Virus record (IMG/VR): IMGVR_UViG_3300042350_001292 | Span: 1 to 31,808 of that record | Direction: 5' to 3' (one strand) | DNA from: a virus | DNA length: 31,808 nucleotides | Shown here: piece by piece, positions 1-31,808 of the stretch | Position numbering within the stretch: the first letter of the stretch is position 1 | Layout of the letters: each line of letters opens with the position of its first letter | Position numbers and translations under genes: made by a program | The notes under the pieces: generated by a model | What the model saw: only the letters and a program-made list of their open reading frames with translations | Told to the model about the DNA's origin: nothing | The model's database searches: none

Positions 1-2
1 TA

Positions 3-2015
3 ATGCCTACTGCCGATATAACGGTAACCAGGACAGATACGACAAGTACTGGAACACAGCTTGCCAATACTAACGTAACCGTTACTAGAACCGACCAAGC
101 TTCAGGCGTAAGCACTAACGCATCTATTACTGTTGTTGGTAGCGCCAATGCCGGTCCACAGGGTCCTACTGGACCTACAGGACCACAAGGTATTCAGGGT
201 ATTACTGGACCTACAGGACCACAAGGTGTTACAGGACCACAAGGCATTCAAGGTGTTACAGGTCCTACCGGCATCCAAGGTCCCACGGGACCCACGGGCG
301 CTCAGGGTATTCAAGGTGTAACAGGACCGCAAGGCGTAACGGGTCCTACTGGTTCTCAAGGTCCAACTGGCCCTACTGGACCACAGGGTATTCAAGGCGT
401 AACGGGTCCTACTGGTCCCCAGGGAGAAACGGGACCTACGGGACCTATTGGTTTGACTGGTCCTACCGGCGCTCAAGGTCCCACTGGTACACAAGGTCCC
501 CAGGGAATCATTGGCAACACGGGCCCTATCGGACCTATTGGACCTACAGGACCTACGGGTGCTACAGGCGATACGGGACCCACAGGAGCGGCATCCACAG
601 TTACAGGCCCTACAGGCCCCACAGGCGCTACAGGTCCAACAGGAGCCGCCTCAACCGTTACAGGCCCAACTGGACCTACAGGACCACAAGGGCAGTCATC
701 CAGTTTCTACGAATATCTAATTGATACAAACACTACAAGCGGTAATCCTGGTACTGGTTTGTTGGCGTATAATAATGCGACACAAACATCTGCGACACAG
801 TTACAAATTAACCATATTGACCAAGATGGTTTTGACATTGACTTGTTTTTGGCTATTTTAAAACCGAACGACACTATTTATATTCAGGACTCTGCGAACT
901 CTGCGAACTTTCAAAGGTTTGTTGTGTCTAGTGCTGTTACTGATCACGTCAATTCTTGGATTGATGTTCCTGTTACTTATATTTCTTCCGGTGGTACTGG
1001 TGGTACTGGTTTCGCTGACGGTCTTGATGTTTTATTAGTCATTGCTAATATCGGCCCAACTGGTCCTACTGGTGCGACAGGTCCTACTGGCGCGGCTTCG
1101 ACTGTGACTGGTCCGACTGGTCCTGCGGGGGGTGCTGGACCTACAGGCCCCACAGGCCCTGCTTCTACCGTGGCCGGACCAACAGGACCTGCTGGAGCTA
1201 ATGGTGCTGATGGTGCAACGGGTCCTACAGGTGCTCAGGGGCCAACCGGTGCTCAAGGTATTCAGGGGATCCAAGGTAACGATGGTCCGACTGGTCCACA
1301 AGGTGCAACTGGTCCTACAGGTGCGACGGGTCCAACGGGTTCGACGGGTCCGACAGGAACAGTAACTCCTGCTGGAACCGTGCAAATGTATGCAGGTTCA
1401 ACTATCCCTACTGGCTGGTTGGCTTGTGACGGTACGGCAGTTGATCGAACGACATACGCTGATTTGTTTACTGCTATTGGTGTTACCTATGGCGCAGGTA
1501 ATGGTTCTACAACCTTCAACCTGCCTGATACTCGTAGTCGTATGCCTATTGGTGCAGGTACTGGTACTGGTTTAACGAACCGTGCTTTGGGTGTTGCTGG
1601 TGGTGGAGAAAACAAGACAATTAACTCTGCTAACTTACCGACACACACTCACGCTATTGACCATGACCACCCTGCTGCTACTAGCGGTACTGAGTCTGCC
1701 GACCATACACATAGCGGTAGCACAAGTGGCGTTAGTGCAAACCACTTACACGCTGTTGGTTTTAACTTTGTTGCACGTGCGGCAGGTTCTTCTGCTTTTG
1801 CTGGCTCGGATGGTACTTTTACATTTAGCATGAACTCAGGACTTCAAAGTGCCGACCATGGACACCCTTATACCACTGGTGGTCGCAGTGCTGCGCATAC
1901 TCACTCCACAGACTTGGCAAACTTTACTGGCTCCAGTGGTAACGGTGGATTTGCAAACAACCCACTAGATGTAGTAAACCCGTTCCTTGCTTTCAACTTC
2001 ATCATAAAGGTATAG
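3..2015 (+). CDS. Collagen-like tail fibre with phage tail collar domain
   Basis: Predicted structural fibre or receptor-binding protein of 670 residues. Residues 1-50 are Thr/Ser/Val-rich and could attach to the virion. About 51-230 are Gly-X-Y collagen-like repeats, rich in GPTGPQ and GPTGPTG. Residues 231-350 form a non-collagen domain, and 351-453 are a second Gly-X-Y stretch. A tail-collar-type domain follows at about 455-530 ([32 protein letters not shown]). The C-terminus has many H-x-H pairs and ends [12 protein letters not shown], as in collar-type fibres whose trimers can bind metal through HxH. The start overlaps the stop of an upstream gene (TAATG at 1-5), so translation is probably coupled. 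It is the longer of two collar-domain proteins here; the other ends at 6761. The fibre assignment is strong; receptor and exact position in the tail are unknown. Confidence 0.88.
153..692 (+). repeat. Gly-X-Y collagen-like repeat tract 1
   Basis: In-frame 9-nt-based repeats (ggt-cct-act and variants) encode about 180 residues of Gly-X-Y, mostly [16 protein letters not shown] units. Third-base variants differ among units, so this is a protein-level repeat maintained by selection rather than a recent pure DNA expansion. Confidence 0.9.
1053..1361 (+). repeat. Gly-X-Y collagen-like repeat tract 2
   Basis: Second run of about 100 Gly-X-Y residues after a globular insert of about 120 residues in the same fibre gene. 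It leads directly into the tail collar domain. Repeat units resemble those of tract 1, including the shared [12 protein letters not shown] block, which suggests internal duplication of the shaft. Confidence 0.88.
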
Positions 2016-2017
2016 CA

Positions 2018-2443
2018 ATGAGATTTGCATTAAAAAAAACACCGATACATAAGTTTCCTATGGGGAATGGTCCTGCCGAAACACCCGAAGAATTAATGCA
2101 CGCATTAAAAAGTATAAGAGGATGGATGTTAACAGAATCCGATTGGACACAAACAATGGATTCACCATTACCTGAAGATGTTAAGCAGGCTTGGCGGGAA
2201 TGGCGACAAGAACTTCGTGACATAACAACGTTAATTAATGTTGATAATGTTCAAGATTGGTTTGAAGTTTCAGATCCTCCTATTGTTGGTCGCCCTGATG
2301 CGTGGAACAGTTGGGAGTATGAGCAATACAATGTTTTGTATTCCATTTTTGAAGATTTGTCTAAAGAAACTGAAGCACAAATTCTTTATCAGGAACAACA
2401 AGCAGAGCAAGCACGACTGCACAATCACGGTCACACGCATTAA
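2018..2443 (+). CDS. Phage tail assembly chaperone-like protein
   Basis: 141 residues. Residues about 33-70 match the pattern of the Phage_tail_APC family: an arginine, then LTESDWTQTMDSPLPE, a tryptophan-containing helix and ELRDI. In fibre operons this domain is found on proteins thought to help fold or attach fibres. The C-terminus is Gln/Glu-rich and ends with HNHGHTH. It begins two bases after the collagen-fibre stop with an AAAGG ribosome-binding site, so it is probably co-translated with the fibre and acts on it. The family link is recognised from the SDWTQ...RDI signature; the client protein is inferred from position. Confidence 0.68.
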   Translation: MRFALKKTPIHKFPMGNGPAETPEELMHALKSIRGWMLTESDWTQTMDSPLPEDVKQAWREWRQELRDITTLINVDNVQDWFEVSDPPIVGRPDAWNSWEYEQYNVLYSIFEDLSKETEAQILYQEQQAEQARLHNHGHTH

Positions 2444-2464
2444 ATATTAAAGAAAAGAGGGGCA

Positions 2465-3508
2465 ATGAAAATAGCTGTAGCAACCATCGCTAAAAACGAA
2501 GAACAGTTCGTAGAACGATGGGCTATATCTTCTGCTGAGGCTGATTACCGGTTTATTTTAGACACGGGTTCAACTGACAAAACCGTTGAGGAAGCAACGC
2601 GATATGGTGTTGATTGCGCAAAAAAAGAGTTTACCCCGTGGCGGTTTGACCACGCCCGCAACCACGCCATAAGTCTCATCCCCAACGACATTGACTATGT
2701 GATATGGCTAGACATGGATGAGATTCTGCAACCAGGCTGGCGACAAGCACTCGAATCCATCCCGCCAAACATCACACGACCCCGCTACAAATATGTATGG
2801 TCATGGAACGATGACGGTACGGAAGGTCTTGTGTATGGTGGCGACAAAATCCACGCCCGCCACGGCTACACATGGAAACACCCAGTCCATGAAGTCCTGA
2901 AACACCAAGGCATAGAAACCCAACATTGGGTTGATGGGTTAGAAATCCATCATCATCCCGACTCGTCAAAGTCTCGAAGCCAATACCTCCCGTTATTAAA
3001 GCTCGCTGTGGAGGAAGACCCTGCGGATGATCGCAACCAGTTCTACTTAGCACGGGAACTGTACTTCCACGCCGATTACGGGCTGGCTCAATACCATTTT
3101 AGCCAACACCTAAAACTATCTCGTTGGAACCCTGAACGGGCTGCTTCGCACCGATACATGGCAAAGATACGACCTGACGCTGCCGAACACCACCTGTACC
3201 TTGCGGTTGCTGAAACTCCGAACCGTAGGGAACCTTGGGTTGAACTAGCTCAGTTGTATTACAACCGGCAGGACTGGGCACGTTGCAGGTCGGCTTGTGA
3301 GATGGCCCTCATTATTACAGAAAAACCATTGGATTATCTTTGTGAGGCTTTTGCTTGGGGCTCTACCCCCTATGACCTTATGGCCTTATCATGCTACAAT
3401 TTAGGCGACTATAAAGCAGCGTTGGATTACGGGGTAAAAGCTTTAGAAATCAGCCCTACAGATGATCGCTTGCGACGTAATTTAGATTGGTATAAGATTG
3501 CAGCATGA
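2465..3508 (+). CDS. Family 2-type glycosyltransferase with C-terminal TPR-like repeats
   Basis: 347 residues. The N-terminus (MKIAVATIAKNEE) is the typical first strand of a GT-A fold. LDTGSTDKT at about 32-40 is the nucleotide-sugar loop, and LDMDE at 82-86 provides the DxD metal site (D83, D85). Residues about 195-335 form TPR-like helix pairs (YNRQDWARCRSACEMAL, YNLGDYKAALDYGVKALEISP). The protein resembles the bacterial and phage group of small GT2 enzymes fused to TPRs. No transmembrane segment is visible, so it should act in the cytoplasm. It has a good ribosome-binding site (AGAGGGG) and lies inside the tail operon between the fibre chaperone and the adaptor. This placement suggests it glycosylates a virion protein or host surface precursors, but the substrate cannot be read from sequence. 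Confidence 0.82.
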   Translation: MKIAVATIAKNEEQFVERWAISSAEADYRFILDTGSTDKTVEEATRYGVDCAKKEFTPWRFDHARNHAISLIPNDIDYVIWLDMDEILQPGWRQALESIPPNITRPRYKYVWSWNDDGTEGLVYGGDKIHARHGYTWKHPVHEVLKHQGIETQHWVDGLEIHHHPDSSKSRSQYLPLLKLAVEEDPADDRNQFYLARELYFHADYGLAQYHFSQHLKLSRWNPERAASHRYMAKIRPDAAEHHLYLAVAETPNRREPWVELAQLYYNRQDWARCRSACEMALIITEKPLDYLCEAFAWGSTPYDLMALSCYNLGDYKAALDYGVKALEISPTDDRLRRNLDWYKIAA

Positions 3509-4119
3509 ACAGAGGCGAACTCAGATCAGCCGTTAAAGAGCGTTTGGCTATCCCCTCTATTGGCGACGGTCTACTTCCCGACTCTACAATCAATAGTCTT
3601 ATCAACCGTTCATTGGCAACTATCTCGGCTACTAAAGAATGGCCTTGGTTGCTGGACACCTACAACATGAACTTTGTTGCAGGAAGCGCCACGATCCCTA
3701 ATGACTTTGTACGGGCCCGCCAGCTGGTCATTGAAGGGCTCCCTGTCCTCTGGGTACAGCTCGAAGATTTCCTAATGCCAGATCGCCGTATGGCCACCTT
3801 TGCGTGGACCATTATTGGCAACAGGGCTCGCTTGGATCCTGTACCAACCACAGACCAAGATGGTGTCCTCTACTACTACCGTAGCGAACCTGAACTGCTT
3901 AGTGATTATTCTACACCTCTGATGCCAGCACTGCATCACCCATTGATCGTGGCCCATACTGCTTACCTGGCTGCAATGGTACGCCAAGACGAGGGAAGGG
4001 CTGCAGTATACCAAGCTGAATATCAGTCAATTCTCAATACTATGCGAGATGACTTGAAGCAGAACACATCGAGGCGTATTCGTTTTGATAGTGGGTACCA
4101 GTACGCAGCGTGGTCGTAA
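3505..4119 (+). CDS. Podovirus head-tail adaptor-like protein
   Basis: 204 residues. The N-terminal region (RSAVKERLAIPS, then NSLINRSLATISATKEWPWL) follows the pattern of phage adaptor proteins of the gp4/gp11 type: a helical region, a conserved tryptophan stretch, then a beta insertion and C-terminal helices (HHPLIVAHTAYLAAMVRQDE). Such proteins sit between the portal ring and the tail nozzle in podoviruses. The gene overlaps the glycosyltransferase stop by ATGA and directly abuts the nozzle-like gene, the usual adaptor-nozzle order. Function is inferred from this weak similarity plus order; a generic virion protein is the alternative. Confidence 0.6.
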   Translation: MNRGELRSAVKERLAIPSIGDGLLPDSTINSLINRSLATISATKEWPWLLDTYNMNFVAGSATIPNDFVRARQLVIEGLPVLWVQLEDFLMPDRRMATFAWTIIGNRARLDPVPTTDQDGVLYYYRSEPELLSDYSTPLMPALHHPLIVAHTAYLAAMVRQDEGRAAVYQAEYQSILNTMRDDLKQNTSRRIRFDSGYQYAAWS

Positions 4120-5772
4120 ATGGCTGCCTTTTTCTTTGAATGGAAAGACTTTAAGGGTGGCTATTATGTTGGTCCATCTGACACCCTACAGCCTCCAAAC
4201 ACATGGACAGGCTATGACGTTACTATCGCAGATGATGACGCCGCCCTCATACCCACCTATGGCGAAATAGATGTTGAGCTTACAGGAACAAACACTTCTA
4301 ACGGATCAATAGTCGCACCAAACACCAACACAACCTGGAGTGATGCTACCTATCTTAACGATTATGTAGTTTTGGTTGGTCGTTCGTCTGGCGCTGCTCG
4401 GGTTTATTTTGCACAGATTTCTAGTGGTATTGTAACAACCGTTGCTTTGCCTACTGCTGGCACAACTCCTGGTAGCGCCCCTATTTTAATCCCAGCCGGA
4501 AATGACGTCATCGCTTATGTTGTTATTGGTAACGGCAACATTTACAAGGTTACAAGAAGCTCGGGGTCAGTAACCACAATCACTCCAGCAGGATCTCCTG
4601 GTATCAACTTCACAGGGTTGGCTCTTTGGAACGCAAGAATGTTGGCGTGGGGATCTGGCTCAGATACCTTCATGTTCTCCAACGCTTTAGATTTTGACAC
4701 AGCCTGGCCGAGTCTGAACTTTATTTCAGTTGGCTACGCTAACGATGGGATCTCTTATCTTGTACCGCGCAACCTTGACGTAATGATTGTTAAACCGTCT
4801 GGCTGGTACTCCCTTACAGGTGTTCTTGGGGCAAATGCTTCCATCAGACAGCTAAACGACACCCTAGGCATAGTGTCCACCGATCCCGTTGCCCAGCACA
4901 ATAACGTTGTTTATTTCATGTCTAGTACAGGCTTTGAAAACTATTCAGTAAACCTCATGGCTATTTCTGGGCAAAATGTTGATGTTGCTGCATATAACAG
5001 GTTTGGTCTTTCTAGCACCAGAACAGATATTGCTAAAACCAACATGGGGTATTTGGCGGCCACTGTTAGTTATATCGGTGGTCTTGGTTCTACACCTGAC
5101 GATTCCCAAGCAGGCGCAACCATTTACCTACTTAATGCTATGGGTCGTTGGCAGGTTATTAACGTATTCCAAACCTCTACGGTTACCCAAAACCTTAGGT
5201 ATTCTATGGCTCGTGGTCAGCTTTCTCGGTACGGAAACGCCCAGGATAAGAACCTTTACTTGATCGAAACATCCTCAGGTTCCACCGACAATACTGCCAA
5301 GATTATTAAAATCAGGCCCAACAGCATTGAGCCTGGCAAGAAAACAGACATGCTTACTCAGACTGTGACCGATGATCCAAACACAGCAACAGTCAAGCTT
5401 TCGGATATAGATTCAAAAATACCTACGATGATCCGTCGTGTATATGTAGAAGCAGAGCTTATTCAGTTCCCGTTGTCCAACCCAGACTTCTATCCATATA
5501 CCGGTAATGCAACAATGCGGGTCAAGGTAGACAATAAGTCTGTAGAGGATATACCTTACAGCATTTCTACTGGAGACGCTACAAGTGGTTATTCTCCTAC
5601 TTACAGTTTTTCTTATTCCTCGTTCACCACATCGCCTTCTAAGATTTCAACACAAAGAAGAATCCTTAGATTCAATGTCGACAATGCTTCATTTGGCTAT
5701 AACAACCAAATCGAAATTCAATTCGCTGGATTTAGAATTAAAAGAGTTTGGGTAGAAGGAGATACCCGATGA
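4120..5772 (+). CDS. Tail nozzle-like (tail tubular protein B-type) beta-propeller protein
   Basis: 550 residues, beta-rich throughout. Residues about 165-235 carry the hallmark seen in podovirus nozzle proteins: LALWNARMLAWGSGSDTFMFS, then FDTAWPSLNFISVG, then an NDGISYLVPRN turn and a VIVKPSGWYSLTG strand. Later blocks (STGFENYSVN, NAMGRWQVINVF, KNLYLIETSSG) look like further propeller blades. Nozzle proteins extend the tail beyond the adaptor and gate DNA exit. It starts one base after the adaptor stop (TAAATG), which supports co-translation and stoichiometric assembly. The size is typical of smaller nozzle proteins (about 500-800 residues). Confidence is moderate because these proteins diverge strongly. 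Confidence 0.62.
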   Translation: MAAFFFEWKDFKGGYYVGPSDTLQPPNTWTGYDVTIADDDAALIPTYGEIDVELTGTNTSNGSIVAPNTNTTWSDATYLNDYVVLVGRSSGAARVYFAQISSGIVTTVALPTAGTTPGSAPILIPAGNDVIAYVVIGNGNIYKVTRSSGSVTTITPAGSPGINFTGLALWNARMLAWGSGSDTFMFSNALDFDTAWPSLNFISVGYANDGISYLVPRNLDVMIVKPSGWYSLTGVLGANASIRQLNDTLGIVSTDPVAQHNNVVYFMSSTGFENYSVNLMAISGQNVDVAAYNRFGLSSTRTDIAKTNMGYLAATVSYIGGLGSTPDDSQAGATIYLLNAMGRWQVINVFQTSTVTQNLRYSMARGQLSRYGNAQDKNLYLIETSSGSTDNTAKIIKIRPNSIEPGKKTDMLTQTVTDDPNTATVKLSDIDSKIPTMIRRVYVEAELIQFPLSNPDFYPYTGNATMRVKVDNKSVEDIPYSISTGDATSGYSPTYSFSYSSFTTSPSKISTQRRILRFNVDNASFGYNNQIEIQFAGFRIKRVWVEGDTR

Positions 5773-6761
5773 CAGTTAAGTTTGGAGATCCTTCTTCTGG
5801 TAATCCTTTTGGAGCATCTTCGGTAGGTGGTAATGGTTCTTTATCTTTTACATGGGAACACCCAGTTGCTTGGACCCAGCTTAGAAAGTATTTTGAAAAG
5901 TCGGTAGGCGAAGAAGAATCCAAGAAACTTATTTCTATTTTGGAATCAAACGCCAAATCGTTAGAGGATTTTCTTGATGTTGCGTATTTGAAAGCTGACG
6001 GTGGGACAGTTTTTGGAAAAGCTAACTTTAGTGGTGAAGTTAACATATCTGGCTATGTCAACGTCCCCCCTCCTGGTGCTATTGTTCAATGGGCTGGTGC
6101 CAACACATCAGTAGCACCTCTTGGCTGGTTGATAGCCAACGGGGCCCAGGTTTTAATTTCCCAATACACAAATCTTTACAACATTCTTACTAACAGTGGG
6201 ACTACATTTCCTTATGGGGCGAATACCAATGGTAGCGGGGGAGCTGGATCGACACACTTTAGACTTCCAAACCTAACTGGTCGAGTGCCTGTAGGTATTG
6301 ACGCTGGACAAACGGAATTTGACACCATGGGCGAAACGGGTGGTGCAAAAACACACACCCTCTCTACAACCGAAATGCCTGCTCACTCTCACACTCAACA
6401 GGGGTTGTTCGGCACAGACAATCAAAACTTAGACCACTTTCACTCCGGCACAACTGCCAGCGCAGGTTCTCATAGCCACTCGATAGAGATCCGTGGCAAC
6501 ACTTCTCAAGCACATGGTCACTTAAGCACTACTGCTAACGAGGCGGCAGGTACACCAAACCCGTCAACAGGGTCAGCTGCTACTCGTTCAGGAATTGTTA
6601 ATAGTGCCGGAAGCCATGACCACTTTTTCAATACTAATGGAACTTCTAATACACACGCGCACGGATTTACACTTAGTGGCAATACGACTGATACTGGCGG
6701 TGGCGCTGCCCACAACAACCTACAACCATACATAGTATTAAACTACATAATTAAACACTGA
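5769..6761 (+). CDS. Short tail fibre with phage tail collar domain
   Basis: 330 residues from ATG 5769. A TTG 21 bases upstream would be in frame, but AGAAGGAGA at 5754-5762 and the ATGA overlap with the nozzle stop favour the ATG. Residues about 35-70 may form a helical attachment region. A collar domain follows at about 98-190: PPPGAIVQWAG, GWLIANGAQ, FRLPNLTGRVPVG, then GETGGAKTHTLSTTEMPAHSH. The C-terminal half has many H-x-H pairs and ends with YIVLNYIIKH. It parallels the C-terminus of the collagen-like fibre, suggesting the two share a common origin and assembly chemistry. It probably contacts the host surface or plugs the tail tip. It is the last gene before the lysis cassette. Confidence 0.84.
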   Translation: MTVKFGDPSSGNPFGASSVGGNGSLSFTWEHPVAWTQLRKYFEKSVGEEESKKLISILESNAKSLEDFLDVAYLKADGGTVFGKANFSGEVNISGYVNVPPPGAIVQWAGANTSVAPLGWLIANGAQVLISQYTNLYNILTNSGTTFPYGANTNGSGGAGSTHFRLPNLTGRVPVGIDAGQTEFDTMGETGGAKTHTLSTTEMPAHSHTQQGLFGTDNQNLDHFHSGTTASAGSHSHSIEIRGNTSQAHGHLSTTANEAAGTPNPSTGSAATRSGIVNSAGSHDHFFNTNGTSNTHAHGFTLSGNTTDTGGGAAHNNLQPYIVLNYIIKH

Positions 6762-6787
6762 CCAGCCTAGCGAACTTGGTATCTTTG

Positions 6788-6796
6788 TGCCATAAT
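6788..6796 (+). promoter_or_regulatory. Extended -10 promoter of the lysis cassette (TG-C-CATAAT)
   Basis: TGC followed by CATAAT (6791-6796) lies in the 41-base gap after the collar gene. No -35 match is visible at the right distance, consistent with an extended -10 promoter. Only six bases separate the hexamer from ATG 6803, so transcription may start at or next to the start codon, giving a leaderless mRNA. Confidence 0.5.
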
Positions 6797-6802
6797 CAAG
6801 GT

Positions 6803-7042
6803 ATGAATGTCAAAAAGTTTCTCATCCAGCTAGGAGCAACCTTTGTATCGGCGGCTTTGGGTAACCTCGGTATGGCTCAAGTTCTTGGAGTAGAGGAATG
6901 GAAAGCTGCCGTAATGAGCGGTGGATATGTTGTTCTGGAAGTTATCCGCAAGCTGGCTATTGCCTTGCGAGATGGATCTTTGACTGAGGAAGAAACCTCA
7001 GACCTTTTCGTAGCTATTGAACTAGACGGGGACGCAAAATGA
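6803..7042 (+). CDS. Holin-like small membrane protein
   Basis: 79 residues from ATG 6803; an in-frame TTG at 6776 lies upstream of the predicted promoter and is less likely. There are two hydrophobic stretches: about 7-30 (FLIQLGATFVSAALGNLGMA) and about 38-58 (AAVMSGGYVVLEVIRKLAIAL). An acidic tail follows (TEEETSDLFVAIELDGDAK). Size, two possible membrane spans and a position immediately before the endolysin suggest a class II-type holin that times lysis by permeabilising the inner membrane. The stop overlaps the endolysin start (ATGA). The sequence itself is not one I can place in a named holin family; the role is inferred. Confidence 0.55.
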   Translation: MNVKKFLIQLGATFVSAALGNLGMAQVLGVEEWKAAVMSGGYVVLEVIRKLAIALRDGSLTEEETSDLFVAIELDGDAK

Positions 7043-7587
7043 AATACAAGGTTCAACGAGTAGTTCCCCCCAAGGACCTCAGAAACACTGAAAATGGAAA
7101 GCTCCCTCAATCGGTTCTGAAGCAGATCGAAGGCGGGCACCTACACCACCTAGCCGCAGACGCTTGGAATGCTATGGTCGCAGCAGGGGCACGGCGGGGG
7201 ATCGCCCTTAAGCCCATTAGCCGTTGGGATACCTACCGACCATACGAACGACAGGAGTCCTTGTTTTATGCTCGCTACCAAACTAAAAAACGTATTACTC
7301 GGGTTACTCGGTCTTGGCAAGGCAAAACCTGGTACCTTAAAAAAGGGGTCGCTCCAGCTGCAGTACCAGGAACCTCGAACCACGGGTGGGGTTTGGCAAT
7401 TGACGTGGCGAACGCCTCGGGATCCACACTCCGCTGGCTGAACGACAACGCACATAAATTTGGTTTTTCATGGGAAGTTGAAAGCGGTCCTAATGCCGAA
7501 GCCTGGCATATCCGCTACCACGCAGGAGACAATATCCCGTCTAAAGTTCAGGAGTACCTGGACCTAACCAAGCCTAAGGCCCCATAA
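7039..7587 (+). CDS. Endolysin, M15-family D-Ala-D-Ala/L,D-type peptidase
   Basis: 182 residues. It cleaves peptide stems of peptidoglycan at lysis. The zinc-peptidase M15 core is clear: TYRPYERQESLFYARY, then PGTSNHGWGLAIDV with zinc ligands H115 and D122, then EAWHIRY with the likely catalytic E154 and third ligand H157. No signal peptide is present, so export to the wall would need a holin, supplied by the neighbouring small membrane proteins. No separate wall-binding domain is visible; residues 1-50 are a short helical lead. It overlaps the upstream gene by ATGA and the downstream gene by TAATG. Exact bond specificity (D-Ala-D-Ala versus L-Ala-D-Glu) cannot be read. Confidence 0.9.
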   Translation: MKYKVQRVVPPKDLRNTENGKLPQSVLKQIEGGHLHHLAADAWNAMVAAGARRGIALKPISRWDTYRPYERQESLFYARYQTKKRITRVTRSWQGKTWYLKKGVAPAAVPGTSNHGWGLAIDVANASGSTLRWLNDNAHKFGFSWEVESGPNAEAWHIRYHAGDNIPSKVQEYLDLTKPKAP

Positions 7588-7805
7588 TGGATGCGGCATG
7601 GGCTGTAGTTGTGTCGGCCCTTATATCAGGACCTCTTATGTGGTTACTATATAGACTAGACAAACGCAACACCCAACAGCACGGAGAATCTGTTAATATA
7701 CTAAAATCGGTACAGGAAGACGTAAAAGACGTAAAAGATATGCAGGTCTGGATGGACCTAAAGCTCGATAAGCACATTAAAGAGGATCATGCCAGCAACA
7801 GTTGA
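7587..7805 (+). CDS. Single-TM coiled-coil protein, second holin candidate
   Basis: 72 residues. Residues about 4-22 form one transmembrane helix (AWAVVVSALISGPLMWLL), followed by a charged helix with heptad-like spacing (ILKSVQEDVKDVKDMQVWMDLKLDKHI). This layout resembles small one-TM lysis or holin-associated proteins that follow endolysins in phages of Gram-positive hosts. It starts in a TAATG overlap with the endolysin and itself overlaps the next gene by 17 bases. It could be a holin, antiholin or holin partner of the two-TM protein at 6803-7042; sequence alone does not decide. Confidence 0.55.
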   Translation: MDAAWAVVVSALISGPLMWLLYRLDKRNTQQHGESVNILKSVQEDVKDVKDMQVWMDLKLDKHIKEDHASNS

Positions 7806-8517
7806 TTACAATACGCAGCTCAGAAATCAATTAAAAACTGCTTCCGAGAACAAAAGAATTGCCCTACAGAACCAATATGATAGGGCTACAGGCGCTCAAT
7901 TTAACAAAGATACCGGTGCGCTGACATACAGAACAGACGCTTCTGGTAACCCATTGTACGGCACCCTTGATGTCGATTATATGGAACAGCAACGGGGAAT
8001 CAATACCCAGGCAGAAGGCGCAGGGATGCTGAGATCAGGCCAACGGGCCCGCAACCTGGCGACCAGTGAAGCAGGATACCGAGCTACCGTAGGCGGTCTC
8101 GCAGAAAGTCTGGCAGCTGGCAAGACTGCTATTAGCGATGAAGAAGCTTTGAAGCTTGCAGAGTATGACGCTTTGTACGGATCACCGAAGAGCGGTGGTG
8201 GCGGTGGTGGAGCAGGTGGCGGTACTCCTTCAACTCCATCATCGGGCTTACCCCCCGTCCCTCCAGTACCTACTGCGCCCACTGCACCTAGAACACCAAC
8301 AACCACTACACCACGCCCATCTTCCCCTGCATCGGCAGACGCAGCGGAACGACGAGCACTTGCTACCCCACGCCGTCGATCTTCCCCCACATCCGCAGAT
8401 GCAGCGGAACGACGAACAGTTGTTACCCCACCTAAAACTGTAAAGTCTGGGGAAAACTTAGCTCGCAGACCAACTCCTCCTCCCAAGCCACCTCTTCCTA
8501 AGACAACGAGAAGATAA
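7789..8517 (+). CDS. Virion-associated protein of unknown function, Gly/Pro-rich C-terminus
   Basis: 242 residues; not a family I recognise. Residues 1-135 look like a soluble, mostly helical domain (YNTQLRNQLKTASENKRIAL, then EGAGMLRSGQRARNLATSEA). A glycine run follows, then a long Pro/Thr/Ser/Arg-rich tail. The tail contains a 20-residue tandem repeat (core SADAAERR) and ends very basic. The start lies inside the previous gene, pointing to coupled translation. Position between lysis and the giant protein suggests a minor virion or DNA-associated internal protein. The basic disordered tail might bind DNA, but this is inference. Confidence 0.6.
   Translation: MPATVDYNTQLRNQLKTASENKRIALQNQYDRATGAQFNKDTGALTYRTDASGNPLYGTLDVDYMEQQRGINTQAEGAGMLRSGQRARNLATSEAGYRATVGGLAESLAAGKTAISDEEALKLAEYDALYGSPKSGGGGGGAGGGTPSTPSSGLPPVPPVPTAPTAPRTPTTTTPRPSSPASADAAERRALATPRRRSSPTSADAAERRTVVTPPKTVKSGENLARRPTPPPKPPLPKTTRR
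8311..8430 (+). repeat. 60-bp tandem repeat, two copies
   Basis: Two adjacent 60-base units (8311-8370 and 8371-8430) share the block gcagcggaacgacga at 8341 and again at 8401, exactly 60 bases apart. They encode two 20-residue units with the core SSP-x-SADAAERR in the disordered tail of the host gene. The exact period and mostly synonymous differences suggest a fairly recent in-frame duplication. Confidence 0.85.
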
Positions 8518-8912
8518 TGTCAAAAAAAGAATACCGAAGATTAGCTGAAGAAGTGGCCAGTCGAGAGGCCGCTTTTCGAGAGTCTGCAGAAGGACGAGCC
8601 AATATGGGTGCGTCCCTTAGCCAGTACGGGGCACAGACAGGGGCACCAGGGACTATTAACGCTCAGGAGATACCTGCCGTAGCAGCACTTGCAAACTACA
8701 AAGCAATCTCTCAAACTGCTTCACAAGAACGGCAAGATGCTATGCAGGAACGCCGCAAGTCTCTACCTTCTTATGTAAACGCATATCGCAAGTATCTTAA
8801 GTGGCGCTACCCAACACGATACGGCGGTGGCGGTTCTTCTTCAGGCTATTCTTTGCCTAATTACGAAATCCCCGATATTCCCCTTCCCTCACTTCCGGAG
8901 CTAAACCGATGA
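8517..8912 (+). CDS. Hypothetical phage protein, probably virion-associated
   Basis: 131 residues, no family recognised. It is highly charged and helical in the first 30 residues (KKEYRRLAEEVASREAAFRE), has an Ala/Gln-rich middle, and ends with a Gly/Ser linker and a Pro-rich tail (YEIPDIPLPSLPELNR). It starts in a TAATG overlap with the preceding gene and ends in an ATGA overlap with the next, so it belongs to the same translational chain. It has no membrane segment or signal peptide. A role in the internal virion complex is only suggested by the neighbours. Confidence 0.6.
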   Translation: MSKKEYRRLAEEVASREAAFRESAEGRANMGASLSQYGAQTGAPGTINAQEIPAVAALANYKAISQTASQERQDAMQERRKSLPSYVNAYRKYLKWRYPTRYGGGGSSSGYSLPNYEIPDIPLPSLPELNR

Positions 8913-10123
8913 TTGGTAAAATTACAGATCTTGAGGCTGCGGCCACTGGCAAAAAGCCCAGGGATACGACTCGCCCACCTGCAAGGATGTCACCTATCTC
9001 ACAACCCCCTGTGGCTAATCTTGGTTCACGTCAATCACAGTATAGAAACGCTGCACAAGCCCTTAGAGATGCTTTGGGAATGAATAGAATTCAGTATGAG
9101 GAGGGAAGTGAAATAACACCAACTGTTAATCAATCTGCAGCACAATCTCCCATTACCCGCACTTTTGCCAATGTTTTGACTACCGGAGGTCGTCGTGGTG
9201 GAGGAAAATACGGAGGCTTTAACACGGCAGCAGATTTAGAATCAGCTGTTCTTGGTTCAACATATGAGTTATTTGATACCACTGTTCCAACATTGCGTGC
9301 TAAAGCTGAACCATATCTTCAGCAGGTACAAACCATGGGTACTGATGCTTACCGTCAAGCCATGAATAGCGTTATGGGTGGGGTTACAGGCAAAATTCCT
9401 GCCGTACCTATGGGTATGACACAAGCACCAGAAGGCTCTGTTTATGCTACTCGTATTGAACCATTGCGTCAATACAAGCAACAATTGTCAAGCTGGGAAA
9501 CCGAAGCGTCTAAGCCAGCTGAAGAATATCTGCAAACAGCAGAACAGATTGAATCTACACCGATGTCTGAATTGGCTCGGTCTATTGCTGTTAACCGCTA
9601 TGGCATGGATCCCATGTTAGCGGCTGGAAAGTTTGCCAACATCAATGATGATTACTGGAAGAAAGAGCGGGATGCAGAGTATCTAGCTCAATATGGTAAG
9701 ACATATGAACAGTACAAATTTGAACAAGACAGACTAAGCGACATTACCGCAGGTGGGTCTAAAGAAAAAATTGCAGCAGCAACTCTTAAGATTGAAGAGC
9801 TTACTGGATTGCGAGCTACATCGCTTTCTGAAAAGACTTCACAAACACCTGTCCAGATGGTTGATAACTTGTCCAGAATGTACAGAATTCCTGACCCAGC
9901 GACAGGCGAGATGACCGAAGCTAACGGTGCTGGTATCGTTGAAATGTTACGAGAAACAATTGGATCAGGCAACAATAGAGGGTTGCAAGACATCTATGAA
10001 ACACTAATGGCTTCGCCTAGTTCAGAAGGAATGGCTTTGTTAATTGCAGCATTGGTTGAAGAGTATGTTGGTGGACCACAAAAGACTCTTGAGGGACTTC
10101 AAGATTTAGGTATCTTTGAGTAA
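8909..10123 (+). CDS. Predicted internal virion protein, 404 residues
   Basis: 404 residues of mainly helical, Ala/Gln/Glu-rich sequence with no recognised enzyme motif. The first 110 residues are disordered (Pro/Arg/Gln-rich), followed by a Gly-rich GGRRGGGKYGG stretch. The remainder is helical (ETEASKPAEEYLQTAEQIE; MLRETIGSGNNRGLQDIYET). In podoviruses the genes between lysis or tail and the largest virion gene usually encode ejected internal proteins, and this fits that position. It begins by ATGA overlap with the previous gene and ends three bases before the 2415-residue gene. Function is inferred from context only. Confidence 0.55.
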   Translation: MIGKITDLEAAATGKKPRDTTRPPARMSPISQPPVANLGSRQSQYRNAAQALRDALGMNRIQYEEGSEITPTVNQSAAQSPITRTFANVLTTGGRRGGGKYGGFNTAADLESAVLGSTYELFDTTVPTLRAKAEPYLQQVQTMGTDAYRQAMNSVMGGVTGKIPAVPMGMTQAPEGSVYATRIEPLRQYKQQLSSWETEASKPAEEYLQTAEQIESTPMSELARSIAVNRYGMDPMLAAGKFANINDDYWKKERDAEYLAQYGKTYEQYKFEQDRLSDITAGGSKEKIAAATLKIEELTGLRATSLSEKTSQTPVQMVDNLSRMYRIPDPATGEMTEANGAGIVEMLRETIGSGNNRGLQDIYETLMASPSSEGMALLIAALVEEYVGGPQKTLEGLQDLGIFE

Positions 10124-10125
10124 AA

Positions 10126-13100
10126 ATGGTAGAGCCAGTACAGCCGAGGCGTTTAAGTACACCCACTCCACCAACTGAACCACCGACAGGTTCGCTTGTC
10201 CCCATTAGGCGACCCGTTTCTGACAAGGCCGCAACAACCTCCAGAACTTCTAAGCAACCTGAATACAGGCCAGGAAGCATTGCTGGTGTTGTCGGTGAAT
10301 TACGGGATGTTGCCGAAAGGGAAATCAAAGCTACTGGCAAGGTTGTACAAAACCTTCCTGCATCAATGACTAAATTCTTTGGTGGACTGGCAATTGACGC
10401 AACATGGGGACTTGGTAGATCAATTCTTTATGGTGGCGGCAAGTCTCCTATCAGTATTGGTTCTGAATACGTACCCAAAACCATGAACGAAACTGCTGAG
10501 TCTTTTGTTAACACAGTAAAAGTTTGGGAAAGAATACCTGAGTATTGGGAAACAATGGAAGCTGGTGGGGCCATCGCTCCGATGCTTATTGAAGATCTTG
10601 GCAACCTAAGTATTCTTGGTAGAGGTGTCCGTGCACCAATCAAAGCCACGGCTGCTACTGCTACTAGACGAGCACAGGGGGCTACTCAAGCGGCGACCTT
10701 AGCGGGGACATCGCAAGAAGCAGCTAAAGCTGCCACTCGTGCCGCTCGTTTGTCAACCATTGCTGATCGTGCAAACAAACTTACCAGCACAAGCAACAGG
10801 GTTATTCACTATACAGACAAGGCTGGCAACTTTCCCTTTATGCCTTATGTATGGGCCGGTAAAGGACTTGGTAAAGCAGTTCGTGAGGGTACCTATGTTG
10901 AAGGTATTGGTGGCTGGGGCGCTAAAGCAGCTCAAGCATATATTTCACAAATAGATGCTTTGCGTCAAGCAGAACCAAACATTGACCCTCAAGATCCACG
11001 ACTAAAAGATCTTACTACAAAAGCCAATCGTAACTTGCGTTTGTCTTTGTCTCATAGCACTCGACAGCAGATTCGTCAAGCTGTCCGTAATGCAAGTCAT
11101 GAGCAAAACGCTGTATCAAAAGCAGTATCTAACATTGCACAAAACCCATTATTGAAAGACGAAATTAACCCAGCAACGGGTGAGGTTTGGGGAGAACTTT
11201 CTCCCGCTGAAAACCAAGCGATTATTTCAGTTCTTAACGGTAGAGCCGCACTGATTAAAGGCTTGTCAGAAAGACTTGGCATCACCCCTGATCGCTTAGC
11301 AGAGCTTGGTAAGTACGACGAAACTCCTGAATACTGGTTATCTCCCGAGGGTGCCACCTTGGCAATGGACTTCATTGAGGGGCGCTTAACTCCTGAACAT
11401 TATGATCGTCTGTCCAATGCTCTTGACCTATTAGCCAAGCAAGTAATCATGAACACTCAACAGGCGGTTGAGGGTTTTGGTCGTAGGAATCTTCTTTCTC
11501 CAGATTATTTAGTACCACTGCCTTTCGTTAACAAGCTTAAACAAGCTGTTATGCAAAGCAAGAACGGTCAGCTCATTGAGCTTTGGTTAGCGTTGGAAGA
11601 AGCAGGGCTGTTGATTCCATTGTCGCAAGCCCTTGAAACCTTTACACCTGAACAACTAAAGCTACGAGAAGAAGCAATGGTTGCGTTTGTTCAGAACCTT
11701 CCTGACGAACTAGCACTTGACCCTTCTATGTATCCAGCAAACATGCGAGAAAACATTGAGTTCTATCGTCGTGTTCGTAGATCTTTAAACCAAAGGGCAA
11801 CCGGTGCTGCGGTCAAAGAACCAATCCCACCAGTTGACGGTAGACCACGAGCCCCCCAGGATCCATTCTTTCCATTTGAGGAAGATGTTGAAGCTGGCAT
11901 TGAGGCACCTACAGGCCCTGAACAATTCCCAATGCCAAGAAGCCGAGGCAAGATCGATGCAGCAGAAACGATGCTTGGCAAGGCTGCACAAAAGATTGAG
12001 AAGCTTCGTGAAAAGGTTATCGAGATTGCAGACAAGATTGCCGACCTAGAAGTAAAGCAAGCCAAGCTTGAAGAGCGTGTACGTAAGTACGACATCGTTG
12101 ACGCTTATCTTGCTGGCATGGAGCCAAAGGCCATTGCTCGTCGTTTCCGCTTATCTATAAATGATGTAAATAAAATTATTCAGAGAAGTCAGCTTGCCCG
12201 CCAAGTATCCTGGGTCAAGTATCTCCAGGAAAGTATGGATGCGTTAACCAAAACTATTGGTGTCAAGCGAGCTGCTTTGCGTGGAGCCGCTGCTGATGCA
12301 GAACTACTTGCTTTGGAAGAGCAGTACGCAACTTTATTGCGAGAAGCTACTAACGCTCAAAAAGCCGTACAAGCAGCAACATCAATGAATGAGATTGCAC
12401 GGCTTGCAGATGAGTCAGCAATTGAAAGATTGACAGAAGAAATGGATCTTGCAGAAGATCAACTTTTAGATCGTGAAACGGAATACGAAGACGCTGGTGG
12501 AGACATCAATGATTTGCGTGTCAATGTTGATCCCAAAGATCCGGAGGTCGGGCCAGTATCTCCAGAAATTGCTGAAACATACCTAAACAATCTAACAGGC
12601 TTGGTCGAAGATATTTCCGTTAAGTTTGGCTCGGATCCTATTGGTCCGGTTCTTTCTCGTTCTGTAGAAGTACTCAACCAGGCTTGGAACCAGGCTATAG
12701 ACTTCTATGAATCGGCTTCTACTGATGCACAAACCCTTGTAGGTGAATTGCGACTGCAACAGTTGAGCGACTTGATTGCTGATGTTACTGAAACAATTAA
12801 CCAGTTAATCACTGAACCACAAGAAGGCGTACTGCTTGAGCAGGCCATTGCCGACACATTGGTTAATTTGGTTAATGATCCAAGAAGTCAACAAATTATT
12901 GCTGGCACCGCACCGTTTGTTTCCCGTTTAGATAGAAACATTAAACCATTGCTTCCAGAAGGCATGGAAATGCCAACAATAGAAGGTGGTCCAAGCAAGT
13001 ATTGGGATCGGGCACAAAAGATAGATGTATTTGATTATACACCAAAATTTGATCCGTCAAATATTACCGGTAGTATATTTAAATTAGTAACGGAAACCTT

Positions 13101-16100
13101 ACAAGAGTCTAATAATTACGATAAAGCAGTAGAATTTGAATATCGCATTCTTAGAGACAGTGTTTCTCACCCTGATGTTACTATTGCATGGGAGCCGACA
13201 GGCGGTAGTATAGATTTTGGAATATCTACTGAAAATTTATTACTAAATATTGTTTTTGATTCGACTGATTCTTTATCCATTGATCAAATTCGAGAAACAT
13301 TAGACGGACTAAAACAAGAAGCTGAAGCAATTGATCTTGAGTCGGAGTTCTTAACAGAACCAGAAGTTTACTTAACAGGGGATGGAAGTTATTACCTAAT
13401 ATCAGAAAGAGGTTCCATAGGCAACTATAAGCAGTTTCTAGAAAGCTACAACCAATTAAATAATATTTTTGATCAGATTTTTAGTCCTGAAGGTGAAGCC
13501 GTTGCTGGCACCGCACCAACTTTTACCGGCGTAAAGTCTATGATGCCGGAAGGTAGTAGTTTTGGCAACTATGGCTCGCCTCGTTTTGATAGATATAATT
13601 ATCTTCCTTCTTATGATCCTATAAATATTACAGGAAGTTTTTTTGAAGATCTAAATACGGTAATTCCTGTAAATACAATTTCAAAAAAAGGACCAGTTAA
13701 ATCAAAATCAATTAACTATGATACCGACAACGCTTCTCGTTCCGCATTTGTCAGGATTGGCAGTGTAAAAGCAAATTCAGATGGTTCTGCATATTTTGAA
13801 TTGTTGCCAAGAAACGACGAAGGTGCTTTTGGTGATTTTACAATATATTTGGATGATCGAAATACTCCAAAAGCGGTATCAGCGTCTGAAATATATAAAG
13901 CATTTGACGAACTTGCGGAAGATATTAAATCTCAAGTAAATAATCCAACAGGCCGATCTAGTAGTGCTGTCGCTGAAATTGATATAGATTTAGACAATGG
14001 TAGTTATATTAAATTAGAAATGTCTATTGACATAACTGATGCCTTAACTGCCCTTGAAATATTTGAACGAGATTTAGCAAAAGTTATTGGCCCTCGTGGT
14101 GGTGTTGAAGCTGTTGCTAGCCCCACTGGTCCTCGCCTTCGTGCCATAGATGAAATGATCGAAGCCAGTGCACCGTTGCCGGATCCCGAGCTAGAAGCTA
14201 TTGCACAGCAAATGGCAGAAGACCCTACGCTTCTTGACGACATGGCACCCGATGTTGAGGATTACCGTTCCGTCACTCAATCAATCGAAGAGCTGCGTAA
14301 CCCAACACCTGAAGCGATTGAAGCTTTCAGGGCTCAAGCTATAGAAGCCGCCCAACAGGAACTCAATACCTCACTAGGACTATTAGAGAATCTTGGTGGA
14401 TTGGTAACTGGAAACAATGTTACATTTAGAATCAATGTACGACGTGGCACCCCTGAATGGGATTGGTGGGAGCAACTTGATCCTGATGTTCGTAGAAACA
14501 TAGCTCGCAAGTATTTTCGTTCAGATAAAATTAAGAGCACTGCAGCCAAAGGTCCACGCACCGTACAAAGCGCTTTCAATATCGACCAAATAGCAGCAGA
14601 TGTCAACCTGGATGTCGAGACATGGGCTGAACAGTTTTTAGAAGGAATACGCCTTCACGAGCAAGCTCAACGGAATCTTAAGGAAACCAAGTCCGGTGAA
14701 ATTGATGCAGAAACATTTGTTCGTGAAAACCCCGAATTACAAGAAGCTATTGCTTATCGAGACAGGTTGGAAGAAGAGGGTGTAGATCAAGCAACGGTAG
14801 ATGCTTACGATAGGGCTCGTGTTGTCCGTGCAGAGCGTCAAGATGCTGACATCCCTAACGATCCTTTAGAGGTACGGCCTGACCCCGTGTTGGTCAATCC
14901 TGGAGTTCGTGCTGCTGCCTACGAAGCTGATGTTTTAGTAGCAATGGCTAAAGAAGCAACCGCTAAAATGCGTAGAGCAGAGTCGGCTAGCAAGAGGCTG
15001 GAGGCTTTCCAGGAATACCTTAGCGACTACAACGCTCGTGTGGAAGCAGAAGGCAATGTTCTTAGACTTAGGAATGTTGCCCGCAATGCTCGCATTTCAT
15101 TAGACAAGAACTTGGAAAGACAAAGGAAGCTTCGTGACAAAGCAAGAGGCGCTAAGGCCGAAATCAAGAATACTGTTGCTCTGCAAAATCGCCTTACTGG
15201 CGACGAGTCTTTTGACCTTATTGGGAATATGCCTGGTGCCGTTCCTTTGGAGATCGCTCTTGAAGGTGGTTACCCATCAGAGCAATTCTCTGTTGACGTT
15301 CCAATAGGACCACGAGATGCTCGTACCGTAGAGCCTGTAACGCTGCAAGGTCCGATGTATCTACCAACAGGTAGACCACGACCATTTACAGGTGGCTTGT
15401 CAACAGAAGTTCTTAAGGCTGGACTCCCGGGTTTCGACAAGTTAACTAGCGAACACTTCCGAGACGGTGACCGCCAAACTATCTTCTCGATTCGTTTGCT
15501 TGCTGATCGTATGGGTAAAGAAGCTCGGATGATGACCGAGAACGAAGCATACCGTGCGATTGTTGCACAGTTTGGAGATACGGCAGTTGACCTTATTGGT
15601 AGAGAAGAATCGTTTGCCTTGTATGAGAAGGCTTACCAAATGGTCTCCAATATGTCCGAGTCTTCTCAAATTGCTTTTGCTGCCAGCGTTCTCGATGAAG
15701 CAGGCGAGCCAGTAGTTAATCTTCTGCCCAAGGTAGACGGTATCGGTGCGTATGCCTCTGGTGTTCCAGATCCCCGTGCAGTGTTTAACCTTGCTCTTAG
15801 GGAACAGTACGGAAGACTCATTGCACAGGAAATGCAATTTAGAGGTTACGCTGCCGTAGACCCATATAAGCGAATTGGTGGAGTTGTACCGTTCGATCAG
15901 ATCACACATGAGTCAATGTTCTTGCCAGTTGGCTTGAGAGAACAGATTGCATTGCGAGAAGCAATTGTTGACCCCAACGGTTTTAACGCATTCCTTAAGG
16001 GCGCTCATAGAGTTACGAGTTTCATGAAGTCCACAACGCTTGTGCTTTCTGTTGCATGGCAGCTTGGTGACCTTTACAGCAACATTGTAATTGCACAAAT

Positions 16101-17373
16101 GACTGGAGTTGATGTTCCAGACATGATTCGTCAGATGAGACGAGTCAAGGTTGAAGAATACGGAACTGGCTGGGCTGGATTCAAAGCAATGATTGACCCA
16201 CGGACAGAAGCTCCCACCCCTACAGCTACTGTTCGTATTGCACAAGAATCCCCTATTCAGGACATTGGCTTTTCTCAGGCAGAACGAGCATTCCTAAGAG
16301 GTATGCCTGTAGAAGAACCGACACCACTGTTGTCAAGAGTTTCACGTGGACGTTTGCAATACCCTGAACGAGTACGGGGTAGAAGTATTACCAAGGTTTC
16401 TTTCAAGATTAACGAAACAATTAACCGTATTTCTCGACACGCCTACTTCCTAGAACTTCTTGAACGCAGATTGCAAGAACAAGGACGAACACTAGACGAG
16501 GTAGCAGCAGACGGATCTTGGCGTACAGACCCACAAACAAAGAAGCTTGTATTCCAGGTAGCTGATACAGCAAACGATTGGCTTGGAGATTTTGCAGACT
16601 TGTCAATGGCCGAGCGTAAATACATGGTTCCATTTTTCCCGTTCTATTCATGGACGAAGCACATTCACAAAGTATTCTTAATGATGGGACGAGAGCACCC
16701 ACAATCATTGCGTTGGTACATCTACTTAGGAACACTGAACTTTGATCCTGACGAAGATCCAATGAACTTGCGTTACGGCAACCCCAGCGTTTTCGGTGGT
16801 GCAGTTAACCTCAACCCGTTCAACCCTTTTGCTGACGTATTTGCCGGCCCTGCAGCGTCATTGATTTCAGAACAGAATATACAGCCAGCTCTTTCACAAC
16901 TAGGTCCAGTACCTCGTTTAGTTGGTGGTGCTTTCGGTTTTGATGTGACTAAAGCTCGCCCACTGCAAAGACCGCCAGGTTCAGGAGAATACACAGAAAG
17001 CGGCTTGGAACAACTTACGGGATTATGGCGTGATCCTAGAGAAGCTCTTGGCTTTGGTTTAATGCAGTTCCCTATTGCTGCACGAGCTCTAAACATTCTT
17101 CCAGGAGAGCGTATCCCTGGAACACAGATTGCACTTGGTCCAGTTACTCGCTACCAAACAGGCGAAGCTCGTCTGAAGCCAGGCACTGAGCGTCGTATTG
17201 AGCGTCCAGGTGGTAGAGCTGCAGCCGTTGGTCGCCTCTTCTCTGTACCTTTGATTCCTTACCAGTCTGATGAGCAGATCGACGAAGTAATGAGGTCTGC
17301 AAAGCGTCGCCTCAAGACAGTCGAAAGATTGAAGAAGCGTCGTGAACGGTACCTTAGAAGCTTGGATGACTAG
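10126..17373 (+). CDS. Giant virion-type (polyvalent/ejected) protein, 2415 residues
   Basis: The longest gene in the window. Residues 1-45 are Pro/Thr-rich and disordered. About 615-655 form a coiled coil, followed at 656-690 by a helix-turn-helix-like segment (LAGMEPKAIARRFRLS...VNKII). Residues 926-1330 hold an internal duplication with visibly A+T-rich coding. Residues 1480-1720 are charged helices. Near the C-terminus, 1967-1995 (TTLVLSVAWQLGDLYSNIVI) and 2160-2186 (ERKYMVPFFPFYSW) resemble hydrophobic and aromatic motifs that recur in very large phage virion proteins. No protease, lysozyme or methylase motif is evident. Size and position suggest an ejectosome or DNA-injection protein analogous to, though not recognisably homologous with, T7 gp16. 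It starts two bases after the upstream stop with a weak ribosome-binding site, and its stop overlaps the GTG start of the resolvase. Confidence 0.75.
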   Translation: MVEPVQPRRLSTPTPPTEPPTGSLVPIRRPVSDKAATTSRTSKQPEYRPGSIAGVVGELRDVAEREIKATGKVVQNLPASMTKFFGGLAIDATWGLGRSILYGGGKSPISIGSEYVPKTMNETAESFVNTVKVWERIPEYWETMEAGGAIAPMLIEDLGNLSILGRGVRAPIKATAATATRRAQGATQAATLAGTSQEAAKAATRAARLSTIADRANKLTSTSNRVIHYTDKAGNFPFMPYVWAGKGLGKAVREGTYVEGIGGWGAKAAQAYISQIDALRQAEPNIDPQDPRLKDLTTKANRNLRLSLSHSTRQQIRQAVRNASHEQNAVSKAVSNIAQNPLLKDEINPATGEVWGELSPAENQAIISVLNGRAALIKGLSERLGITPDRLAELGKYDETPEYWLSPEGATLAMDFIEGRLTPEHYDRLSNALDLLAKQVIMNTQQAVEGFGRRNLLSPDYLVPLPFVNKLKQAVMQSKNGQLIELWLALEEAGLLIPLSQALETFTPEQLKLREEAMVAFVQNLPDELALDPSMYPANMRENIEFYRRVRRSLNQRATGAAVKEPIPPVDGRPRAPQDPFFPFEEDVEAGIEAPTGPEQFPMPRSRGKIDAAETMLGKAAQKIEKLREKVIEIADKIADLEVKQAKLEERVRKYDIVDAYLAGMEPKAIARRFRLSINDVNKIIQRSQLARQVSWVKYLQESMDALTKTIGVKRAALRGAAADAELLALEEQYATLLREATNAQKAVQAATSMNEIARLADESAIERLTEEMDLAEDQLLDRETEYEDAGGDINDLRVNVDPKDPEVGPVSPEIAETYLNNLTGLVEDISVKFGSDPIGPVLSRSVEVLNQAWNQAIDFYESASTDAQTLVGELRLQQLSDLIADVTETINQLITEPQEGVLLEQAIADTLVNLVNDPRSQQIIAGTAPFVSRLDRNIKPLLPEGMEMPTIEGGPSKYWDRAQKIDVFDYTPKFDPSNITGSIFKLVTETLQESNNYDKAVEFEYRILRDSVSHPDVTIAWEPTGGSIDFGISTENLLLNIVFDSTDSLSIDQIRETLDGLKQEAEAIDLESEFLTEPEVYLTGDGSYYLISERGSIGNYKQFLESYNQLNNIFDQIFSPEGEAVAGTAPTFTGVKSMMPEGSSFGNYGSPRFDRYNYLPSYDPINITGSFFEDLNTVIPVNTISKKGPVKSKSINYDTDNASRSAFVRIGSVKANSDGSAYFELLPRNDEGAFGDFTIYLDDRNTPKAVSASEIYKAFDELAEDIKSQVNNPTGRSSSAVAEIDIDLDNGSYIKLEMSIDITDALTALEIFERDLAKVIGPRGGVEAVASPTGPRLRAIDEMIEASAPLPDPELEAIAQQMAEDPTLLDDMAPDVEDYRSVTQSIEELRNPTPEAIEAFRAQAIEAAQQELNTSLGLLENLGGLVTGNNVTFRINVRRGTPEWDWWEQLDPDVRRNIARKYFRSDKIKSTAAKGPRTVQSAFNIDQIAADVNLDVETWAEQFLEGIRLHEQAQRNLKETKSGEIDAETFVRENPELQEAIAYRDRLEEEGVDQATVDAYDRARVVRAERQDADIPNDPLEVRPDPVLVNPGVRAAAYEADVLVAMAKEATAKMRRAESASKRLEAFQEYLSDYNARVEAEGNVLRLRNVARNARISLDKNLERQRKLRDKARGAKAEIKNTVALQNRLTGDESFDLIGNMPGAVPLEIALEGGYPSEQFSVDVPIGPRDARTVEPVTLQGPMYLPTGRPRPFTGGLSTEVLKAGLPGFDKLTSEHFRDGDRQTIFSIRLLADRMGKEARMMTENEAYRAIVAQFGDTAVDLIGREESFALYEKAYQMVSNMSESSQIAFAASVLDEAGEPVVNLLPKVDGIGAYASGVPDPRAVFNLALREQYGRLIAQEMQFRGYAAVDPYKRIGGVVPFDQITHESMFLPVGLREQIALREAIVDPNGFNAFLKGAHRVTSFMKSTTLVLSVAWQLGDLYSNIVIAQMTGVDVPDMIRQMRRVKVEEYGTGWAGFKAMIDPRTEAPTPTATVRIAQESPIQDIGFSQAERAFLRGMPVEEPTPLLSRVSRGRLQYPERVRGRSITKVSFKINETINRISRHAYFLELLERRLQEQGRTLDEVAADGSWRTDPQTKKLVFQVADTANDWLGDFADLSMAERKYMVPFFPFYSWTKHIHKVFLMMGREHPQSLRWYIYLGTLNFDPDEDPMNLRYGNPSVFGGAVNLNPFNPFADVFAGPAASLISEQNIQPALSQLGPVPRLVGGAFGFDVTKARPLQRPPGSGEYTESGLEQLTGLWRDPREALGFGLMQFPIAARALNILPGERIPGTQIALGPVTRYQTGEARLKPGTERRIERPGGRAAAVGRLFSVPLIPYQSDEQIDEVMRSAKRRLKTVERLKKRRERYLRSLDD
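12901..14100 (+). repeat. Tandem domain duplication inside the giant virion gene
   Basis: Two copies of a domain of about 200 residues lie in tandem. Copy 1 begins with AGTAPFVSRLD and continues to PLLPEGMEMP and FDPSNITGSIF. Copy 2 begins with AGTAPTFTG and continues to SMMPEGSSF and YDPINITGSFF. The bases gctggcaccgcacc occur at 12901 and 13504, 603 bases apart (201 codons). The copies otherwise diverge, and both are noticeably A+T-richer than flanking sequence. Confidence 0.7.
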
Positions 17374-17744
17374 TGGATACCTACAGCGTTATTGTTGCCG
17401 GTAGGCGGCCCTGGACCACAAACCAGGAACGCAAAAAAGGTTCCCATTATCAAAGATCTATTATAACTAAATGGTGGCGGGAGAACTTCTATGAGGCTGC
17501 AGTAGAGGCAAAGATCCCTCATTTTGAGTCGATCAAGATAGAAGTCACTCCAATCCTGCCTGACCGCAAGATGCAAGACACCGCAGCCTGCTATCCCACA
17601 GCTAAAGCAGCTATAGACGGGCTAGTAGATGCTGGTGTAGTCGATGACGATTCACCAAAGTACGTTACTACCATAACCTTCCATGCTCCTGTAGTATCCA
17701 AGGGCAATGAAGGGTTAGAAATTTTAATTATACCCCAGAAGTAA
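17373..17744 (+). CDS. rusA: RusA-like Holliday junction resolvase
   Basis: 123 residues from a GTG start that overlaps the giant gene's TAG (TAGTG). RusA-family enzymes resolve branched DNA, removing junctions before packaging. The diagnostic region is ILPDRKMQDTAACYPTAK followed by AIDGLVDAGVVDDD, matching the KAAIDGLVDAGV-DD variant that I associate with actinophage members. Candidate metal ligands are D64, D69, D82 and D91-D93; the usual DxDN of E. coli RusA is not seen in that form. Length fits the family (about 120 residues). It sits inside a virion-type operon, so it should be expressed late, consistent with a role in processing DNA for packaging. No ribosome-binding site is clear; coupling to the upstream stop is likely. 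Confidence 0.78.
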   Translation: MDTYSVIVAGRRPWTTNQERKKGSHYQRSIITKWWRENFYEAAVEAKIPHFESIKIEVTPILPDRKMQDTAACYPTAKAAIDGLVDAGVVDDDSPKYVTTITFHAPVVSKGNEGLEILIIPQK

Positions 17745-17746
17745 TT

Positions 17747-18676
17747 ATGATCAATCCTGCACAAAAACTAGCGAGCACTAAAGCTGGGGAACACAGCGCT
17801 CGTCGACCACCAGAAAAGAAAAGAAATCTTTTACAGAAGGCTGGTGATTGGCTTGTTGGGGATGCTGACCTAACTAGCCCCCGTGACTGGGCTAAAGGTT
17901 TAGGACAGGCTGCAAACGAAAACCTTATACAGCCCGTCTATCGCACAGCAAGTGGACAAAACTTTAGAACTCTCGTAGCTCCCAGCTCTACACTAAACCA
18001 AAGAATCAACGCTGTTGGTGAAGATGCACTCAATATTGTTTCATTGGTACCTGGTGTGGGTGCTGCCGCTAAAGGTCTTGCGTCTGCAAGGGCAGCAAAA
18101 ACATTAAATCGCGCTGCTGCTTCTACACCGGAATTATTTGAATATGGTGTACATGTTTCTAATCGGCTTACCCCCACTGCCACAAATGTCGGTAAGGACG
18201 TTTTAAAAAACCGTGGTGGTGCTGGCGATGCTCTCCCTGGCTACGCTTACCAATGGAGAATGAGTCCTGGTTATGGTAACAGATTGTCTTTTGATGAATT
18301 AAAAAAACAAGCTACACAAGATGCTACAGATTGGGCAGAAAGATTAGACACATGGCAAATCAATGACCCCTTTGAGGTTTCTGCTTCCTTAACACGAGGG
18401 CCAGCAGAAGGTGTTATTGATGACGCAAACATTGAAAACGTACTTAATCCTTGGGGGCAAAATCGTGGAGCCGCTGTCCCGAATGATTTAGAAATCTTAA
18501 ATCAAGTAAGGCCTGAAAGAGTTTCTTCACCAGAACAATTAGAGAGTTTGCGAAAAGCTATTGAAGAGATGTTAGAAGCAAGGCGTTACGAAATAATGGG
18601 TAATAATAGAAGACTTTATTACTCTAATGAGGCTGACTGGGCAAACTTATTAAGCTCTGTACGAGGTAAAAAATGA
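17747..18676 (+). CDS. Modular virion-type protein A (shared N-module, unique C-terminus)
   Basis: 309 residues. Residues 1-115 form a module shared almost word for word with the next gene: KLASTKAGEHSARRP, then NLIQPVYRTASGQNFRT, then PSSTLNQRINAVGEDALN and a small hydrophobic SLVPGVGAAAKGLASA segment. The C-terminal 190 residues are unrelated by eye to the neighbour and to any family I recognise; they include YAYQWRMSPGYGNR and a charged helical end (SLRKAIEEMLEARRYEI). Its start is three bases after the resolvase stop, and its stop overlaps the next start (ATGA). The fixed head with a variable tail suggests a delivery or packaging module carrying different cargo; function is unknown. Confidence 0.65.
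   Translation: MINPAQKLASTKAGEHSARRPPEKKRNLLQKAGDWLVGDADLTSPRDWAKGLGQAANENLIQPVYRTASGQNFRTLVAPSSTLNQRINAVGEDALNIVSLVPGVGAAAKGLASARAAKTLNRAAASTPELFEYGVHVSNRLTPTATNVGKDVLKNRGGAGDALPGYAYQWRMSPGYGNRLSFDELKKQATQDATDWAERLDTWQINDPFEVSASLTRGPAEGVIDDANIENVLNPWGQNRGAAVPNDLEILNQVRPERVSSPEQLESLRKAIEEMLEARRYEIMGNNRRLYYSNEADWANLLSSVRGKK
17776..18030 (+). repeat. Shared N-module DNA, copy 1
   Basis: DNA encoding the first module of the 309-residue protein. It contains a 30-base block at 17776-17805 and a 35-base block at 17984-18018 that are identical to copy 2, plus a near-identical stretch coding for LIQPVYRTASG. The spacing between blocks differs slightly from copy 2, reflecting small in-frame insertions or deletions. 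Confidence 0.88.
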
Positions 18677-20808
18677 ACCCAGTACAACGTCTTGCTTCCA
18701 CTAAAGCTGGGGAACACAGCGCTCGTCGCCCAATGCAACCGCAGCCCCAAAAAAGAAATCCTTTAAGCGCTTTTGGCAACTGGATGATGGGTGGTGCTAC
18801 TGCTAAAGATTTAACAAGTCCTGCTTGGTGGCTTAAAGGTTTAGCTGACGAAACTAACAAAAACCTTATACAGCCCGTTTATCGCACAGCTAGTGGAACT
18901 AACCTTCGCACTGCCCTTTCTCCTAGCTCTACACTAAACCAAAGAATCAACGCTGTTGGCGAAGATGCACTGAATGTGATCGGTTTAATTCCGGGAGCTG
19001 GGCCTGCTGCTCGTGCTTCCGTAGCTGCTGAACAAGCCGGAGCTAGAGTGTTGGGTAGGGCTAAGGGGATTAAACCCGCTGCACAAACTATAGGCAACAA
19101 ACCTTCCCCATATGTAACTCAAAAAATTCAACAAGCCACAACTGCTCAACAGGAAGCATTAGAAAAAGCAAAAGGGGCACTTAGTGGCAATAGACCTGAA
19201 TACGATTTTGACCGAGATGATTTTATTCGTTTATGGCATACAGGTATGCAGGGGGAACAGCTACCGTTTCCCCTGAAGTCGGTAGAGGATGCATCTAATC
19301 TTCCTACAAGAAGAGGCGGTGGCGGCAGCACAAACCTTTTAGATGGTGGTCTTTATACAACCGATTCTGGCACAACTTCAGCTAGTTATGCCAAGGATAT
19401 TAAAATTCCTCCACCGCATCATCTACCGACAGGCTTGCGAGATAAAGTTGTTGACCTACAAGGAGTACAAACAGACTTCATGTATGATGCTGAAGAAGTC
19501 GCGAGACAAAGCAATATGTACTCTATGGATCTTTTGGATTCTGCAGTTTCTATTGACGATGTTATTCCAAACAAAAATGCATTTGAAACACGTTCACAAA
19601 TACCGCCTTCGTTAATAAAAGCATACGACTCTAGTACAACATACAGAGATTTTTTAAATGCTGTCCCCCCAGAGCTTTATGATGACGCACTAAAACAAAT
19701 TGGTGTTCCGTTAAAATTTGTTTCAGACGAGCCAACAATTTTAAACATGAACACTAGAACTGGAATGCAAAATTTATATGCAGATTCAGACAACCCGCTT
19801 TATTTTATAAGCAATGAGCCTACTACTGTTTTTGGACCAAGACTTCAACAAATTTCAATTAACAAGCGACAGGATCCTATTCGTGGCTACATGCAACAGA
19901 TCGAAGAACAGGAAGCATTATTAAAGGCTGCCCAGCGTCTTTATTTTAAAAAAATAGAGGTAAATCCAGGATCCGCTTTAAACACCAAATATGCTCAAGA
20001 TCACCTTGCCTTGGTTGCTGGCACCGAAAAAAGAATAGCTCAATTACAAGATTGGATTAAACATTACCAACAACCTTCCCCAAACGATGTTTATAAAGTT
20101 TCGCCAGGCTTTACGGGCACTCCAGGACAAAATTATTTTGATTTACCTATAGAACGATCTCTTTACTTTCCACCTGGGCAAAACTCCCCACGACAAAATA
20201 TTACCTCAATCAACAACTTGCCAGCTTTTGATATTGGTGAGATAACCCCGCAGCAAAAAGAATCTTTAAGAACTGCTTTACAAAAATATTTATCTAGTTA
20301 TTCGGTAGAACCAGAAGACATTGACATAGCGCTGGAACAAATAGATAATCTTGGTTTATTGTCTAGAGGGGATCTCGCTGCTAACAATCTTGTTAATTTT
20401 AGAGGGGCTATGAGTAATTCTTGGAATGCTGTAGAAAATATGCGCCCATTAACCGAAACAGTTGACGATAAAGAAAAATTGTATGAATTTTTAAAAAACG
20501 AATTAAATTATGCTTCGATGCCTCACCCTGGTGGAGCTACTACAAAAAACACCCCCCATCAAGCGGTAGTTTTTAGTAGACCAGAGTTGCTGCCACAAGG
20601 ACGATACCTTCCCCCCACAAGTGTTGATTTCAATGCCGCTATGAAACAATACAATGATTCCTTAGTAAGAAAATATTTTAACGAAAGAATGTTGCAGTCT
20701 GGTAATTTTGTGGACATACCACAAACTTCGCCTAACATTACAGCAGCGCAAAGAATGGCCAACAGAATGGCTTTGGCAGGTTCAGCTCAATCAGTTAGGA
20801 ACAGGTAA
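18673..20808 (+). CDS. Modular virion-type protein B with possible ADP-ribosyltransferase-like domain
   Basis: 711 residues. Residues 1-115 repeat the N-module of the preceding gene (RLASTKAGEHSARRP, LIQPVYRTASGTNLRT, STLNQRINAVGEDALN, then LIPGAGPAARA). From about residue 175 the sequence is different and A+T-rich. FIRLWHTGMQ followed 40 residues later by GGLYTTDSGTTSASYAKDI resembles the first two motifs of ADP-ribosyltransferase-like domains found in phage polyvalent proteins. A late HQAVVFSRPELL could correspond to their third strand but lacks an obvious catalytic Glu, so activity is doubtful. The rest is helical and unrecognised. It begins by ATGA overlap with its paralogue and ends in a TAATG overlap with the small gene at 20808. 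Virion or ejected protein is inferred from context. Confidence 0.6.
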   Translation: MNPVQRLASTKAGEHSARRPMQPQPQKRNPLSAFGNWMMGGATAKDLTSPAWWLKGLADETNKNLIQPVYRTASGTNLRTALSPSSTLNQRINAVGEDALNVIGLIPGAGPAARASVAAEQAGARVLGRAKGIKPAAQTIGNKPSPYVTQKIQQATTAQQEALEKAKGALSGNRPEYDFDRDDFIRLWHTGMQGEQLPFPLKSVEDASNLPTRRGGGGSTNLLDGGLYTTDSGTTSASYAKDIKIPPPHHLPTGLRDKVVDLQGVQTDFMYDAEEVARQSNMYSMDLLDSAVSIDDVIPNKNAFETRSQIPPSLIKAYDSSTTYRDFLNAVPPELYDDALKQIGVPLKFVSDEPTILNMNTRTGMQNLYADSDNPLYFISNEPTTVFGPRLQQISINKRQDPIRGYMQQIEEQEALLKAAQRLYFKKIEVNPGSALNTKYAQDHLALVAGTEKRIAQLQDWIKHYQQPSPNDVYKVSPGFTGTPGQNYFDLPIERSLYFPPGQNSPRQNITSINNLPAFDIGEITPQQKESLRTALQKYLSSYSVEPEDIDIALEQIDNLGLLSRGDLAANNLVNFRGAMSNSWNAVENMRPLTETVDDKEKLYEFLKNELNYASMPHPGGATTKNTPHQAVVFSRPELLPQGRYLPPTSVDFNAAMKQYNDSLVRKYFNERMLQSGNFVDIPQTSPNITAAQRMANRMALAGSAQSVRNR
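18699..18971 (+). repeat. Shared N-module DNA, copy 2
   Basis: Second copy of the module, at the start of the 711-residue gene. Identical blocks lie at 18699-18728 and 18925-18959, matching 17776-17805 and 17984-18018. The identity is strong at DNA level, including silent sites, while sequence between the blocks diverges. This suggests recent duplication or ongoing gene conversion. Confidence 0.88.
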
Positions 20809-20960
20809 TGAAAAAACAATTCTGGGATCAAAAGAATCCAAACAAGAAGTCTGAAAAGCTATCCCTAGCACAGAAGAAAGCTGCCAAAGATAGAGCAGCG
20901 AAGGCTGGAAGAAAGTATCCGAACTTGGTGGACAACGCCTGGGCATCGAGGCAAAAATGA
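20808..20960 (+). CDS. Small basic phage protein, 50 residues
   Basis: A short gene starting in a TAATG overlap with the preceding stop and ending in an ATGA overlap with the next gene. It encodes a Lys/Ala-rich peptide: MKKQFWDQKNPNKKSEKLS, then AQKKAAKDRAAKAGRKYPN and LVDNAWASRQK. The combination of KLSxAQKxAAK with a terminal YPNLVDN is a pattern I recall from small conserved proteins of environmental podophages. Its role is unknown; the strong positive charge would suit binding to nucleic acid. The precise stop-start overlaps on both sides are good evidence that it is translated. Confidence 0.65.
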   Translation: MKKQFWDQKNPNKKSEKLSLAQKKAAKDRAAKAGRKYPNLVDNAWASRQK

Positions 20961-21226
20961 GCAGTCCAGCTTGGCAGCGTAAAGAAGGCAAGAACCCCGA
21001 AGGCGGTCTCAATGCTAAAGGTCGTGCATCTTACAACCGTGCTACAGGGGGCAACCTAAAGCCACCAGTGAGCCGAGAGCAGGCCAAGAAGAGCCCTAAA
21101 GCAGCAGCTCGCAGGGAAGCTTTCTGTCGCCGTATGGAAGGCATGAAGAAGAAGCGCACTAGCGCTGCAACTGCAAGAGACAAAGATAGCAGAATTAATA
21201 AAGCTCTTCGTAAGTGGGATTGCTAA
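20957..21226 (+). CDS. Conserved DUF6321-like basic phage protein
   Basis: 89 residues, strongly basic. It matches a widespread phage family (DUF6321 as I recall it): WQRKEGKNPEGGLNAKGRAS, then NRATGGNLKPPV, RREAFCRRMEGMKKK, and a final DSRINKALRKWDC. The near-complete match from WxRKEGKNPEGGLN to RKWDC indicates a full-length member. Function is unknown. In other phages it lies near structural or packaging genes, as here. The single cysteine in FCRRM and the terminal cysteine are conserved parts of the pattern. Its ATGA overlap with the 50-residue gene suggests the two are produced together. It ends the long plus-strand late block before a new promoter. Confidence 0.82.
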   Translation: MSSPAWQRKEGKNPEGGLNAKGRASYNRATGGNLKPPVSREQAKKSPKAAARREAFCRRMEGMKKKRTSAATARDKDSRINKALRKWDC

Positions 21227-21243
21227 AAACATACACAGCCATT

Positions 21244-21267
21244 TGCTAATATTCAGTTATTAGGAGG
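21244..21267 (+). promoter_or_regulatory. Extended -10 promoter and strong RBS for the phosphoesterase
   Basis: TG-C-TAATAT at 21244-21252 is an extended -10 element without a clear -35. A perfect AGGAGG at 21262-21267 sits four bases before ATG 21272. The predicted leader is only about a dozen bases. This is among the strongest ribosome-binding sites in the window. Confidence 0.5.
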
Positions 21268-21271
21268 AGCT

Positions 21272-22228
21272 ATGGCTATCGTTATGAAACAATCCCAACC
21301 TAGTTGGCCTGTAATCCGACAAGGACCGAAGGTACAACTACCGAGGAATAGGACCAAACCATTAGAGGGGGAAATGAAGCGTTGCGTCATCCTTCCCGAC
21401 GCTCAAATAGGTTACTACCGCAACCGTAAAGGAAAACTAGAGGCTACTCATGATGAGAAAGCCATTGACCTAGCCTTGGAGATCACCAAGCAGGCACGAC
21501 CCGATGTTGTGGTGTTATTGGGGGACAACCTAGACCTACCGGAATTAAGCAAATACCGCATTACACCGGCCTACCAGCAGACTACCCAGGAGACAATTGA
21601 CCGAGCCACTGTCTTTTGTGCCCAGATCAGAGCTGCCGCCCCCCATGCAGAGATCAAGTGGCTGGCTGGCAACCATGAGGAACGCCTGCCAAACCACATC
21701 CTAGACAACGCTAGGGCTGCTTTTGGCCTTAGACGAGGAAATATACCTGACACCTGGCCAGTCCTCTCTGCGCCCTTCCTGTGCCGTATGGACGACTATG
21801 GCGTGGAATACCTACCTGGCTACCCAGCCTCACACATTTGGCTGAACAGCAAGATCCGTATTATCCACGGAAACAAGGTCCGTTCCAGCGGGTCAACCGC
21901 CCATATGTACCTTGCCAATGAGAAGCACAGCGTTATCTACGGACATATCCACAGGATCGAGCTCGCCTATAAGACCCGTGAGGATTACGAGGGACCCCGT
22001 ACCATCATGGCTGCGAGTCCTGGTTGTCTTGCTCGTATTGACGGTGCAGTACCCAGCACCAAGCAGGGTATGGATATTGACGGGCGACCCCTACTATCAC
22101 ACGAGAACTGGCAACAAGGGCTTGCAGTAGTGGAATATGAAACTACAGGCAAGAACCGATTTACCTACGAGTCAATCCCTATTTTTGACGGTACTGCTTC
22201 ATGGAGAGGGAAGTGGTTTAGTGTGTAG
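21272..22228 (+). CDS. Calcineurin-like metallophosphoesterase
   Basis: 318 residues. Two-metal phosphoesterase with all main motifs in order: PDAQ (D43, Q45), LLGDN (D85, N86), GNHEE (N134, H135), HGN at the second half, and YGHIHR (H225, H227). The Q in place of the usual H in motif I is tolerated in several phage members. Such enzymes hydrolyse phosphodiesters or phosphomonoesters; substrates range from nucleic acid ends to cyclic nucleotides, and the sequence does not say which. The start at ATG 21272 is set by the AGGAGG. It opens a new unit after a gap of 45 bases. A DNA-repair (Mre11-like) or counter-signalling role is possible, but no partner nuclease subunit is adjacent. Confidence 0.88.
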   Translation: MAIVMKQSQPSWPVIRQGPKVQLPRNRTKPLEGEMKRCVILPDAQIGYYRNRKGKLEATHDEKAIDLALEITKQARPDVVVLLGDNLDLPELSKYRITPAYQQTTQETIDRATVFCAQIRAAAPHAEIKWLAGNHEERLPNHILDNARAAFGLRRGNIPDTWPVLSAPFLCRMDDYGVEYLPGYPASHIWLNSKIRIIHGNKVRSSGSTAHMYLANEKHSVIYGHIHRIELAYKTREDYEGPRTIMAASPGCLARIDGAVPSTKQGMDIDGRPLLSHENWQQGLAVVEYETTGKNRFTYESIPIFDGTASWRGKWFSV

Positions 22229-22230
22229 CC

Positions 22231-22545
22231 ATGGAACTTTCTGACCTTGTACCCGTTGTAGTTGTATGGCATGACGCTCATGTAAGCGTTGAGGGTTGGG
22301 AAGATCTTTCCAGTTTGGAGGATGACGGTCCTTGCGTAGTTCATAGCTCCGGTTTTTTGTTACCCACAGAACTCGGTGGAAAAGCTAATCATGTAAGTAT
22401 GGTGGCAACATGGAGTGATGACGATATGGTACATTCTGTATTCCACATTCCGATGCAAATGGTGCAAAGGGTAGAAGTTTTAGTGAGGTCGTATGAACTG
22501 GCAGACGTTAATGTTTTTCCTAAGAAAAGTAGTGCCAGCGGGTGA
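22231..22545 (+). CDS. Conserved hypothetical phage protein, 104 residues
   Basis: 104 residues, small beta-rich protein. The pattern VVVVWHDAHV, then an acidic stretch, PCVVHSSGFLLP, HVSMVATWSDDD, and HIPMQMVQRVEVL is a layout I have seen in many short phage proteins: a V-x-W-x-D strand, a 'svGfl' strand, then an IP-x-x-x-V end. No function is established to my knowledge. It lies two bases after the phosphoesterase stop, so it is in the same operon. Its 3' end overlaps, in another frame, the start of a 39-residue gene. Confidence 0.68.
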   Translation: MELSDLVPVVVVWHDAHVSVEGWEDLSSLEDDGPCVVHSSGFLLPTELGGKANHVSMVATWSDDDMVHSVFHIPMQMVQRVEVLVRSYELADVNVFPKKSSASG

Positions 22546-22612
22546 GCAGGAAACTGAAGAGCTCCTAAAGCTTTACGAGTACGCAAAAGAGCAAGCAGAA
22601 AAGGCTGCATAG
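22493..22612 (+). CDS. Small hypothetical protein, 39 residues
   Basis: A short reading frame that starts inside the previous gene (GAGG upstream of ATG 22493) and ends in a TAGTG overlap with the next small gene. It encodes a short hydrophobic start (MNWQTLMFFLRKVVPAGE) followed by an acidic and Lys-containing amphipathic helix (TEELLKLYEYAKEQAEKAA). No family is recognised. The evidence that it is real is the exact stop-start overlap and the absence of other genes in the gap at 22546-22611. Confidence 0.45.
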   Translation: MNWQTLMFFLRKVVPAGEQETEELLKLYEYAKEQAEKAA

Positions 22613-22776
22613 TGGCTTGTGATCATTGCGGTGAGGTTGATAGAGCTATGACAATTTGGCCTCAATACGTTCATGATAATTGCGAATGTTTGTGTCACCG
22701 TTGGAAATCCAAGAAAGGCCAGGAAGAATGGAAGGAGATGAAGAAACAAGCTAGGAAACGCAAAAAGAAAACCTAA
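22612..22776 (+). CDS. Cysteine-rich basic mini-protein (possible zinc ribbon)
   Basis: 54 residues from a GTG start overlapping the upstream TAG. The first half carries CDHC (residues 3-6) and CECLCH (24-29), a spacing suitable for one structural zinc. The second half is a very basic helix (KKGQEEWKEMKKQARKRKKK). The combination of a knuckle with a basic tail suggests binding to nucleic acid or to a host protein, as in many small early phage proteins. No named family is recognised. It is the last gene before the TATAAT promoter at 22782. Cysteine spacing and compact overlap favour a true gene. Confidence 0.6.
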   Translation: MACDHCGEVDRAMTIWPQYVHDNCECLCHRWKSKKGQEEWKEMKKQARKRKKKT

Positions 22777-22778
22777 TC

Positions 22779-22787
22779 TGCTATAAT
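22779..22787 (+). promoter_or_regulatory. Extended -10 promoter with consensus TATAAT
   Basis: TG-C-TATAAT is a perfect extended -10 element directly after the cysteine-rich gene. The predicted start near 22794 leaves a leader of about 20 bases containing TAGGAG before ATG 22814. No -35 consensus is seen 16-18 bases upstream. It should drive the Rpf-RecT unit. Confidence 0.62.
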
Positions 22788-22813
22788 GTTTCGATCCGTT
22801 GTTAGGAGCAATA

Positions 22814-23008
22814 ATGACGAAAGAAAAATCCTTAGTACCTGTAGGTACTATTGTCAAAATTTTTCGCCAACCTGGTGAATACAAAGTAAAAGGCTACAAC
22901 AAAGACGGTAGCTACCTCCTGTACGGGGGCATCTCTGGTCATGGATCTTTTCGTGACGCACATCGCATTGTGCCTATTACAAGCAAACGCAGGGAGAAAA
23001 AACAATGA
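22814..23008 (+). CDS. Small hypothetical protein, 64 residues, SH3-like beta fold
   Basis: 64 residues from ATG 22814, chosen over an in-frame TTG at 22799 because GGAG (22804-22807) is correctly spaced for the ATG. The sequence MTKEKSLVPVGTIVKIF, then GEYKVKGYNKDGSYLLYGG and SGHGSFRDAHRIVPI, alternates short strands and turns like a small SH3-like or OB-like barrel that describes a 'property, value' surface. It ends in a basic tail (KRREKKQ). It is the first gene of the unit and overlaps the Rpf-like gene by ATGA. Function unknown; a small regulator or protein-binding domain are possibilities. Confidence 0.62.
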   Translation: MTKEKSLVPVGTIVKIFRQPGEYKVKGYNKDGSYLLYGGISGHGSFRDAHRIVPITSKRREKKQ

Positions 23009-23469
23009 AGAGGTTTGTGCTGGTCGCTGTGGCGGCCTTTTTTTTATTCCCCAGTGTCGCTCAAGCAGCCTGTGTTGATAACAAGCAATATGTAAGAGTT
23101 ATGAAGGACACCTATTGGGATAAAGTAGCTCGTTGTGAAACACGGTCTGACTGGCAGGATCACGGCAACTGGGGTGGCGGCTTAGGAATATCTGTCCGTA
23201 CATGGAAAAGGTTTGGCGGGTGGGAATTTGCCAAGCATCCTGGTCACGCAACAAAAGAACAACAAATCATTGTCGCAAATAGAATTAGCGTGTTAGGATA
23301 CCAAACAAAGGATTCCTATAGAACGTGGGAAGACAAGATCAACAAGCGTCCGATGTTCCTAAGACCCGTAGGGTTCTTTGGTTGGGGATGTATCAAACAA
23401 AGTAAATCCCTACACCCCGATAAACATAGAAAGAAGAAACAATCATGTCCAGTGAAATTATCAAAGTAG
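23005..23469 (+). CDS. Secreted Rpf-like transglycosylase
   Basis: 154 residues. A Sec signal peptide is clear: KRFVLVAVAAFFLF then PSVAQAA (cleavage after about residue 22). The mature part has the Rpf/lysozyme-like core: YWDKVARCETRSDW with the catalytic Glu at 45 following Cys44, GGLGISVRTWKRFGG, then HATKEQQIIVANRI and a late GWGC that could pair with Cys44. In resuscitation-promoting factors this fold cleaves glycan strands of peptidoglycan. It is an actinobacterial signature and the best host clue in the window. It sits in an early-type unit, not in the lysis cassette, and overlaps the next gene by 25 bases. It may remodel host wall during infection or block superinfection; both are inferences. 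Confidence 0.85.
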   Translation: MKRFVLVAVAAFFLFPSVAQAACVDNKQYVRVMKDTYWDKVARCETRSDWQDHGNWGGGLGISVRTWKRFGGWEFAKHPGHATKEQQIIVANRISVLGYQTKDSYRTWEDKINKRPMFLRPVGFFGWGCIKQSKSLHPDKHRKKKQSCPVKLSK

Positions 23470-23960
23470 AACTACCTGACAAGGTAACTGGGGGCGCAAT
23501 CGCTGCCTTCCAAAATGCGCTAATGCAAATGGATGACTACCGTAAAGACTTAGCAGAAGCTGAAGATTGGGAGTCTCTTTGCCATGGTCTTACGAACCTA
23601 ATCCAATTCAAGCAAAACCTGTCGGCGCTGGTTGAAGCAATCCAGCATGACATCTATGATCTGATGCCCGAAAAAAAGGTAGTCATTGAGGGGTTGGGTA
23701 TCTTTGAGAAGCGCCGCAGCAACACTAAGAAATGGGAGAGCGAGCGCCTGCTGAATGACATCGTAAATGCCAAGCTAAACAACGGTACGGGCGAGATCAC
23801 ACCCACCGATGTATTCGAGTTGGTTGATACATTGAAGCGTGTAATGCCCATTGTTCCATCTATGGGGTGGCGTGTTACAGAACTAAAAAAAGAAAACATT
23901 GACAGCGACGACTATTGTGATATAACATGGGGCCGTCCAACGATTTCCGTCACTAAATAA
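23445..23960 (+). CDS. Hypothetical protein adjacent to RecT, 171 residues
   Basis: 171 residues. The N-terminal 75 residues are helical (AIAAFQNALMQMDDYRKDLA, later LVEAIQHDIYDLMP), followed by an acidic-basic beta section: KKVVIEGLGIFEKRRSNTKK, then WESERLLNDIVN, and a final YCDITWGRPTISVTK. The 'VIEGLGIFEKRRS' stretch is typical of a small conserved protein often found beside annealing proteins in phages of environmental actinobacteria. No nuclease motif is visible, so it is not obviously the exonuclease partner of RecT. It starts within the end of the Rpf-like gene and ends nine bases before recT, so it is likely co-expressed with both. Confidence 0.62.
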   Translation: MSSEIIKVELPDKVTGGAIAAFQNALMQMDDYRKDLAEAEDWESLCHGLTNLIQFKQNLSALVEAIQHDIYDLMPEKKVVIEGLGIFEKRRSNTKKWESERLLNDIVNAKLNNGTGEITPTDVFELVDTLKRVMPIVPSMGWRVTELKKENIDSDDYCDITWGRPTISVTK

Positions 23961-23969
23961 GGAGAAAAA

Positions 23970-24875
23970 ATGAGTGAGGTAGCAATCCCTAACCAAACCA
24001 CCACCCCAATGATCATGCCAAGTGATCTTGAGATGATGTGGAAACTTAGCCAGCGTGTAAGCAATACACCGTTCGTGCCTAAAGGATTACAAGGTAAGCC
24101 CGAATCCGTGCTGGCTTGTATTCTTTATGGGTCAGAGCTAGGTATCGGCCCAATGCAATCGCTAAACAGTATTCATGTGATTGAGGGTCGCACAGCCATG
24201 TCGCCTGAACTTATGCGAGCAATGGTTGCAAGGCATGGTCACAGGATCGACGTGTTGGAGAACAGCGCCACAGCATGCGAAGTCAAAGGTGTTCGTGCAG
24301 ACACTGGCAGCACAGCAACTGTTCGCTGGACAATGGAAGATGCAAAGCTTGCAGGGCTTGCTGGTAAGAACAACTGGAAGAACTACCCAAGAGCAATGCT
24401 CCTGGCTCGTGCAACAAGCGAACTATGTCGCATTGTGTTTCCTGACATCATTGCCGGCCTTTCGTACACTCCTGAAGAAGTTGCAAGTATCGAAGGTGTT
24501 GAGTACACACCCGAAGATGTTGTTGCTGAAGTAATGGCAGAGGTAGTGGAAGAAGTAGAAGTAGTAGAGGCTGAACTAATTGAAGAGCCTGCACCTGCAC
24601 CTGCTCCTAAGGCAACACGCAAAAAGATTGGTGATACTACACCAATAGAAGACATCATGGAAGAAGCGGTGCCCAAGGAACCACAAGCAGTTGGTCCTAA
24701 CTTTGATTTGCGTTTGCGAATTGCCGAGTCGTGGGGTGGGTGGCCATATGTAAAGGCAATTGCGGTAGTGGCTGCCAAGAAGATTGGTTCCGAGATCCCC
24801 ATTAGTTTCTACGAGCTAGCACATGATGAAGCTTTATACAAGGAAGTAAAGAAGGCTATCGAGGCCAAGAAGTAA
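23970..24875 (+). CDS. recT: RecT-like single-strand annealing protein
   Basis: 301 residues. Residues about 10-175 match the RecT-type pattern seen in many phages: FVPKGLQGKPESVLACILYG, then ELGIGPMQSLNSIHVIEGR, MSPELMRAMVARHGHRIDVL, TVRWTMEDAKLAGLAGKNNW, and an end with RIVFPDIIAGLSYTPEE. These proteins anneal complementary strands in recombination-dependent replication and repair. An acidic and Pro/Ala-rich linker follows (about 190-225), and then a helical C-terminal region. It has a good ribosome-binding site (AAGGAG) after a nine-base gap. The usual 5'-3' exonuclease partner is not next to it. The RecT-like family is well supported by eye; the exact subfamily (RecT, Erf or Sak-like) needs a profile search. 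Confidence 0.75.
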   Translation: MSEVAIPNQTTTPMIMPSDLEMMWKLSQRVSNTPFVPKGLQGKPESVLACILYGSELGIGPMQSLNSIHVIEGRTAMSPELMRAMVARHGHRIDVLENSATACEVKGVRADTGSTATVRWTMEDAKLAGLAGKNNWKNYPRAMLLARATSELCRIVFPDIIAGLSYTPEEVASIEGVEYTPEDVVAEVMAEVVEEVEVVEAELIEEPAPAPAPKATRKKIGDTTPIEDIMEEAVPKEPQAVGPNFDLRLRIAESWGGWPYVKAIAVVAAKKIGSEIPISFYELAHDEALYKEVKKAIEAKK

Positions 24876-25480
24876 TGGCTACACATATAGCTGACATTCC
24901 AAGACCAATGTATGCGTGGGTAAAGAACCAGTTTCTGTATGACTTGCAGGACGGTTATGGTGACATGACAGAGTGCTTGCTTTATGGATTGTCTGCGTTG
25001 CCAGGTCGTGCATGGGGTGTGAGTGCAATGCTAAAGAACGGTGCGATTGTGCAACACCTACCTGTTCATGCTTTCAATCTAAAAGGAAACTTTTGTAACC
25101 TTGAGTTAGAGGAACTGCAAGTGTGGTCATGCTACGGGTGGGAGTTCGCTACACATGAGTACTCTGCACTGTCCGAAATGCCTGTGCGTGTGTATATGAA
25201 AAAGACTGGGGATTACATTCCTGGTCGCTACTGGTTCACGGCTGCACCATACAACGACATGTACTCGGCTACCCCCGACCAACACAAACATTTCAATTTC
25301 ATTTGGCTTGAGTGTGGGTGCTTGGCTGCAATGCCAGGAAACCGTGTGCAGTTCTATGACAGTTCATTTGTGGAAATGCCGGCAGAGCGACCCCGTTACA
25401 TTGTGAACTCTCAATACTGGTTCCCTGAAGGGATCGACGAAAAACCATTTGACACTATCATTAGTTCTACAACTGGTTGA
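24875..25480 (+). CDS. Hypothetical protein, 201 residues
   Basis: 201 residues, starting in a TAATG overlap with the RecT-like gene, so it is co-translated with it. It is aromatic- and tyrosine-rich, with mixed alpha/beta character (YAWVKNQFLYDLQDGYGD; RAWGVSAMLKNGAIVQHLPV; YIPGRYWFTAAPYNDMYSAT). Cysteines at ECLLYG, NFCNLELEE, WSCYGW and WLECGC are scattered and do not form an obvious metal site. No membrane segment is seen. It is the last gene of the plus-strand unit, followed by a hairpin and a bidirectional terminator. I do not recognise the family; co-expression hints at a role alongside recombination. Confidence 0.65.
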   Translation: MATHIADIPRPMYAWVKNQFLYDLQDGYGDMTECLLYGLSALPGRAWGVSAMLKNGAIVQHLPVHAFNLKGNFCNLELEELQVWSCYGWEFATHEYSALSEMPVRVYMKKTGDYIPGRYWFTAAPYNDMYSATPDQHKHFNFIWLECGCLAAMPGNRVQFYDSSFVEMPAERPRYIVNSQYWFPEGIDEKPFDTIISSTTG

Positions 25481-25481
25481 G

Positions 25482-25519
25482 TGTCCTGGAGCCAGGAGGA
25501 GGCGACCAGCTCCAGGACA
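25482..25519 (+). ncRNA. Perfect hairpin exposing an AGGAGG loop
   Basis: An 11-base inverted repeat, TGTCCTGGAGC (25482-25492) and GCTCCAGGACA (25509-25519), flanks a 16-base loop containing AGGAGGAGG. It begins one base after the preceding stop codon. It has no T-run, so it is not an intrinsic terminator. A stable stem presenting a Shine-Dalgarno-like loop at the 3' end of a transcript could bind ribosomes or a protein, or protect the RNA end. The role is inferred; the pairing is read directly. Confidence 0.55.
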
Positions 25520-25534
25520 TAACCACTGTAAATC

Positions 25535-25571
25535 AAAATCCCCCTCAGATGTAATACCTGAGGGGGATTTT
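25535..25571. terminator. Bidirectional intrinsic terminator
   Basis: A perfect 14-base stem, AAAATCCCCCTCAG (25535-25548) and CTGAGGGGGATTTT (25558-25571), with a nine-base loop. T-runs occur on both strands. It sits between the end of a plus-strand unit and the end of the minus-strand pair, so it can end both transcripts. Confidence 0.92.
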
Positions 25572-25618
25572 ATGTTAGGAGCGATGGGATTATACATCAC
25601 TCAGAGAGTGCGTGTGAG

Positions 25619-25903
25619 CTAGAACGTGAGCTTTTTTCTTCCATAAACGGTTGTGCCTTCATCGCTATTCCGAGCAACGAACTCGTACCTGTCTCCGTAT
25701 TTCTTTTGAGCGTCACTGGCTCGCTGGTAGCCTGACTGCTTGGCTGAATAGGTGTGGAACACGGCCCACACTCCTTCATTAGCATCCAAGAATGTGACGA
25801 ACTCACTCATCATTGGTAACCCTGCCCTGTAACCATTTCTAGCAGGCGGTGGTGGCTTGATTTCAAACCCAGAGTGTGCGGGCGGTGCTGATTTTTTTTC
25901 CAT
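25619..25903 (-). CDS. Hypothetical protein, 94 residues (minus strand)
   Basis: 94 residues from the ATG at 25903, preceded by AAGGA in the correct place; longer in-frame starts upstream lack a ribosome-binding site. The N-terminus is Pro/Lys-rich and disordered (KSAPPAHSGFEIKPPPPARN), followed by a compact domain: FVTFLDANEGVWAVFHTY, SAKQSGYQRASDAQKKYGDR, then YEFVARNSDEGTTVYGRKK. The pattern 'EFV-x-x-L ... GxWAVF ... YEFVARN-x-x-GTTVYGRK' is characteristic of short phage proteins I have seen without assigned function. It converges with the RecT unit on the terminator at 25535-25571. Confidence 0.68.
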   Translation of the reverse strand: MEKKSAPPAHSGFEIKPPPPARNGYRAGLPMMSEFVTFLDANEGVWAVFHTYSAKQSGYQRASDAQKKYGDRYEFVARNSDEGTTVYGRKKLTF

Positions 25904-25983
25904 ACTTGTTCCTTGTCTTATTTTTGCGCGAGAGAGAGAGTGCGCGTGTTGCCTATGGTACAGCCTAAAAATAAAATAGACAA

Positions 25984-26277
25984 CTACACAGCTGCCCATC
26001 CGTACCGGTGGCTATCTGCCACCGAGATTGAGAACTTTAGTGCGGTCATCACTGCGGGTGCGAAGCCCGTAATCTGATTGTCCATTTTCACTTGGACTGT
26101 GCCACCTCGGAGATCGTCATACTCGGCCTGCACCGCATACATCCCTGACCCCACTCGGGCGATTACCCAACGTCCCGTTCCGTCCTCAATGAAATTCACC
26201 CCTTTGGGTTTTGTTGGTGGTGGGAGAACTTGTGTCAATTCATCGCACAATAATTGTAGGTCGCTACTGGTTGTCAT
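25984..26277 (-). CDS. Hypothetical protein, 97 residues (minus strand)
   Basis: 97 residues from the ATG at 26277. Longer in-frame extensions upstream would run through the divergent promoter and the start of the AAA+ gene and are unlikely. The first 30 residues are helical and Pro-rich (SSDLQLLCDELTQVLPPPTK), followed by beta strands (NFIEDGTGRWVIARVGSGMY, VQAEYDDLRGGTVQVKMDN). There is no clear ribosome-binding site; TACAAT ends seven bases before the ATG, so a leaderless transcript is likely. It lies 80 bases upstream of the 94-residue gene and is probably transcribed with it. No family is recognised. Confidence 0.6.
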   Translation of the reverse strand: MTTSSDLQLLCDELTQVLPPPTKPKGVNFIEDGTGRWVIARVGSGMYAVQAEYDDLRGGTVQVKMDNQITGFAPAVMTALKFSISVADSHRYGWAAV

Positions 26278-26287
26278 AGTCGTGATT

Positions 26288-26298
26288 GTATGGCATAC
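26288..26298. promoter_or_regulatory. Nearly symmetric divergent promoter
   Basis: GTATG-G-CATAC is an 11-base palindrome with a single central base. On the plus strand it reads TG-G-CATACT; on the minus strand it reads TG-C-CATACAAT, each resembling an extended -10 element. It lies between the minus-strand gene starting at 26277 and the plus-strand AAA+ gene starting at 26346. Overlapping -10 boxes would make the two directions mutually exclusive at any moment. Confidence 0.45.
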
Positions 26299-26345
26299 TC
26301 TCACCGTTGGCAACCGCCAATACTCAAAATGAGAGAGAGAGAAAA

Positions 26346-27107
26346 ATGGAAACTTACAATTGTTGGGATGACCTGAACGCAGCATTAGAAGCTGGTGCGG
26401 ATCGAGTACTCCTTTACGGCAAGCCAGGTACGGGAAAAACGCACTTCGCTTTGACTAAGCATTTGGATTGGTTCGGGCGCACTCGTAATGCGTACCGTGT
26501 GTTGTGTTCACCTGACATGACCACCGCCGACATTGACGGACTGTGGAAGCCGTCCAAGGATGAATGGAACTTCGTAACGGGTTCCGCATTGCGAGCATGG
26601 GCTCACGGTGACCGCCTCATCTTGGATGAACTTGACCAAGCCTCGGGCGATGTCCTCACGGCATTACTTCTCATCTGTGACAGTGACGGCAGTGCGGTGC
26701 GTGAGCACCCTGAAACTGGCGAAAGAATGTCGCCAAAGTCCGGATTTGAGATCATTGCGACTACCAACGCTGAACGCCTTAGCGATTTGCCTGCGAACCT
26801 CATGGACAGATTTCCTGTCCGTATTGACATCAACGAAGTGAACCCTGAAGCGATAGCGAAACTTCCTGACAGTTTGCAACATGTCGCTCGCCAGTACGCC
26901 AATAGAAGCACTGACCGCTATTCGCTCCGTTCATTCTTTGCGTTTGACAAGATGAGCAAGAAACTCGGTATTGAGACTGCCTCACGCCTTGTGTTCGGCA
27001 AGCATGAAGGCGCTGCGATTGCACAAGCACTGAAAATGGGCGATGTGCTCGGTACTGAAATGGCAAGTAGCGCACCTACCACATACCACTCGGTAGGTGA
27101 GAAATAA
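26346..27107 (+). CDS. MoxR/CobS-like AAA+ ATPase
   Basis: 253 residues from ATG 26346, chosen over an in-frame TTG at 26286 that overlaps the promoter; a GAGAGAGAGAG ribosome-binding tract precedes it. Walker A is YGKPGTGKTHFA (G25 to T32), Walker B is RLILDELDQ (D94, E95), sensor 1 is ATTN (N141), and DRFPVRIDI carries the likely arginine finger. CSPDMTTADIDGLWKP fits the substrate loop of the AAA_5/MoxR group. MoxR-type ATPases act with VWA-domain partners to remodel target proteins or insert metal ions; the next gene encodes such a VWA partner, in a TAATG overlap. CobS-type ATPases are known in large marine phages. The client here is unknown. Confidence 0.85.
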   Translation: METYNCWDDLNAALEAGADRVLLYGKPGTGKTHFALTKHLDWFGRTRNAYRVLCSPDMTTADIDGLWKPSKDEWNFVTGSALRAWAHGDRLILDELDQASGDVLTALLLICDSDGSAVREHPETGERMSPKSGFEIIATTNAERLSDLPANLMDRFPVRIDINEVNPEAIAKLPDSLQHVARQYANRSTDRYSLRSFFAFDKMSKKLGIETASRLVFGKHEGAAIAQALKMGDVLGTEMASSAPTTYHSVGEK

Positions 27108-28567
27108 TGAAGGAGAGAATTGTTGCCCCTGAATGGGTGGTGGCTCAACGGGCTGACCGTGAACTCATGGACAACTTGCAGGGGGGGTGGGGGATTTCCT
27201 CTGCCCCTCTTCTGCGTGGTGCGTCCTTTACTGATTTTGGACAGTCTCACATGGCTATTCCTACTGGAGACAGTGACGCTGAAAAGGCTGTAAGGCTTCA
27301 TGAACTCATCCATGCTCGGGTTAGTCCGTCCAGTCTCCCTAACAGTTTGTGTGAGCAGTTAGGGGTAAGCCTGAACGCTGTTCGGATTGCTGAAGAAGTG
27401 CGAGTGAACCTGATAGGGCGCATGATTGGCAGGCGTACTGAAGGTATCGGAGACACACGTTATTTAGCCGATGGATCCGAGCTGTCTGTGTGTAAGAACA
27501 TCGTTGAGCGTGGTTCATGGAATGACGCTGTGAGTATGTTCTTTGGGACATACCACACGGATGTCCATAAGAAGGTTGTTCGCGCACTCGGCAAGAATGA
27601 AGATTGGAAAAAGGCATTTCGTGTCATCACCAAGAAGTTGCGAAAGAATGTCAATTGGCACTTTGAGAAAAGTGGCATGCAGTATTGGATTTCATACACC
27701 AACCCCGAGCAATTTGACTGGGTTGCAGACGGTAAGAGTGGGCGTATTCAGCGTGAACTAATACCAATGGGCTTCACAAAATTCACGATCCCAACGGCCA
27801 TGATTATTGACGACATTCTCACTACTTCACCACAAGACTTCGTGGAAGAAAAGGAGCGTGTAAAAACCAACTACACGGGTGATTATGTGTCGGATGAGAA
27901 CCATTGGGCGGAACTTCGATTTGGTATCACAAGCCTGACCGAGACGACTGGACGCTTCATCGGTAGGCGCAAGCGCCCTGCGATGACGGGTAAATACCCT
28001 TCACGCCCTGACCGTCTACTCACTGACCCTGAACGGCGTATCTTCCGTGAGGTCACCAAGGGTGGCAATGCGGTGATTGTCTTTGACTGTTCGGGTTCTA
28101 TGGGTGTATCTCATAGCACTGTTCGCAACGCTGTGGAGAAGTTTGCAGGGGCGACTATTGCTGTGTACTCAAACTCATCAAGCAGTATGGCTAATGCGTG
28201 GGTCGTGGCTCGCAATGGACGGATGATTAGCGAAGCAGACTTCCGAGAGTTGCCACTCAATAGCGGTAACGGTGTGGACGCACCCATTTTGCGGTGGGCT
28301 CTGAAGCAGCGCCGAACTCCTAAGGATTTTGTTCTTTGGGTGTCTGACGGTTATGCGACTGGCGAGGATGACTACGGCGATGAGGCTCTAATCCGAGAGT
28401 GCGCTGTGCTATCGCAACGCAATAACATCGTTGGCGTGGACACCTGCGAAGAAGCTCTCGATCTGCTTGCGGACATGAAGCGCACCCAACAAGTACCACG
28501 CAATAAGTACTGTGAACTAATCACCAAGGAACTAGCAAAGAAAGAAAATGACCAATGGAAAAAGTAG
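27107..28567 (+). CDS. VWA-domain protein with N-terminal HEXXH metallopeptidase-like motif
   Basis: 486 residues. Residues 60-100 contain LHELIHARVSP with the zinc-type motif H65-E66-x-x-H69 and, some 25 residues later, AEEVRVN, a plausible third ligand. This layout resembles the putative metallopeptidase region found with VWA domains in some bacterial MoxR-linked proteins. The C-terminal VWA domain starts at about residue 320 with VIVFDCSGSMG, giving a complete MIDAS (D327, S329, S331), then GVDAPILRWAL and VLWVSDGYATGEDDYGDE. It is the partner expected for the upstream AAA+ ATPase (TAATG overlap). Together they could form a metal- or ATP-driven remodelling or processing machine. Whether the HEXXH is catalytic is not known. 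Confidence 0.82.
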   Translation: MKERIVAPEWVVAQRADRELMDNLQGGWGISSAPLLRGASFTDFGQSHMAIPTGDSDAEKAVRLHELIHARVSPSSLPNSLCEQLGVSLNAVRIAEEVRVNLIGRMIGRRTEGIGDTRYLADGSELSVCKNIVERGSWNDAVSMFFGTYHTDVHKKVVRALGKNEDWKKAFRVITKKLRKNVNWHFEKSGMQYWISYTNPEQFDWVADGKSGRIQRELIPMGFTKFTIPTAMIIDDILTTSPQDFVEEKERVKTNYTGDYVSDENHWAELRFGITSLTETTGRFIGRRKRPAMTGKYPSRPDRLLTDPERRIFREVTKGGNAVIVFDCSGSMGVSHSTVRNAVEKFAGATIAVYSNSSSSMANAWVVARNGRMISEADFRELPLNSGNGVDAPILRWALKQRRTPKDFVLWVSDGYATGEDDYGDEALIRECAVLSQRNNIVGVDTCEEALDLLADMKRTQQVPRNKYCELITKELAKKENDQWKK

Positions 28568-29304
28568 AAGGATTACAGCGCCCTATGGGGCTACTTCAGA
28601 ACTGGCTGGAGACATACGGCTATGACAAGCACCGTGTCACTGGCGAGGACTGTATGGCTATGTGCTATCTGTCCACGCAAAGTTATGACGAGGACGGTGA
28701 GGCAACCGATGAATGGCACTTAGTTGGTATCAACCGTGAGCCTTACAATGCTTTAGTTGAGGGATTTCAGGACATCATGAAAATGCTTCTAAATGAGTAC
28801 GGGAAGGGTCGTTTGGCACTCAACATCAACGGCATAGTGCTCGTGAGTCACGGCGCTGGGCGTTACATGTTCGTCAATGAGGATGAGGAAGAAGTGTCGT
28901 ATGAGGACATGACCGAGGAGATGAGAGAGAGTGTGAGTGAGAGTGGTGTGTTCGCAGGGACTCGCCCTGTACGTATCATCAACACGATCACGAGCTCCGG
29001 ACTCGCGGCCGAAATTGCTACCTTTGACGAGAACGGTGAACCCGATGTGCAGTATGTGGAGCACTGGACGGGCTCGGGTGAAATGCCTAAGGCAAGTGGC
29101 ATGGTGGATGAGGCACTAATGAGCCTTATGACTTTCTCATTGCTGTGTCGTCAAGTGGTGAGCAATGACTTACCTATGAACGCTCGGAGCCTGCTGGAAG
29201 TTGCTATGGAAGGCGAGACAGATGAGAGGGTCATGTCCTATGTGCTGAAGATTGTAAGCATGGCGTTGGATGTTGGATTGTTGGAAAGTGAGGATTTGAC
29301 CTAA
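28555..29304 (+). CDS. Acidic hypothetical partner of the AAA+/VWA pair
   Basis: 249 residues, very acidic. It starts inside the last 13 bases of the VWA gene, so translation is coupled and the three proteins are likely made in concert. Residues about 100-145 include NEDEEEVSYEDMTEEMRESV; the C-terminus is helical (ALMSLMTFSLLCRQVVSNDL, then SLLEVAMEGETDERVMSYVL). A middle stretch (DEWHLVGINREPYNALVEGF) looks globular alpha/beta. No known family is recognised. It could be the substrate, adaptor or regulator of the AAA+/VWA unit. The unit ends with the strong terminator at 29359. Confidence 0.62.
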   Translation: MEKVEGLQRPMGLLQNWLETYGYDKHRVTGEDCMAMCYLSTQSYDEDGEATDEWHLVGINREPYNALVEGFQDIMKMLLNEYGKGRLALNINGIVLVSHGAGRYMFVNEDEEEVSYEDMTEEMRESVSESGVFAGTRPVRIINTITSSGLAAEIATFDENGEPDVQYVEHWTGSGEMPKASGMVDEALMSLMTFSLLCRQVVSNDLPMNARSLLEVAMEGETDERVMSYVLKIVSMALDVGLLESEDLT

Positions 29305-29358
29305 TCCCCTGTATCGTTTGGGTGGTCGGGTTCTTACCCCTTTCTCCCCGACATAGCG

Positions 29359-29398
29359 AAGCCTCACCGAGTATCACGGCTACTTGGTGGGGCTTTTG
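29359..29398 (+). terminator. Intrinsic terminator after the AAA+/VWA operon
   Basis: Ten-base stem AAGCCTCACC (29359-29368) and GGTGGGGCTT (29386-29395), one T-G wobble, a 17-base loop, and a short T-run. It lies about 55 bases after the 249-residue gene's stop. Confidence 0.8.
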
Positions 29399-29405
29399 CT
29401 ATTGT
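29397..29405 (+). promoter_or_regulatory. Possible extended -10 promoter (TG-C-TATTGT)
   Basis: TGC followed by TATTGT sits directly after the terminator and about 50 bases before ATG 29454. It matches the extended -10 pattern found at three other unit starts but has only four of six consensus bases, so it is tentative. Confidence 0.3.
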
Positions 29406-29453
29406 GTGGATGTTCACCCCATTGGGGGGTGTGCAAAGTTAGAAAGGTATCTA

Positions 29454-29729
29454 ATGAAAGAGAAAGAAGTTCCTAAGAAAGTGAGGGTGTTTGCTAGGGC
29501 TTGGGCTGGTGCGTTTGTTGCTCGTCATCCCAAGTGGCAGACATCGGACATTTATAGAGACGATTGGACATCCAAGGGTGACTATGACCTCAATTTGTAT
29601 GTTGAGGACGGGCGGTTGAGTGTGTGTGCGTATCCCTTGACCATTGACCCCAAACTCGGAACGGTTGCGGATTTTTCGCAAATGATCGAGTTAGTCATGA
29701 AAGGTCGGGTGCGTGGTGAATTTGCTTGA
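29454..29729 (+). CDS. Hypothetical protein, 91 residues
   Basis: 91 residues from ATG 29454, with GAAAGG seven bases upstream; longer in-frame starts lie inside the terminator and are rejected. The N-terminus is a basic helix (KEKEVPKKVRVFARAWAGAF), followed by small beta strands (WTSKGDYDLNLYVEDGRLSV, CAYPLTIDPKLGTVADFSQM). The central YDLNLYVEDGRLSVCAYP resembles a short surface hairpin. No family is recognised. It overlaps the next gene by 17 bases, implying coupled expression. Confidence 0.58.
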   Translation: MKEKEVPKKVRVFARAWAGAFVARHPKWQTSDIYRDDWTSKGDYDLNLYVEDGRLSVCAYPLTIDPKLGTVADFSQMIELVMKGRVRGEFA

Positions 29730-30066
29730 CGGTGCAGTAGTGGCACTTTGTGTCGCTGGTGTTGTTGGTGCGCTGTGGTTCTTTGACGAACTGATTAGCA
29801 CCCACAATGAGGAGAAGATGCTTTGGTCATCTCGTGAGTTAGCGATTGACTCGGCGTTGGGTGACGATGTATTTACGGTGAGTATCCGCAAGGGTTCAGC
29901 GTTGCCGTATCGGGTGGCTCACGATTACGGGGTCATCGGATTTCCTGACGCTCTCTCGGTGATTAGTTTCATGGCGTTAGTCCGTGACGGTGCGACTAAC
30001 AGTGAGTTGAGTGAGTGTGTGCGAGCGTGGGGGGGCTCATCGGTCATGCACCCTTGCTTCCGTTAG
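29713..30066 (+). CDS. Small membrane-anchored hypothetical protein
   Basis: 117 residues from GTG 29713 (a second in-frame GTG follows immediately at 29716; AAAGG upstream is better spaced for the first). Residues about 5-25 form one transmembrane helix (LDGAVVALCVAGVVGALWFF), and the rest is a soluble alpha/beta domain: SALGDDVFTVSIRKGSALPY, then FPDALSVISFMALVRDGATN. With few positive residues before the helix and several charged ones after it, topology is uncertain. It could be an early inhibitor at the host membrane, but nothing in the sequence proves this. It ends before the strong UUCG terminator. Confidence 0.55.
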   Translation: MVNLLDGAVVALCVAGVVGALWFFDELISTHNEEKMLWSSRELAIDSALGDDVFTVSIRKGSALPYRVAHDYGVIGFPDALSVISFMALVRDGATNSELSECVRAWGGSSVMHPCFR

Positions 30067-30092
30067 CCTGGAGCTGCACCGGATCACATAGG

Positions 30093-30124
30093 AGAGAGTC
30101 CCCTTCGGGGGGCTCTTTCTTTTT
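30093..30124 (+). terminator. Intrinsic terminator with UUCG tetraloop
   Basis: Eleven-base stem AGAGAGTCCCC (30093-30103) and GGGGGCTCTTT (30108-30118) around a TTCG loop, with two wobble pairs, followed by CTTTTT. UUCG loops are exceptionally stable, so this should terminate efficiently. Confidence 0.92.
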
Positions 30125-30255
30125 GTGAGAGTGTGTGCGAGTGTGTCGGGTTGTTGTGGTGGATTGCTCGCCACGTCGCCGCGCCTGGGCCGGAGCTGTG
30201 GATCGAGTTACGGGGTCGGGCTTTGGGGTGGGGGATTTTTTTTTGTTTGGTGTCG

Positions 30256-30283
30256 TTGTTTTGTTGTTGGGTTGTGGTATTTT
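30256..30283 (+). promoter_or_regulatory. Promoter with -35 TTGTTT and extended -10 TG-G-TATTTT
   Basis: TTGTTT at 30256-30261, a 16-base spacer, and TATTTT at 30278-30283 with TG one base before it. It lies 43 bases upstream of ATG 30327 in a 260-base gap that otherwise holds only G+T-rich sequence after the UUCG terminator. No gene is evident in that gap. Confidence 0.42.
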
Positions 30284-30326
30284 CTCCACTGGTGGCGAAG
30301 TGTCACCGACAACGAAAGGGGCAGAC

Positions 30327-30920
30327 ATGCCAACAACACTGGAACAACTAGCCGATGACCTCGGGACGGTCATCCCGATACCACCGTCAGAGGGGGGACA
30401 ATTTCCCTCTATTTATGAATTCACGGGTGGAGCATGGGAAGAACACTCCCACTGTATTTATGATGTGTACGACCTTCTAAGCGATTACGGCCGTAACCAC
30501 ATCGCAAGGACTCAACCACTGGCACAACCTGACGCCTTCGTGTTGGTCACTAGCGGATACGCCGCACCACTGGAGAACGGCGAGCCAGTAGGCGCACCTT
30601 CGGAACATCCACAGCGTAGGCGTGTTTCTTTGTTCGTTCTTACTTTGGCGAACGGTGGACAGTTGTCTCGGCTGGTGTTTCATGACACGGGCGAACAAGT
30701 GACCGAGAAAAACACCTACTCAGGCTCACTTGCTGAGTGCATTGACCTCGCTGGCGCTTTCTTGTGGGGTGCTCGCTTCTTGCGTGGACTGTCTGACTCG
30801 GCGCTCCAAGATGACGAGGACGACAACTCGGACGAGGCTTTGAGGTCTCGCTTGGGTCGTCTCATCCGTGTTCGCTCATTCTTTGACGATGAGCCCTCAC
30901 TTCGCTTTGAGGAGAATTGA
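30327..30920 (+). CDS. Hypothetical protein, 197 residues
   Basis: 197 residues from ATG 30327, which has AAAGGGG six bases upstream. Earlier in-frame starts would run back through the promoter and GT-rich leader and are rejected. The N-terminus is helical (TTLEQLADDLGTVIPIPP), followed by a beta-rich globular part (FVLVTSGYAAPLENGEPVG; RRVSLFVLTLANGGQLSRLV; FHDTGEQVTEKNTYSG). The C-terminus is highly acidic (SALQDDEDDNSDEALRSRLG) and then basic. No family is recognised. It ends one base before the next gene, so the two form an operon closed by the terminator at 31217. Confidence 0.62.
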   Translation: MPTTLEQLADDLGTVIPIPPSEGGQFPSIYEFTGGAWEEHSHCIYDVYDLLSDYGRNHIARTQPLAQPDAFVLVTSGYAAPLENGEPVGAPSEHPQRRRVSLFVLTLANGGQLSRLVFHDTGEQVTEKNTYSGSLAECIDLAGAFLWGARFLRGLSDSALQDDEDDNSDEALRSRLGRLIRVRSFFDDEPSLRFEEN

Positions 30921-30921
30921 G

Positions 30922-31194
30922 ATGTGGTCAAGCGTGGAAGAAATTCGCAAGGCTTCGCTGGACTCGGGGCACCACTGGTTCAGTCCGTCCACTATGCGTT
31001 TCTTTGGGTCTCGGGTTTATTCCGACCTCGTAGGGGGGCGGTTCTTTATCTCGTCAGAGATGGACGCTCAAGGGACATCACGGCGGTACACAATTCGCGA
31101 GGCTTTGCCAGACGCTCACATTGAGACTGTCTCGGGCTTTCAGGAATACGCCTCTCTCAAGGACGCTCGGAAGGCTCTCAAGGCTCTCGCCTAG
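30922..31194 (+). CDS. Small conserved phage/plasmid-type protein, 90 residues
   Basis: 90 residues from ATG 30922 with GAGGAGA upstream; a longer in-frame start at 30868 lies inside the previous gene and is unneeded. The layout HHWFSPSTMRFFGSRVYSDL, then GGRFFISSEMDAQGTSRRYT, IREALPDAHIETVSGFQEYA is a pattern I have seen in short proteins of phages and plasmids: 'WFsp-x-xmRFFxSR', 'FxxSE...RRYTxR', and 'I-x-TV-x-xFQ-x-Y'. The family has no firm function to my knowledge. It is the second gene of a two-gene unit. Confidence 0.7.
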   Translation: MWSSVEEIRKASLDSGHHWFSPSTMRFFGSRVYSDLVGGRFFISSEMDAQGTSRRYTIREALPDAHIETVSGFQEYASLKDARKALKALA

Positions 31195-31216
31195 CGTCAC
31201 TATTCCCCCAAGGAAG

Positions 31217-31253
31217 GAGCCTCTACCCTTTGCGGTGGGGGCTCTTTTCTTTT
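31217..31253 (+). terminator. Intrinsic terminator
   Basis: Eleven-base stem GAGCCTCTACC (31217-31227) and GGTGGGGGCTC (31234-31244), two T-G wobbles, a six-base loop, then TTTTCTTTT. It closes the two-gene unit ending at 31194. Confidence 0.88.
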
Positions 31254-31362
31254 GTCCGTCATCGGGTGGGAGTGTGTGCGCTGGTGGTGGCGTGTTGGGT
31301 TGCTGGTGGGGTGGTGCTGCACTCATGAGCTGTGCCGGCACTCGATCATGTAGCCCCCAAGG

Positions 31363-31620
31363 ATGAAGGGACTAGGGGCAGGACTAGCGGACTATCTGCA
31401 CCTAGGTGTCTGGCGGTCTCATGTGGCGATGTCGGGGAACTATGCCGACACTCTCACGCCTGAGCAAGTGACCCAGAGTGAGCGACTGATTAGCGCCACG
31501 GTTCACGCTTTCACTGCAACGTCGCCGCCGGAGCTCTTCGCCTGGTCATGGATCACGGAGAGACCAGGAGCCAGGAGCCGAGCGACCCCACGACCCCCAC
31601 GATGTCGGGGTGAAGTGTGA
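31363..31620 (+). CDS. Doubtful small reading frame, 85 residues
   Basis: An open frame in the region after the last terminator. Its first half looks protein-like (GVWRSHVAMSGNYADTLTPE, then VTQSERLISATVHAFTATSP), but the end is Arg/Pro-rich (RPGARSRATPRPPRCRGEV), as expected of translated G+C-rich non-coding DNA. AAGG lies directly against the ATG, too close for a normal ribosome-binding site. An internal ATG at 31429 would give a shorter version. No family is recognised. It may be real, partial or spurious. Confidence 0.32.
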   Translation: MKGLGAGLADYLHLGVWRSHVAMSGNYADTLTPEQVTQSERLISATVHAFTATSPPELFAWSWITERPGARSRATPRPPRCRGEV

Positions 31621-31808
31621 CCCCACCCATACCCCAACCCGCCACCGACCAGCCACGCAGGCCGACCTACCACCACCCCCCACCCATGAGGGGTCCCCGC
31701 GCGCGTTTTTGATAGCACACGCCCGTACGTTTGTAAATTTTTTGGGGTTTAGCGGACTGAAAACCGCAGTTCTAGCGGTAATTACCCTCTTCTTAGCCCT
31801 TTTTGCTC
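31621..31808. other. Right-end non-coding stretch: C-rich, then A+T-rich
   Basis: From 31621 to about 31690 the plus strand is dominated by C and A, with ACCCC-type runs; then comes GAGGGGTCCCCGCGCGCG followed by TTTTT at 31707. From 31730 it turns A+T-rich and then carries three GCGG/CCGC elements near 31750-31780 that could pair in alternative hairpins. No gene is seen. A promoter for a gene beyond the window, a terminator or a packaging-related site are all possible. Confidence 0.4.

Follow-up and report, generated by a model that had tools for sequence, protein, structure and literature searches.

What kind of machine is encoded by three adjoining phage genes that specify a MoxR-type AAA+ ATPase, a protein with both an HEXXH motif and a VWA domain, and a very acidic partner? 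The genes lie in an IMG/VR contig, complete at 31,808 bases, which I will call the window. A first-pass annotation, made from the letters of the sequence, had proposed the three as a unit, and their open reading frames were recovered at the coordinates it gave (Table 1). The ATPase gene overlaps the VWA gene by 1 nt, and the 13-base coupling reported between the VWA gene and the third gene is an overlap of that length (28555-28567). The signals proposed to flank the unit are less secure. The dedicated promoter is weak, the region having 7 sigma-70-like sites as against 3.5 +/- 1.8 in shuffled sequences. The terminator is borne out as a structure, a terminator-like hairpin in the folded stretch 29340-29405 (-30.7 kcal/mol, z -5.6), but is not listed by a pattern scan.

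Table 1. Features of the three-gene unit and its immediate surroundings, in coordinates of the window.
Feature	Position	Strand	Basis or remark
MoxR/CobS-like AAA+ ATPase, 253 aa	26346..27107	+	PF07728, phrog_16448, phrog_249 (CobS)
HEXXH-VWA protein, 486 aa	27107..28567	+	zincin-like at the N terminus, VWA at the C terminus, finger-like stretch between
Acidic third protein, 249 aa, pI 4.25	28555..29304	+	present in 11/11 clade contigs
HEXXH motif, H65-E66-L-I-H69	27299..27313	+	H, E and H invariant across the phage clade
E96-E97-V-R99-V-N101, with a candidate third metal ligand and residues that would support it	27392..27409	+	invariant
Candidate finger RRKRPAMTGKYPSRPDRLLTDPERRIFRE, residues 287-315	27965..28051	+	putative, from conservation, low pLDDT and by-eye comparison with NorD
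MIDAS motif 1, D327-C-S329-G-S331	28085..28099	+	invariant
MIDAS third-motif Asp, D414	28346..28348	+	invariant
Terminator-like hairpin after third gene	29351..29403 (approximate ends)	+	folding
Small divergent upstream gene	25984..26277	-	start inferred at internal ATG
Next gene after the small divergent gene	25619-25999	-	homologues at same place in relatives

Relatives of the unit were sought in viral contigs. A scan with the AAA+ protein as query yielded seven close relatives, and alignment scans added more, giving a clade of 11 contigs (L002-L008, L017-L019, L036), some of them near-duplicates, that represents about 8 lineages. The order AAA+, HEXXH-VWA, third gene is fixed in 11/11, with overlaps or short gaps, the AAA+ gene being there wherever a contig extends to its position. 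In this phage clade the unit lies 3' of RusA-like, phosphoesterase and RecT-like genes. The relative G001, 43,355 bases in length, is probably complete, because it carries a 99-base end repeat, and it encodes a terminase, a P22-like portal, a major head protein and a WhiB protein. WhiB is taken as a mark of actinobacterial phages (PMC6802176), and the unit is carried by a small actinobacterial phage. The large marine phages invoked by the first-pass annotation are not the setting found here, the relatives of the unit being phages of about 42-44 kb.

The motor, the AAA+ protein, matches PF07728 (AAA_5) with E=2.3e-16 and 60.5 bits (cut-off 22), phrog_16448 with E=9.9e-33 and phrog_249 (CobS) with E=2e-13, and its nearest solved relatives by profile are Midasin (1e-17) and NorQ (3e-6). 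The Walker A, Walker B and sensor motifs that had been read in the first gene are there and are invariant among relatives: GxPGTGKT at residues 25-32, LILDELD at 91-97, a sensor-1-like TTN at 139-141 and also DRF at 154-156. The Pfam score, the Walker motifs, sensor 1 and an arginine finger all agree with the MoxR-type identity first proposed. The protein is 68-77% identical to its relatives and is the best conserved of the three. The model for bpMoxR ternary conflict systems (PF20030) scored 15.5 bits, under its cut-off of 27; among PADLOC defence models the AAA+ protein drew short P-loop matches only, and none matched the VWA or third protein.

The second protein resembles a zinc peptidase with a VWA adhesion domain attached. 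The residues H65, E66 and H69 lie where they had been placed, and they are invariant in 10 phage proteins whose identity with the window's protein extends down to 29%, as are A70, S73, P74, E96, E97, R99, N101 and G330. The two X positions of the motif vary (HELIH, HEMVH, HEMIH, HELVH, HELLH, HELAH). That H65, E66, H69, E96, E97, R99 and N101 should all be held at identities as low as 29% while the X positions drift places the motif beyond chance. The EExR sequence, invariant in the phage clade, sits 27 residues past the second His, and the combination of HEXXH with EExR is, so far as sequence can tell, a zincin-type signature. The invariance of H, E, H, E96 and E97 extends over phage clade A, the contig L027 and two bacterial MAG proteins.

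The structural prediction for this protein is mediocre (mean pLDDT 74, pTM 0.54). The model puts HEXXH in a helix (57-72) and EExR in a neighbouring helix (89-110), so that sequence and predicted helices together give the helical HEXXH and the candidate acidic third ligand downstream that are expected of a zincin. Compared with PDB structures the model found no match below E=0.001, and the protein's profile found none among PDB sequences; among viral models it matched a nameless protein along its entire length (E=3.6e-19) and, in a phage, a "CobT VWA domain" protein (E=2.8e-6). No Pfam family matched the protein, and the putative metallopeptidase family DUF2201_N (PF13203) had no match at E<=1 in 6 records, the window and relatives, its controls being matched in 3 genomes. 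Cultured phages gave no tblastn match to this protein or to the VWA proteins of L026 and L027, and a single-sequence VWA scan of viral contigs found no relatives.

The C-terminal half is recognised by phrog_33218 (E=2.6e-34, residues 260-455), by none of the Pfam VWA models, and by weak structure matches to VWA folds. The MIDAS had been described as complete. Its DxSxS motif (D327, S329, S331) and D414 are indeed invariant, but the usual Thr is absent: where it belongs, every phage relative reads GNG(V/I)D or GNCID. Conservation in those relatives is higher in the finger and VWA regions than in the zincin-like region, and few stretches are as well conserved as the candidate finger that precedes the VWA core, where pLDDT is low (282-320). 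Within it, GKYPSRPDRLLTDPERRIF resembles, by eye, the NorD-type finger tip GRxLL/IxxxxT. The NorD finger, placed equivalently before its VWA domain, inserts into the pore (PMC13036017), and by analogy I infer that the stretch RRKRPAMTGKYPSRPDRLLTDPERRIFRE may be its equivalent.

The third protein was rightly called very acidic, with 46 D/E to 17 K/R, and its co-occurrence in related phages, on which the idea of a unit had been staked, is complete in the clade (Table 1). It has no Pfam or PHROG family and no tblastn match among cultured phages; its predicted alpha/beta model (pLDDT 77.7) finds weak matches only in the PDB by Foldseek. A model search detected it in 8/8 clade records and 0/5 records of other viral groups. 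Identity to relatives drops along the unit, from 66-74% for the AAA+ protein to 42-56% for the VWA protein and 26-39% for the third, and in close pairs all three genes are under purifying selection (omega 0.06-0.15). The obligate linkage and fast divergence suggest that it probably acts as an adaptor, regulator or client peculiar to these phages. Homology to the downstream protein dn3 and to the third protein of a sister clade was considered and rejected for now (hhalign probabilities 1.9% and 0.4%, respectively).

That sister clade (L020-L026) also has the AAA+ and VWA genes adjacent, with 39-40% identity in the AAA+ protein and 35-41% in the VWA half, its VWA family being phrog_33218. Neither HEXXH nor EExR was found in its VWA proteins, and its next gene is different or unrecognisably diverged from that of the acidic protein. 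A natural variant has thus kept motor and VWA without HEXXH, which implies that peptidase activity is dispensable for some such machines; the action of the motor on the VWA protein seems to be the core, and the zinc site optional.

Is such a unit new? The first-pass annotation took it for an undescribed system, and in kind it is already known: a MoxR protein with a metallopeptidase-vWA was reported in jumbo phages in 2021, and viral CobST pairs are widespread. According to Iyer et al. (2021, PMC7824862), group 2.2 jumbo phages place MoxR beside a vWA domain fused to an N-terminal metallopeptidase, as in ASV44729.1/ASV44728.2. The window's unit answers to that description, a MoxR AAA+ adjoining an HEXXH protein with a C-terminal vWA, in a phage; the jumbo phages are larger, and the available part of the paper does not mention an acidic third gene. 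Viral CobST pairs, which include those of cyanophages and haloarchaeal viruses, are reported from viruses whose hosts span 8 orders, and the cobT of cyanophages usually bears the annotation of a peptidase (PMC8651126). The pairs compared from cultured cyanophages, Syn30 CPRG_00158/00160 and S-CREM2 gp56/gp55, have a CobS-like AAA+ protein and a protein of the form HEXXH...(L/I)E-D-x-R-I-E...DxSxS. They differ in the size of the latter (681-721 aa), in the spacing (21-25) and in having no third gene of this acidic family. Over the whole length, similarity to the window's VWA protein falls below significance; the exception is the zincin part of S-CREM2 gp55, which matches weakly.

In the cultured Gordonia phages Sixama (gp117/116/115) and GMA2 (Orf48-45) and in the Actinomycetia phage DSL-LC01 an AAA+ gene is followed within a few genes by one for an HEXXH-27-EExR...DxSxS protein. 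Their hosts are actinobacterial and, in Sixama and GMA2, a WhiB gene lies just upstream, but these are phages of 103-129 kb with larger proteins, the Gordonia phages have other genes between the two, and, the motif apart, the Gordonia proteins show no significant similarity by profile comparison. NorQ/NorD (PMC9976466, PMC13036017) likewise unites a MoxR AAA+ with a VWA partner, and the finger-like stretch before the VWA domain is, by eye, a possible further likeness. It differs in serving metal insertion into nitric oxide reductase, and the available portions of these papers report no HEXXH peptidase for NorD. What is new, then, is the compact version in WhiB-encoding phages of 42-44 kb, the fast-evolving third protein tied to the clade, the sister viral clade that keeps motor and VWA without HEXXH, and chromosomal relatives of the pair beside SOS genes.

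The chromosomal relatives emerged from a scan of bacterial genomes, which found the AAA+/HEXXH-VWA pair in two actinobacterial MAG contigs, L047 and L048. In L047 bacterial genes follow, the first of them a weak match, below the cut-off, to the peptide-binding chaperone family TY-Chap1. The VWA protein is present in 91/172 genomes of one family (same order as L047), and a related version in 10/173 genomes of the family to which L048 belongs, by label the Ilumatobacteraceae. Some loci lie deep within contigs, 100 kb to >1 Mb, and the loci read are outside prophages. The two genes stand in the same order as in the phages but lack the acidic third gene family, and searches of these two families with the third-protein model, which worked on phage records and was run here with no positive control, found no homologue. 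HEXXH is kept in 48/48 chromosomal loci and EExRVN/IN in nearly all. The phage and chromosomal clades are each supported in the tree and are sisters (midpoint root, long branches); nesting of the phage pair among chromosomal pairs was accordingly rejected, with those same reservations about root and branches.

The chromosomal pair occupies a fixed site of its own, upstream of LysM-nrdR-PIG-L-dinB. The order AAA-VWA-LysM-nrdR-PIG-L is seen in all 46 loci with enough flank, with dinB next in 45/46 (the L087 contig ends before it); for LexA, LysM, NrdR and DinB, Pfam bore out the identity in the examples checked, marginally for LysM. In 11 loci a divergent lexA is within 600 bp of the AAA gene; in one other locus the distance is 5.5 kb. 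At least two exact copies of GAACN4GTTC, the LexA operator of actinobacteria, fall in tandem between the VWA and LysM genes in 46/46 loci, and the total over all chromosomal loci is 123, versus 4 after shuffling. These boxes show that LexA controls the operon that follows the pair. A box 5' of the AAA+ gene is found only where lexA adjoins, so that only at those loci is there a hint that the pair too is regulated, and general LexA control of the chromosomal pair was rejected. Direct LexA control of the phage unit was rejected as well, there being no such box 5' of the AAA+ gene in the window or its phage relatives.

From all this I lean, somewhat beyond an even balance, to the view that the unit is a divergent, compact phage machine of MoxR/CobS-like AAA+ and zincin-VWA ("CobT-like") proteins with a clade-specific third protein, acting as an ATP-driven remodeller. 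This preferred reading, of a protein remodeller with a zinc-site domain, comes with a presumed catalysis, a presumed complex and a presumed target. As in its family, the AAA+ protein would form a ring, and the conserved stretch just before the VWA domain would occupy the pore of that ring in the way that the finger of NorD occupies the pore of NorQ. Hydrolysis of ATP would turn or pull the VWA protein, which may hold a client at its own metal site. That client could be brought to the N-terminal HEXXH...E zinc site, or the site opened, leading to cleavage or processing, and the acidic protein, peculiar to these phages, would most likely be the adaptor, regulator or client. The RusA/RecT block in the phages and the SOS genes in the bacteria speak weakly for a part in DNA metabolism, the damage response or takeover rather than for a purely structural part. 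It is possible, if on balance doubtful, that a chromosomal AAA+/zincin-VWA machine, not described before, belongs to the LexA-centred DNA-damage response of small-genome actinobacteria and that the version in the phages of these hosts was refitted with an acidic third protein that redirects or restrains it in the course of infection.

The most serious competitor is a virion assembly or maturation machine, a chaperone and peptidase that assembles and trims structural proteins, much as assembly with peptide processing was proposed for the jumbo phages (Iyer et al. 2021, PMC7824862). The position of the HEXXH-less pair, 2-3 kb upstream of the terminase gene, is consistent with it, and this phage encodes very large unassigned proteins (2415 aa) that possibly need processing. 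In the clade itself, however, the unit comes after the RusA, phosphoesterase and RecT-like genes, about 6 kb taken up by WhiB and small genes lie between it and the terminase, portal and capsid genes, and the chromosomal relatives stand outside prophages in the loci read; I regard this reading as rather unlikely. A pure remodeller, with an N-terminal binding domain whose HEXXH is structural or a relic, draws on the sister clade and on the lesser conservation of the zincin-like region. It is unlikely given the reach of the invariant H, E, H, E96 and E97 and the persistence of HEXXH, catalytic-type Glu included, in 48/48 chromosomal proteins. The order of nrdR beside lexA and a LysM gene is common in actinobacteria without any AAA+/VWA pair, which takes force from the adjacency of the chromosomal relatives to nrdR, regulator of ribonucleotide reductase, as an argument for a CobST-like metal-chelatase helper. 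Such a helper, inserting cobalt with host CobN, as proposed for viral CobST (PMC8651126), so as to supply more B12 for nucleotide synthesis, with an HEXXH that binds metal and cuts nothing, is decidedly improbable despite the CobS-type PHROG match, for CobT (PF06213) has no match at E<=1 in the 6 records of window and relatives, the Caulobacter control being matched, and neither in size nor in family does the third gene resemble CobN.

Phage MoxR/"CobST" pairs are widespread, and the accounts offered for them have been cobalamin synthesis (PMC8651126) and virion assembly with peptide processing (PMC7824862). The present clade points to DNA-damage biology as a possible third explanation, raised in the available part of neither paper. 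Compact, with an obligate third protein, a sister that naturally lacks HEXXH and chromosomal relatives that keep a fixed place among SOS genes, it offers a small system whose motor, zinc site and adaptor would be separable by experiment.

The genes of the window that lie outside the three-gene unit and drew attention are listed in the table.

Further genes of the window
Position	Feature	PHROG match	E-value
2465-3508	glycosyltransferase-like gene, among tail genes	phrog_13126	2e-111
10126-17373	2415-aa protein	none among PHROG families	
17747-18676 and 18673-20808	two neighbouring genes, N-termini alike		
24875-25480	gene whose PHROG match bears the label 'ferredoxin'	phrog_3704	9e-36
30333-30920	fast-evolving phage protein downstream of the three-gene unit, pattern VLVTSGYAAP...PSEHPxRRRV		

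The two neighbouring genes are apparently the result of a duplication, and relatives differ in both their copy number and their length; the length of the very large protein likewise differs from relative to relative. G004 has a homologue of the glycosyltransferase-like gene; the corresponding place in the 43,355-base relative (G001) showed none. The 'ferredoxin' label looks doubtful, and a Pfam search with the product gave no match. The fast-evolving protein, for which no family was found, is kept across the window's own clade (equivalents in L002, L004, L007 and L018); its likeness to the acidic third protein is superficial, and comparison did not show the two to be related.

The sister viral clade (L020-L026) carries the AAA+ and VWA without HEXXH, followed by a third gene that differs from the window's and, where read, by terminase a few kb further. 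Among the chromosomal loci of actinobacteria (L065-L112), the AAA+/HEXXH-VWA pair keeps a constant place upstream of the LysM-nrdR-PIG-L-dinB cluster and its tandem LexA boxes (46 of 46 loci), an arrangement of which a literature search found no description, and in 11 loci of this set the divergent neighbour of the pair is lexA.
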